Source of the DNA: Deltaproteobacteria bacterium | GTDB lineage: Bacteria; Desulfobacterota; BSN033; UBA1163 | Direction of reading: 5' to 3' | DNA length: 46,035 nt | Assembly (NCBI GenBank): GCA_018333535.1 | Contig: JAGXTA010000066.1 | Location: 1 to 46,035, forward strand | In this document: positions 1-46,035 of the stretch, one piece after another | How positions within the stretch are numbered: the first letter of the stretch is position 1 | How the letters are laid out: the number at the start of each line of letters is the position of its first letter | Program-made: the position numbers and the translations under genes | The notes under the pieces: generated by a model | Told to the model about the DNA's origin: nothing | The model's database searches: none | The model's input: the letters and a program-made list of their open reading frames with translations, nothing else

Positions 1-6
1 TAATTA

Positions 7-31
7 GATCCTGAACCAAGTTCAGGATGAC
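7..31. repeat. Short palindromic intergenic repeat (CTGAAC/GTTCAG family)
   Basis: ATCCTGAAC (8-16) and GTTCAGGAT (20-28) form a perfect 9-bp stem with a 3-base loop, followed by GAC. Related hairpins lie at 1757-1883, so the first transporter gene is flanked on both sides by this family. The stretch 50-80 also contains an ATTGCGACACAGT module that recurs as ATTACGACACAGT near 19521. Confidence 0.7.
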
Positions 32-129
32 ATTTTTATCAATTCCCCTATTGCGACACAGTTTCTCAAAGGGAGAGGAGTCAATTTTGGGCTAGAATTT
101 TCACATTAAATCAAGAAAGGAGAAGAGAG

Positions 130-1689
130 ATGAAAAAAATCAGTATGTTTACTAAAGCATTCGTTTTTATGTCCATGTTGATAGCGGGGGCAGGTTTCTT
201 CCTTGTCCCGCCTGCTGGGGCTCAGATCAAGGAACTCAGGATCGGCATCGGCATTGATGCCGACACGTTGAACCCGCAGGAGCATACCACCACTTTGTGT
301 CAGAACATGTCTGACCTGATCCAGGATACCCCTCTTTACCAAACCCCGGACAACAAATTGGAGCCCCGCCTGCTAACCAAGTATGACGTGTCGAAGGACG
401 GTTTGACTTATACCCTCCAGCTGAGAAAAGGCGTCAAGTTCAGCGATGGGACTCTCTTTGATGCCAAAGCCCTCAAGCTCACCTTTGACCGAGCCCTTGA
501 TCCTAAGTTGAAGGTGCCCTTGCGTTTCGCAATCACTATGATTAAAGAGGTGACCATTGTCGACGACTACACTGTCCGGGTCCAACTCAAATATCCCTAC
601 GCACCCTTTGCTGCGACTCTCTCGTTGACTATCTTAAGCCCTATTTCGCCCGCGGCCATCGAAAAGTACGGCGAGGATGTTCGGCAGAACCCGGTGGGCG
701 CCGGTCCCTATATTCTCAAAGAGTGGGTGAAGGGAGATCGGATTGTCATGGTCCGGAATGAGAATTACTATGGTAAAAAACCAACTGTAGAAAAGCTGAC
801 GTTTAAGATTGTTCCCGAAGATACCACCCGTGAGGCCATGCTCCGATCAGGCCAGATCGATGTCTGCTACAAACCATTGCCCTCCAATGTTGCAGCACTC
901 AAGGCTGATCCGAACATCACGGTTGAAATGCCTCTGGATACAAGAACGATCTTCATGGGATTGAATTATAAGAAAGGCGTGACCAAGGACAAGTTGGTCC
1001 GCCAGGCATTCAACTATGCTGTGGACAAGAAAGCCATTGTCAGTAAAGTTCTCTTTGATACGGCCGTTCCCATGGAAGGTCCAGTCTCTCCGATCCTTTT
1101 TGGATTTTTCAAGATGGCAAATCAGTATGACTACAATCCTGAAAAAGCCAAGGAGTTGCTGAAAAAGGCCAACTTTGACTTCAACCAGACGGTGAATATG
1201 CGCACCCCTCAAGGCCGATACCTCTTTGATAAGCAGGTCTCCGAAGCTGTCCAGGCCTATCTTCAGGCCATTGGAGTAAAGACAGAGCTCAGAACTTATG
1301 ACTGGCCTACCTATGTTGCCGGCTTGCTCAAGCCGATTCAGGAGACTGAACTTGAAGTCTTTCTATTGGGATGGGGACCAATCATCCTCGACGCTGACTT
1401 TGGCCTTTACGGCCAGTTTCACTCAAGCGTCAACCCACCCGCAGGCTTGGGGGCGGCTCACTACAGCAACGCCGAATACGACAAGTTGATGGATGCGAGC
1501 CGATTGGAACAGAATCCTAAGAAACGGTTGGAAATCATGAAGAAGGCTTCTGAGATGGTTTGGGATGATTGCCCCTGGATTTGGCTCCATGTGGAAAAGT
1601 TCGTCATCGCCTATTCAAAAAAGATTAAAGGAATGGTGGTGACCGGAACCGAGAAATTTTACCCAACCTATATTAAGATGGAGAAATGA
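130..1689 (+). CDS. ABC transporter substrate-binding protein, peptide/nickel family 5 (DppA/OppA-like)
   Basis: Periplasmic binding component of a Dpp/Opp-type importer. The 519-residue product starts with a basic N-terminus, a hydrophobic stretch at about residues 9-27 and a likely signal-peptidase site after AGA near residue 31. The mature part has the SBP_bac_5 layout, including an early DADTLNPQEH segment, an NPVGAGPY segment and a C-terminal region with a YDKLMDASR-like helix. The start is supported by an AGGAGA Shine-Dalgarno sequence. Two permease and two ATPase genes follow on the same strand. The ligand cannot be read from the sequence; peptides, nickel complexes and other small solutes are all known for this family. 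Location beside acyl-CoA genes makes an organic-acid or peptide nutrient possible, but this is inference. Confidence 0.93.
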   Translation: MKKISMFTKAFVFMSMLIAGAGFFLVPPAGAQIKELRIGIGIDADTLNPQEHTTTLCQNMSDLIQDTPLYQTPDNKLEPRLLTKYDVSKDGLTYTLQLRKGVKFSDGTLFDAKALKLTFDRALDPKLKVPLRFAITMIKEVTIVDDYTVRVQLKYPYAPFAATLSLTILSPISPAAIEKYGEDVRQNPVGAGPYILKEWVKGDRIVMVRNENYYGKKPTVEKLTFKIVPEDTTREAMLRSGQIDVCYKPLPSNVAALKADPNITVEMPLDTRTIFMGLNYKKGVTKDKLVRQAFNYAVDKKAIVSKVLFDTAVPMEGPVSPILFGFFKMANQYDYNPEKAKELLKKANFDFNQTVNMRTPQGRYLFDKQVSEAVQAYLQAIGVKTELRTYDWPTYVAGLLKPIQETELEVFLLGWGPIILDADFGLYGQFHSSVNPPAGLGAAHYSNAEYDKLMDASRLEQNPKKRLEIMKKASEMVWDDCPWIWLHVEKFVIAYSKKIKGMVVTGTEKFYPTYIKMEK

Positions 1690-1699
1690 AAAGAGATCC

Positions 1700-1731
1700 A
1701 GGGAAGGGGCCTCACCCTGAGGCTCCTCCCT
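1700..1731 (+). promoter_or_regulatory. Stable stem-loop between binding-protein and permease genes
   Basis: AGGGAAGGGGCCTCA (1700-1714) pairs with TGAGGCTCCTCCCT (1718-1731) over about 14 bp with one bulge and a 3-base loop, 11 bases after the stop codon of the binding protein. No T-run follows, so it looks like an RNA 3'-end stabiliser or partial attenuator rather than a full terminator. Hairpins at this position commonly raise binding-protein mRNA over permease mRNA; that role here is inferred. Confidence 0.55.
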
Positions 1732-1756
1732 GAATCAAAACATTTTCAAAATAAAG

Positions 1757-1883
1757 ATGGGATGCTGAACTAAGATCAGCATGACAACAAAGGATTCATC
1801 CTGTTTTTGTCATCCCAAACCATGTCCTGAAGCAAGTTCAGGATCTCTCGATTTCGGGATCTCGATTCTGATTCAGGATTTAA
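1757..1883. repeat. Cluster of palindromic repeats (CTGAAC/GTTCAG family)
   Basis: Successive imperfect palindromes: GCTGAACTAAGATCAGC, then TCCTGAAGCAAGTTCAGGA, then further GATCTCGAT/ATTCAGGAT pieces. The second hairpin matches the one at 7-31 closely. The cluster fills the gap before the first permease gene, whose own Shine-Dalgarno sequence is weak, so the element may have displaced the original leader. Confidence 0.6.
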
Positions 1884-1893
1884 CCCGACAACC

Positions 1894-2814
1894 ATGTTGC
1901 AATATGTCATTAAACGTCTACTTTCAACTATCCCCGTTCTGCTCGGAATATCACTTCTCCTCTTCTTCATGCTTCGAATGCTACCAGGAGACCCAGCACA
2001 GGTCCTCGCCGGGCAGATGGCATCTCAAGAGGATATCAAAAACATCCGTCAACAGTTAGGTCTCGACAAGCCGATCTTCGTTCAATATGGGATCTTCCTC
2101 AGCCGACTGGCCAAGCTTGATCTCGGCCGGTCTGCCCGGACTCAGAGCCCTGTCATCAAGGAAATTTGGGCACGACTCCCGAATACAGTATTGCTTGCTG
2201 TGACAGCCATTACTCTTGCATGCCTCTTTGGTATCCCGGCTGGAATCATTTCGGCTGTGCGGCCTTATACTTGGATAGACTATTTATTTACCTCGATGGC
2301 CCTTTTTGGCATTTCCATGCCCGTCTTCTGGCTTGGGCTGATGCTGATTGTAGTATTCTCATTGGTCCTTCATTGGCTGCCGGCGGGTGGCATTGGAAGT
2401 TGGAAGCATGTCATCCTTCCCTCATTTACCCTGGCTGCTTTTGTTGTTGCCTTCATCACCCGTATAACCCGTGCCAGCATGATCGAAACCCTTTCTCAGG
2501 ATTACACCACCACGGCCCGGTCCAAGGGACTTAAAGAGCAGGTGGTCATCGTCAAACATGCGCTGAAAAATGCCCTCATCCCGATCGTTACAGTGGTTGG
2601 TCTTCAGTTCGGGCTTCTTCTGGGAGGCGCGGTTCTGACCGAAACAGTCTTCGCCTGGCCGGGTTTAGGCCGGCTTATTGTGGACTCCATCCTGGCCCGC
2701 GATTACCCGGTCATTCAGGGAACAATCCTCATCTTCGGACTCCTTTACATTCTGGTCAACCTGGTGGTTGATCTGCTCTATGCTTATATAGATCCAAGAA
2801 TCCGGTATGCATGA
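1894..2814 (+). CDS. dppB: ABC transporter permease, DppB/OppB type
   Basis: Inner-membrane permease of the importer, 306 residues, the usual size for DppB. The N-terminus (MLQYVIKRLL, then a long hydrophobic helix and a PGDPA motif near residue 35) is diagnostic of the family. Several hydrophobic helices follow. An EAA-type cytoplasmic loop is visible as TTARSKGLKEQVVIVKHALKNALIPI at about residues 206-232, where the ATPase docks. The ATG start gives this canonical N-terminus, although the nearest AGGA is far upstream. The gene overlaps the next permease by 8 bases, which implies translational coupling. Confidence 0.93.
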   Translation: MLQYVIKRLLSTIPVLLGISLLLFFMLRMLPGDPAQVLAGQMASQEDIKNIRQQLGLDKPIFVQYGIFLSRLAKLDLGRSARTQSPVIKEIWARLPNTVLLAVTAITLACLFGIPAGIISAVRPYTWIDYLFTSMALFGISMPVFWLGLMLIVVFSLVLHWLPAGGIGSWKHVILPSFTLAAFVVAFITRITRASMIETLSQDYTTTARSKGLKEQVVIVKHALKNALIPIVTVVGLQFGLLLGGAVLTETVFAWPGLGRLIVDSILARDYPVIQGTILIFGLLYILVNLVVDLLYAYIDPRIRYA

Positions 2815-3697
2815 AACACTCCAAACCCAAGTGATAAGGAATCCGCATCCTCAGGCTGACAGCCAGCTCAGGCGTAGGTGGGTAAAGCTCAGGCGCAACA
2901 AGGCGGCCCTCTTCGGTGGCGTCCTGATATTGATTTACCTCATCACCGCACTGTTGGCCCCGATCCTCTTTCCGGGCAATCCCTCAGCTCCTAATCTCAT
3001 GAAATCACTGGAGCGACCCTCTATAGAGCATCCATTGGGAACGGACGAACTGGGCCGCTCTATTTTGGGCCGGATCATATATGGTTCCCGGGTGTCCTTA
3101 CTGATTTCCATTGGAGTCGTCTTTGTCGGGCTGCTTGTCGGCGTTCCCCTTGGACTCATTTCGGGTTACTACGGAGGTAAAGTCGATTTCGGAATCCAGC
3201 GTGTGACCGACACCCTATTAGCATTTCCAGGCTTTCTCTTAGCCTTAGCCCTTGTGGCCGTCCTGGGAGTGGGACTTAAAAATACGATCATCTCAGTTGG
3301 CATCAGCATGGTGCCCATCTACATTCGTCTGGTGCGGGGCTGCACCCTTTCGGTAAGAGAACAGACTTATGTCGAAGCGGCCAGGGCAATGGGCACCCGG
3401 GATGTGACCATCCTGATAAGGCATATACTGCCCAATGTCATGGCCCCCATCACCATTCAGACCAGCCTGGGGATGGGCACAGCCATTCTCTTTGCAGCGG
3501 GGCTGGGTTTTCTTGGCTTAGGTGTTCAGCCACCCACGCCGGAGTGGGGTACGATGTTAGGTTCTGGCCGGGCTTACCTCTTCAACGCTCCCCATGTGGC
3601 TACCTTCCCGGGTATAGCCATTTTTTTTGCTGTACTGGGTTTTAACCTTTCAGGAGACGGCCTAAGAGATATCCTTGATCCGAGATCTAAATTATGA
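2807..3697 (+). CDS. dppC: ABC transporter permease, DppC/OppC type
   Basis: Second permease subunit, 296 residues. It has the DppC layout: a cytoplasmic N-terminus with WVKLRRNKAALFGG before the first helix, the HPLGTDELGRSILGRIIYGSRVSL motif near residues 75-98, and the EAA loop YVEAARAMGTRDVTILIRHILPN at about residues 188-210. It ends GLRDILDPR, typical of the family. It starts inside the end of the preceding permease gene and overlaps the next gene by 4 bases (ATGA), so the three genes are probably translationally coupled. Confidence 0.94.
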   Translation: MHETLQTQVIRNPHPQADSQLRRRWVKLRRNKAALFGGVLILIYLITALLAPILFPGNPSAPNLMKSLERPSIEHPLGTDELGRSILGRIIYGSRVSLLISIGVVFVGLLVGVPLGLISGYYGGKVDFGIQRVTDTLLAFPGFLLALALVAVLGVGLKNTIISVGISMVPIYIRLVRGCTLSVREQTYVEAARAMGTRDVTILIRHILPNVMAPITIQTSLGMGTAILFAAGLGFLGLGVQPPTPEWGTMLGSGRAYLFNAPHVATFPGIAIFFAVLGFNLSGDGLRDILDPRSKL

Positions 3698-4671
3698 GAC
3701 AAGATTCTCTCCTTACCATCAAAAATTTGCGGACTTGCTTCCATACATATGAAGGCGTTTTGACAGCCGTGGATGGAATCGGTTTGGAGATTTACCGGGG
3801 AGAGACCCTTGGGGTCGTGGGAGAGAGTGGCTGCGGAAAGAGCGTCACCGCCCTTTCCATCCTGAGACTACTTGCCTCACCTCCTGCGGAGATTCAGGGG
3901 GAGATTCTGTTTGATGGCAAGAACCTCCTGAATATGAGTCTGGATGAAATACGAAAGATCCGGGGCAATAGCATTTCAATGATATTTCAGGAGCCCATGA
4001 CCTCGCTCAATCCGGTCCTGACCATTGGGGAGCAGATATCAGAGGCCATCAAGCTTCACCAGGGGGTGACGCATCAGGAAGCTTGGGCAGAAGCCGTTGA
4101 GATGCTTCAGATGGTTCAGATCCCTTCTCCTGAGATCAGGGCCAAAGAATACCCCCACAAACTGAGCGGTGGGATGCGGCAGAGAGCGATGATTGCCATG
4201 GCGTTGTCTTGCCATCCGAGATTGCTACTGGCAGATGAACCCACGACAGCTCTGGATGTGACCATCCAGGCCCAGATTGTGGACCTGATGGAGCGCCTAA
4301 AAGAAGAGATTAAGACTTCTGTTTTGTTGATCACTCACAACCTGGGTCTCATCGCAGAGATGGCCAAGCGTGTCGTCGTTATGTATACAGGCAAAGTGGT
4401 GGAGGAAGCTTTGGTGGAAGATCTTTTTGCTGAACCTCTTCATCCCTATACCCAGGGCCTCTTGGGATCCATCCCATGGATGGGACGGAAGATGAAGGCC
4501 GGCCGAAAGCAGCTCCAGGAAATCCCGGGGATGGTCCCCAGCCTTCTTGAGATGCCCGAGGGATGTAGATTCCATCCGCGGTGTCCACGCATGATGGACA
4601 TCTGTAGGAAGGAAGAGCCTCCCCTGGTCCAGAAAGATGGTCGCCGGGTCCTCTGCTGGCTGTGGAAGTGA
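3694..4671 (+). CDS. dppD: ABC transporter ATP-binding protein, DppD/OppD type
   Basis: Cytoplasmic ATPase subunit, 325 residues. Walker A is GESGCGKS near residues 44-51, the Q-loop lies in FQEPMTSLNP, the signature is LSGGMRQR, Walker B is LLLADEPTTALD, and the switch His is in LLITHNLG. The C-terminal oligopeptide-transporter extension carries the Cys-containing PEGCRFHPRCP motif seen in Dpp/Opp ATPases. The ATG overlaps the DppC stop. This gene and DppF normally form the heterodimeric motor. Confidence 0.94.
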   Translation: MRQDSLLTIKNLRTCFHTYEGVLTAVDGIGLEIYRGETLGVVGESGCGKSVTALSILRLLASPPAEIQGEILFDGKNLLNMSLDEIRKIRGNSISMIFQEPMTSLNPVLTIGEQISEAIKLHQGVTHQEAWAEAVEMLQMVQIPSPEIRAKEYPHKLSGGMRQRAMIAMALSCHPRLLLADEPTTALDVTIQAQIVDLMERLKEEIKTSVLLITHNLGLIAEMAKRVVVMYTGKVVEEALVEDLFAEPLHPYTQGLLGSIPWMGRKMKAGRKQLQEIPGMVPSLLEMPEGCRFHPRCPRMMDICRKEEPPLVQKDGRRVLCWLWK

Positions 4672-4689
4672 GTGATTGGGATCTAAATC

Positions 4690-4858
4690 CGAAGCACGAA
4701 ATTCGAAATTCGAAACAATACCAAATGACCAAATTCCAAATGTTCGAAACAAATTAAAGTTTAAGAAATTTAAATTTTGAAAATTTGAATTTGTTTCGAG
4801 TTTTCCGCCAGAGGCGGATCTGCCTTTGGCATGACGATATTCGGATTTCGGATTTTTA
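4690..4858. repeat. Dispersed palindromic repeat, CGAAATTCGAAA family, copy 1
   Basis: An AT-rich element starting with GAAGCACGAAATTCGAAA and ending with ATATTCGGATTTCGGAT; left and right parts are imperfect reverse complements. A shared core (CAAATGACCAAATT then ATGTTCGAAACAAA then AGTTTAAGAAATTT) recurs at 16156-16298, and an inverted relative lies at 37105-37265. A separate hairpin (TCCGCCAGAGGCGGA) is inserted near 4804-4818. It separates the two transporter ATPase genes. Confidence 0.75.
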
Positions 4859-4906
4859 AACGCCAAAGAACTGCTTGGTTCCGGCTACACCAGGTTAGGA
4901 AATAGA

Positions 4907-5875
4907 ATGAACAGCGTTCCTCTTCTTCGGGTCATCAATCTTAAGAAATACTTTCCCGTTCGAAAAGGTATTTTTTCGAGAATGATGGGATGGGTGCAGG
5001 CTGTGGATGGCGTGAGCTTTAACCTGAATCAGGGGGAAACCCTTGGACTGGTGGGCGAAAGCGGTTGCGGGAAAACTACAGTAGGCCGATGCCTCCTTCG
5101 ATTGATTGAACCTGACTCAGGGAAGATTCAATTCGAGGACAAGGACCTTCTGGGGATGGATGGGGAATCGCTCAGAAAAGTCCGGGCTCAACTGCAGATC
5201 ATTTTCCAGGATCCCTATTCATCCTTGAATCCCCGAATGGCTGCAGGAGAAATCATCGCTGAACCCATCCGCAATCACACCCATAGCTCCCGGAAAGAGA
5301 TCCATGATCGGGTCTCCTTTCTCATGGAAAAGGTAGGGCTCCATCCGGAGCAGGCTCGAAGGTTTCCTCATGAGTTCAGCGGTGGTCAGCGTCAGCGAAT
5401 CGGTATTGCACGGGCCTTAGCCCTGAATCCAAAGCTGATTATCTGTGACGAGCCTGTCTCCGCCCTCGATGTTTCCATCCAGGCACAGGTGATCAACCTG
5501 CTGGTCAAGCTCCAGGAAGAGATGGGACTTTCTTATCTTTTTATCGCGCATGATTTGAGCGTGGTGGAACATATCAGCGACCGGGTGGCCGTTATGTATC
5601 TCGGAAAGATCGTAGAGCTTGCAAGCGATACAGACCTTTATGCTTCTCCCAAACATCCTTACACTGAAGCATTACTTTCCGCCGCCCCCATCCCTGATCC
5701 AAAACTTAAAAAGCGAAGGGTTCTCCTCCAGGGAGAGATTCCAAGCCCCATCAACCTTCCAGAGGGATGCAGATTTTACAGCCGATGTCCCTATCGGATG
5801 GATCACTGCAAAGAGGTTGACCCTGAGTTTAAGGACTTAGGTGGAGAGCACTGGGTCGCCTGCCATCTCCGTTGA
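4907..5875 (+). CDS. dppF: ABC transporter ATP-binding protein, DppF/OppF type
   Basis: Second ATPase of the importer, 322 residues. The N-terminus has the OppF-type KKYFPVRKG segment followed by an insert ([16 protein letters not shown]). Walker A is GESGCGKTT, the Q-loop is in [11 protein letters not shown], the signature is [15 protein letters not shown], Walker B is [12 protein letters not shown] and the switch His is in FIAHDLSVV. The C-terminal [17 protein letters not shown] motif matches the family. A 235-base repeat-filled gap separates it from the DppD gene. It converges with the nitroreductase gene, with only 8 bases between the stops. Confidence 0.94.
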
Positions 5876-5883
5876 GATATGGG

Positions 5884-6723
5884 CTAAAATATTTTAAATT
5901 CTGCGTTCTTAATCGACTGGGCGATGCGTTGGTTCATCCGGACCATCACTTTCGTGGGATATCTCACCTGGAAAAGGAACTGGGCGTTGTTCTGAATGTC
6001 GAGTCGCTTCATCTCCTTCTTGACGCGATCCAATAATTTTGGCGCCTCCTGTCTATCCGCTTCAAGGGATTCGATGAATGCCCTTTCCAGATATTTCTCC
6101 ATGTCCTCGTCGATCTTCCCGTATTTCTCATCGAATGCCTTTCGAATCTCATCCTCCTCTAACGTTCGATACTTCTCTTGATGGACGATGACCTCCTTTT
6201 TCAATTTGGGAATGGTTCGGGGGATCGATTTCGGATACCCGAGGCAGAGGACCATCATCGGAAGGACATATTCGGGGATCTCAAAATATTTTCTCGTATC
6301 ATCGATCTCATGCTGGATCGATCCGATGTAAACCGAGCCGAGGCCCAGGCTCTCAGCAAGAATCACGACATTCTGAGCCGCCACCATCAGGTCTGCATAA
6401 GCAATGAGAAAGTGGTTAAGCGCCTGTTCTCCCCTAAAATCGGTCCGGCACATCTCAGCCCACTTCTTGATCCGGTAGAAATCGAGACAGAAAATCATCG
6501 AAAGGGGTCCATTTCTCACCCAGGGCTGGCCTCCGGCCAGTTCACCCAATTTACTTCTCCCCTCTGGGCTTCGAACCAGGATGATGGAAAGGGGCTGGAT
6601 ATTTCCACCGGATGGGGCGTTATTGGCCGCATCGAGAAGTTTCTCAATAACAGGTTCAGGAATCTCCTGATCCTTGAATGCCCGCACCGACCTTCGTTTC
6701 ATCATCAAATCGTAAAGGTCCAT
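5884..6723 (-). CDS. Nitroreductase family protein (FMN-dependent oxidoreductase)
   Basis: Predicted cytoplasmic FMN oxidoreductase, 279 residues from the ATG at 6723, which has an AAGGAAAGG Shine-Dalgarno sequence; a longer in-frame reading to 6876 runs into a repeat and is not favoured. The N-terminus MDLYDLMMKRRSVRAFKDQEI with NNAPSGGNIQPLSI is the nitroreductase FMN/dimer signature, and LAESLGLGSVYIGS and LCLGYP are also typical. About 85 residues after the usual end form a charged helical tail. The physiological substrate is unknown; nitroaromatics are only the naming substrate. It stands alone on its strand between the transporter operon and the Trp leader region. Confidence 0.88.
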   Translation of the reverse strand: MDLYDLMMKRRSVRAFKDQEIPEPVIEKLLDAANNAPSGGNIQPLSIILVRSPEGRSKLGELAGGQPWVRNGPLSMIFCLDFYRIKKWAEMCRTDFRGEQALNHFLIAYADLMVAAQNVVILAESLGLGSVYIGSIQHEIDDTRKYFEIPEYVLPMMVLCLGYPKSIPRTIPKLKKEVIVHQEKYRTLEEDEIRKAFDEKYGKIDEDMEKYLERAFIESLEADRQEAPKLLDRVKKEMKRLDIQNNAQFLFQVRYPTKVMVRMNQRIAQSIKNAEFKIF

Positions 6724-6770
6724 AGCCTTTCCTTTCTCGGTTAAGATCAATCTTGTTTTACGGTGAAGAT

Positions 6771-6905
6771 GCTCGTATCGAAGCACGAAGCTCGAAACTT
6801 GAATCTCGAGTCTCCAGCATAGACAATCGAGCATCGATACGAGCTTCGACAACGACAAACCATAGCCTTCTATCATCGATACGGGTCCCGCGAAACGCGG
6901 GATTA
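6771..6905. repeat. Dispersed palindromic repeat, GCTCGTATCGAAGC family, copy 1
   Basis: GCTCGTATCGAAGCACGAAG on the left and CATCGATACGAGCTTCGAC on the right form an imperfect inverted repeat around a CTCGAGTCTCCAGC core. A second short hairpin-like part (CGGGTCCCGCGAAACGCGGGA) follows. The same GCTCGTATCGAAGC unit recurs at 13573-13690. No gene is visible from 6724 to 7025 apart from this element and the promoter at its end. Confidence 0.65.
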
Positions 6906-6968
6906 CCCTTGCCGTTATACTTTTATTTCAGGCAACTTTATAGATGAGATTAACAGAGACAACCTGTC

Positions 6969-6997
6969 TTGACAAGTCATTTTGAATCTGCTAAGAA
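6969..6997 (+). promoter_or_regulatory. Sigma-70-type promoter of the Trp leader transcript
   Basis: A perfect -35 hexamer TTGACA (6969-6974) is followed after exactly 17 bases by TAAGAA (6992-6997), a 3 of 6 match to the -10 consensus. This would start transcription near 7004, about 20 bases before the leader-peptide ATG, as in known attenuated operons. Confidence 0.6.
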
Positions 6998-7025
6998 GAG
7001 CATAACTTTTAATGGAATAAGGTAA

Positions 7026-7109
7026 ATGAAACATATTTCGCAGTTGAAGAGGATGAACTGGTGGTGCTGGCAGAAAAATAGAGGGGAGGTCTGCCTGGCG
7101 CCATTCTAA
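7026..7109 (+). CDS. trpL: Trp leader peptide (attenuator peptide, TrpL-like)
   Basis: A 27-codon reading frame (ATG 7026, TAA 7107-7109) encodes a short basic peptide with the cluster N-W-W-C-W at codons 11-15; the Trp codons are at 7059-7064 and 7068-7070. Three Trp residues in 27 are far above expectation and are the hallmark of trp leader peptides. AAGG lies 3 bases before the ATG, and an alternative TGGA lies further upstream. It sits between a promoter and a terminator hairpin that has a competing antiterminator. The peptide has no expected function of its own: ribosome pausing at the Trp codons would report charged tRNA-Trp levels. The next full gene downstream is a TrpD-like protein. 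Confidence 0.82.
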   Translation: MKHISQLKRMNWWCWQKNRGEVCLAPF

Positions 7110-7141
7110 ATATTTGAATTGAAAATGAAGGCCATGGGCGG
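7069..7141 (+). promoter_or_regulatory. Trp attenuator: mutually exclusive RNA pairings
   Basis: Region 1 GGCAGA (7069-7074), overlapping the last Trp codon, pairs with TCTGCC (7090-7095). Region 2 can instead pair with region 3: 7091-7096 with 7136-7141 (including two G-T wobbles) and 7097-7099 with 7131-7133, leaving a 2-base bulge. Region 3 is also the left arm of the terminator hairpin 7128-7163. A ribosome stalled on the Trp codons would cover region 1, free region 2 and disrupt the terminator. This is the classic E. coli trp logic, deduced here from base pairing only. Confidence 0.75.
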
Positions 7142-7167
7142 CGTCCCTGCCACCCATGGCCTTTTTT
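7128..7167 (+). terminator. Attenuator terminator hairpin
   Basis: AAGGCCATGGG (7128-7138) pairs perfectly with CCCATGGCCTT (7153-7163), with a 14-base loop and six consecutive T residues (7162-7167). It begins 19 bases after the leader-peptide stop codon, the expected position for a trp attenuator terminator. Confidence 0.82.
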
Positions 7168-7196
7168 CTTTCTGCTTGTTTCAGAGGAAGGATTCG

Positions 7197-7230
7197 AAAG
7201 GCTATGGAGATTGTCCATAGCCTTTTTTTT
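7197..7230 (+). terminator. Second intrinsic terminator, same orientation
   Basis: AAAGGCTATGGA (7197-7208) pairs perfectly with TCCATAGCCTTT (7214-7225) around a 5-base loop, and the T-run continues to 7230. It resembles the first hairpin (AGGCYATGG core), which suggests duplication. No competing antiterminator is evident for it, so it may end the leader RNA unconditionally. Confidence 0.8.
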
Positions 7231-7317
7231 AACAAATTCAACATGCCCAGATGGCACTCACGAATGATGAAAATGATTACTAAGACCGAATTTCAAGAAA
7301 GATTAGGCAAATAACAC

Positions 7318-7382
7318 TAAGGCTAACGAATTTCACGAATAAAACTCATTCGTGTCATTCGCTCTAATTCGTGTTATTCGGT
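7318..7382. repeat. Palindromic AT-rich repeat (ACGAAT/ATTCGT family)
   Basis: AACGAATTTCACGAAT is followed by reverse-complement-like ATTCGTGTCATTCG and AATTCGTGTTATTCGG. It lies between the second terminator and the Shine-Dalgarno sequence of the TrpD-like gene. The rest of 7231-7420 shows no further gene. Confidence 0.5.
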
Positions 7383-7420
7383 TCTTTTTTCTAAAAAATC
7401 CAAATGAAAGGAGAAGGACG

Positions 7421-8512
7421 ATGATCAAAGAAGCGATTGGCAAACTGGTTATGAAGGAGAATTTGGCGGCAGGAGAGATGGAAGAGGCAATGAGGGAGGT
7501 GGTAACGAAAAAAGCGTCAACAGGACAGATTGCATCCTTCCTCACCGCATTGAGGATGAAAGGAGAGACTTCCGAAGAGATCACAGGGGGGGCAAAAGTG
7601 ATCAAAGAGAAGTCCTTAAAAATCAATCTTGGAGGAGAGGCTGTCTGCCTGGACCGGGAGGAGATTACGGTCGAGAGGGAAACCATCCTGAGCACGGCAA
7701 AAGATTTTTCAGGGGAGACCGCCATATTCAACATCTCAACGGCAACCGCCCTGGTTGTGGCAGGAGGAGGTCTGAAGGTGGCCAAATGTGTGAAGAAGCC
7801 TGCTCTGCCTCTCTGCGGTTGCGCCGACGTGATTGAAGCATTGGGGGTTCATCTCGATCTGACCCCCAGTCAACTCGGAAGATGTTTTAATACCTTGGGC
7901 ATCTGCTTTCTCCACGACCATCTGGTCCACAATGGGTTGGATCATCTCATTGCCCTTCGGAAAAAAATCGGCATCCGAACACTTTTTAATCTTTTAGATC
8001 CTCTCATCAACCCGGGAGGAGCAACCGTTCAGGTATTGGGCGTCTATGATCCGGACCTGACGGAGACGATGGCCACTGTTTTGATGAATCTCGGGATCAA
8101 GAAGGGTCTTGTGATTCATGGAAGGGATACGCTAGACGAGGTCAGCATTACCGGAGAGACGAAAGTCACTGAATTGAAAGAAGGGAAGATGGAGAGCTAC
8201 ACCATCGAACCGGAGGATTTCGGAATGAAACGGAGAAAGGTCGAAGAGATTAAGGGCGGGACAAAAGAGGAGAATGCAGAAATCATTCTTGAAATTCTAA
8301 AAGGCATTGGAGGAGCGAAGCGCGAGGTTGTTGCCCTGAATGCGGCATCGGCCTTTGTGATTGCCGGAAGGGTGAAGGATTTTAAGGAAGGGATTGAGCT
8401 GGCCAAACAATCGATTGATTCAGGGAAAACCCTTGATATTCTGAACAGGTTGGTTCAGTTTACAAATTCTGAACACCGATTCATAAGAGGTGAATTGACG
8501 GCGATGGGATAA
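7421..8512 (+). CDS. Anthranilate phosphoribosyltransferase (TrpD)-like protein with degenerate active site
   Basis: 363 residues, colinear with TrpD along its length. The start has an AAAGGAGAAGG Shine-Dalgarno sequence. Retained TrpD features are FNISTATALVVAGG, ADVIEALGV, LGIRT-like GIRTLFNLL, QVLGVYDP, LDEVSITG (the Mg-binding Asp-Glu pair), EDFG and the C-terminal AKQSIDSGK. The substrate sites are not retained. The PRPP loop GTGGD is replaced by STAKD, the KHGNR anthranilate/PRPP segment reads KCVKK, SGSAD reads CGCAD, and GPLTNP reads DPLINP. From TrpD structures these changes should abolish normal phosphoribosyl transfer. The gene lies behind a Trp attenuator but next to a thiolase, with no other trp gene here. 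It may be a repurposed TrpD fold or a decaying gene, but the intact frame favours a retained function. Confidence 0.85.
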   Translation: MIKEAIGKLVMKENLAAGEMEEAMREVVTKKASTGQIASFLTALRMKGETSEEITGGAKVIKEKSLKINLGGEAVCLDREEITVERETILSTAKDFSGETAIFNISTATALVVAGGGLKVAKCVKKPALPLCGCADVIEALGVHLDLTPSQLGRCFNTLGICFLHDHLVHNGLDHLIALRKKIGIRTLFNLLDPLINPGGATVQVLGVYDPDLTETMATVLMNLGIKKGLVIHGRDTLDEVSITGETKVTELKEGKMESYTIEPEDFGMKRRKVEEIKGGTKEENAEIILEILKGIGGAKREVVALNAASAFVIAGRVKDFKEGIELAKQSIDSGKTLDILNRLVQFTNSEHRFIRGELTAMG

Positions 8513-8582
8513 AAACTCTCCCTTTTTTATTGACAGTTCTTAAAAAACGGTTTATTGAATCGGCAGTGGAAAGGGGGAGACT

Positions 8583-9806
8583 ATGGAAAAGAGCGATGTT
8601 GTTGTGGTGAGTGCGGTGAGAACGCCCTTTGGGAAATTCGGGGGGACCCTCAAGGACATACCTTCCATTGATCTCGGAGCGATGGTTATCCGGGAAGTCC
8701 TCGAGAGAGCCAAAGTTAAAGGAGAAGAGGTTGAAGAGACCTATTACGGAGTTGCTGTCCCGGGTGAAGTGGGGCTCGAAACCGATGTTCCTGCCAGGCA
8801 GGCCGCGCTCAAGGCAGGATTGCCGGGGGAATCTGTATCGATCACTTTAGACCGCGCCTGCTGTTCCTCGATGGCGGCTGTTCGGTTGGGATTCAGGGCG
8901 ATTAAAGCCGGAGAGATAGAGATTGCTTTAGGTGTAGGGGCTGAAAATATGAGCCGTGCGCCTCTTATTGTTCCTCCATATGTGCGCTGGGGAAGCCGGC
9001 TGGGCAGCATTGAGCTGTGGGATGGTCTCTTTGGGCTGGGATACAAGGGATTCAACCCTGTCTCCGTCGATACCGGAGAGGTTGCCCTTGAGTATGGAAT
9101 CAGCCGTGAGGATCAGGACCGCTGGGCCTACGGATCTCAGATGAAGTATGCAAAGGCTTTTAAAGAGGGGAAGTTTGTATTAGGCGAGGAGTTGATGCGG
9201 GTTGAGATTCCGCAGGGGAAAAGGCCTCCGATCATTTTAGAACAAGACGAATTCCCAAAGCCGGACACCACCCTTGAGAAACTCTCGAAACTCCCTCTCG
9301 TCTATGGGAGCCCAACTGTCACTGCTGGAAATGCTCCAGGACTTGATACGGGTGCTTCAGCCGTTTTGATCATGAGCGAGAAAAAGGCCAGAGAGAAGGG
9401 CCTCAAGCCTTTGGCCAGGATTGTCTCCATGATAGCGACTGCCACCACTCCGAGGTTGATTGCGGCCATTCCGGGTTTTACCATCCAGCGGGTTCTGGAA
9501 AAAGCTGGCCTTGGAATTGATCAGATCGATCTGATCGAAGTGAACGAAGCCTTTGCGGCCATGCCGTTGGTCAGCGCAAAGATTTTATCCAACGGCGATC
9601 CTGAAAAGATGAAATCGATTTTAGAGAAGACAAATGTCAACGGCGGGGCCATCGCCATCGGCCATCCGGTCGGTGCAAGCGGAGCGAGAATCCTTCTGAC
9701 GATGATCTATGAACTGAAAAGAAGAGGCGGAGGAATCGGGGTAGCCTCCATCTGCGGAGGATTAGCCCAGGGCGAAGGAGCTATTGTTCAAGTGGATGGC
9801 GAATAG
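8583..9806 (+). CDS. Thiolase family protein (acetyl-CoA acyltransferase/acetyltransferase)
   Basis: 407 residues with the two-domain thiolase pattern. The nucleophilic Cys is C93 in LDRACCSS, followed by NEAFA, by H361 in [14 protein letters not shown], and by C391 in SICGG. The start has a GGGGGA Shine-Dalgarno sequence, and a weak TTGACA/TATTGA pair at 8530-8558 could be its own promoter. Thiolases cleave 3-ketoacyl-CoA or condense acetyl-CoA; the C-C-S-S active-site context differs slightly from the other two thiolases here (CSSG and CGSG), so its chain preference may differ. It follows the TrpD-like gene by 70 bases. Its TAG stop is 2 bases from the edge of the cassette cluster. Confidence 0.93.
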
Positions 9807-9807
9807 G

Positions 9808-9906
9808 TTATGTATTGTTTGCGATTCCGGGCATATCTTTCTTAATGAATTTTGAAGGTGTGACCCCCAAGGCCCCTTCTATATCGACTGCCGATATTTT
9901 CTTCAT
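9808..9906 (-). CDS. Small open reading frame (32 aa), possible truncated cassette gene
   Basis: An ATG 2 bases beyond the outer box of attC-like site 1 opens a 32-codon frame ending in TAA just after the convergent thiolase gene. The peptide begins MKKISAVDIEGALGV and ends GIANNT; I do not recognise it. There is no Shine-Dalgarno sequence unless within attC. It could be a genuine tiny cassette gene, the head of a cassette gene truncated against the thiolase, or chance. Confidence 0.3.
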   Translation of the reverse strand: MKKISAVDIEGALGVTPSKFIKKDMPGIANNT

Positions 9907-9907
9907 C

Positions 9908-10004
9908 CTACAACACCGAATGATTCGCAATACCTGCGCGGGCAATCAGCAATGCCCAAAACCTGACGCAGCTAATCCGCGACAGGTTGATGCGGTTGTT
10001 GGGC
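9908..10004 (-). other. attC-like integron recombination site 1
   Basis: Read on the minus strand the site opens with GCCCAAC (10004-9998) and closes with GTTGTAG (9914-9908). Inner arms pair imperfectly: a left part around CGCATCAACCTGTCGCGG matches the complement of the right part around CGCAATACCTGCGCGG, with unpaired extra bases as expected for attC. It starts 14 bases after the stop codon of the SIMPL gene. The closing box departs from GTTRRRY, so this is the weakest of the three sites. Confidence 0.55.
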
Positions 10005-10018
10005 ATAAGTAATTTTTA

Positions 10019-10735
10019 TCAATCTGATAAGTAGTATTCTACAGTTGAGACAACCCTTACCTTCTTTATATGGGGGGTACTGCTATCTCGATCTTCAATA
10101 GAAAATTGACCTTGCGAAGCGCTTTTGATCTTTCCAAGCCTACTCTTTGAATCTTGAGCAAACTTTTCTGCCACTGCTCGGGCATTTTTAGTTGCTTCTT
10201 CAATCATTACTGGCTTAAGGTCATTCAGCTTTGTAAAAATAAAGACTGTTTTGGACTGATAATCCTCCCCAGAGATTGCAATACCTTGTTTTCCCAGATC
10301 CACAAGTGTTTCCATCGTTTTTCTTACTAAATCGACATTTTCACTGTAGACAGTAATCGTAGATCTGCCCGAATAACGGAATTTGGCCTTATCAGAACCT
10401 TCTTGTTCAGACTGCCGATCCAGTATTGCTGGAGCAGAAATGGAAATGTCTTTATCCTGAAATCCGTGCTTCTTGAGGAATTCTACGATGATCGAGTTTT
10501 TTTGCTGAAGGGTAGAAAAAAGCTTATTTAGATCATTACCGGCCTCACTGAATTTAATCGGCCAGATTGCAGTATTGGCGGGGACTTCATGCTCGGATAA
10601 TCCCTTCACCGTAATTGTTCTTTCTAAAGCCCTTAGCTTTACAATGCCGCCGGCTGTAAAATAGCCGAGCAATACCAGGCCAATACACAAAAGTATCCCC
10701 ATAACAAAGGCTGCGGCGAGATTTTTGTTATTCAT
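10019..10735 (-). CDS. SIMPL domain-containing protein (DUF541), cassette-borne
   Basis: 238 residues: an N-terminal membrane anchor or signal (residues about 7-30, GILLCIGLVLLGYFTAGGIV) followed by a periplasmic SIMPL/DUF541 domain with ITVKGLSEHEVPANTAIWPI, a central YSGRSTITVYSENVDLV and a terminal KVRVVSTVEYYL. The start has a GGAGG Shine-Dalgarno sequence 4 bases upstream of the ATG. Proteins of this family form envelope-associated oligomers, but their biochemical role is mostly unsettled. It sits alone between two attC-like sites and runs in the cassette direction, stop next to attC, which is the standard layout of an integron gene cassette. Confidence 0.88.
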   Translation of the reverse strand: MNNKNLAAAFVMGILLCIGLVLLGYFTAGGIVKLRALERTITVKGLSEHEVPANTAIWPIKFSEAGNDLNKLFSTLQQKNSIIVEFLKKHGFQDKDISISAPAILDRQSEQEGSDKAKFRYSGRSTITVYSENVDLVRKTMETLVDLGKQGIAISGEDYQSKTVFIFTKLNDLKPVMIEEATKNARAVAEKFAQDSKSRLGKIKSASQGQFSIEDRDSSTPHIKKVRVVSTVEYYLSD

Positions 10736-10763
10736 ATGACCTCCGTTTTAATTTGCTCTATCT

Positions 10764-10849
10764 GCCCAACGATAGGGGTGAGGCGGCGGGCACTCACACA
10801 TAAAATAAAGCAGGGCTATTTACGCTCGCCTCCACCCCCCTTGTTAGGC
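10764..10849 (-). other. attC-like integron recombination site 2
   Basis: The best of the three sites. On the minus strand it opens with GCCTAAC (10849-10843) and closes with GTTGGGC (10770-10764), matching RYYYAAC and GTTRRRY. The arms pair well: AAGGGGGGTGGAGGCGAGCG on one side against the complement of GATAGGGGTGAGGCGGCG on the other, leaving two single unpaired bases, the extrahelical signature of attC. The TAA stop of the DUF2283 gene lies inside the opening box, as is common in cassettes. Confidence 0.75.
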
Positions 10850-11059
10850 CACTGCCTTTATTTCTGCTGGTAGTTTCCGGAGGCTTAACTCTTTGAGCTG
10901 GACTTTTGTGCTGGCATTGTCGATATCAATACCAACCAGATTACCCTCAGCATCATAGTCAAGCACAACACCTTCGGAAATTTCTCGACTTTCCACGCTG
11001 GATTTTTCAGAAAGATCAATATACAGAGAATCGGTCTCCGGATAATAGTTTAGTTTCAT
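10844..11059 (-). CDS. DUF2283 family protein
   Basis: 71 residues starting MKLNYYPETDSLYIDLSE and containing EGVVLDYDAEGNLVGIDIDNAS, the recognisable DUF2283 pattern of a tiny beta-rich domain. Its ATG overlaps the stop of the preceding small gene (ATGA at 11056-11059) and its own TAA falls in the attC-like site 2 opening box. DUF2283 genes often sit beside a small DUF4258-like gene as here. A toxin-antitoxin-like pairing has been suggested for such arrangements in general, but is not shown by this sequence. Confidence 0.85.
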   Translation of the reverse strand: MKLNYYPETDSLYIDLSEKSSVESREISEGVVLDYDAEGNLVGIDIDNASTKVQLKELSLRKLPAEIKAVA

Positions 11060-11304
11060 GGTCTAAACCTCCTATCGAGAAAGGCATTGTGAATAGTCTT
11101 CTTATCACTCAAAGTTATAACTCGCAGTATCCGGCTTTCCAGTTCAGGGATTACACCCCAGAACCGGAAGCGGTTATGTTCTTGAGGCTCCACCTTAATG
11201 GGCCTTTCTATCACGCTAACACACCACTCTTTTTTCAGATAGGGCCGTTTCCTCAGAACTTCCTTCTCGAAATACTCGGTGTACTTATATTCAGCCATAT
11301 CCAC
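11056..11304 (-). CDS. Small DUF4258-like protein, partner of DUF2283 gene
   Basis: 82 residues (YTEYFEKEVLRKRPYL, EWCVSVIERPIKVEPQ, RFRFWGVIPELESRILRVITLSD, IHNAFLDRRF). The alternation of a basic helix with beta strands ending in a hydrophobic RVITL strand resembles DUF4258/BrnT-like small toxins of the RelE fold class; this assignment is tentative. It is coupled by a 4-base overlap to the DUF2283 gene, and the pair occupies one cassette between attC-like sites 3 and 2. Cassette-borne pairs of this kind are often stabilising modules in large integrons. Confidence 0.65.
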   Translation of the reverse strand: MDMAEYKYTEYFEKEVLRKRPYLKKEWCVSVIERPIKVEPQEHNRFRFWGVIPELESRILRVITLSDKKTIHNAFLDRRFRP

Positions 11305-11351
11305 TTTCTTGTATTATATCTTATCCTGGGCATTAATTGAATATATTTCGG

Positions 11352-11442
11352 GCATAACGGCAGAAATAAGGCGCGAGGGCAACCAGCCCTTGAAAAAAAC
11401 CGCGAAGGCTTATTCCCCGTCGCCTTGATTGACTTGTTGGGC
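11352..11442 (-). other. attC-like integron recombination site 3
   Basis: On the minus strand it opens with GCCCAAC (11442-11436), continues AAGTCAATCAAGGCGACGGG, and closes with GTTATGC (11358-11352). The inner arms (ATCAAGGCGACGGGG and the complement of AATAAGGCGCGAGGG) pair with one extrahelical A. The sequence after the first box resembles many chromosomal integron attC sites. It lies 48 bases before the next cassette gene start. Confidence 0.68.
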
Positions 11443-11451
11443 GCCGTAACT

Positions 11452-11667
11452 TCACGGCTTCCTTGCTCTTTTAACCGCTCTTTTAAAGAGTCGCTGAGCA
11501 TGATAATCAAGATCGTACACGACATTAAGAAGATCTTCGATAACGTTCAAAGCCAGCCGAAGGTCAGCTTTGGAAGGCTTTGATAGACGATGCAATGCGT
11601 TGTTACCCAGAAACCTGAAGCTATGGAGATTTGAGGGACGTAGATGGGGACGTTGGTTCAAATGCAA
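11452..11667 (-). pseudogene. Fragment of a DUF4145-like cassette gene
   Basis: An open frame of 71 codons with only a TTG start ends 10 bases before attC-like site 3. The segment FLGNNALHRLSKPSKADLRLALNVIEDLLNVVYDLDYHAQRL resembles the C-terminal part of DUF4145 domains. A stop lies 3 codons upstream of the TTG and no N-terminal half or Shine-Dalgarno sequence is visible, so the gene appears truncated. Confidence 0.5.
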
Positions 11668-11778
11668 CTTGTTCCTTTACTAACTGTCAGTCACTCCTCT
11701 GGACAATACTGTTAACTCCGGGCCTCCCAACCCCAACTCCCTGCTATGGCATCAGTTATCTTGGTATTTAAGCATATC

Positions 11779-11946
11779 CTACTCCTCCCATTCGTCAATG
11801 TCAACTTCTGTTTGAATCGGTATCTGCTTGGCGAGCAGCGGTTTCAATTTCTTCTTTTGGTAAGAGGAACCAATAAACTGAATAAGTTTCTGGGTTTTGT
11901 ACGGATTTCCCTCTTTATTTTGAGAGATATTCCATTGCTTTTTCAT
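11779..11946 (-). pseudogene. Decayed gene remnant upstream of the cassette cluster
   Basis: The minus strand encodes 55 codons from ATG (MKKQWNISQNKEGNPY, then KTQKLIQFIGSSY, ending IQTEVDIDEWEE). In-frame sequence continues upstream through YQYVYWRSLVKP to a TAA near 11982, before which the frame again looks coding (KPIGLKQFAVDIKMR). The stop is followed by GGGAGGAG and an ATG opening only 7 codons (MLKYQDN), like the start of a lost second gene. I do not recognise the protein. The rest of 11668-12059 shows no intact gene. Confidence 0.4.
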
Positions 11947-12059
11947 TGGTTTAACAAGGGAGCGCCAATAAACATACTGGTATTAGCGCATTTTTATATC
12001 TACTGCAAATTGTTTAAGACCAATGGGCTTATCGTATCTAACGGTTATTAAAAAATGAC

Positions 12060-12088
12060 TTGACAAGAAATAGGAGGTATGGTAGAAA
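12060..12088 (+). promoter_or_regulatory. Sigma-70-type promoter of the TetR/MBL genes
   Basis: TTGACA (12060-12065), a 17-base spacer, and TAGAAA (12083-12088, 4 of 6). Transcription would start near 12095, about 24 bases before the TetR ATG, which has no clear Shine-Dalgarno sequence. I see no convincing palindromic operator here. Confidence 0.55.
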
Positions 12089-12118
12089 ACTAAAAATTGA
12101 ATTTGGTTTTTTGTTATC

Positions 12119-12691
12119 ATGGAATCAGAGAGAAGAGCTCAAATTCTAAGTCTTGCCAAAAAGAGGTTTGAACGGTTTGGCTTCAGCAAAACGACCGTTG
12201 ACGAAATCGCCAAAGATGCCGGCATTTCGAAGCGAACCCTCTACCAGGAGTTTGAGAATAAAGAGAAGATCCTCGAAGAACTCCTGATGTTTGAAGCTTT
12301 ATCCGTTAGGAAAGCCATCTTGAACCAGATCGGTAAAGTCACCGAACCCACAGAGAAACTCCAAGCCTATATTCGATTGTCCAACAAGTATCTCGAACAA
12401 AATCCGTTCATCGTCAATATCCTGAATGATGAATCAGGCTTCTATTCGCCTTTTCTCAAGGAGAAGCCTCACATCATTGAGACAGGGATCGAGGAGATTT
12501 TCACTTCTATTCTCAAAGAGGGTATGGAGAAGGGCGTCTTCCGAAAGATGGACGAGAAGGTCGTGGGGCACTGCCTTTTCTTATTATTTAAAGGTTTCAC
12601 TTATGGCAGGCAGAATAGTCACAACCCCTCCGGGCAAAACCAGACGAATGAATTTGGCAATTTTATTATGAGCGGCGTTGGCGCTAAATAA
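12119..12691 (+). CDS. TetR/AcrR family transcriptional regulator
   Basis: 190 residues. The N-terminal TetR DNA-binding domain is clear: ILSLAKKRFERFGFSKTTVDEIAKDAGISKRTLYQEFENKEKIL at about residues 9-52, with the helix-turn-helix at TTVDEIAKDAGISKRTLY. The C-terminal ligand domain is all-helical and variable. It is followed after 8 bases by a metallo-hydrolase gene and then by the fadN-fadA-fadE block, so control by an acyl-CoA or related metabolite is plausible. In Bacillus the equivalent fad operon is under FadR, also a TetR protein, but orthology is not claimed. Confidence 0.92.
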   Translation: MESERRAQILSLAKKRFERFGFSKTTVDEIAKDAGISKRTLYQEFENKEKILEELLMFEALSVRKAILNQIGKVTEPTEKLQAYIRLSNKYLEQNPFIVNILNDESGFYSPFLKEKPHIIETGIEEIFTSILKEGMEKGVFRKMDEKVVGHCLFLLFKGFTYGRQNSHNPSGQNQTNEFGNFIMSGVGAK

Positions 12692-12699
12692 GACGATCC

Positions 12700-13530
12700 A
12701 TGATTCGATATTCGATAAAATATGAACCAAATGGTCCGGTCAGCTCCATTCACATGACCAGCCGGATTCTCGGAATTCCTGTTTTTAAGGTTCATGCCTT
12801 TTATGTCGATGGGCTTCTCATTGACACGGGGTTTACCCGCTGCCGGAAGGGGTTTCTGAAAGTGTGTGATGAGCTTCCAGAGATTGATGCCGTGGTCAAT
12901 ACGCATCACCATGAGGATCATACGGGCAACAATTTCTGGATCACTGAAAAGTATGGCATCCTTCCTTTGGCCCATTCCAGAACAACTTCCTATATGAGGT
13001 CTCCCTCCAGATGGATCAGGCTTTATCGGCGCTTCGTCTGGGGGACGCCCCCTCCATCTAAAATGGCTGAGGTGGATTTGGAGGTCCGGACAAAACATCA
13101 TAGATTTTTAGTCCTATCTACCCCCGGGCACTCGGATGACCATATCTGCCTCTATGAGCCTAACGAAAACTGGTTGTTTTCGGGGGATCTGTTTCTCGAC
13201 GAAGAGGTGAGATACACGAGAGAGGACGAAGATGTCTATGCGCTTCTCGATTCCTTAAAAAGAATTGCTAGTCTCCAACCTATAAAGATGTTCTGTTCTT
13301 TCAGCGGCGCTATCGAGAAGCCCGCAGAAGCGCTTCAGAAAAAGATCGATTTTTTGGAAGGCCTCCGGGATAAGGTGGAGAATGGGTTAAGGGAGGGACT
13401 GTCCTCCCAAGAGATTCAGAAGAGACTCCTCGGACCCGGAGACCGGTTCCGTTTCATCAGCGGAGGTCAAATCTCCAAGAAAAACACCATTCAGGCATTT
13501 CTCAGAAATAAGGGGGGCGTTATACGGTAA
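12700..13530 (+). CDS. Metallo-beta-lactamase-fold hydrolase
   Basis: 276 residues. The dinuclear metal site is visible: THHHEDHTG at about residues 67-75 (HxHxDH form), PGHSDDH near residue 133-139 and SGDLFL near residue 159. The C-terminal part is helical and ends in a helix-turn-helix-like segment (LREGLSSQEIQKRLLG). The family includes thioesterases, glyoxalase II and many uncharacterised hydrolases; the substrate cannot be read off. Its placement directly behind a TetR gene and before fad genes would suit an acyl-CoA or lactone hydrolase, as inference. Confidence 0.88.
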   Translation: MIRYSIKYEPNGPVSSIHMTSRILGIPVFKVHAFYVDGLLIDTGFTRCRKGFLKVCDELPEIDAVVNTHHHEDHTGNNFWITEKYGILPLAHSRTTSYMRSPSRWIRLYRRFVWGTPPPSKMAEVDLEVRTKHHRFLVLSTPGHSDDHICLYEPNENWLFSGDLFLDEEVRYTREDEDVYALLDSLKRIASLQPIKMFCSFSGAIEKPAEALQKKIDFLEGLRDKVENGLREGLSSQEIQKRLLGPGDRFRFISGGQISKKNTIQAFLRNKGGVIR

Positions 13531-13572
13531 CGGTAAGGATGCCCGTGTCGTTAAATTGAAATTGACGTTTGT

Positions 13573-13690
13573 CGTTGTAGAGGCTCGTATCGAAGCTCGT
13601 ATGTGGATGCTGGATACTCGACCTTCAAGTTTCGAGCTTCCCGTGGTCGGGTCTAATCGACCTGCTTCGATACCAGCATCGTCACCTTAA
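13573..13690. repeat. Dispersed palindromic repeat, GCTCGTATCGAAGC family, copy 2
   Basis: GGCTCGTATCGAAGCTCGTA on the left and CCTGCTTCGATACCAGC on the right frame a CTCGACCTTCAAGTTTCGAG core. It shares the unit with 6771-6905. It fills the gap between the hydrolase and fadN genes. Confidence 0.6.
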
Positions 13691-13744
13691 CCTTTTAACC
13701 AAAGTTTTTTATTTTTAACTTACTTCATAAAAAGGGGTGGAACG

Positions 13745-16153
13745 ATGAATCAGAGAATCAGAAAAGCAGCAGTTTTAGGGGCGGGTGTGATGGGAAGCGC
13801 GATCGCAGCCCATCTGGCCAATGTGGGGATTCCTTCCTTTCTTCTCGACATTGTCCCATCGGGACTGACAGAGGCGGAGAAGAAAAAAGGATTGACTCCC
13901 GAGAGTCTCGAATTCAGAAACCGATTTGCCATTCAGGGTAAGAAGAATATTCAGGAGGCACGCCCGGCCCCTCTCTACCTGAAAGAGGAGGCGGAGCTGA
14001 TCACCGTGGGAAACTTCGAGGATCATCTCTCCTGGGTCTCGGAGGCCGATTGGGTGGTTGAGGTGGTACTGGAGAACTTAAATGTGAAGAGGGAATTATT
14101 CAAACGGATGATTCCCTACTTAAGAGAAGGGACCGTGGTCAGCTCGAATACTTCGGGCATCTCCATCCAGAAGATGTGTGAAGGTTTTCCAAGCCACTTT
14201 GAAGAGGGATTTTTAGGGACGCACTTCTTCAATCCGCCGAGGTATATGAAGCTCCTCGAGATCATCCCGGCAAAATCCACTTCGAAAAAGGTGGTTGAAA
14301 GAATGGTGGATGTCGGGGAGAGGATTTTGGGGAAAGGGATCGTCTTTGCCAAGGATACGCCCAATTTCATCGGAAACCGGATTGGAGCATTTGCGGGCGC
14401 CGTTACGATGAGGACGGCAGTCGAGGATGGCTATCTGATTGAAGAGATCGATCAGATCACCGGGCCTGCCATAGGAAGAACAAAGTTGGCTACGTTCAAA
14501 CTTGCTGACCTGGTTGGACTCGATGTCATGTCCCATGTTTCTAAAAATCTTTATGAGAGCCTTCCCGAAGGCAAGGAAAAAGAATATTTCAAGCCCTCTC
14601 CTTTTATCGAACAGATGATCAAAAACCAGTGGCTGGGCCAGAAGACCAAGCAGGGCTTTTATAAAAGGGTGAAAGGGGAAGGGAAGGACGAAACCCTGGT
14701 CCTGGATTATGAAAAAGTTGAATACCGGCCTCAAAAGAAGGCAACTTTTGCTTCTGTGGAGGCCAGCAAAAATATTGAGGATGTTCGAGAACGGATTAAA
14801 ACCATGGTCACGAGCCCTGATCGGGGAGGCCAGCTTGCCTGGAAGATCTTGAAAAGGACCTTCCTCTACGCAGCAGAGAGGATTCCCGAAATATCTGATG
14901 ACATCGTCAATATCGATCGGGCGATGAAATGGGGATATAACTGGGAACTGGGGCCGTTCGAACAATGGGATGCCATCGGCTTGAAGTCGTCGGTCAAAAG
15001 GATGGAAAAGGAGGGAGAGGTCATTCCCCCGCTCGTAGAGAAACTCCTCAGCAAGGGGTATTCCTCTTTTTATGAAAGAAAAGAGGGCCATGTCTCCTTC
15101 TTTGACCTTGGAGCCGTTCAATACCAGGATATTGAAGAAAAACCGGAGATTATTCTTTTACCCAGCCTGAAGGAAAGGAAAAAGACTGTACTTTCGAACC
15201 CTGGAGCAAGTCTCATCGATCTGGGAGACGGGGTTGCCTGCCTTGAATTCCATTCGAAGATGAACTCCATCGGAGCGGATACGGTTCAGATGATCAGAGA
15301 CTCGCTGAAAGAGGTGGAGGAAAAATTCGATGGCCTGGTCATCGGAAACCAGAGCGAGAATTTCTCCGTCGGGGCGAACCTGATGCTCATGCTCTTTGAG
15401 ATTCAGGATGAGAACTGGGATGACATCGATATGATGGTGAAGGCTTTTCAGGATGTTTTGATGGCCGTCAAATATTTTGAAAAACCCGTGGTGGCTGCCC
15501 CCTTCGGGATGACGCTTGCAGGAGGATGTGAAATCGCCCTGGCCTGTTCGAAAATGCAGGCCGCTGCAGAGACTTACATGGGGTTGGTTGAAGTCGGCGT
15601 GGGGCTGATCCCCGCAGGAGGCGGCACCAAAGAGATGTTGCTCCGGTGCACCGAAGGCATTCCACCAGGAGTGGATGCGGACTTTTTACCGTTCGTCCGG
15701 AAGGCATTCGAAACGGTGGCCATGGCCAAGGTCTCCACCAGCGTGAAGGAGGCTCAGAAATTGGGATATATGAGACCCACCGATCGGATTTCGATTAACC
15801 GGGATCATCTCCTCCATGACGCCAAGCGAACCGTGCTCGAGCTTGTTCGTGATGGCTATCGTCCCCCCCGGCCCCAAAAGAATATCAAGGTCCTGGGGGA
15901 GAGGGGCCATGCACTTTTGAAGATGGGTCTTTTCTACATGAGGGAGGGCGGTTATATCAGCGCGTATGATGAACATGTGGCCAGAAAGGTGGCCCAAATC
16001 ATGACCGGGGGGAACTTGCCGGATGGGACCGAAGTGACCGAACAATATCTCCTGGACCTCGAACGAGAAGCCTTCGTCAGTCTGTGCGGCGAGGTGAAAA
16101 CCCAGGAACGCATGGAATATATGCTGAAGAAAGGAAAACCACTTAGAAATTAA
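13745..16153 (+). CDS. fadN: Bifunctional 3-hydroxyacyl-CoA dehydrogenase / enoyl-CoA hydratase (FadN type)
   Basis: 802 residues with the dehydrogenase domain first. The NAD-binding loop GAGVMGSAIA is at residues 12-21, NTSGISI, THFFNPPRYMKLLEIIP and FAKDTPNFIGNRIG follow, then the C-terminal dehydrogenase domains, and from about residue 480 a crotonase domain. The latter keeps both likely catalytic Glu residues (AGGCEIAL and LVEVGVGLIPAGGG). This order is the reverse of FadB/FadJ and matches Bacillus FadN. The enzyme hydrates 2-enoyl-CoA and oxidises the 3-hydroxyacyl-CoA with NAD. The start has a GGGGTGG Shine-Dalgarno sequence. Thiolase and acyl-CoA dehydrogenase genes follow, in fadNAE order. 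Confidence 0.92.
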   Translation: MNQRIRKAAVLGAGVMGSAIAAHLANVGIPSFLLDIVPSGLTEAEKKKGLTPESLEFRNRFAIQGKKNIQEARPAPLYLKEEAELITVGNFEDHLSWVSEADWVVEVVLENLNVKRELFKRMIPYLREGTVVSSNTSGISIQKMCEGFPSHFEEGFLGTHFFNPPRYMKLLEIIPAKSTSKKVVERMVDVGERILGKGIVFAKDTPNFIGNRIGAFAGAVTMRTAVEDGYLIEEIDQITGPAIGRTKLATFKLADLVGLDVMSHVSKNLYESLPEGKEKEYFKPSPFIEQMIKNQWLGQKTKQGFYKRVKGEGKDETLVLDYEKVEYRPQKKATFASVEASKNIEDVRERIKTMVTSPDRGGQLAWKILKRTFLYAAERIPEISDDIVNIDRAMKWGYNWELGPFEQWDAIGLKSSVKRMEKEGEVIPPLVEKLLSKGYSSFYERKEGHVSFFDLGAVQYQDIEEKPEIILLPSLKERKKTVLSNPGASLIDLGDGVACLEFHSKMNSIGADTVQMIRDSLKEVEEKFDGLVIGNQSENFSVGANLMLMLFEIQDENWDDIDMMVKAFQDVLMAVKYFEKPVVAAPFGMTLAGGCEIALACSKMQAAAETYMGLVEVGVGLIPAGGGTKEMLLRCTEGIPPGVDADFLPFVRKAFETVAMAKVSTSVKEAQKLGYMRPTDRISINRDHLLHDAKRTVLELVRDGYRPPRPQKNIKVLGERGHALLKMGLFYMREGGYISAYDEHVARKVAQIMTGGNLPDGTEVTEQYLLDLEREAFVSLCGEVKTQERMEYMLKKGKPLRN

Positions 16154-16155
16154 AA

Positions 16156-16298
16156 ATATCGAAGCACGAAATCCGAATTTCGAAACAATTTCAAATGACC
16201 AAATTTACAATGTTCGAAACAAAAAAAAGTTTAAGAAATTTGAAAATTGGAAGATTTGAGTTTGTTTCGGATTTCGATATTCGAATTTCGGATTTGTC
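16156..16298. repeat. Dispersed palindromic repeat, CGAAATTCGAAA family, copy 2
   Basis: Starts ATCGAAGCACGAAATCCGAA and ends ATTCGAATTTCGGATTTG, arms being imperfect reverse complements. The core shares CAAATGACCAAATTT, ATGTTCGAAACAAA and AGTTTAAGAAATTTGAAAA with the copy at 4690-4858. It lies between fadN and fadA. Confidence 0.75.
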
Positions 16299-16313
16299 AG
16301 AGGGGAGGTTTTT

Positions 16314-17501
16314 ATGAAAGAAGCGGTTGTGGTATCGGCGGTGAGGACGGCAGTGGGCAAAGCCCCGAGGGGTATACTTAAAGATACACGGCCTGACGAC
16401 ATTGCGGCGATTGTCATCAAGGAAGCTCTTGCAAGGGCTCCCGGCCTCAAGGTGGAAGACATAGACGATTTCGTCCTGGGGTGTTCCTTTCCGGAATCGG
16501 ATCAGGGGTTGAACCTTGCCAGGGTCGTGAGCATGAGAGCAGGATTTCCTCATACGTTGCCGGGGCAGACCGTGAATCGGTTCTGTTCATCAGGGCTCCA
16601 GGCCATTGCAACGGCGGCTTATGAGATTATGGTCGGGGCGGCGGATGTGATGATCGCCGGAGGCGTGGAGTTTATGAGCCAGGTCCCCATTATGGGACTG
16701 ACTCCTTCTCCCAACCCCTATCTGGTGGATCATAACCCCCAGGTTTACACCTCCATGGGGCTGACGGCAGAAAATGTGGCTGCGAAGTTCGGTATTTCAA
16801 GGGAGGACCAGGACCGTTTTGCCATTTCCAGCCACCAGAAGGCGGCCAAGGCAATTAAAGAAGGCAAGTTCAAGGAAGAGATCATTCCTATTCCAGCCAA
16901 GGTGAAGAAGACTAAGGAGGACGGAACGGTTGAAGTGAAGGAGGTCATTTTTGATACGGATGAAGGAGTGCGCTACGACGCCTCTCTGGAGGGGATGGCC
17001 TCGCTCAAACCTGCTTTTAAAGCACGGGGCACGGTGACTGCAGGTAACTCTTCTCAGACAAGTGATGGATCAGCCGCAGTGATTCTCATGTCAAAAGAAA
17101 AGGCCGAAGCGCTGAAATTGAAACCGATGGCCATCTTCCGATCCTTTGCAGCTGCCGGAGTTCCCCCTGAACTCATGGGGATTGGTCCAGTCTTTGCCGT
17201 TCCCAAAGCCCTGAAAAAGGCGGGTCTCAACCTTAAAGATATCGGCCTGGTTGAACTGAATGAGGCCTTTGCTTCACAGGCTCTTTACGTGATCCGAGAG
17301 CTGGGGTTGAATTTGGATATCGTCAATGTCAACGGGGGAGCGATCGCCATGGGCCATCCATTGGGATGCACTGGGGCGAAGTTGACCACGACCTTGCTTT
17401 ATGAGATGAAGCGAAGAAATGTCCGCTACGGTCTGGTGTCGATGTGCATCGGCGGAGGCATGGGAGCCGCCGGAATCTTCGAAAACATCAATGCAAAATG
17501 A
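16314..17501 (+). CDS. fadA: Acetyl-CoA acyltransferase (3-ketoacyl-CoA thiolase)
   Basis: 395 residues. Catalytic C91 is in [11 protein letters not shown], followed by [10 protein letters not shown]348 in [14 protein letters not shown] and C378 in SMCIGGGMG. This is a full thiolase of the FadA/AtoB class that would split 3-ketoacyl-CoA with CoA to acetyl-CoA and a shortened acyl-CoA. The start has a strong GGGGAGG Shine-Dalgarno sequence. It sits between fadN and fadE homologues, 160 bases after fadN (repeat-filled) and 128 bases before fadE. The context makes degradative beta-oxidation the likely role. Confidence 0.94.
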
Positions 17502-17502
17502 A

Positions 17503-17612
17503 AAATATAAAATTAGCAATTAGCATTGGCTGTCTCAAGGACAGAGAAGGGTTTTAATGCTAATTTTGCCACGCCAAGGCGTGGCTAATTTTTCAATGTT
17601 AATTGATCTTTA
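17503..17612. repeat. Palindromic repeat, TTAGCAATTAGC family, copy 1
   Basis: AAATTAGCAATTAGCATT on the left and TAATGCTAATTTTGCC / GGCTAATTTTTCAATG on the right form imperfect inverted repeats; CCACGCCAAGGCGTGG is a nested hairpin near 17568-17583. The right end (TTTTTCAATGTTAATTGA) also precedes the second fadE gene at 43524-43612, in inverted orientation. Confidence 0.65.
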
Positions 17613-17629
17613 TTAGAGAGGAGGTTCTT

Positions 17630-19408
17630 ATGGAAGAGTTCGTGAAGGGGGGAGCATTTTTACTGGAGTCGATTTCTCCACAGGAGATCTTTACACCGGA
17701 GGAATTCAATGAAGAACAGCGGTTGATTGCAAAGGCCGCAACGGAGTTCGTCGTTGGCGAACTTGAGCCTGTTAGCGAAGACATCGAGGCCCTAAAGGAA
17801 GGGCTTCTGCCAAGCCTTCTCAGGAAGGCCGGGGAACTGGGACTCCTTTCGGGGGACATTGCCGAGGAATATGACGGCCAGGCGCTGGACAAGGTCAGTG
17901 TCATCCTGATGATGGAGAAAATGTCTCAGGGCGGAGGTTCCTTCATGACGGCCTATGCCGTGCATACGGGCATCGGCTCTCTTCCGATTATCTTTTTCGG
18001 CAACAAAGATCAGAAGAGACGCTACCTTCCAAAGATAGCCACGGGAGAAAAGATCATGGCCTATGCCCTGACCGAACCTGAGGCAGGCTCCGACGCCCTG
18101 AATGCAAAGACCACGGCTGTGCTCAGCCAGGACGGGAAATATTATCTTCTCAACGGTCAGAAGCAGTTCATCTCCAATGCAGGGTTTGCCGACGTCTTCA
18201 TCACTTACGCCAAGGTGGATGGAAATAAATTCACCTCGTTCATTGTCGAGCGAAAATTTGAAGGCGTCTCTCTCGATGAAGAAGAGAACAAGATGGGGGT
18301 GAAGGGTTCTTCCACCCGGAGTGTAATCTTCTCCGACGCCAAAGTGCCGGTGGAGAATGTATTGGGAGAAGTGGGAAAGGGCCATGTCGTCGCCTTCAAT
18401 ACGCTCAATATTGGCCGGTTTAAGCTGGGAGGGGGAGCCTTAGGAGGGTCTAAGGTTGCCCTTCAGGGTGCAGTCGTCTATGCAAAGCAGAGAGTCCAGT
18501 TCGGGAAACCCATAGCTGATTTCGGTCTGATCAAACACAAAATTGCCGAGATGGCCATAAAGACATTTGCCCTGGAGAGTATGGTTTACAGGACGGCGGC
18601 CCTGGTGGACCGGATGTTACAGAAGATCGATTACAATGCCGAAGATGTCGGGATGCAAATGGCCAATGGCATCGAGGAATATGCCATTGAAGACTCGATC
18701 AACAAAGTCTATTCCTCGGAGGTGTTAGACTACATCGTGGATGAGGCGGTCCAGATCCACGGAGGGTATGGATATATTCATGATTATCCGATCGAGCGGG
18801 GCTACAGGGACTCCCGAATCAATCGCATCTGGGAAGGGACGAATGAGATCAACCGCCTTCTCATCGTCGATATGCTGACGAAAAGGGCGATGAAGGGCCG
18901 TCTTCCCGTACTGGTGGCAGCCCAGAAGGTGGCCAACGAACTTCTCACCCTCCGACCCAAAGTGGAGACGGATGATGGAAAGCTCACGTTGCAGAAGGAG
19001 ATGGTGGAGATCTCAAAGAAAATCGCCCTTCTGGTAGCAGGGGCAGCCGTCCAGAAGTATATGGCGAAGCTGGCGGATGAGCAGGAGATTCTGGCGCTGA
19101 TCAGTGATATCATCATCGAGGTCTTTGCCATGGAGAGCGCATTGCTCAGGGCGTTAAAATCAATGGAAAGGACCGGTGACGAAAAAGCCGAGATCCAGAA
19201 GGCCATCGTGAGGGTCTATACCAATGACGGTTTTAACAGAGTGGAGGGGTTTGCCAAGCAGGCTCTTTCAGCCATCGCAGAAGGGGATACACTCAGAACG
19301 CTGTTATCCGGCCTCAAGAAGCTGAGCCGGTTCACTCCTGTCAATACGGTTGCTCTGAGACGGGAAATCGCAAATTATACGATTAAAATGGGAAGGTATC
19401 CTTTTTAA
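17630..19408 (+). CDS. fadE: Acyl-CoA dehydrogenase, FadE/YusJ type
   Basis: FAD-dependent dehydrogenase forming the 2,3 double bond in acyl-CoA and passing electrons to ETF. It has 592 residues from the ATG with a GGAGG Shine-Dalgarno sequence; this is longer than ordinary acyl-CoA dehydrogenases (~380) because of a C-terminal helical extension, as in Bacillus FadE and VLCAD-type enzymes. Visible motifs are ALTEPEAGSDA near 146-156, MGVKGSSTRSV, RVQFGKPIADF, QIHGGYGYIHDYPIER and the catalytic Glu E402 in IWEGTNEINR. A close paralogue lies at 41723-43501. Together with fadN and fadA this completes a beta-oxidation cycle apart from acid activation. Confidence 0.94.
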   Translation: MEEFVKGGAFLLESISPQEIFTPEEFNEEQRLIAKAATEFVVGELEPVSEDIEALKEGLLPSLLRKAGELGLLSGDIAEEYDGQALDKVSVILMMEKMSQGGGSFMTAYAVHTGIGSLPIIFFGNKDQKRRYLPKIATGEKIMAYALTEPEAGSDALNAKTTAVLSQDGKYYLLNGQKQFISNAGFADVFITYAKVDGNKFTSFIVERKFEGVSLDEEENKMGVKGSSTRSVIFSDAKVPVENVLGEVGKGHVVAFNTLNIGRFKLGGGALGGSKVALQGAVVYAKQRVQFGKPIADFGLIKHKIAEMAIKTFALESMVYRTAALVDRMLQKIDYNAEDVGMQMANGIEEYAIEDSINKVYSSEVLDYIVDEAVQIHGGYGYIHDYPIERGYRDSRINRIWEGTNEINRLLIVDMLTKRAMKGRLPVLVAAQKVANELLTLRPKVETDDGKLTLQKEMVEISKKIALLVAGAAVQKYMAKLADEQEILALISDIIIEVFAMESALLRALKSMERTGDEKAEIQKAIVRVYTNDGFNRVEGFAKQALSAIAEGDTLRTLLSGLKKLSRFTPVNTVALRREIANYTIKMGRYPF

Positions 19409-19409
19409 T

Positions 19410-19625
19410 AAATTCCAATAACCAATAACCAAGCACCAAATAATAACCAATATTCCAATGACCAAAATTTCCCCCTCACCCTCCCCCTCTCCCCCTTTTC
19501 AAAAATGGGGTTTTTTCATATTACGACACAGTCTCTTGGGGGAGAGGGTAGGGGTGAGGGGTGATTTGAGAGTTTGGTTATTATTTGGTTATTGGGATTT
19601 GGTTATTGGTGTTTTGGTTGGTCAG
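19410..19625. repeat. Palindromic repeat, AATAACCA/TGGTTATT family, copy 1, with nested element
   Basis: AATAACCAATAACCA units on the left (19419-19455) and TTGGTTATTATTTGGTTATT units on the right (19575-19620) form a long imperfect inverted repeat. Nested inside is a second palindrome, CCCCCTCACCCTCCCCCTC against GAGAGGGTAGGGGTGAGGGG, with an ATTACGACACAGT module between. The gap 19409-19672 shows no gene. It separates the convergent fadE and ligase genes. Confidence 0.7.
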
Positions 19626-19672
19626 AACACCTCATTTTTTCGATTAGGAAGAAAACCTAAAAGAGGACTGGA

Positions 19673-21178
19673 CTAATCCTTGAAGCGGATGGCGCGTTTG
19701 AGGATCTTGCCCGTATGACTCTTGGGTAGCTCTCCCACCACTCGGATTCTTCTTGGATACTTATAGGGCGCTACCCGCTCCTTGACAAACTGACCCAACT
19801 CCTCCGGTGTAACGCAGGCCTCTTTGCGAAGCACGACGACTGCAGCCACTTCTTCTCCCAGATCAGGATGTGAAACTCCCAGCACTGCGGCCTCCACTAC
19901 ATCCGGATGGGTATAGAGTATCTCTTCAATCTCCCGCGGGTAGACATTATATCCTCCCCGGATGATCATCTCCTTCTTTCGATCCACAATATAGATGTAT
20001 CCATCATCATCCCTGCGGGCCAGGTCGCCTGTATGTAACCATCCTCCCCGGAGCGTTTCAGCGGTTGGACCGGGCTGGTTGAGGTATCCTTTCATCACGC
20101 CGGGTCCCTGGATAATCAGCTCTCCTACTGCTCCCTCGGAGACATCTTCATCCTGATCATTCACAATGCGCGCCTTAAATCCGGGGATGGGAACGCCAAT
20201 GGATCCGGGCCGGGTTGGCCGGCCAAAGGGGTTCTCCACACACACTGGCGAGCACTCGGTGAGCCCGTATCCCTCATAGATCGTGGTTTGGAACCGATTC
20301 TCAAATCGTCGGAGTACCTCCACGGGAAGGGAGGCGCCGCCTGAAACGCAGTATCTGAGGCCGGATCTCCTTGGCGGACGAATATCAGCCGACTCAGACA
20401 ACCTGTTGAAAATAGTGGGCACAGCAATCAGGATCGAGTTCTCCTCCTCTTCGATGGCGGAAAACAGCTCCTCGACAACGAAATGGGACGAGAGCCGGAT
20501 GGTCAAGCCGAGATAGATCGAGGCGTTTAACACGCTCGTCTGTCCATAGATATGAAAGAAAGGCAGGACGCCGAAAACCACGGCATTGGGATCGGTTGAA
20601 CGCATGTTGACAACGGTCATGGCGTTATTTGCAAGATTGTGGTGAGTGAGCATGGCTCCTTTGGGACGACCGGTTGTGCCGCTCGTGTAAATGATGGCCC
20701 AGGTGTCATCATCCCGTCTCGGATGGGGTTGAACTGGCTCTGTATCAATGAAGAGGTCCTTCAGGGCGAGGAATCCCTGGTCCTGCGATACGTCCTGGGC
20801 AATGCGCAGATCCATTGTCGGAAGATGCTCCATGACCTGGCGGGGGTGTTCCAGATAGTCCTTGTGGCCGATGAAGGCCCGCGCGCCGGAATCCTTGAAA
20901 ATGTGTTCGAGTTCTCCCACCCTATAGAGGAAGTTGACCGGAAGGACCACGGCCCCGGCTTTGGCCAACGCATAGTAAACGATGACCCACTCGATGGAGT
21001 TGGGCATCATCAAGACGCAGACATCTCCGGCGCGGAGTCCTGCACGGATGAGGCCGTGAGACAGACGATCCACCTGCCTGCTCAATTCCTCATAGGTGAT
21101 GGTTCGATTAAGAAAACGAATGGCCGGATAATCGGAACGGCGCTGAGTGCTCTCAGTAAGAAGACTGGAGATGTTCAT
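19673..21178 (-). CDS. Acyl-CoA ligase (AMP-forming, fatty-acid-CoA ligase family)
   Basis: 501 residues of the ANL adenylating superfamily. Motifs: YTSGTTGRPKGAMLTHHN near residues 169-186, EGYGLTECSP, TGDLARRDDDGYIYIVDRKKEMIIRGGYNVYPREIEE, and the C-terminal lysine motif PKSHTGKILKRAI. It activates a carboxylic acid with ATP and CoA through an acyl-AMP. Medium or long-chain fatty acids are likely from the neighbourhood; the exact substrate is not readable. The ATG lacks a clear Shine-Dalgarno sequence. The 208 bases upstream (21179-21386) hold no recognisable gene. Confidence 0.92.
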   Translation of the reverse strand: MNISSLLTESTQRRSDYPAIRFLNRTITYEELSRQVDRLSHGLIRAGLRAGDVCVLMMPNSIEWVIVYYALAKAGAVVLPVNFLYRVGELEHIFKDSGARAFIGHKDYLEHPRQVMEHLPTMDLRIAQDVSQDQGFLALKDLFIDTEPVQPHPRRDDDTWAIIYTSGTTGRPKGAMLTHHNLANNAMTVVNMRSTDPNAVVFGVLPFFHIYGQTSVLNASIYLGLTIRLSSHFVVEELFSAIEEEENSILIAVPTIFNRLSESADIRPPRRSGLRYCVSGGASLPVEVLRRFENRFQTTIYEGYGLTECSPVCVENPFGRPTRPGSIGVPIPGFKARIVNDQDEDVSEGAVGELIIQGPGVMKGYLNQPGPTAETLRGGWLHTGDLARRDDDGYIYIVDRKKEMIIRGGYNVYPREIEEILYTHPDVVEAAVLGVSHPDLGEEVAAVVVLRKEACVTPEELGQFVKERVAPYKYPRRIRVVGELPKSHTGKILKRAIRFKD

Positions 21179-21386
21179 GTTTTTTTAGAAATAGAATAGG
21201 GAGCAGGTCTCAATATTTGACACGCGGCTCGTCCAAAGAAATATTTTCTCTATCCCCTTTATCCACAAATGTCTTGTACTTTCTATCAATTGATTTTCAT
21301 ATCACTCAAATCAACAAGAAGCGACTCTTTCGTAGCTTTTCAGGATTTAAGGAATTTCGAGATCTCCCAATTACAGGAGGGTATCC

Positions 21387-21722
21387 TTACAACTTTAAAC
21401 CGATCATTCTTTTTAAAAGGATATCCTCGACATTCCTTCGTCCATCCAATACGGATAAGACATAGACCTTTCTCTCTGATATCCTATAGATGATTCGCCA
21501 TGGTGGGACGACTAATTCGCGATACTGAGTAATCCCTTGATCTTGAAGCTCAGGGACAATCCGGCCTCTATCTGGAAAAGTATAAAGGCTGAATGTTTTT
21601 CGCTTTATCTTCTTAAAGGTTTCATAAGCATTTAAGGGGTTGTCTTCGGCGATGTATTCAATGATGTCTGTCAGATCCTTTTCTGAAGTGTCTGACCATC
21701 TGACGTGGTAGTATTTCTTCAT
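21387..21722 (-). CDS. Type II toxin, RelE/ParE family
   Basis: 111 residues. YHVRWSDTSEKDLTDIIEYIAEDNPLNAYETFKKIKRK, then FPDRGRIVPEL, YRELVVPPWRIIYRI and VYVLSVLDGRRN form the RelE/ParE fold pattern. The R-x-L-x-V-P-P-W-R-I-I-Y stretch is typical of ParE/RelE-like toxins. The ATG overlaps the stop of the upstream antitoxin gene by 4 bases. Whether it poisons gyrase (ParE) or cleaves mRNA (RelE) cannot be told by eye. Confidence 0.9.
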   Translation of the reverse strand: MKKYYHVRWSDTSEKDLTDIIEYIAEDNPLNAYETFKKIKRKTFSLYTFPDRGRIVPELQDQGITQYRELVVPPWRIIYRISERKVYVLSVLDGRRNVEDILLKRMIGLKL

Positions 21723-22000
21723 CTCATTTTTGCCTTCAGGATATTCTCAATGCTTGCAAATACTTCCTCCTGAGGCTTTGATTTTCCGTTTTTAATATCT
21801 TTCTCGCCCTGAGAAATCAGTTTTAAGATACCAATAGCATTTCGCATGCCCTGGTAGCTTTCGGGATCCTGAAGTATGGCTTTGGGCTCTCCATTCTGAG
21901 TGATAACAACAGGTCGATGAGTTTGGTTCACTTGTTTCAGTAAATCAGCAGCTCTTGATTTAAGGTAAGTAATTGGCTTGATATCTTTCGAGATATTCAT
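21719..22000 (-). CDS. Type II antitoxin, Phd/YefM family
   Basis: 93 residues from the ATG at 22000, which has a GGAGGG Shine-Dalgarno sequence; longer readings run through the operator. The N-terminal domain (MNISKDIKPITYLKSRAADLLKQVNQTHRPVVITQNGEPKAIL) is the Phd/YefM DNA-binding fold, and the C-terminal helix (GKSKPQEEVFASIENILKAK) would wrap the toxin. The gene is first in a two-gene unit and is preceded by a near-perfect 28-base palindrome, as expected for autorepression. Confidence 0.9.
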   Translation of the reverse strand: MNISKDIKPITYLKSRAADLLKQVNQTHRPVVITQNGEPKAILQDPESYQGMRNAIGILKLISQGEKDIKNGKSKPQEEVFASIENILKAKMR

Positions 22001-22011
22001 GTTTACCCTCC

Positions 22012-22048
22012 GGTCTGTATATGGTACCATATTCAGACCTATTGTCAA
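22012..22048 (-). promoter_or_regulatory. Promoter and palindromic operator of the toxin-antitoxin pair
   Basis: A palindrome at 22012-22039 is centred on GGTACC; its arms GGTCTG / CAGACC and ATATGG / CCATAT are symmetric with one mismatched pair. On the minus strand TTGACA (22048-22043) precedes TACCAT (22026-22021) after 16 bases, so the palindrome covers the -10 region and reaches to 12 bases before the ATG. This is the standard layout for antitoxin autoregulation; binding is inferred. Confidence 0.7.
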
Positions 22049-22064
22049 GTTTTGATCGTTGACC

Positions 22065-22814
22065 TTACAGCCCCAGGTAAGTTTTTCGTAACACTTCATC
22101 CTGAAGCAATTGGTCGCCGGTTCCTTCGGCGATGATTTTTCCGGAGGAGAGGACATAGTTGCGGGAGGTCATTTTGAAGACCGTGCTCACCTCCTGCTCA
22201 ATGAGCAAGACGGTGATGCCTAACTCGTGGATCCCGCTGATCTTCTGAAACACCTCCGCCCGCAGAAGAGGGGCAAGGCCTGTCGAAGGCTCATCGATGC
22301 AGAGCAGTTTGGGTTTGGACATCAATGCCCTGCCAATAGCGAGCATCTGCTGTTCTCCGCCGGAGAGGGTTCCTGAGATCTGGTTCGGTCGATCCTGCAG
22401 CACGGGAAAGAGTTGATAGACCTTGTTCAGGTTATCGCGAACTTGGTCTCTGTCCTTCAACAGGTAAGACCCGGCCATGAGATTATCGAGCACGCTCATC
22501 TCCCGGAATGGCCTTCTTCTTTCCGGACAGAGGATGAGGCCCCGTTTCACAATTTCATGGGCCGGGACCTGATCGATTCGCTCTCCGTCAAAGGTAACCG
22601 TGCCCTCAAGTTTAATCTCACCGTGTGTTGAGCGCCGCGTAATCTCCCTTTCCCAGGCCACCAGTCCGGTGATGGCTCTTAAGAGGGTCGATTTGCCGGC
22701 TCCATTGGGGCCCACCAGGCTGACCAGTTCACCCGTATCGATACCCATGCTCAAATGATTAATGAGCATGGCCTTGTCATACCAGACCGATAAATTGGCG
22801 ACTTCAAGCAACAC
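22065..22814 (-). CDS. livF: Branched-chain-type ABC transporter ATP-binding protein (LivF type)
   Basis: 249 residues. Walker A GPNGAGKSTLL, LSGGEQQMLAIGRALM signature, LLCIDEPSTGLAP Walker B and VLLIEQEV switch region follow the LivF pattern. The start is GTG at 22814 with AAGGAGG upstream, overlapping the end of livG in position. It is the last gene of the importer unit, next to livG (2 bases apart). Compared with typical LivF it has an insertion (VAWEREITRRSTHGEIKLEGT) after Walker A. LivF and LivG form the motor of the hydrophobic-amino-acid-type (HAAT) importer. Confidence 0.92.
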   Translation of the reverse strand: MLLEVANLSVWYDKAMLINHLSMGIDTGELVSLVGPNGAGKSTLLRAITGLVAWEREITRRSTHGEIKLEGTVTFDGERIDQVPAHEIVKRGLILCPERRRPFREMSVLDNLMAGSYLLKDRDQVRDNLNKVYQLFPVLQDRPNQISGTLSGGEQQMLAIGRALMSKPKLLCIDEPSTGLAPLLRAEVFQKISGIHELGITVLLIEQEVSTVFKMTSRNYVLSSGKIIAEGTGDQLLQDEVLRKTYLGL

Positions 22815-22816
22815 GC

Positions 22817-23584
22817 CTAAATGCCTCCTTTGCCGAGGTAGGCTTCAATCACGAGGGGGTCTTTAATGATTTCATCGGGCGTCCCGCTTGCGATGAGGGT
22901 CCCGAAATTCAAGACGATGATATGATCCACAATCTTCATCAACCAATGGAGCTTATGTTCGACGATGATCATGGCCGGTCCCTCGCTGTGCAATCGACCG
23001 AAACGGCCGCCCTTGTGCAACCGCTTGATCGATTTGGCCATAAGATCGGTCTCTGCAGGACTCAGCCCGCCGAAAGGCTCATCGAGAAGGAGCAAATCCG
23101 GCTCTGTGGCCACGGCCCGAGCCACCTCCAGCCTTTTCAGATCACCCTGCGAGAGTGTGGAAGCCTTTTCCAGCGCCATATCTGAGATGCCTGCGAATTC
23201 CAGGGCGTCCATGGCCTTCGCCCCCAAACGCTTGACCCACTCCCCTCTTTTCATGGCGCGTGGAGAGAGGCAGGAGACCATGACGTTGGCAATGATCGGG
23301 AGGCGGCGGAAGGGTCTCATGTTCTGGAAGGTGCAGGCGATGCCCATATTGACGATATCCCAGGTCTTGCGGCCCACGATCTCCTTTCCCATGAAACGGA
23401 CGCTTCCTCCATCGGGCTTCAGGATGCCGGTCATCAGCCGAAGCAGGGTGGTCTTGCCGGCGCCGTTTGGACCGATCAGCCCGAGGATATGATCTCTTTC
23501 CATGGAAAAGGTGACGTTATTGACCGCGCGAAGGCCGCCGAAGTTTTTTGTGAGATCTTTGATCTGAAGAAAGGGTTGGGTCAT
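22817..23584 (-). CDS. livG: Branched-chain-type ABC transporter ATP-binding protein (LivG type)
   Basis: 255 residues. FGGLRAVNNVTF before Walker A (GPNGAGKTTLL), FQNMRPFRRLPI, a LSQGDLKRLEVARAVA signature, LLLLDEPFGGLSPAE Walker B and MIIVEHKLHWLM are LivG features. An insert (KGGRFGRLHSEGP) precedes the final strand. The ATG is 1 base after the ligase stop, so the two are translationally coupled. It pairs with livF as importer motor. Confidence 0.92.
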   Translation of the reverse strand: MTQPFLQIKDLTKNFGGLRAVNNVTFSMERDHILGLIGPNGAGKTTLLRLMTGILKPDGGSVRFMGKEIVGRKTWDIVNMGIACTFQNMRPFRRLPIIANVMVSCLSPRAMKRGEWVKRLGAKAMDALEFAGISDMALEKASTLSQGDLKRLEVARAVATEPDLLLLDEPFGGLSPAETDLMAKSIKRLHKGGRFGRLHSEGPAMIIVEHKLHWLMKIVDHIIVLNFGTLIASGTPDEIIKDPLVIEAYLGKGGI

Positions 23585-23585
23585 C

Positions 23586-25295
23586 TCAACTCTCTTCTCC
23601 TTCTTCTCTTAATTCCCTGCGCGAAACCTTTCCCACGTCCGTTTTGGGAAGCTCGCCGCGGAATTCGATGATCTTTGGAATTTTATAGTGTGCGAGGTTC
23701 TCTTTGCAAAAGGCGATGATCTCTTCTTCGGAGATTTTCCCCCTGGCTTCGCTTTCGAGGACCACATAGGCCTTGATGAATTGGCCTACTTTTGGGTCGG
23801 GCACTCCCACGACGCCAGCCGCCTTGATTTGAGGATGCTTGTAAAGGACCTCCTCAACGTGTCTGGCAAAGACCGAATATCCTTTGTACTTGATGAGATC
23901 CCGTTTGCGGTCAAAGAAATGGAAGTAACCTTCCTCATCCATGCTCACCAGATCCCCGGTCCTGAGCCACTTCTCTCCATCAATGTCGATCAATGCCTCG
24001 CGGGTTCCCTCTTCTCTTTTCCAATAGCCCTGCATGATGTTCGGCCCGCTGAGGATCAATTCTCCAACCTCGCCGGGCGGCACGAAATCCGTGCCTTCGT
24101 GCTCGACGATGGCTGCCTTCATTCCGGGCAGAGGCACTCCGAAGGAACCCTTCTTGGGTCTTTGAATCGGGCTGCCATGGCTGATGGCAGTCGTTTCTGT
24201 CATCCCATACCCCTCGAAGATCTTTGTCCCGGTTCTTCTCTCCCATGCTTCAATCGTCGATTCATGAAGCGTATCCGCGCCGCAGGCGATCAGCTTGAGT
24301 CGCTTCCAGTTCACCCGGTCTGTTTTTTCATATTCTTTGAGGTATTCAAACAGGGTGGGCACACCATAGAATGCGGATGCCCGGTATCTTTCCATGGCGG
24401 ACAGGATATTTTCTATGTCGGGCGTGGTGAAGAGGACCATGGTAAATCCCTGACAGAGGCTTCCCAGCATGACGACCACCTGGCCATAGATGTGGAAGAA
24501 GGGCAGAAAGGCCATGACCAGTTCGTTGCCTTCTTCGAAGAAAGGCCAGAATGCCCTGACCTGCGCCTGTAAAGCCACCATATTGCCGTGCGTGAGGATA
24601 GCCGCCTTGGGAAGCCCTGTGGTGCCCCCTGTATAGGGAAGGGCGGCGATGTCCTTTGCCGGGTCGATGGATACTTGGGGAGGCTTGGGCGGGTACTTAT
24701 TGATGAGGTCCTGGAATTGAAGGAGGCCGGCTTCCTTTATAAACTTAGGCGTTGGGACGTGCATATCCCCATAGACTTTTCCCAGGGCGCTTTTCCCCAG
24801 AATCTTTTTGAGTGTCGGGAGGTATTCTGCAATATTGGTCAGGATCACATTCTTGAGTCCAATGGCGGTCTTCTCCACATTATCATAAAGGATGTCCTGA
24901 CAGACGAGGGTCATCGCATCACTGTCCTGAATCTGATGCTTTATCTCATGGCTGGTGTAAACAGGACTGATGGGAGTGACTTTTGCGTCGATTTTCAGAG
25001 ATGCCAGGTAGGCGATGACATACTGCGGGCAATTCAGGAGGTAGAGGGCGACCGTATTGCCCTTTTTTACTCCTAAATCGGCAAGGGCCGTGGCAAACCG
25101 GTCAACCAGTTCTTTGAGTTTCGCATAGCTCATCTTTTTGCCATAAAAGATCAATGCAGTTTTGTCTGCGAATTTTTCGGCCATCTGGTCAAAGAGGTCG
25201 GGGACGGATAGGGCGGGTATATCAACAACATCAACGACCCCCTCGGGATAATGTTTGAGCCAGGGTTTTGCAGCATAGGCTTCTTTTGGGTTCAT
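23586..25295 (-). CDS. Long-chain-type acyl-CoA ligase (AMP-forming), within the Liv transporter unit
   Basis: 569 residues, ANL superfamily. Motifs: LPYTGGTTGLPKAAILTHGN (the YTGGTT form seen in FadD-like ligases), FEGYGMTETTAISHG, RTGDLVSMDEEGYFHFFDRKRDLIKYKGYSVFARHVEE and the catalytic-Lys end PKTDVGKVSRRELRE. It would convert an imported acid to its CoA ester. Position is telling: it lies between livM and livG and is coupled to livG, so uptake and activation appear linked (import, then trapping as CoA ester). Fatty or aromatic acids are plausible; sequence alone does not decide. Confidence 0.92.
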   Translation of the reverse strand: MNPKEAYAAKPWLKHYPEGVVDVVDIPALSVPDLFDQMAEKFADKTALIFYGKKMSYAKLKELVDRFATALADLGVKKGNTVALYLLNCPQYVIAYLASLKIDAKVTPISPVYTSHEIKHQIQDSDAMTLVCQDILYDNVEKTAIGLKNVILTNIAEYLPTLKKILGKSALGKVYGDMHVPTPKFIKEAGLLQFQDLINKYPPKPPQVSIDPAKDIAALPYTGGTTGLPKAAILTHGNMVALQAQVRAFWPFFEEGNELVMAFLPFFHIYGQVVVMLGSLCQGFTMVLFTTPDIENILSAMERYRASAFYGVPTLFEYLKEYEKTDRVNWKRLKLIACGADTLHESTIEAWERRTGTKIFEGYGMTETTAISHGSPIQRPKKGSFGVPLPGMKAAIVEHEGTDFVPPGEVGELILSGPNIMQGYWKREEGTREALIDIDGEKWLRTGDLVSMDEEGYFHFFDRKRDLIKYKGYSVFARHVEEVLYKHPQIKAAGVVGVPDPKVGQFIKAYVVLESEARGKISEEEIIAFCKENLAHYKIPKIIEFRGELPKTDVGKVSRRELREEGEES

Positions 25296-25332
25296 ATTAT
25301 TTCATCCTCTTTTTAATGTGTCCTGGTTACTT

Positions 25333-25460
25333 ATGACCGTTCGCCCTGAGGTTCTCGAAGGGTGAACGACAAATCCGTTCGTACTTCGACAAGCCTGTCC
25401 TGAGCACACCGTTCTCCCTTCGACAGGCTCAGGGTGAACGGTGTGTCGAAGGGCTCAGTA
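25333..25460. repeat. Palindromic repeat, TTCGACAGGCTCAGGGTGAAC family, copy 1
   Basis: CGTTCGCCCTGAGGTTCTCG with GAAGGGTGAACG, then CTTCGACAAGCCTGTCCTGA, then CCTTCGACAGGCTCAGGGTG. Related units recur at 31388-31517. It occupies the gap between livM and the ligase gene; 25461-25523 shows nothing else. Confidence 0.75.
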
Positions 25461-25523
25461 GGAACGGCTTTGGTAATTCCATGAAACCTCTCCTTATTCA
25501 CTCTAACCACGAAAGAGTTATTC

Positions 25524-26564
25524 CTAATCCAACTGCGCCGTACAGATTCGACACGTATGACGCATGGCGACATTTCTAATTTTACATCGGGGACACTCCT
25601 TTTCTGTTTTATCCCTCAGCCAGCGAAAGAGGCCATCAGGCATATAGAGAAGAATGAGCAGGACGACACACGCGAACATCAGTATTCTGTAATCCTGCCA
25701 GAAGCGCAGAACCTCCATCAACGGGAAAAGAACAAATACCGCGCCCACCGGGCCATAGATGGTCGCAACTCCGCCGAAAATGGCCCAGATGACCACCTGG
25801 AAGGACATGGACACTTCGAGTGTTGAAGGGCCTGCTATCCTCATAAAATGCGCATAGAGCCCCCCGGAAATTCCGGCAAAAAAACCGCTGAGTGAGAAGG
25901 CCAATAGTTTGTATCGTGTGGTGTTAATGCCGGAGGCCCGAACAGCCAGTTCATCCTCCCGGATGGCGTGAAAGATAATGCCGGTATTGGAGTCGGTAAT
26001 CTTCCACATGATGGTGCACAGACCGAGCATGACCACGACAGCAATGTAGTAATTCGCAACGCGAGACCGGGCTAACCGGGCGATCCCGGAAATTCCAAGT
26101 TCTCCGCCCGTGAGATCAGGAAAGGCAAAGACGATGCCCATCAGGATGATGGGGAAGGCAAGGGTGGTCAGGGCCAGATACGTGCCTCTGAGCCTGAGGC
26201 AGGGTATCCCAATGACCAGGCCTGCGAGAACCGCACCCAATGCACCGAGGGGAATGGTGGACCATGGAGGAATCCCCGCATATTTATTGAGCATAGCCGC
26301 GCCATAGGCCCCGACTCCAAAGAAGAGGGCATGTCCGAAGTTCATTTGGCCGGTAAAACCGGAGAGCAGATCCCAGCTCGCTGCCAATATGGCAAAGATG
26401 CTGGTGAGAGTGAGGATGCGAAGGAGGTAGGGATCTTCGGTAAATAGAGGCAAGAGGAGCAGAAAGAGGAAAAAGAGCGCCACGACGACACGGGATGGAA
26501 GAACAAGCACTTCGTTTTTAATTACGCTAAGCAGTTTTCTCAGATAGTAGAGAATGATGCCCAT
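25524..26564 (-). CDS. livM: Branched-chain-type ABC transporter permease (LivM type) with C-terminal zinc-ribbon-like tail
   Basis: 346 residues, many hydrophobic helices, with the LivM motif SWDLLSGFTGQMNFGHALFFGVGAYGAA near residues 63-90 and AFSLSGFFAGISGGLYAHF near 226-244. The start follows livH by 2 bases. Unusual: after the last helix and RWLRDKTEKE the protein ends with C324-x2-C327-x10-C338-x2-C341, a zinc-ribbon-like pattern on the side predicted to face the cytoplasm. I know of no such tail in standard LivM proteins. The reading frame is continuous and there is no sign of a frameshift. Confidence 0.92.
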   Translation of the reverse strand: MGIILYYLRKLLSVIKNEVLVLPSRVVVALFFLFLLLLPLFTEDPYLLRILTLTSIFAILAASWDLLSGFTGQMNFGHALFFGVGAYGAAMLNKYAGIPPWSTIPLGALGAVLAGLVIGIPCLRLRGTYLALTTLAFPIILMGIVFAFPDLTGGELGISGIARLARSRVANYYIAVVVMLGLCTIMWKITDSNTGIIFHAIREDELAVRASGINTTRYKLLAFSLSGFFAGISGGLYAHFMRIAGPSTLEVSMSFQVVIWAIFGGVATIYGPVGAVFVLFPLMEVLRFWQDYRILMFACVVLLILLYMPDGLFRWLRDKTEKECPRCKIRNVAMRHTCRICTAQLD

Positions 26565-26566
26565 AA

Positions 26567-27442
26567 CTACCTTTCTTCTTCAAAAGAGACGCCGAAGAGA
26601 CCTTCGGGCCGTATGAGCAATACAAGGATCATGATGGAAAGGGCCACCGAACCCTTCAGAAAAGCGCCCATGGGAGCGAGAAAGACGACCAGCGCTTCAG
26701 CAAAGCCCAGGATGTATGCCCCCAGGAAACTTCCCTTGAGGCTGCCCAGCCCGCCCAGCACCACCACAGCCATCATCATGACCAGAGGGTGCATCCACAT
26801 GTGCGGTTCAAGTACGGTCAAAGGGACGACGATAGCGCCTGTCAAAGCGGCTAACCCAACGGAGAGCCCCATGGTCGCCATAGCCACGCGGGCCTCGTTG
26901 ATCCCCATAAGGTTAGCCACTTCCCTGTCCTGAGCAGTGGATCGTACGGCAAGACCCAGCTTGGTTCTCATCAAAAGGGCCCAAAGTCCTGCCAGAATCA
27001 GCAAGGCCGCACCAAAAGTCAAAAGCTGTTGATAAAAAACCTTCACACCGAGAATGACATGATACCCCTTGATCAGCTTGGGGACGCTTAAATAGGAGCC
27101 CGTGAAGATGATGCCCATGACTTCCTGAAAGGCCATAGCGAGCGCGATGGTTGCTATCAGCACGGCGCCATGATGCTCCCGGATGGGGTTGATGAAAAGC
27201 TTGTAGGAGATGATGCCCAACAAGGTGACCAGGACAATGGCTGCAACCATGCCCCACAGGGGATGGAAGCCCATCCTTTGGGTCACGACATAGATACAGT
27301 AAGCCGCCACCATGTAGAAAGCGGTGTGGGCGATATTCACGATGCGGGCTACGCCAAAGATGAGCGAAAACCCAATGGCAAGAAGGGCGAATACACTCCC
27401 GCTAATAAGACCGCTTATGATGATGTCAATAAGGAGATTCAT
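26567..27442 (-). CDS. livH: Branched-chain-type ABC transporter permease (LivH type)
   Basis: 291 residues. GLISGSVFALLAIGFSLIFGVARIVNIAHTAFYMVAAY near the N-terminus and MMAVVVLGGLGSLKGSFLGAYILGFAEALV near the C-terminus are LivH hallmarks. The rest is hydrophobic helices. The start has GAGG 5 bases before the ATG. It is followed directly by livM; the binding-protein gene lies 150 bases upstream across a repeat. LivH and LivM form the membrane channel of the importer. Confidence 0.93.
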   Translation of the reverse strand: MNLLIDIIISGLISGSVFALLAIGFSLIFGVARIVNIAHTAFYMVAAYCIYVVTQRMGFHPLWGMVAAIVLVTLLGIISYKLFINPIREHHGAVLIATIALAMAFQEVMGIIFTGSYLSVPKLIKGYHVILGVKVFYQQLLTFGAALLILAGLWALLMRTKLGLAVRSTAQDREVANLMGINEARVAMATMGLSVGLAALTGAIVVPLTVLEPHMWMHPLVMMMAVVVLGGLGSLKGSFLGAYILGFAEALVVFLAPMGAFLKGSVALSIMILVLLIRPEGLFGVSFEEER

Positions 27443-27469
27443 AAGACCTCATGATATAGAATTGTAGAA

Positions 27470-27573
27470 ATCTCCCCTCGCCCCTCTTTGCTAAAGAGGG
27501 GAATGATTCCTCCCTTTGGCCCGCTGCGCCAGTGCTTGCGCGGCGAGCAAAGGGAGGTTAGGAGGGATTTTAT
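27470..27573. repeat. Palindromic repeat, CCCCTCTTTG/CAAAGAGGGG family, copy 1
   Basis: CCCCTCTTTGCTAAAGAGGGG is followed by CCTCCCTTTGGCCC and GCAAAGGGAGGTTAGGAGGG in reverse-complement relation. An inner unit, GCCAGTGCTTGCGCGGCGAG, recurs near 43594-43613. Located between the binding-protein and livH genes, in the same place as the hairpin noted in the Dpp operon. Confidence 0.7.
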
Positions 27574-27592
27574 TAACCAATTTCCACAACTG

Positions 27593-28912
27593 TTACTTCT
27601 TATACTTCTCGATCATCCACGGAGGAATCTTGTAGGGAACCATCCCTTTATAGGTGACCTCAGGCGCTTCTGGGGCCGGTTTCCACTTGTTGGGCCAGAA
27701 ACCCTTTAGCTCACCATCCTGCCATTGAACTCCCAAGGCTGTCAGAAAACCCGGGCCCCATCTGAGCTCATGTAGATGTCGTCCTTCGGCATCCTTCAGG
27801 TATGCGACCGTACCGGAACAGCTCTTGTGCACACGGGTCTCCATGACGGGTATCAGCTTTTCAGGATCGAGGGTTCCGAGCTGCTCAATAACCGGAGCAA
27901 GCGAGTTGACAATAACGGAGTAAGTATCCGCGGTATAGGTCGGCGTCTCATTGAATCTCTTTACATAGGTGTCAACAAAAGCTTTAGTGAGTTCGTTGGA
28001 CTCAACCCCGCGGGCATAGGTATTCATGGTTGCAACGTAGTTCCCCATTCCTCGGGTGGCCTGCCAGAAGCCATCCTTCTGGGCCTCCACATTGATGCCG
28101 ACCTGAACAGCCGGGATCTTAAGTTCGCCTGCCTGCCTGGCAAAAGGAATTCCTACCGAAGAGGAAAAGATCGTGAAAATAAGATGAGCATCCGATCGCT
28201 GAATGGCAGAAAGTTCCGCTGTGACATCCGTGGCCACAGGAGAAGGTCTCCAGATGCCCGCAATCTCCATGCCCATGGCAGGAATGGCGGTCTCACCCCC
28301 TTTAATCAAGGGTTCGGTCCATTCGGCCTTTTCCGCTGCAATCGCCACTTTCACTTTGGGTATGTTTAAGGATCCTTTCAAGATGGCTCCAACAGTGGCC
28401 AGATGGACAAAACTCGTTCTGCCAAGAAATGTGGAATTGAAGGGCGAGCCACGGAACCAGTATTTGTAGGTTTTGTAGTCCCTGGCCACCCGGTTACAGA
28501 GCTCGTCATGGGCAGCCCCAACGCCGATGAAGATCTTCTTATTCTCCATGGCAATGTCCTGCATGGGCAGGACTGCCTCGGTCCGGAAACCTCCAACGAT
28601 GAAATGAACTTTGTCCTTTGTGACGAGCCGCTCCATAGCAGTGGTGGCGTCCGTCACATTGAGGAATTCATTGGAATCCGCCTGAACAAGTTCGATTTTC
28701 ATCTTTTTAGCGCCGACCTGAATGCCTCCTTTGGCGTTAATCTCCTCGGCGGCCATGGTCGCTCCATTCCAATGGCCCTGGCCCTGTACAAATTTCATCG
28801 GGCCAATGACGCCGATCTTGATCGTATCCTGTCCGGAGACGACCGTAAAAGATGACACCGCGAATAAGAAAGCCATTGCCAAGATTAAAATTCCTTTTCC
28901 CCATCTTTCCAT
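27593..28912 (-). CDS. ABC transporter substrate-binding protein, LivK/Peripla_BP_6 type
   Basis: 439 residues with a signal peptide (hydrophobic residues about 8-25, likely cleavage after VVSG). The mature start QDTIKIGVIGPMKFVQGQGHWNGATMAAEEINAKGGIQVGAKKMKIELVQAD is the LivK-type periplasmic binding fold. The start has AAGGAGG. It is longer than LivJ/LivK (~345-370 residues mature), with an extended C-terminus containing many Pro and Trp residues. Ligands of this group include amino acids, amides and aromatic or aliphatic acids; the adjacent acyl-CoA ligase favours an acid. Confidence 0.92.
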   Translation of the reverse strand: MERWGKGILILAMAFLFAVSSFTVVSGQDTIKIGVIGPMKFVQGQGHWNGATMAAEEINAKGGIQVGAKKMKIELVQADSNEFLNVTDATTAMERLVTKDKVHFIVGGFRTEAVLPMQDIAMENKKIFIGVGAAHDELCNRVARDYKTYKYWFRGSPFNSTFLGRTSFVHLATVGAILKGSLNIPKVKVAIAAEKAEWTEPLIKGGETAIPAMGMEIAGIWRPSPVATDVTAELSAIQRSDAHLIFTIFSSSVGIPFARQAGELKIPAVQVGINVEAQKDGFWQATRGMGNYVATMNTYARGVESNELTKAFVDTYVKRFNETPTYTADTYSVIVNSLAPVIEQLGTLDPEKLIPVMETRVHKSCSGTVAYLKDAEGRHLHELRWGPGFLTALGVQWQDGELKGFWPNKWKPAPEAPEVTYKGMVPYKIPPWMIEKYKK

Positions 28913-28946
28913 TTTGAAGTCCTCCTTTCTTGAGATTTTCTAAAAA

Positions 28947-29202
28947 TCTCTGATTACTCAGATTAGAAACTGATTACACGGATACGAAATGTATTGAGAA
29001 ACAGTATAATGCTTCCAACGCTTATTTACACAAGGTCCGAAGTCGTCATTCCCGCCCCATTCTTCAACGGGGTAAACTCCAGCGGGAATCCAGTTCGGAA
29101 ATACTGGATTCCGGGTCAAGCCCGGAATGACAATCATAGTAAAAGGACTTTCGACGCAGTACATGAAAAAATCTATGTAATCCTCTTTTTAAATCGGTGT
29201 AA
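28947..29202. repeat. Composite palindromic repeats (CCGGAATCCAG and GATTACAC families)
   Basis: An outer pair, CTGATTACACGGAT (28971-28984) and ATCGGTGTAATCAGG (29194-29208 region), encloses a long inverted pair based on TCATTCCCGCC / GGAATCCAGTTC and CTGGATTCCGGGTCAAGCCC with GGAATGAC at 29047-29131. The inner family recurs at 32808-32876. Nothing else is visible between the fadJ-type gene and the transporter gene. Confidence 0.65.
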
Positions 29203-31344
29203 TCAGGAGAGCATAGCTCTCCCATAGAACGTGCGTCCACCTTCAGCCATTTCCTTGAGCAGGGAAGCGGGCTTGAAGCGGACCCCATATACCTGCTCCA
29301 GTTTCAAAAGATGTTCATAAACATTGCGTATGGACCAGGCATCCGCGTAACGGAGGATGCCGCCTCGATACGGAGGAAATCCAAGTCCATAGATTACGGC
29401 CAGATCCATATCCTGGGGTCTATCGCATATCCCTTCCTCGATCATGAGCACCGCCTCGTTGATGGCCCGGGCAAGCATCCGATCGATGACCTCTCTGGAA
29501 GAAAACTTTTTAGGTTTTATCCCGTTTTCTTTCAGATATTTTTTAATCACCTCCTCCACTTTTGGGTTGGGGACGGGTTTCTCGCCGCTGTAATCATACC
29601 AGCCCGCTCCGGTTTTGCGACCGTAACATCCGGTCCGGTAAACGAGTTCGTAGATAGGTGAAATACCCCAGCGCTCTCCAAGCGATCTCTCAAAATTTTT
29701 GATAACGTGATAGTTGATGTCGAGGCCGGTGAGGTCACCGAGGGTTGCCGGCCCCATGGGCAATCCAAAATCGAGGACGGCTTCCTCAATCAGAGCCGGG
29801 TCAACTCCCTCGCCCACCATGAACGTCGATTCTCCCAGGAGGGCTCCGAGCTGTCTCGATACATAGAAGCCAGGGCCATCGTTTACCACGATAGGGACCT
29901 TGCGGATCGCCCGTCCAAAAGCCACGCTCGTTGCTAATGTTTGATCCGAAGTCTTTTTCCCGCAGATGATCTCGAGCAGTTGCATCCGCTCCGCAGGATT
30001 AAAAAAGTGGAGCCCGATCATTCGGCCCGGGTCTTGCAGTACCGAAGCCATCTCCGTAATTGGAAGGGCGGAGGTATTCGTGCCGAAGATCACCTCCGGC
30101 CGGCAAATCCCTTCTAATTGTTTCCAGATTCCCTGTTTGATCTTCATGTCCTCCAGGACGGCCTCGATGATTAAGTCGACACGGCCAAGGTCCTCAAGAG
30201 AGGTGGTAGTAATCAACCGTTCGTTGATCATACGATCCAGTTGTTCCTGTGTCATTTTTCCTTTTTTAATGGGGAAGTCGTATGTCTTCCGGATGGCAGC
30301 TACACCCTTCTGGATGGCTTCATCATTGATGTCCCAGAGGATCGTATGGAATCGGTTGCTAAGAAGGAGGTTACAAATACCGGAGCCCATTGCCCCTCCG
30401 CCAAGCATGGCCACGGTCTTGATCTTTTGAGGCTCGATGCCTTTGATTCTGGGAAGCCTTCCCGCAGCCCTCGTGTTGAGGAAGATTCCAATCAGGTTTT
30501 TGGCCACATCCGAAACAGCGCAATCGCTGAAGAGTTCAGCTTCGATCTTCAGGCCGGCGTCAAAATCGTCGGAAAGCCCTCGTTCCATCGCCTCGATGGC
30601 TTTGAAGGGCGCAATATAACCTTTGCCTTTCTTCTCTGCCTCTCCCCGGGCATACGAGATGACCATCTTTTTTGTGACGAAGTTCGGAAGTTTATCTTTG
30701 CGCAAGCGGGTCATCCGATCCTTATGAATCAATTTGCCGGATATGAAGCGCTGTGCCGCCTCAAGGGCTTTCTCCAGAAGGGATTCCGGGGGCGCCACCT
30801 CATCGATACATCCCTTCTGCAATCCTTCCTCTGCCGAGATAGGCTGGCCTGCAACGATCATCTTCAAAGCATCTGGAAGCCCCACAAGCCGGGGAAGCCT
30901 CTGCGTTCCTCCTGCTCCCGGGATTAATCCAATCTGAACCTCGGGCTGGCCCACCTGAATTCCCTGTGCCGCAATCCGGTAGTGGCAGGCCATGGCGATT
31001 TCGAGTCCGCCACCGAGACAGTTTCCATTGATGGCGGCGATCACAGGTTTAGGCCCAAGCTCAAAGGAATTGAGAAATCGATTATTCTCCATGACGAAGG
31101 GGAGAATGGCTTGTTTTTCTTTAAACTGCTGAATCTCCGTGATGTCTGCTCCTGCAATGAAGTTCTTCTCTGTCCCGGTGAGGATAATGGCTTTGACTTC
31201 GTTCTCTTTAAAAGCCTCAGTCAGAGCCTCTCGCATTTCATCCACAAAGGGCTTGGAGAGCTGGTTAACGGGCGGATTATTTAACTTTAGAATAACCACC
31301 CCTTGATTCAGTTCAACTTTTATTGTCCGGTAGTCTGATTTCAT
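29203..31344 (-). CDS. fadJ: Bifunctional enoyl-CoA hydratase / 3-hydroxyacyl-CoA dehydrogenase (FadJ/FadB alpha-subunit type)
   Basis: 713 residues from the ATG at 31344, supported by GGGGGAA upstream; an in-frame ATG 4 codons earlier is less likely. The hydratase domain is first, with both catalytic Glu positions kept (LGGGLEIAMA and GQPEVQIGLIPGAGGTQRLPRL). The dehydrogenase NAD loop is MLGGGAMGSGI near residue 315, with NTSALPITE, GLHFFNPAERMQLLEII and VNDGPGFYVSR. The C-terminal domain carries YDYSGEKPVPN and AVIYGLGFPPYRGG. This is the FadB/FadJ order, opposite to FadN at 13745. It is the last gene of the abfD group in transcription order. Its partner thiolase lies immediately upstream. 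Confidence 0.93.
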   Translation of the reverse strand: MKSDYRTIKVELNQGVVILKLNNPPVNQLSKPFVDEMREALTEAFKENEVKAIILTGTEKNFIAGADITEIQQFKEKQAILPFVMENNRFLNSFELGPKPVIAAINGNCLGGGLEIAMACHYRIAAQGIQVGQPEVQIGLIPGAGGTQRLPRLVGLPDALKMIVAGQPISAEEGLQKGCIDEVAPPESLLEKALEAAQRFISGKLIHKDRMTRLRKDKLPNFVTKKMVISYARGEAEKKGKGYIAPFKAIEAMERGLSDDFDAGLKIEAELFSDCAVSDVAKNLIGIFLNTRAAGRLPRIKGIEPQKIKTVAMLGGGAMGSGICNLLLSNRFHTILWDINDEAIQKGVAAIRKTYDFPIKKGKMTQEQLDRMINERLITTTSLEDLGRVDLIIEAVLEDMKIKQGIWKQLEGICRPEVIFGTNTSALPITEMASVLQDPGRMIGLHFFNPAERMQLLEIICGKKTSDQTLATSVAFGRAIRKVPIVVNDGPGFYVSRQLGALLGESTFMVGEGVDPALIEEAVLDFGLPMGPATLGDLTGLDINYHVIKNFERSLGERWGISPIYELVYRTGCYGRKTGAGWYDYSGEKPVPNPKVEEVIKKYLKENGIKPKKFSSREVIDRMLARAINEAVLMIEEGICDRPQDMDLAVIYGLGFPPYRGGILRYADAWSIRNVYEHLLKLEQVYGVRFKPASLLKEMAEGGRTFYGRAMLS

Positions 31345-31387
31345 GAGTTCCCCCATTTAAGGTAGTGTCTCTAACACTTCTTTACAT

Positions 31388-31517
31388 ACCCCGTTCACCC
31401 TGAGCTTGTCGAAGGGTGAACTATATCGAGGGGTTCCGTTCATGGTTTGATATGGCCTATCCTGGGCAAACCGTTCATCCCTTCGAGAGCCTCAGGGCGA
31501 ACGGGGAGTCGAAGGGA
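31388..31517. repeat. Palindromic repeat, TTCGACAGGCTCAGGGTGAAC family, copy 2
   Basis: CCGTTCACCCTGAGCTTGTC with GAAGGGTGAAC on the left, and CCCTTCGAGAGCCTCAGGGC with GAACGGGGAGTCGAAGGG on the right. Related to 25333-25460. It separates thiolase and fadJ genes that are expected to be coexpressed. Confidence 0.75.
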
Positions 31518-31565
31518 TCACCACGGACGGATTGTAAAGTGATTATTGAGACATTACGTTAAAAT

Positions 31566-32768
31566 TTATATTTCTCTTTCGATGATCGTAGCTACCCCCT
31601 GCCCACCGCCGACACAGGCATTGGCAAGGCCATAGCGTCCATTTCTGACTTTCAAGATCCGGGCGAGCGTGCCCACGAGGCGGGTTCCGGTAGCTCCAAG
31701 AGCATGCCCGATGGCTGTGCCCCCTCCCATTACGTTGACCCGGTCGGGATCGATCCCCAATTCCTTGATGCAGTTGAGGGCGACGATGGCGAAGGCCTCG
31801 TTGATTTCCCAGTAATCGATATCCTTAACCTCCAAACCAGCCCTCTCAAGGGCTATACGGCTGGCAGGGACAGGACCTGCTCCCATGATCGTGGGGTCCA
31901 CTCCGGCCAACCCAATAGAACGAATAGTAGCCATAGGGAGAACCCCCTTTTTCTTCGCAGTCTCCTTGGACATCAGGATCATAGAGGCTGCGGCGGCATT
32001 CAAAGGAGAAGAATTCCCGGCGGTAATCACTCCGTCGGGCTTGAAGGCTGGTTTGAGGTCTCTCATTCCCTCGAATGTGGCGTCGTCCCGGACGTTCTGG
32101 TCTTTATCCACGATGAGAACCTTTCCGTCTGCCTGCTCGGCTTCTATCGGGAGAATTTCATCTTTGAAAAACCCCTCCTTCTGCGCCTTTGAGGCTAACT
32201 GGTGGGCGCGAGTTCCCCAGCGATCCATGTCTTCCTTTGTAAATTTCGTCTGGCTAAAAAGCTTTTCAGCGGTCAGCCCCATGTTTGTAGAGGTCACCAT
32301 ATCCCAGTGTTTGTAAGCCGGATCGGTAAAAAGGGACGGATTCAGGGAGACGATCCCCCTGTCTTTGAGCGGAGCCCCCATGGGGACACGGGTCATATGT
32401 TCGAACCCGCCAGCTATTACGATATCTGCATTACCAGTTGCAATCTCCATAAACCCAATATGGATGGAAGCCATGCCGGATCCACACTGCTGGTCCACAA
32501 ATTTTGATGGGATCTTTTCCGGTAGATTAGCTAAAAAGATCGGAAAACGTCCTCCGTAAGTCCATTGTTCGCTTACGCCATAAGCAGACCCCAGGATAAA
32601 ATCATCAATTTCCTCAGCCTTGATCCCTGTGTGTTTGAGCAACTCAGGAAGGAGTTTGGCCATCAGTTCATCGGCTCTTAATTTGTGGAACCAGTCCCGC
32701 GCCGGGTCATTCGGTCTGGATCGGGACAGCGCTGTTCTTAAATACCCGGCAATCACCACTTCTCTCAT
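31566..32768 (-). CDS. Thiolase (acetyl-CoA acetyltransferase/acyltransferase)
   Basis: 400 residues. C95 in DQQCGSGMAS is the nucleophile; NEAFAIVAL, H355 in GGGTAIGHALGATG and C385 in NACVGGGQG complete the site. GHA in place of the usual GHP is a small deviation that keeps the His. The start has GGAGGAG. It lies between the crotonase/abfD genes and the FadJ-type gene, all on the same strand, and is the third thiolase in the window. It may release acetyl-CoA from acetoacetyl-CoA formed from crotonyl-CoA; this is inference from context. Confidence 0.93.
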   Translation of the reverse strand: MREVVIAGYLRTALSRSRPNDPARDWFHKLRADELMAKLLPELLKHTGIKAEEIDDFILGSAYGVSEQWTYGGRFPIFLANLPEKIPSKFVDQQCGSGMASIHIGFMEIATGNADIVIAGGFEHMTRVPMGAPLKDRGIVSLNPSLFTDPAYKHWDMVTSTNMGLTAEKLFSQTKFTKEDMDRWGTRAHQLASKAQKEGFFKDEILPIEAEQADGKVLIVDKDQNVRDDATFEGMRDLKPAFKPDGVITAGNSSPLNAAAASMILMSKETAKKKGVLPMATIRSIGLAGVDPTIMGAGPVPASRIALERAGLEVKDIDYWEINEAFAIVALNCIKELGIDPDRVNVMGGGTAIGHALGATGTRLVGTLARILKVRNGRYGLANACVGGGQGVATIIEREI

Positions 32769-32807
32769 CGTTTTTTTCTCCTCCGGTTATCTTGCCACTT
32801 TATTTGT

Positions 32808-32876
32808 CATTCCGGGCTTGACCCGGAATCCAGTTTTTTTAATCTGGATTCCCGCCTTCGCGGGAATGACGGGCTT
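32808..32876. repeat. Palindromic repeat, TCATTCCGGGCTTGACCCGGAATCCAG family
   Basis: CATTCCGGGCTTGACCCGG with AATCCAG on the left, and CTGGATTCCCGCC with TTCGCGGGAATGACGGG on the right. This is a very widespread intergenic repeat type in bacteria. A relative lies at 29047-29131. Confidence 0.75.
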
Positions 32877-32916
32877 GGGATAAATGTAAAAAAAGTGTTA
32901 GATTCGCAACAACAAA

Positions 32917-33708
32917 TCATTTGGTCTTAGCCTTCTTAAATTTCATTCGGTTCAATAATTGTTCAAGAGCCATTTGATGTTCCTCCGTATTCATACAGTC
33001 TATAAAGGCCGCCCGTTCATACTGGATGACCTGATCGAGCGTGGATTGCATGCCGTGACGCAAAATCTCTTTTGACTTCTGTATGGCCGGAGGCGGCATG
33101 GATGCAATCTGTTTGGCCATCTTTTTGGCTTCAGGAATCAATCGGCGATGGGGAAAGACCCGGTCAACCGCCCCTATTTCCAATGCCTCACGGGCATCAA
33201 AGGGCCTTGCAGTGAAGATCAGCTCTGCGGCTTTGCCATATCCGATGAGGCGGGGTAGGAAATAGGTGCTGCAAAATTCCGGTGTCACTCCTATACGAAC
33301 GAAGGCGCAGCTAAATTTCGCCCTTTCAGAGGCAAGACGAATGTCGCAGGTGAGTGTGACTGTAAAACCAAAGCCATAAGCAGGGCCATTGATGGCGGCG
33401 ATGATGGGTTTGGGGGACTGGATGAACGCCCTGGGGAAATCGAGCGATCCAAATTTAAATTTTCTTTTTTGATCCCTATCCTCTTTTTGCGCCTCTATAA
33501 ATCTATTCAGATCGGCGCCTGCACAGAAACCCCGGCCCCGTCCCGTCAGAATCAGAACCCGAATATCATCATCCTCTTCCGTCTCTTTGAGCGCATGAAT
33601 CAGCTCATTCTTCATCGTTTCACTCAGGGCATTGAGCGCCTTGGGCCTGTTCAGATAAATCAAGGCAATCTCTTCCTCCCGGATCAGTTCAATCTCTTCG
33701 TATCGCAT
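32917..33708 (-). CDS. Crotonase-superfamily protein (enoyl-CoA hydratase/isomerase-like) lacking both hydratase Glu residues
   Basis: 263 residues with the crotonase fold: NRPKALNALS near 20-29, GFCAGADL near 60-67 and the oxyanion-hole region AAINGPAYGFG. Compared with rat mitochondrial hydratase, the Glu144 position is T116 (GFGFTVTLTCD) and the Glu164 position is F136. Instead E144 follows Pro in GVTPEFCSTYFLPR, the position of the catalytic acid in PaaG-like and related isomerases. An isomerase or other crotonase chemistry is therefore more likely than hydration. The gene lies 12 bases after abfD with a good Shine-Dalgarno sequence, so the two probably act on linked substrates. Confidence 0.9.
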   Translation of the reverse strand: MRYEEIELIREEEIALIYLNRPKALNALSETMKNELIHALKETEEDDDIRVLILTGRGRGFCAGADLNRFIEAQKEDRDQKRKFKFGSLDFPRAFIQSPKPIIAAINGPAYGFGFTVTLTCDIRLASERAKFSCAFVRIGVTPEFCSTYFLPRLIGYGKAAELIFTARPFDAREALEIGAVDRVFPHRRLIPEAKKMAKQIASMPPPAIQKSKEILRHGMQSTLDQVIQYERAAFIDCMNTEEHQMALEQLLNRMKFKKAKTK

Positions 33709-33720
33709 CCGTTTCTTCCT

Positions 33721-35199
33721 TTACGGATTCGGCTTTCGGTCCTGAATCCCTGCCAACTTCTTGACCATCTTCTTTCTGGCCTCGATGTCATACTGCGTTG
33801 TAATCGCGATTGCCTCCATGACGGGAGACCCGCCCCCGTGATACGATCCCATCAGATGAATTCCTCCGCTGGCAGAGCAGAGGATATCGCCGATGTAGCG
33901 CCATAACTGGGCGGCATCTTCCGGGTGAATCGACGGGTTGCGGGTGATGTATTTGTAGAGAAGGTCCTTGGTTTCGGGGTTTACAAAATCTTCCTCATAG
34001 GGGAAGGTGGCCGGGATACCGCCGGCGATGTCGCAAAGAATCTCTGCTTCACGATAAACCGCTTCGCCGGTCAAACATCGCCCCACGTTGGCATAGATGG
34101 AATGGGGGATGTAGCTCCCCGGGCCGAAAGGGATGAATCCCACGCCGGGGACATAGAGCTCGGGTTTCCCCAATTCCGAAGCCGTAAATCCGGCCGCATA
34201 ACCCAGCTCGGATACCCGTATGATCTCAGCCAATTTATCCCGAACGTGCGGCGCTTTTGTGATGCCATTATATTCTGCAGCCAATGCCACTGCCCCGAGC
34301 ATTAAATCCCCCAGAGCCGGTTTACAGCCGGAGTAGCTATGGCGATGGAAGAGGGCAAACAGTAAGGCGCATGCTCCGCCATAAATTGTTTCTCCGCAGA
34401 GGAAGACTCGCTCCCACGGAATGAAGCAATTGTCAAAGATGACATAAGAGTCGGTATAGCCTGGAGTAAAACCCCTTTTGAAGTGTTGCCGATCCCGGAG
34501 GTTATGCACGGAGACCACCTGCTTCACCCCTTCCCAGTCTGCGGGGACAGCAAAGGCCAGAGCCCAATCCTTCTCCTCCGGAAGAAGCGCGCGTGTGGGA
34601 ACGACCAGAATCTCGTCAGCCACAGAAGCCTCCGAGATATGCAACTTGGAGCCCCGGACCACGATGCCATCGCTCTTCCTCTCCACAACACGGACATAAA
34701 GATCCGGGTCTTTCTGCTCGCTGGGCCGCTTCATCCTGTCGCCTTTGACGTCCGTCTGGGCGCAACAGCCGACCAGGTCTTCTTTCTGGAATCTCTCCAG
34801 CCATTTAACAAAGTTCTGATGGTATTGGGTGGCTCCTTTGTTCTGCTTGTCGGCCTCATAAGAAACGTTATAGATGGCGTTGGTCGCATCGATTCCCATG
34901 CACCGCTGAATGCAACCTCCGGCCACCTGACAGAGAAGCCGGGTCATATCCTGCTTCCTGTGCAGATCCTCCTTGCCCTGATGGATATGGCAGAATCGAT
35001 TGATCTTTTCGCCGGTCAGATGAGAGGTGGCCGTACACAGACCTTCATGTTTCGGATCGGCGGCATAATCGAGGGTCAACCCCATGGTGTTTATCGTCGG
35101 CATCTGGACCTCGTCATCCCGAGCGATCTTTTCACCATTCAAATAAATGTTGCGTCGCATTTTGCGCAACCCTTCGATATATTGCTGCTTGGATCTCAT
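33721..35199 (-). CDS. abfD: 4-hydroxybutyryl-CoA dehydratase / vinylacetyl-CoA isomerase family protein (AbfD)
   Basis: 492 residues of the 4-hydroxyphenylacetate-3-hydroxylase flavoprotein superfamily, size typical for AbfD. The four [4Fe-4S] ligands known from Clostridium aminobutyricum (C99, C103, H292, C299) map to C96 and C100 in GGCIQRC and H285 and C292 in FHRHSYSGC, with the same spacings. This distinguishes it from the oxygenase branch, which lacks the cluster. AbfD dehydrates 4-hydroxybutyryl-CoA to crotonyl-CoA by an oxygen-sensitive radical route. The ATG overlaps the TetR stop by 4 bases, and a crotonase follows by 12 bases. The usual partners (4-hydroxybutyrate dehydrogenase, CoA transferase) are absent here, so another substrate is possible. 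Confidence 0.9.
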   Translation of the reverse strand: MRSKQQYIEGLRKMRRNIYLNGEKIARDDEVQMPTINTMGLTLDYAADPKHEGLCTATSHLTGEKINRFCHIHQGKEDLHRKQDMTRLLCQVAGGCIQRCMGIDATNAIYNVSYEADKQNKGATQYHQNFVKWLERFQKEDLVGCCAQTDVKGDRMKRPSEQKDPDLYVRVVERKSDGIVVRGSKLHISEASVADEILVVPTRALLPEEKDWALAFAVPADWEGVKQVVSVHNLRDRQHFKRGFTPGYTDSYVIFDNCFIPWERVFLCGETIYGGACALLFALFHRHSYSGCKPALGDLMLGAVALAAEYNGITKAPHVRDKLAEIIRVSELGYAAGFTASELGKPELYVPGVGFIPFGPGSYIPHSIYANVGRCLTGEAVYREAEILCDIAGGIPATFPYEEDFVNPETKDLLYKYITRNPSIHPEDAAQLWRYIGDILCSASGGIHLMGSYHGGGSPVMEAIAITTQYDIEARKKMVKKLAGIQDRKPNP

Positions 35200-35816
35200 T
35201 TTTTCTGACTCCTTCTCTGCGTTAAGCCGCCAAGGCCATTCAGGGTAAATTTAAATATGAAATCAGCAAGTTCGCGCACCGAGACCCCCTTTTTCGCGTG
35301 GAACCACATTCTCGTTCGGGTAATCATCGAGGCAATCATAAAGCCGGCCAACTTCACATCTATTTCAGGGAGAAATCCGGCATCAATGCTTCTTCGAATG
35401 ACTTTTCGAATAATCCGATCATAGGTATCACGATAATCTACGATTTTTTTTCGTTTGTCGGGCGAGAGGTTGTCAAGGGCGACATCAAAAAGCAGCCTGG
35501 CAGACCTCCGGTAGCTCAACGAAACCTTGAGATGGCATTCAATGAAAAACCTCAACTGCTCAATGGGGTTGGTATGGTCATCGTCTTCCAGGTGTTTGAT
35601 GGGATGAATGAGCTGTTCCATCTCCTCTTGGAGCACCTCGAAGAGGATCTCTTCTTTGTCGGAGAAGAAATTATAGATGTTGGCCGGCTTACAACCATAG
35701 GATATCCCAATATCTCGCATGCTTGTAGCCCGGTAGCCCTTTTCCCAGAAAAGCCTTCGGGCTGTTTCCAGCATCTTCGCCTTTTGAAAACCAGGTTTTC
35801 CTCCGGCCTTAGTCAT
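35196..35816 (-). CDS. TetR/AcrR family transcriptional regulator, first gene of the abfD unit
   Basis: 206 residues. The DNA-binding domain is at the N-terminus (MLETARRLFWEKGYRATSMRDIGISYGCKPANIYNFFSDKEEIL, about residues 15-58). The remaining helices are ligand-domain-like, with a Lys/Arg-rich C-terminus. The gene leads an apparent operon TetR-abfD-crotonase (4-base overlap then 12-base gap), and a promoter with overlapping palindrome precedes it. Autorepression relieved by a CoA ester is the simplest reading. Confidence 0.92.
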   Translation of the reverse strand: MTKAGGKPGFQKAKMLETARRLFWEKGYRATSMRDIGISYGCKPANIYNFFSDKEEILFEVLQEEMEQLIHPIKHLEDDDHTNPIEQLRFFIECHLKVSLSYRRSARLLFDVALDNLSPDKRKKIVDYRDTYDRIIRKVIRRSIDAGFLPEIDVKLAGFMIASMITRTRMWFHAKKGVSVRELADFIFKFTLNGLGGLTQRRSQKK

Positions 35817-35876
35817 CTGAAGTGAACCAAAGAGTTAAACGAAAAGAATCGACGAAATGGTGTCTGATTTAAATAT

Positions 35877-35922
35877 ATTAATGAACGGCCATTAATCTAC
35901 CATATCGATTCAAACATGTCAA
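35877..35922 (-). promoter_or_regulatory. Promoter and TetR-type operator for the abfD unit
   Basis: On the minus strand TTGACA (35922-35917), a 17-base spacer and TAGATT (35899-35894, 4 of 6) form a good sigma-70 promoter. ATTAATG (35877-35883) and CATTAAT (35890-35896) form a perfect 7-bp inverted repeat around a 6-base centre, covering the -10 box and start site. This size and position suit a TetR-family repressor site. The remaining sequence to the ATG (35817-35876) shows no further element. Confidence 0.7.
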
Positions 35923-36051
35923 GAGAAAAATTGAGAGCATTGGGAAAATATTTTTCGCTCTCTGATTGCACAGATTTAAAAAATGATTCCAGAGATTTCT
36001 GGACTTTTTCAGAAATCTAAATTCCACTCCTGGTAACGCTTCGGTTACGGT

Positions 36052-36150
36052 GGGTATTTGATCCGATAGTCGATAGGCGGGGCCTGCTGCAGGTCTAACC
36101 CCGCCCCCAACATAGGCGGGACAGGAATGTCCCGCTTATCGGGTGTAATT
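36052..36150. repeat. GC-rich palindromic repeat (GGCGGGG family)
   Basis: GGCGGGGCCTGCTGCAGG faces CTAACCCCGCC, and GGCGGGACAGGAATGTCCCGC is a perfect short hairpin. It lies in the 357-base gap between the TetR promoter and the 3' end of the hydroxyacyl-CoA dehydrogenase gene. AT-rich TGATTGCACAGATTT-like repeats fill 35965-36025. No gene is visible there. Confidence 0.55.
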
Positions 36151-36173
36151 AAATTTTATCAGGAATCAGTAGT

Positions 36174-37061
36174 TTATCGGTTGTCCTTTTTCTCCCCGGG
36201 GAGGCGTTTTCCTTCGGGGGAGTATCTGTAAAACCCCTTTCCGGTTTTTCGGCCAAGACGCCCTTCCGCCACCATCCGTTCAATAAGATTTGAACTGGGG
36301 GTAAGATGTCCCACTCCCAGGGTCCTCATGCTCTGCCCGACCCGGGCACAGGTATCCAAACCGGCATTATCAGCGATTTCGAAAGGGCCGGCATTCCAGC
36401 CATAGCCGAGCCGCATTCCTGCGTCCACCTCTTCGGGGTTGACGATTCCCTGGTCCACCAGGTCCACAGCCTCCCGGAAGGCGGCGGAGAAGATCCGGTT
36501 CATCACAAAGCCGGGGATATCGCGTTGAACGCGAACCGGGGTTTTCCCCAGGGATTTTACAAAGGCCACTCCCCGCTCGAAGATTTCCGGAGAAGTTTTT
36601 TCTCCTTTGACGACCTCTACCAGTTCCATCAATGGCACCGGTCCGAAGAAATGCAAGCCCAGTACCCTCTCCGGTCGCCTTGTATTTTCAGCAAGGCGTG
36701 TGATGGGTATGGAAGAGGTATTCGTGGCCAGGGGAGTCTCCGGCCGGGAGATCCGGTCAAGTTTTTGAAAGATATTTCGCTTCAGTTTTTCGTCTTCCAG
36801 AGCGGCTTCGATGACCCAGTCCACTTCAGAACCATTCGATAAGTCTTTTTCCGGTGAAATCCGGGCAAGCACTGCCTGGGAGGGTTCCCTGAGAAGACCT
36901 TTGGTTTCTAACTTCTCCACAGACCGGCGGATTTCCCTGAGGGCCCTGTCCGTGATCGAAGTCTCTATATCCATGAGATAAACCCGGTATCCTGCCTGGG
37001 CCGATACCTGCGCAATTCCTGAACCCATAAATCCTGCACCCACCACCAGAATCTTCTCCAT
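36174..37061 (-). CDS. 3-hydroxyacyl-CoA dehydrogenase (3-hydroxybutyryl-CoA dehydrogenase type)
   Basis: 295 residues, the single-domain Hbd/PaaH size. NAD loop VGAGFMGSGIAQVSAQAG at residues 6-23, NTSSIPITR, LGLHFFGPVPLMELVEVVKG (with the family His), and RDIPGFVMNRIF are all in place. The C-terminal domain contains GMRLGYGWNAGPFEIAD and ends GRKTGKGFYRYS. It oxidises 3-hydroxyacyl-CoA with NAD. It is the last gene of the group that starts at etfB and has a paralogue at 40713. Confidence 0.94.
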   Translation of the reverse strand: MEKILVVGAGFMGSGIAQVSAQAGYRVYLMDIETSITDRALREIRRSVEKLETKGLLREPSQAVLARISPEKDLSNGSEVDWVIEAALEDEKLKRNIFQKLDRISRPETPLATNTSSIPITRLAENTRRPERVLGLHFFGPVPLMELVEVVKGEKTSPEIFERGVAFVKSLGKTPVRVQRDIPGFVMNRIFSAAFREAVDLVDQGIVNPEEVDAGMRLGYGWNAGPFEIADNAGLDTCARVGQSMRTLGVGHLTPSSNLIERMVAEGRLGRKTGKGFYRYSPEGKRLPGEKKDNR

Positions 37062-37104
37062 CTATAACTTCTCCGTTAAAAAATAAAGGATATCATATAG
37101 TTAT

Positions 37105-37265
37105 TAGCCGCGAAAATCCGAAATCCGAATTTCGAAATCCGAAACAATGACCAAAAATCAAATCTCAAATGACCCAAACGAATTATTTCTTATTGAATGT
37201 TTCGAATTTAGAACATTTGAAATTCGGATTTGTTTCGAATTTCGTGCTTCGATATTCGGATTTCT
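37105..37265. repeat. Dispersed palindromic repeat, CGAAATTCGAAA family, copy 3 (inverted)
   Basis: Starts CGCGAAAATCCGAAATCCGA and ends ATTTCGTGCTTCGATATTCG, i.e. the GAAGCACGAAAT end seen at 4690 and 16156 lies here on the right, in reverse complement. The inside is diverged. It lies between the hydroxyacyl-CoA dehydrogenase and an acyl-CoA dehydrogenase gene. Confidence 0.7.
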
Positions 37266-37287
37266 CTGATTCAATACAGCCTTCAGA

Positions 37288-38412
37288 TTACCCCAGTATC
37301 CTCTCGGCAACTCTATCTCTGAGTTCTCCTTCGGTCCCAAGGTCAACGCCAATCGCCCAGGCATCCCGGAAATAATGTTCAATGGCCTGCTCCGCCATAT
37401 AACCATAGCCCCCGAATATCTGGAGAGCCTCATCAACCACCCTCACCAATCTCCTTCCGGCCTCCAACTGGGTGATGGAAAGAAATCCGGGTTCTATCTT
37501 TCCCTGGTCATACTCGGTTGCAGACTTATAGGTGAGCCAACGGGTGACCTCAATATCCACAGCCATATCCGCCAGTTTATGTCGAATCGCCTGAAACTGA
37601 GAAAGTTTCTTGTTAAATTGGGCCCTCTGCTTGGCGTGTCCGAGCGCCCGGTCAAAAGCCCCTTGAGCGGTCCCTAAAGCCTGAGCCGCACTTCTGAGCC
37701 TCATCACCTGATAACAATGTTGAACATGCGCCATTCCTTCCCCTTTGTTTCCGATTCGACTCTCAAGGTCCACTTGAACTTCTCTGAAGTCAAGATCTCC
37801 AAAAGGGATCATCCTCAACCCCATCTTCTCAATCGGATGGACTGCGATGCCCTCCCGATCCCGCCCTACGATTAATGTGATCCACCCCTCCTTGGGTTCT
37901 TTACAGAGTGTGATGAAGGAATCTGCGAGAGTAGCATTGAGCACAAACCGTTTTTCCCCGCGGAGGAAATATTCATTTCCCCTCCTCTCGGAAACAGTGG
38001 AGAGGGAAGAGAGGTCCTGTCCATCTTCCGATTCAGCAAAGGCGATGCTCATTCGTTTTGTTCCCTTTGCCAAAGGGATAAGAAATTGCTCCTTCTGGTC
38101 TTTTGAACCGAACTTCAGGATGATCTCTGATCCGATATCGACCATGCTCAAGGCGCTTCCAATTCCGGAATCGACACTGCAGAATGCTTCGGCCGCCAGA
38201 ACGCTCTCTAAGAGACCCAGACCCTGACCCCCAAACTCTTCAGGGTAATGAATTCCAATGAATCCTAATCGGGCGGCTTTCTTCCATAGCGATTCGGGGA
38301 AGGTTCTGCTCTGATCCAGTTCCAGGGCCAGATCAGGATCAAACTCTCCCCGGGCAAACTCCCTGGCCGCCCTCTGAATATCCCTTTGCTCATCCGACAG
38401 TTCGAAATTCAT
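37288..38412 (-). CDS. Acyl-CoA dehydrogenase family protein lacking the canonical catalytic Glu
   Basis: 374 residues, a normal acyl-CoA dehydrogenase size, with FELSDEQRDIQRAAREFARGEF, LGFIGIHYPEEFGGQGLG, SIAFAESEDGQDLSSLST, RAQFNKKLSQFQAIRHKLADMA and ALQIFGGYGYMAEQAIEHYFRDAW. The catalytic base of the family (Glu in YEGT) aligns with L358 in GVDLGT, and the alternative position used by isovaleryl/long-chain enzymes is Arg or Ala here. It may use another base or act as the non-catalytic partner of the neighbouring dehydrogenase (38483-39625), as in mycobacterial heteromeric FadE pairs. The ATG gives the standard family N-terminus. Confidence 0.9.
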   Translation of the reverse strand: MNFELSDEQRDIQRAAREFARGEFDPDLALELDQSRTFPESLWKKAARLGFIGIHYPEEFGGQGLGLLESVLAAEAFCSVDSGIGSALSMVDIGSEIILKFGSKDQKEQFLIPLAKGTKRMSIAFAESEDGQDLSSLSTVSERRGNEYFLRGEKRFVLNATLADSFITLCKEPKEGWITLIVGRDREGIAVHPIEKMGLRMIPFGDLDFREVQVDLESRIGNKGEGMAHVQHCYQVMRLRSAAQALGTAQGAFDRALGHAKQRAQFNKKLSQFQAIRHKLADMAVDIEVTRWLTYKSATEYDQGKIEPGFLSITQLEAGRRLVRVVDEALQIFGGYGYMAEQAIEHYFRDAWAIGVDLGTEGELRDRVAERILG

Positions 38413-38445
38413 CCTCTTTCCCTCATCACCTTAAGTTTTTTCAAT

Positions 38446-38482
38446 CTTCATTCCGCAATCCGCATTTCGAAATCCGCAATCC
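38446..38482. repeat. Short CGAAAT-type repeat
   Basis: ATTCCGCAATCCGCATTTCG followed by AAATCCGCAATC resembles the ends of the CGAAATTCGAAA family. It lies between two acyl-CoA dehydrogenase genes and is probably a short relic. Confidence 0.4.
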
Positions 38483-39625
38483 TCAGAGTCCTAATCCTGC
38501 TGCGATGACCAAGTGCTGAATTTCAGAAGTTCCCTCCGGGATCTTGCTCAGCCTCCCATCACAGAGATACCTCTGAGCCGGATTGTCCATCCTCAGTCCC
38601 GAATTCTTCTGGATGGTCATTGCCTTCTGAACAATGCTCTGGACCGATTCACTGCAGAAGAGTTTGACGATGGAGGCATCTTTCATCGAAGCAAGGCCCT
38701 GATCAAAAAGCCAGGCGCCCCGAAAGGTCATATATCGCATGGCCTCAAGCGATGTTGCCATCTCCGCCAGGGTGAACCGAATCGCCTGTGATTTTGAGAG
38801 GAGTTGGCCCTGTCTCTTGGTTTTTTTTACATAAGAGAGGATGGCCTCGAATGCGGCCTGGCCGACTCCCGTGCTTCTAGCCCCATAGGTGAGCCTTCCC
38901 GATTTAAGAGTCTCTTCCATCTGACCCAGCCCTCCTCCCTCCTGTTCTCCAAGCATCCTCTCTTTCGGAACATAACAGTCGTCAAAGGCGAGCTCAGCCG
39001 TATCCGAAGAATGGTTCCCGAGTTTTTTCAATTTTTTAATCACAGAGAATCCCGGATCATCACGCTCCACGACAAAAAGATTGATGCCTATTCCCCGTTT
39101 TGCAGGATCGGTATAGGCGGCCACGGTCACAAAATCACAGATCGTTCCATTGGTGATAAAGGTCTTTAAACCGTTGAGCCGGTAACCTCCTCCCTGTCTC
39201 GAGGCTGTGGTCCTAATTCCGGAGGCATCCGAACCCGCATCGGGTTCTGTCAGGGCAAAGGCGCCGATCTTCTCCCCGCGCACCGCAGGAGAAAGATAGC
39301 TCCGTTTCAGTTCTTCAGACCCGTAATGGAGAATAGGGTCTGTGGCCAGACCTCCCTGAACCATGATGCCCGCGCCGATCCCCACGCAGATCCGATTCAA
39401 TTCTTCCACGGCAATACACTCAGAGACCTTTTCCAAACCCGGACCGCCATATTCCTTAGGACATCGGAGGCAGAGAAGATGTTCTGCGCCCAGAATCCGA
39501 AAGAGTTGAATTGGAAAGGTCTCTTTTCGTTCATACTCCTCGACCAGAGGGCTGACCTCTCTCTCATAAATTTCCCGGACCTTCTTCTGGAAGGTTTTCT
39601 GTTCTTCATTCAGTTCATAGAGCAT
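38483..39625 (-). CDS. Acyl-CoA dehydrogenase
   Basis: 380 residues from the ATG at 39625 (AAAGGAGG 11 bases upstream); a TTG 3 codons earlier sits too close to that site. Motifs: [79 protein letters not shown], and near the C-terminus [13 protein letters not shown] with the catalytic Glu at about E364. It would oxidise an acyl-CoA with ETF as acceptor. The adjacent dehydrogenase lacks this Glu, so the two may form a mixed complex. [15 protein letters not shown], a Cys-Asp variant of the usual RD-x-R motif, hints at a specialised substrate. Confidence 0.93.
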
Positions 39626-39671
39626 GTCAAACAATGCCTCCTTTAAATAAAAACCTATTAATTGTTCTTTG

Positions 39672-39862
39672 TGTAAGTGAGGGGGTTGGCTGTTTTTTCC
39701 CCCTCTTTGGCAAAGAGGGGTCAGGGGAGATTTTATAAATCATAGACAACTCCCAATCAGTCATATTTTTTCTGAGATGCTGAGATAGAGTCTTCAACTG
39801 CTTATCATAAGAATGCATTTGTTCTTAAAATCCCCCTCAATCCCCCTTTTCCAAAGAGGGAT
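39672..39862. repeat. Palindromic repeats, CCCCTCTTTGG/CAAAGAGGGG family, two elements
   Basis: CCCCCTCTTTGGCAAAGAGGGG (39700-39721) is a near-perfect hairpin preceded by GTGAGGGGGTTGG. AATCCCCCTCAATCCCCC with TTTTCCAAAGAGGGA follows at 39828-39862. The same family occurs at 27470-27573. The 304-base gap 39626-39929 shows no gene. Confidence 0.65.
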
Positions 39863-39929
39863 GTTAATAATGCTTATTCAATGCCTGCCCCTCTGGATTT
39901 TATTCTGCCATCACAGAATATCCTTCTCC

Positions 39930-40712
39930 TTATCGGCCTCGATATTGCGGTTTTCTTTTCTCAATAAAGGCCCGGGCACCCTCTTTCATATCTTCCGTGG
40001 CCGTCAGATTGGCCCACAGCTCGGTCTCCAACTCCAACCCTTGCTGGATCGAAAGATCTCTTGCCCGATTGATCACCTTCTTTCCTGCGGCCACCCCCAA
40101 TGGGCCTTTTCCAATCATTTTTTCGGCAAGGTCGAGAGCGGCCCCCAGACTCTTTCCTGCCGGGACGACCTTCTCGATCAATCCGAGCGAGAGCGCCTCT
40201 GCTGCGCTGATGATCTCTCCGGTAAAGACGAGTTCTTTCAGTTTGCCCAGAGGGAGATGATATAAGGAACGGGCAATCCCTCCATTTCCGGGAAAGACAG
40301 AGAGGTTCACTTCGGGAAAACCAAACCTCGCTGTTTCCTCTGCATAACGGATATCGCAACAGAGCGCTAACTCCAGCCCTCCTCCCAAACAGAACCCATG
40401 GATGGCGCCAATGACCGGCCACTGAAAATTTTCAACCATCGAATAGATCTGGTGACTCCTTGAGAGACGTCTTCTCGCGATATCCGGAGTCAATTCCAAA
40501 AAGGTCTTGATGTCAGCCCCGGCGGCAAAGGCTTTCTCTCCAGCCCCGTGCAGGATAACGGCCCTGATTTCCTGTTTCCGATCATCAAGCTCTCTGAATA
40601 CTTCGGCAATGACCTCCTTGGTGGCCGCATCGAGGGCATTCATCGGAGGATGATCAATGGTGACAATGGCAATCTGACCTTTGATGTCGTAATAGGCGAG
40701 TTTTTGATCCAT
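39930..40712 (-). CDS. Enoyl-CoA hydratase/isomerase family protein (crotonase)
   Basis: 260 residues with both hydratase Glu residues kept: LGGGLELALCCD and FGFPEVNLSVFPGNGGIARSL. Other landmarks are HPPMNALDAAT near residue 21-31 and FAAGADIKTFLEL near residue 62-74. This fits a true 2-enoyl-CoA hydratase, unlike the crotonase at 32917. It follows a 3-hydroxyacyl-CoA dehydrogenase gene with no gap at all (stop ends where the ATG begins), so the two successive beta-oxidation steps are translationally coupled. Confidence 0.93.
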   Translation of the reverse strand: MDQKLAYYDIKGQIAIVTIDHPPMNALDAATKEVIAEVFRELDDRKQEIRAVILHGAGEKAFAAGADIKTFLELTPDIARRRLSRSHQIYSMVENFQWPVIGAIHGFCLGGGLELALCCDIRYAEETARFGFPEVNLSVFPGNGGIARSLYHLPLGKLKELVFTGEIISAAEALSLGLIEKVVPAGKSLGAALDLAEKMIGKGPLGVAAGKKVINRARDLSIQQGLELETELWANLTATEDMKEGARAFIEKRKPQYRGR

Positions 40713-41588
40713 CTATTTCTCCTTCTTGCTTCCGTCCGGGTTGTATTCATACCACCCCCGGCCGGTCTTGCGTCCAAGTTCTCCTGAGGTCACTTTCCGT
40801 CTTAAGAGCTGGGGAGGGTAGTATCGAACATCCTTTGTCTCTTCATAGATGGCTGTCAGCGCACCATAGGAGACATCGAGCCCCACCAGGTCTCCAGTCT
40901 CCAAAGGTCCCATTCTCCTGCCAAATGCAAGACGCACACCCTTATCAATGTCCTCCACGGTTCCGATGCCCTGTTCCAACAGGCGAATGGCTTCGATATA
41001 GCCCACGAGATTGATCCGGTTGAGCAGAAAACCCGGCACATCGCTCTCAACCCGAATAGGAACTTTGCCGATCTTCTTAACAAAATCGATGCCTGTCCTC
41101 ATGGTCTCTTCTGAAGTCCTCACCCCTTTGATGACCTCCACTACTTCCATCATGGGCACAGGGTTGAAAAAATGGAGGCCCAAAACTTTTTGAGGCCTTT
41201 TGGTGACAGCGGCAATCTCGGTAATGGGAATGGCCGAGGTATTGGTGGCGAACACGGTTTCCGGGCCACAGGCTTCATCCAATTTCTTAAACATCTCCTG
41301 TTTGATCTCCAGCTTTTCAAAGACGGCCTCTATCGCCAGATCGGCCTCTGGGGCGTTTCTCCAGTCTGTAGAAGTTTGGATTCGACCCATGACCGATTCC
41401 AGGCTCTCTTTCACCTTTCCTTTTTCAATGAATTTGCCTGCTGACCAGGCGATATTCTTCAGGCCGCGGTCCAAGATCTCCCGGCTGACATCGGTGATCA
41501 AAACATTTAATCCAGCCTGAGCGCAGATCTGAGCAATACCGCTTCCCATCAATCCAGCGCCCACAATGAATACCTTCGAAATGACCAT
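40713..41588 (-). CDS. 3-hydroxyacyl-CoA dehydrogenase (3-hydroxybutyryl-CoA dehydrogenase type)
   Basis: 291 residues. NAD loop VGAGLMGSGIAQICAQAG near residues 9-26, ATNTSAIPITEIA, LGLHFFNPVPMMEVVEVIKG, SDVPGFLLNRINLVGYIEA and C-terminal LGRKTGRGWYEYNPDGSKKEK. It closely resembles the gene at 36174 in layout. It is directly coupled to the enoyl-CoA hydratase gene and lies behind the second fadE gene, separated by repeat sequence. Its role is NAD-dependent oxidation of 3-hydroxyacyl-CoA. Confidence 0.94.
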   Translation of the reverse strand: MVISKVFIVGAGLMGSGIAQICAQAGLNVLITDVSREILDRGLKNIAWSAGKFIEKGKVKESLESVMGRIQTSTDWRNAPEADLAIEAVFEKLEIKQEMFKKLDEACGPETVFATNTSAIPITEIAAVTKRPQKVLGLHFFNPVPMMEVVEVIKGVRTSEETMRTGIDFVKKIGKVPIRVESDVPGFLLNRINLVGYIEAIRLLEQGIGTVEDIDKGVRLAFGRRMGPLETGDLVGLDVSYGALTAIYEETKDVRYYPPQLLRRKVTSGELGRKTGRGWYEYNPDGSKKEK

Positions 41589-41606
41589 TTGTTTCTCCTT
41601 CAGTTA

Positions 41607-41722
41607 GATAATAAACACCAATAACCAAATTCCAATCACCCCAAGATTTCTATTTTTTGTAAATTTTGGTTATTGGAATTTGGGTTATTATTTGGTTATT
41701 GATTATTGGATATTGGTTATTC
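41607..41722. repeat. Palindromic repeat, AATAACCA/TGGTTATT family, copy 2
   Basis: AATAAACACCAATAACCA on the left and TTTTGGTTATTGGAATTTGG, TTATTATTTGGTTATTG units on the right form an inverted repeat. The matching element at 19410-19625 also lies directly after a fadE gene, so both fadE paralogues have the same 3' flank. Confidence 0.7.
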
Positions 41723-43501
41723 TTAAAAGGGATACCTTCCGACCTTAATCACATGGTCTGCGATTTCCCGTCTCAGAGCGATCGTATTGACCGGAGTGAA
41801 ACGAGACAGCTTTTTAAGGGCGGAGAGTTGTGTTCTGATCGTATCGCCCTCGGCGACAGCCGCGAGGGCCTTTTTGGCAAAACCTTCCAAACGCTCAAAG
41901 GCATCGTTTACAAAGACCTTGACCATGGCCCTCTGAATTTGCCCCCTCTCGTCTATGGGTCTTCCCATGGTTTTCATTGCCCGAAGAAGGCCGCTCTCCA
42001 TGGCAAAGACCTGAATCACCATATCGCTGATCAACCCCAGCAGCTCCTGCTCCTCCGCCAATTTCATCATATACTTCTGAACGGCGGCTCCGGTTACAAG
42101 GAGCGTGATCTTTTTTGATATCTCGATCATCTCCTGCTGTAAGGTCAGTTTCCCATCATCGCTCTCCACTTTGGGACGAAGTGTGAGAAGTTCACCGGCC
42201 ACCTTCTGGGCGGCCGCCAGCACAGGAAGGCGGCCCTTCATCGCCCGTTTCGTCAGCATATCCATGATGAGAAGGCGGTTGATCTCATTTGTCCCTTCCC
42301 AGATCCGGTTGATCCGGGCATCTCTGTAACCCCGCTCCACGGGATAATCATGAATATATCCGTATCCTCCGTGGATCTGAACGGCTTCATCCACGATATT
42401 GCCGGTCATCTCCGAGCAGAAGATCTTATTGATGGAGTCTTCAATATTATACTCCTCAATTCCGTTCGCCATCTGCATTCCGACATCCTCGGCATGGCGG
42501 TCTATCGGCCCGAGAATCCGATCGGTCAATCCTCCTGTCCGGTAAACCATGCTCTCCATCATAAAAGATTGAATCGCCATCTCTGCGATCTTATGCTTGA
42601 TCAGACCAAATTCAGCGATCGGCTTGCCGAACTGGACCCTCTTTTTCGCATAGGTGACCGCCTCCTGCATGGCCCTCTTTGCCCCTCCCAGATTGCCCGC
42701 GCCCAGACCGAAACGACCCATGTTGAGGACGTTGAGGGCCACAATATGGCCCCTTCCAATCTCTCCGAGGAGATTTTCCACGGGGACCTTGACATCGGAA
42801 AAGATGACGCTTCGTGTCGAGGAGCCTTTCACGCCCATCTTATTCTCTTCCTCATCTACGGAAACCCCATCGTAGTTGCGCTCGACGATGAAAGCGGTGA
42901 ATTTATTTCCATCCACTTTGGCATAGGTGGTGAAGAGGTCTGCAATTCCGGCATTCGTGATGAATTGCTTCTGACCGTTCAAGATGTAATATTTCCCATC
43001 CGGGCTAAGTGTTGCCGTGGTCTTGGCATTAAGGGCATCGGAGCCTGCTTCAGACTCGGTCAGGGCATAAGCGCCGATGATCTGTCCTGAGGCCAGCCCT
43101 GGAAGGTAACGCCTCTTCTGATCAGGGTTGCCAAAGAAGATGATTGGGAGAGAACCGATTCCGGTATGGGTGCCGAAGGAGGCCATGAACGAACCACCTG
43201 CCTGGGCCATCTTCTCCCAGAGAAGGAGAGAGCTGACCTTGTCCAGATCCTGTCCCCCGTACTCCTCCGGGATGTCCGCCGCGAGAAACCCAAGCTCCCC
43301 TGCCTTCTTGAGCAGGCCCACAAGAAGTCCCTCTTTCTTCTCTTCGATGTCTTCGCTGACAGGTTGAATTTCGCCCACAACAAATTCGGTCACCGCCTTG
43401 CCGATCAATAATTGTTCTTCATTAAATTCTTCCGGCGTGAAAACCTGCTGAGGTGAAATCGATTCGATCAGAAACGCCCCCCCTTTGACAAATTCTTCCA
43501 T
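41723..43501 (-). CDS. fadE: Acyl-CoA dehydrogenase, FadE/YusJ type (paralogue of 17630-19408)
   Basis: 592 residues from the ATG at 43501 with AAAGGAGG upstream. It aligns without obvious gaps to the first fadE product, most positions identical by eye, and keeps ALTESEAGSDALNAKTTA, MGVKGSSTRSVIFSD, QIHGGYGYIHDYPVERGYRDARINRIWEGTNEINR (catalytic Glu near residue 402) and the long helical C-terminal domain. It lies between etfA and a hydroxyacyl-CoA dehydrogenase gene. The two copies are in inverted orientation and share their flanking repeats. Different chain-length preference is plausible. Confidence 0.94.
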   Translation of the reverse strand: MEEFVKGGAFLIESISPQQVFTPEEFNEEQLLIGKAVTEFVVGEIQPVSEDIEEKKEGLLVGLLKKAGELGFLAADIPEEYGGQDLDKVSSLLLWEKMAQAGGSFMASFGTHTGIGSLPIIFFGNPDQKRRYLPGLASGQIIGAYALTESEAGSDALNAKTTATLSPDGKYYILNGQKQFITNAGIADLFTTYAKVDGNKFTAFIVERNYDGVSVDEEENKMGVKGSSTRSVIFSDVKVPVENLLGEIGRGHIVALNVLNMGRFGLGAGNLGGAKRAMQEAVTYAKKRVQFGKPIAEFGLIKHKIAEMAIQSFMMESMVYRTGGLTDRILGPIDRHAEDVGMQMANGIEEYNIEDSINKIFCSEMTGNIVDEAVQIHGGYGYIHDYPVERGYRDARINRIWEGTNEINRLLIMDMLTKRAMKGRLPVLAAAQKVAGELLTLRPKVESDDGKLTLQQEMIEISKKITLLVTGAAVQKYMMKLAEEQELLGLISDMVIQVFAMESGLLRAMKTMGRPIDERGQIQRAMVKVFVNDAFERLEGFAKKALAAVAEGDTIRTQLSALKKLSRFTPVNTIALRREIADHVIKVGRYPF

Positions 43502-43523
43502 AAGAACCTCCTTTCTCAAAGAT

Positions 43524-43612
43524 CAATTAACATTGAAAAATTAGCAGTGCAAAGTTAGCAATTTAAAAATTGCTAATTGTTATTTACCCACTATGCCAGC
43601 GCTTGCGCGGCG
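43524..43612. repeat. Palindromic repeat, TTAGCAATTAGC family, copy 2
   Basis: TCAATTAACATTGAAAAATT then AGTTAGCAATTTAAAAATTG and CTAATTGTTA. It matches the 5' flank of the first fadE gene in reverse orientation. It also holds GCCAGCGCTTGCGCGGCGAG (about 43594-43613), a unit shared with 27528-27547. Confidence 0.65.
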
Positions 43613-43659
43613 AGGAAAGAATGTAAAAAAGAGATTTCGCCTGCCACGACCACACAGTT

Positions 43660-43703
43660 AAAAAAGCCCATATGCAGATGTGACTGGATAGAAATGGGGG
43701 CTT
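43660..43703 (-). terminator. Possible terminator after etfA
   Basis: On the minus strand AAGCCCCCAT (43703-43694) can pair with ATGGGCTT (43671-43664) with a 22-base loop and a bulge, followed by a run of six T residues. The long loop makes it weak, but it lies 13 bases past the etfA stop in the right orientation. Confidence 0.4.
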
Positions 43704-43715
43704 GAATTTACAAGC

Positions 43716-44705
43716 CTATTCGGTGGAAAAAACTTTTTTCAGTTCCTCGGTCAGCGCGGGGACGATTTGGAAGAGGTCTCCGGCGATGCCGTAATCCGCA
43801 TAGTTGAAGATGAGGGCATTCGGGTCAGTATCCACGGCGACGACCGTTTTACAGGTGCCAATGCCCAGGATATGGTGAATGGCACCAGAGATGCCAAAGG
43901 CCATATAGAGTTTGGCGGAAATGTTCTTCCCGCTCTTTCCGATCTGATCTTTGAGGTCCCTCCATCCTTCATCCACAGTGGCTCGCGTTGTCCCGACCGA
44001 AGCATTGAGGGCATCGGCTAAATCCTCTATGATCTTAAAATTCTCAGGGGCTTTGATCCCTCTACCTGCTGCCACAACAATATCCGCTTCAGTGATATCG
44101 AGCTTCGCTCCGGCTGCTTTCTCGAAGCCGGTCACCTTCTTCTTCAATAAGGAGGGATCGATCTGAGAGGAGACTGGAACAATTTTTGCCGATTTACCCG
44201 GGCTTTCATTGACGAGAAAGGCATTGTTTCTCACTGTTGCCATCCGGGGTCTGGCTTCGGAAAAAGCCATTTCCGCAAAGACCTTTCCTCCGAAGAGGGG
44301 GCGCCGGGCAATCAGCTTTCCATCCTCTCCCATCGTCAAGCCCGTGCAATCAGGCGCATAGCCTGTTTGAAGATGCATGGCTAATCTCGGAAAGAGGTCT
44401 TTTCCGGTCGATGTGGCGCCTCCTAAAAGAATGGAGGGTTGATGTTCTTTTATCAGCGAGGCGATACTCGCTAAATAGGCGTCCGAAGTATAGGGTGTGA
44501 AGGATGGGGCGTCCATCACATAGATTTTATCAGCAAAAAGGGTTAGACTTTTTGCCGCTTCCTCAAGGCCGCTTCCAAGAAGAAGGGCGGCAACCTCCTG
44601 GCCTGTCTTTTTTGAAAATTCGATTCCCGCAGAGAGAAGTTCGAAGGCGATTTTTTTCACCTTTCCCTCCCGATGCTCTGCTAAAACCCAGATCTCATTA
44701 GGCAT
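43716..44705 (-). CDS. etfA: Electron transfer flavoprotein alpha subunit
   Basis: 329 residues. The N-terminal ETF domain starts MPNEIWVLAEHREGKVKKIAFELLSAG. The C-terminal FAD domain has VAAGRGIKAPENFKIIEDLADALNASVGTTRATVDEGW, QIGKSGKNISAKLYMAFGISGAIHHILGI and VVAVDTDPNALIFNYADYGIAGDLFQIVPAL. With EtfB it takes electrons from acyl-CoA dehydrogenases to the membrane. Three dehydrogenase genes follow downstream. The start has AAAGGAA. Whether this pair is of the electron-bifurcating kind cannot be settled by eye. Confidence 0.95.
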   Translation of the reverse strand: MPNEIWVLAEHREGKVKKIAFELLSAGIEFSKKTGQEVAALLLGSGLEEAAKSLTLFADKIYVMDAPSFTPYTSDAYLASIASLIKEHQPSILLGGATSTGKDLFPRLAMHLQTGYAPDCTGLTMGEDGKLIARRPLFGGKVFAEMAFSEARPRMATVRNNAFLVNESPGKSAKIVPVSSQIDPSLLKKKVTGFEKAAGAKLDITEADIVVAAGRGIKAPENFKIIEDLADALNASVGTTRATVDEGWRDLKDQIGKSGKNISAKLYMAFGISGAIHHILGIGTCKTVVAVDTDPNALIFNYADYGIAGDLFQIVPALTEELKKVFSTE

Positions 44706-44734
44706 GATGTTTTCCTTTCAGGGAAAAAAATCTA

Positions 44735-44872
44735 AATGTCAAAGTTCAAATGTCAAATCAATTTCAAATGTCAAATTAAGGAGAGTTCTTCTGTAGGCTT
44801 TCTTTCTTATTTTTAAAATTTAGCATTGTCCTTCATTTATTTGAACTTTAAGCTTTGACATTTGACATTGTA
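44735..44872. repeat. Palindromic repeat, GTCAAAGTTCAAATGTCAAA family, copy 1
   Basis: AATGTCAAAGTTCAAATGTC and CAATTTCAAATGTCAAATT on the left; TTGAACTTTAAGCTTTGACA with TTTGACATT on the right. The arms are imperfect reverse complements. It lies between etfB and etfA; a second copy flanks the other side of etfB. Confidence 0.7.
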
Positions 44873-44873
44873 C

Positions 44874-45647
44874 TTATATCACCTTGGCTTCTTCCCTTAG
44901 CAGTTTGACCAGCGTTTTCACATTCTCGGGGAAGTCCTCTTTAATCATTTTCACCGGAGGCCTTTTCGGTGGCGGAACATATTTTTCTATTTTGATATAA
45001 GGACTCACATCGGATGGGCCTAATCCAAGTGAGGCCAAGTCCAATTTCTTAATCTGGGCCTTCATCGCCTTCATCACATTCATCACCAGAGGAATTCTCG
45101 GAGCGTTGAGCCCCTTCTGGCAGGTGAAGAGGGCAGGGAGGGGACAGGTCAGGCTTTCTTTCCCATTTTCAACCTCTCTCAGGACTTTTGCCTCCTTCTT
45201 TTGATCATCCACCTCGAGCCCAATGATGGAATGGATATGAGGGATACCAAGGCATTCTGCAACCGCAGGCCCGACTATGCCTGCATCATCATCCATGGCC
45301 TGCCTTCCTGTCAGAATGAGATCAAAGGGTTTATCTTTGAGATAGGCTGAAAGGGTTCTGGCAAGGGCAAACTGGTCGGCGCCTTCCAGAGCCGGGTCAG
45401 CGATCTGAACGGCGTCGTCCGCTCCCATAGAGATGCCCCTTCTCAGGGCGTCCACTCTCCGGTTATCAACGGTGAGAACCGTCACTTTGCCGCCGGTCTT
45501 CTCTTTCAGTTTCAGACCGGCTTCGATAGCGATCTCATCGAAGAAGCTGGTGAAATATTTATTTTCAATCTCCAGTTCCGAATCCGATTTGACCTTGACG
45601 ATCGCCTCAGGATCAGGAACCTGTTTGACGAGGACATAAATCTCCAT
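44874..45647 (-). CDS. etfB: Electron transfer flavoprotein beta subunit
   Basis: 257 residues from the ATG at 45647 (GGGGGAAACT before it); a longer frame to 45704 runs into the repeat and is not used. Features: MEIYVLVKQVPDPEAIVKV, FDEIAIEAGLKLKEKTGGKVTVLTV, ALRRGISMGADDAVQI, DLILTGRQAMDDDAGIVGPAVAECLGIPHI and a PPKRPPVKM tail. This is the AMP-binding ETF subunit. It leads the long minus-strand group of beta-oxidation genes; its upstream side is a repeat and a transposase remnant, so the native promoter is not obvious. Confidence 0.95.
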   Translation of the reverse strand: MEIYVLVKQVPDPEAIVKVKSDSELEIENKYFTSFFDEIAIEAGLKLKEKTGGKVTVLTVDNRRVDALRRGISMGADDAVQIADPALEGADQFALARTLSAYLKDKPFDLILTGRQAMDDDAGIVGPAVAECLGIPHIHSIIGLEVDDQKKEAKVLREVENGKESLTCPLPALFTCQKGLNAPRIPLVMNVMKAMKAQIKKLDLASLGLGPSDVSPYIKIEKYVPPPKRPPVKMIKEDFPENVKTLVKLLREEAKVI

Positions 45648-45654
45648 AGTTTCC

Positions 45655-45776
45655 CCCAATGTCAAATGCCAAAGTTCAAATATCAAATCAATTCTAAAGC
45701 TCAAATGTCAAAAAAATATTTTAAATTTTGAACTTTGACATTCATTTGACATTTGGAATTTGATATTTGGTATCAC
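45655..45776. repeat. Palindromic repeat, GTCAAAGTTCAAATGTCAAA family, copy 2
   Basis: AATGTCAAATGCCAAAGTTC then AAATATCAAATC on the left; TTGAACTTTGACATTCATTT and GACATTTGGAATTTGATATT on the right. It is immediately upstream of etfB and closely related to the copy just downstream of it. Confidence 0.7.
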
Positions 45777-45777
45777 T

Positions 45778-46035
45778 TTAGCTCTTTGAAAAAAGAATAA
45801 GCTGGCAATTTAAGATCTCGTCCGTTGACCGAGCTTTCAATGCCTCTTTTGCGGTAGAGAGGATGATTTCTACCGGGTTGTGACCTTGGAGTTGGGCGGA
45901 TCGGAACAGGGTCATCAGGATCGACTGGGTTTGGGCACCCTGGTCGGACCGATTTTGTTGGGATACCTTTCGGGTGAGGACGGGAGATCTCATCTGTTGC
46001 TCCGCATGATTATTATAAGGGCTCACCCCTTCATA
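45778..46035 (-). mobile_element. 3' part of an IS66-like transposase gene, cut by the window edge
   Basis: The minus-strand frame is open to the window edge (…YEGVSPYNNHAEQQMR…) and encodes at least 85 C-terminal residues. NNHAEQQMRSPVLTRKVSQQ followed by QTQSILMTLFRSAQLQGHNP resembles the conserved end of IS66-family transposases (NNxAER-x-RP, then SLIETAKLNGxxP). The terminal inverted repeat is not identified, and a palindromic repeat begins right after the stop. I cannot tell whether the full gene is intact outside the window. Confidence 0.7.

Follow-up and report, generated by a model that had tools for sequence, protein, structure and literature searches.

A probable tryptophan attenuator with two terminators, most likely coupled, before a TrpD paralogue in Desulfobacterota

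Why should a leader built like a tryptophan sensor stand before a gene outside any trp operon? The window, the whole stretch of 46,035 nucleotides analysed here, is contig C66 of a draft genome of 4.39 Mb (97.2% complete), and an earlier note had described a trp-type attenuator at 6969-7167. As that note had stated, no trpE, trpG, trpC or trpBA follows; the next gene encodes a TrpD-like protein. It is flanked by a divergent nitroreductase-family gene and a thiolase, with ABC transporter and beta-oxidation genes in the wider neighbourhood. The sequence features described below make it very likely that a ribosome-mediated Trp attenuator controls this TrpD paralogue. We are also fairly confident in the fuller reading of such an attenuator composed, most likely, of six strands and two coupled terminators, a confidence that applies mainly to the attenuator and its target.

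The locus was compared with orthologues in 11 relatives (59-96% identity of the TrpD-like proteins), namely six of the same genus (G001, G005-G009), one of the same family (G011) and four of the same class (G018, G019, G021, G022), so that the 12 orthologous loci referred to below are the window plus these 11, all from one class of Desulfobacterota. The named records are metagenome-assembled genomes under the labels Deltaproteobacteria, Thermodesulfobacteriota and Syntrophaceae. Within 395 sampled genomes of the phylum the gene was found in 10, every one from this class.

The leader and its first terminator

The promoter, the leader peptide and the first four strands are located as follows.

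6969-6997, plus strand: promoter, read from the sequence (TTGACA 6969-6974, 17 bases, TAAGAA 6992-6997)
7026-7109, plus strand: leader open reading frame, 27 codons and stop; Trp codons 7059-7064 and 7068-7070
7061-7104, plus strand: 1:2 hairpin, strand 1 (7061-7074, spanning the Trp codons) with strand 2 (7090-7104); minimum-energy fold, -20.7 kcal/mol
7084-7147, plus strand: 2:3 antiterminator, 7091-7096 with 7136-7141 plus 7084-7087 with 7144-7147
7127-7167, plus strand: 3:4 terminator T1, 7127-7142 with 7149-7164, one mismatch, then a T-run

The promoter is present as described before, and its TTGACA element occurs at the equivalent place in all 12 orthologous loci. The leader of 27 codons with its W-W-C-W cluster was confirmed at the position listed; it reads MKHISQLKRMNWWCWQKNRGEVCLAPF and ends with the stop codon 7107-7109. 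Among the 1020 small open reading frames of the window it is the only one with at least three Trp in four residues; 27 frames of this kind were counted among the 11,348 small frames of the other loci, and roughly two thirds of the 27 belong to leaders. Predicted leaders with 2-4 Trp codons were found in each of the 12 loci, two orthologues having only W-x-W or W-R-R-W. In the window, the adjacent Trp codons of this putative short leader overlap strand 1.

Folding bore out the three pairings 1:2, 2:3 and 3:4 with small corrections of coordinates. The z-score was -3.6 for 7004-7175 and -5.6 for 7004-7240, and none of 200 shuffled sequences was as stable. The antiterminator, previously drawn as 7091-7099 with 7131-7141, exists and covaries, but is better described by the two helices listed above. 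T1 had been called a perfect hairpin with a T-run; hairpin and T-run are both there, but the stem contains one C.A mismatch (7139/7152). T1 was found in 12 of 12 orthologous loci.

The switch is also supported by the 2:3 core, which is 99.1% paired across 18 leaders of TrpD-like and trpE genes, compensatory changes included. One pair is seen as CG, UG, UA and GC, and another switches from CG to UA. The covariation score was reached by none of 500 shuffles, and slid versions of the pairing were only 35-54% paired. The 2:3 and 3:4 pairings are mutually exclusive, with 2:3 conserved by covariation. Loss of the Trp codons or of the pairing in relatives had been named as the result that would speak against the earlier reading; the codons are kept and the antiterminator pairs covary, and conservation and covariation together support the proposed Trp-sensing design. 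Furthermore, the TrpD-like gene lies downstream on the same strand in 12 of 12 loci, a layout which suggests that transcription can pass through the terminator.

A second terminator and its pairing with T1

The earlier description of the attenuator was incomplete, since it overlooked a second terminator, T2, directly after the first.

7197-7230, plus strand: 5:6 terminator T2, 7197-7208 with 7214-7225, then a run of eight T to 7230; the stem resembles that of T1
7154-7207, plus strand: 4:5 pairing, strand 4 (7154-7164) with strand 5 (7197-7207), 11 pairs, one of them G.U

The 5' arm of T2 is AAAGGCTATGGA, compared with GAAGGCCATGGG in T1. T2 is present in 12 of 12 TrpD-like loci, and a second terminator with a related stem directly after the first was found in 54 leaders in total, which belong to about 18 families. 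Strands 4 and 5 are complementary in all 12 TrpD-like loci as well as in several trpE and Phe/Tyr/Trp leaders, and across the 54 tandem leaders the stretch spanning strands 4 and 5 folds into a 4:5 hairpin. The stem varies by family (CATGGCC in f1, CACGGCC in f2 and f3) while the 4:5 complementarity stays.

The regulatory response that we infer from this arrangement would run as follows. With ample charged tRNA-Trp, the ribosome would reach the leader's stop codon and cover strand 2, 3:4 would form T1, and any polymerase escaping T1 would meet T2. If Trp-tRNA is scarce, the ribosome would stall on the W-W-C-W codons and mask strand 1; 2:3 would then form and leave strand 4 free, which would pair with strand 5 and disarm T2 too. 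With both terminators disarmed, transcription would proceed into the TrpD-like gene.

When strand 1 is masked, the growing transcript is predicted to fold into 2:3 while it ends at 7150-7160, into T1 once it reaches 7167, and into exactly 2:3 plus 4:5 when its end lies at 7208-7215. In the full-length transcript, 3:4 plus 5:6 is more stable than 2:3 plus 4:5 (-43 versus -26 kcal/mol); the switch, like that of other attenuators, must therefore depend on kinetics.

The coupling of T2, which we infer from the 4:5 complementarity, was examined by a permutation test in which T1 and T2 were reassigned between 21 lineage groups. This weakened 4:5 from -18.2 to -16.3 kcal/mol, with none of 2000 permutations as low as the observed value. 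Under the same permutation 3:6 weakened from -15.8 to -14.8 kcal/mol (1.2%), a weaker co-variation than that of 4:5 and one that matches what duplication or conversion of the hairpin would give. The 4:5 core is 96.2% paired, a value reached by 8 of 3000 group permutations. Substitutions counted site by site as keeping either 4:5 or 3:6 were even across lineages, which leaves the case for coupling good but not closed. Consensus folding of the spacer between T1 and T2 at 13 loci recovered the 4:5 helix; as these spacers do not align with one another, no inner helix with covariation emerged. The stem motif of T1 and T2 was present in 45 of 61 terminator-like hairpins in 568 kb, nearly all 45 of them in leaders. 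That the motif is a general habit of terminators in these genomes was rejected, because the 16 other terminator-like hairpins lack it.

The position of T2 also bears on its function. In the eight loci that do not have the insert described below (G005, G007, G008, G011, G018, G019, G021, G022) only about 30-45 bases separate the end of T2 from the start codon, and T2 must therefore be passable. With T2 still armed, this layout would leave the conserved promoter little chance of driving the TrpD-like gene. The window differs in having about 170 additional bases, with ATTCGTG/CACGAAT-type repeats, between T2 and the gene (7234-7405). This stretch is present in the host genome (G000) and in G001, G006 and G009, is absent from G005, G007 and G008, and looks like an inserted repeat element. 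It could contain a promoter, although relatives that do without the insert suggest that none is required there. Taken together, it is likely that T2 is coupled to T1 through a chain of six strands, a conclusion that is supported rather than proven.

The TrpD-like protein and its genomic setting

The gene behind the two terminators and an element before the thiolase are located as follows.

7421-8512, plus strand: TrpD-like gene, 363 amino acids, paralogue of anthranilate phosphoribosyltransferase lacking GTGGD and KHGNR
8530-8558, plus strand: promoter-like element of the thiolase (TTGACA 8530-8535, 17 bases, TATTGA 8553-8558), in the 70-base gap before the thiolase

The protein scores 319.2 bits on the TrpD model TIGR01245 (cut-off 199.05) and retains the metal-binding DE and the helical domain. 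The altered active site reported before was seen in all 12 members, which have lost both GTGGD and KHGNR and have a STAKD-type sequence in place of GTGGD. In TrpD, the GTGGD motif holds PRPP by its 5'-phosphate and is also in contact with anthranilate (PMC9835598). Since the motifs that bind the PRPP phosphate are absent, the protein is probably no anthranilate phosphoribosyltransferase. The 12 proteins form a single clade (support 100/100) with Ka/Ks values of 0.12-0.17, similar to those of true TrpD from the same genomes, which points to a conserved paralogue under purifying selection and not to a decaying copy. A shorter TrpD-like copy in G010 (L061 9345-10151; about 56% identity over residues 157-356), before which no Trp leader was detected, is possibly a degenerating one.

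A lost PRPP motif is also known from TrpD2/YbiB, a TrpD-related protein that binds DNA and is less than 20% identical to TrpD (PMC9835598, PMC10123104). Unlike it, the protein of the window is 42-51% identical to true TrpDs, has a pI of about 6 and reaches 36.6 bits on the NCBIfam YbiB model (cut-off 185). A structure predicted from seven sequences was of low quality, with a mean pLDDT of 59. From its motifs and the leader before it, the product has probably taken on a new function that is required under Trp shortage, and our best guess is that it helps the cell to cope by something other than the anthranilate phosphoribosyltransferase reaction.

No TrpE-type protein (PF00425), TrpC, TrpF, TrpA or equivalog TrpB was found in the 97.2% complete host genome. 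It encodes a TrpB2-type protein (TIGR01415, 586 bits), and therefore salvage of indole is possible. Since trp genes tend to lie together, their absence could come down to a single contig missing from the assembly, but they are likewise missing from G009, the closest relative, and from G005 and G008, which are better assembled. The TrpD-like gene coexists with trp genes in G001, G006, G007 and G011, of which G007 and G011 have a complete trp operon, and it persists where trpE and trpA were not found (G000, G005, G008, G009, G018, G019, G021). It thus appears that the gene is switched on by Trp starvation even in bacteria that show no Trp pathway.

It had also been suggested that the attenuator might govern the following thiolase. 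The separate promoter-like element before this gene is conserved in five of the six other same-genus loci, and in the sixth (G005) the gap as retrieved ends before it. This makes Trp control of the thiolase unlikely, and the gene is probably not attenuated, though some read-through may reach it.

Alternative readings and related leaders

A simpler arrangement, doubtful but still to be reckoned with, is a classical four-strand Trp attenuator in which T2 takes no part in the switch and is only a reserve terminator or a duplicate left over from T1. Relatives with a single terminator do exist, as T2 is missing from the homologous leaders L053 and L057 and from the trpS leaders described below. In addition, the polarity test of 4:5 against 3:6 was even, and the motif is common to T1 and T2 phylum-wide, as common descent would give. 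However, an unregulated T2 would block the gene where it lies so close before the start codon, and the stems of T1 and T2 differ among families yet remain complementary. It is very unlikely that the element mainly yields a trans-acting small RNA and a leader peptide, like rnTrpL/peTrpL of Sinorhizobium (PMC7298713), with control of the adjacent gene being secondary. Two strong terminators would free an RNA of about 160-225 bases, and G013 has retained an orphan leader after loss of its trp genes, but the TrpD-like gene comes next in 12 of 12 loci, usually at the short distance from T2 where the insert is absent, and the leader peptide is poorly conserved beyond its Trp codons and the part that forms the strands.

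The remaining readings concern the target gene. That the product is still a working anthranilate phosphoribosyltransferase under an ordinary trp-pathway switch is highly improbable: the family score, the retained DE and helical domain and the lack of a second TrpD-family protein in the host genome would agree with it, but both loops that hold PRPP and anthranilate (PMC9835598) are changed in 12 of 12 members, and TrpE, TrpC, TrpF and TrpA were not found in the host. The idea of a relic, a decaying trpD kept by chance when a trp operon was deleted, is largely refuted and retains hardly any probability. The host genome shows no other trp genes and the G013 leader outlasted its own, but two genomes have paralogue and leader alongside a complete trp operon, the proteins form one old clade under purifying selection, and leader, promoter and both terminators are intact.

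The Trp attenuator with two probably coupled terminators differs in several respects from known systems. The trp leader of E. coli (Rfam Trp_leader) likewise has a promoter, a leader peptide with adjacent Trp codons, the pairings 1:2, 2:3 and 3:4 and a terminator with a U-run, whereas the leader of the window has a linked second terminator, no Rfam match and a TrpD paralogue outside a trp operon as target. Textbook attenuators have one terminator. This also holds for the his leader of E. coli and Salmonella, whose segments A-F pair as A:B, C:D and E:F (the terminator) or as B:C and D:E; six alternately pairing strands are common to both systems, but in the window 3:4 and 5:6 are both terminators. 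Tandem terminators with a possible antiterminator occur in the rimP leader of Gammaproteobacteria (PMC2965389), which has no amino-acid leader peptide, another gene and another sequence motif. Rfam scans of the window and 20 related loci gave nothing above threshold, and no account of tandem-terminator trp leaders in Desulfobacterota was found in the open-licence literature.

A covariance model of the leader has one match in the host genome and matches 102 of 395 genomes of the phylum (70 genera). Leaders from the same class of bacteria, homologous and equal in strand layout, several of them with T2, precede true trpE operons (L053, L056-L060, L100, L101). The Trp-leader design is therefore not confined to this locus but widespread in the phylum, and what is unusual are the target gene and the tandem terminators. 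If the reading is true, a chain of six strands that arms or disarms both terminators at once would let the switch close tightly and yet open completely. The target, a conserved TrpD relative devoid of the PRPP site that seems to be induced when Trp runs short, in cells which seemingly are unable to make Trp, would point to an unknown step of Trp salvage or regulation. The chances seem evenly balanced for the broadest form of this proposal, in which amino-acid attenuators of one class, spread throughout Desulfobacterota, link two terminators by a six-strand chain (1:2/3:4/5:6 versus 2:3/4:5), one copy having passed to a new protein, derived from TrpD, that responds to Trp starvation in cells where Trp is no longer made.

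Other genes of the phylum have similar leaders. Short WIW-type leaders with a single terminator and the same GGCCATGG stem precede trpS (L093, L095, L096, L102, L104, L105, L106; weaker cases L099, L107, L110), also in G013 and G015, genomes without trp genes, and trpS is probably under Trp attenuation. The orphan Trp leader of G013 (L094; G013:C142:1799-1910, minus strand) has an intact T1, the next sizeable gene being a TVP38-like membrane protein 255 bases on, and resembles what a deleted trp operon would leave behind.

Tandem-terminator leaders rich in Phe, Tyr and Trp were observed before shikimate operons (L092 4179-4289, L097, L098; L052 10225-10600; the gap between the TrpD-like gene and aroF in L051), with peptides containing FYFYWFFY, FYFSFYYLF or FYLFFYYF. 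FYFYWFFY precedes an alternative shikimate operon, and one operon behind such a leader is an archaeal-type early pathway. These leaders probably sense the aromatic amino acids jointly. For G018 and G019, a switch common to the TrpD-like gene and the aro operon that follows it was rejected, as this operon has its own Phe/Tyr leader. The leaders YYFYWFWY and WWFRFYYF (L094 about 3850-4120, minus strand; L049 3150-3500) stand before a gene whose product has about 530 amino acids and a GNAT-like domain; this gene adjoins shikimate genes in other genomes and is possibly a further member of the aromatic attenuator set. Finally, W-W-W leaders in L147 and L148 (G103, G031) precede a gene whose protein starts with MIAERLKRIKPSGVRRIFDMAKRMKDPIDLSLGEPDFDIPE and looks like an aminotransferase rather than TrpE.
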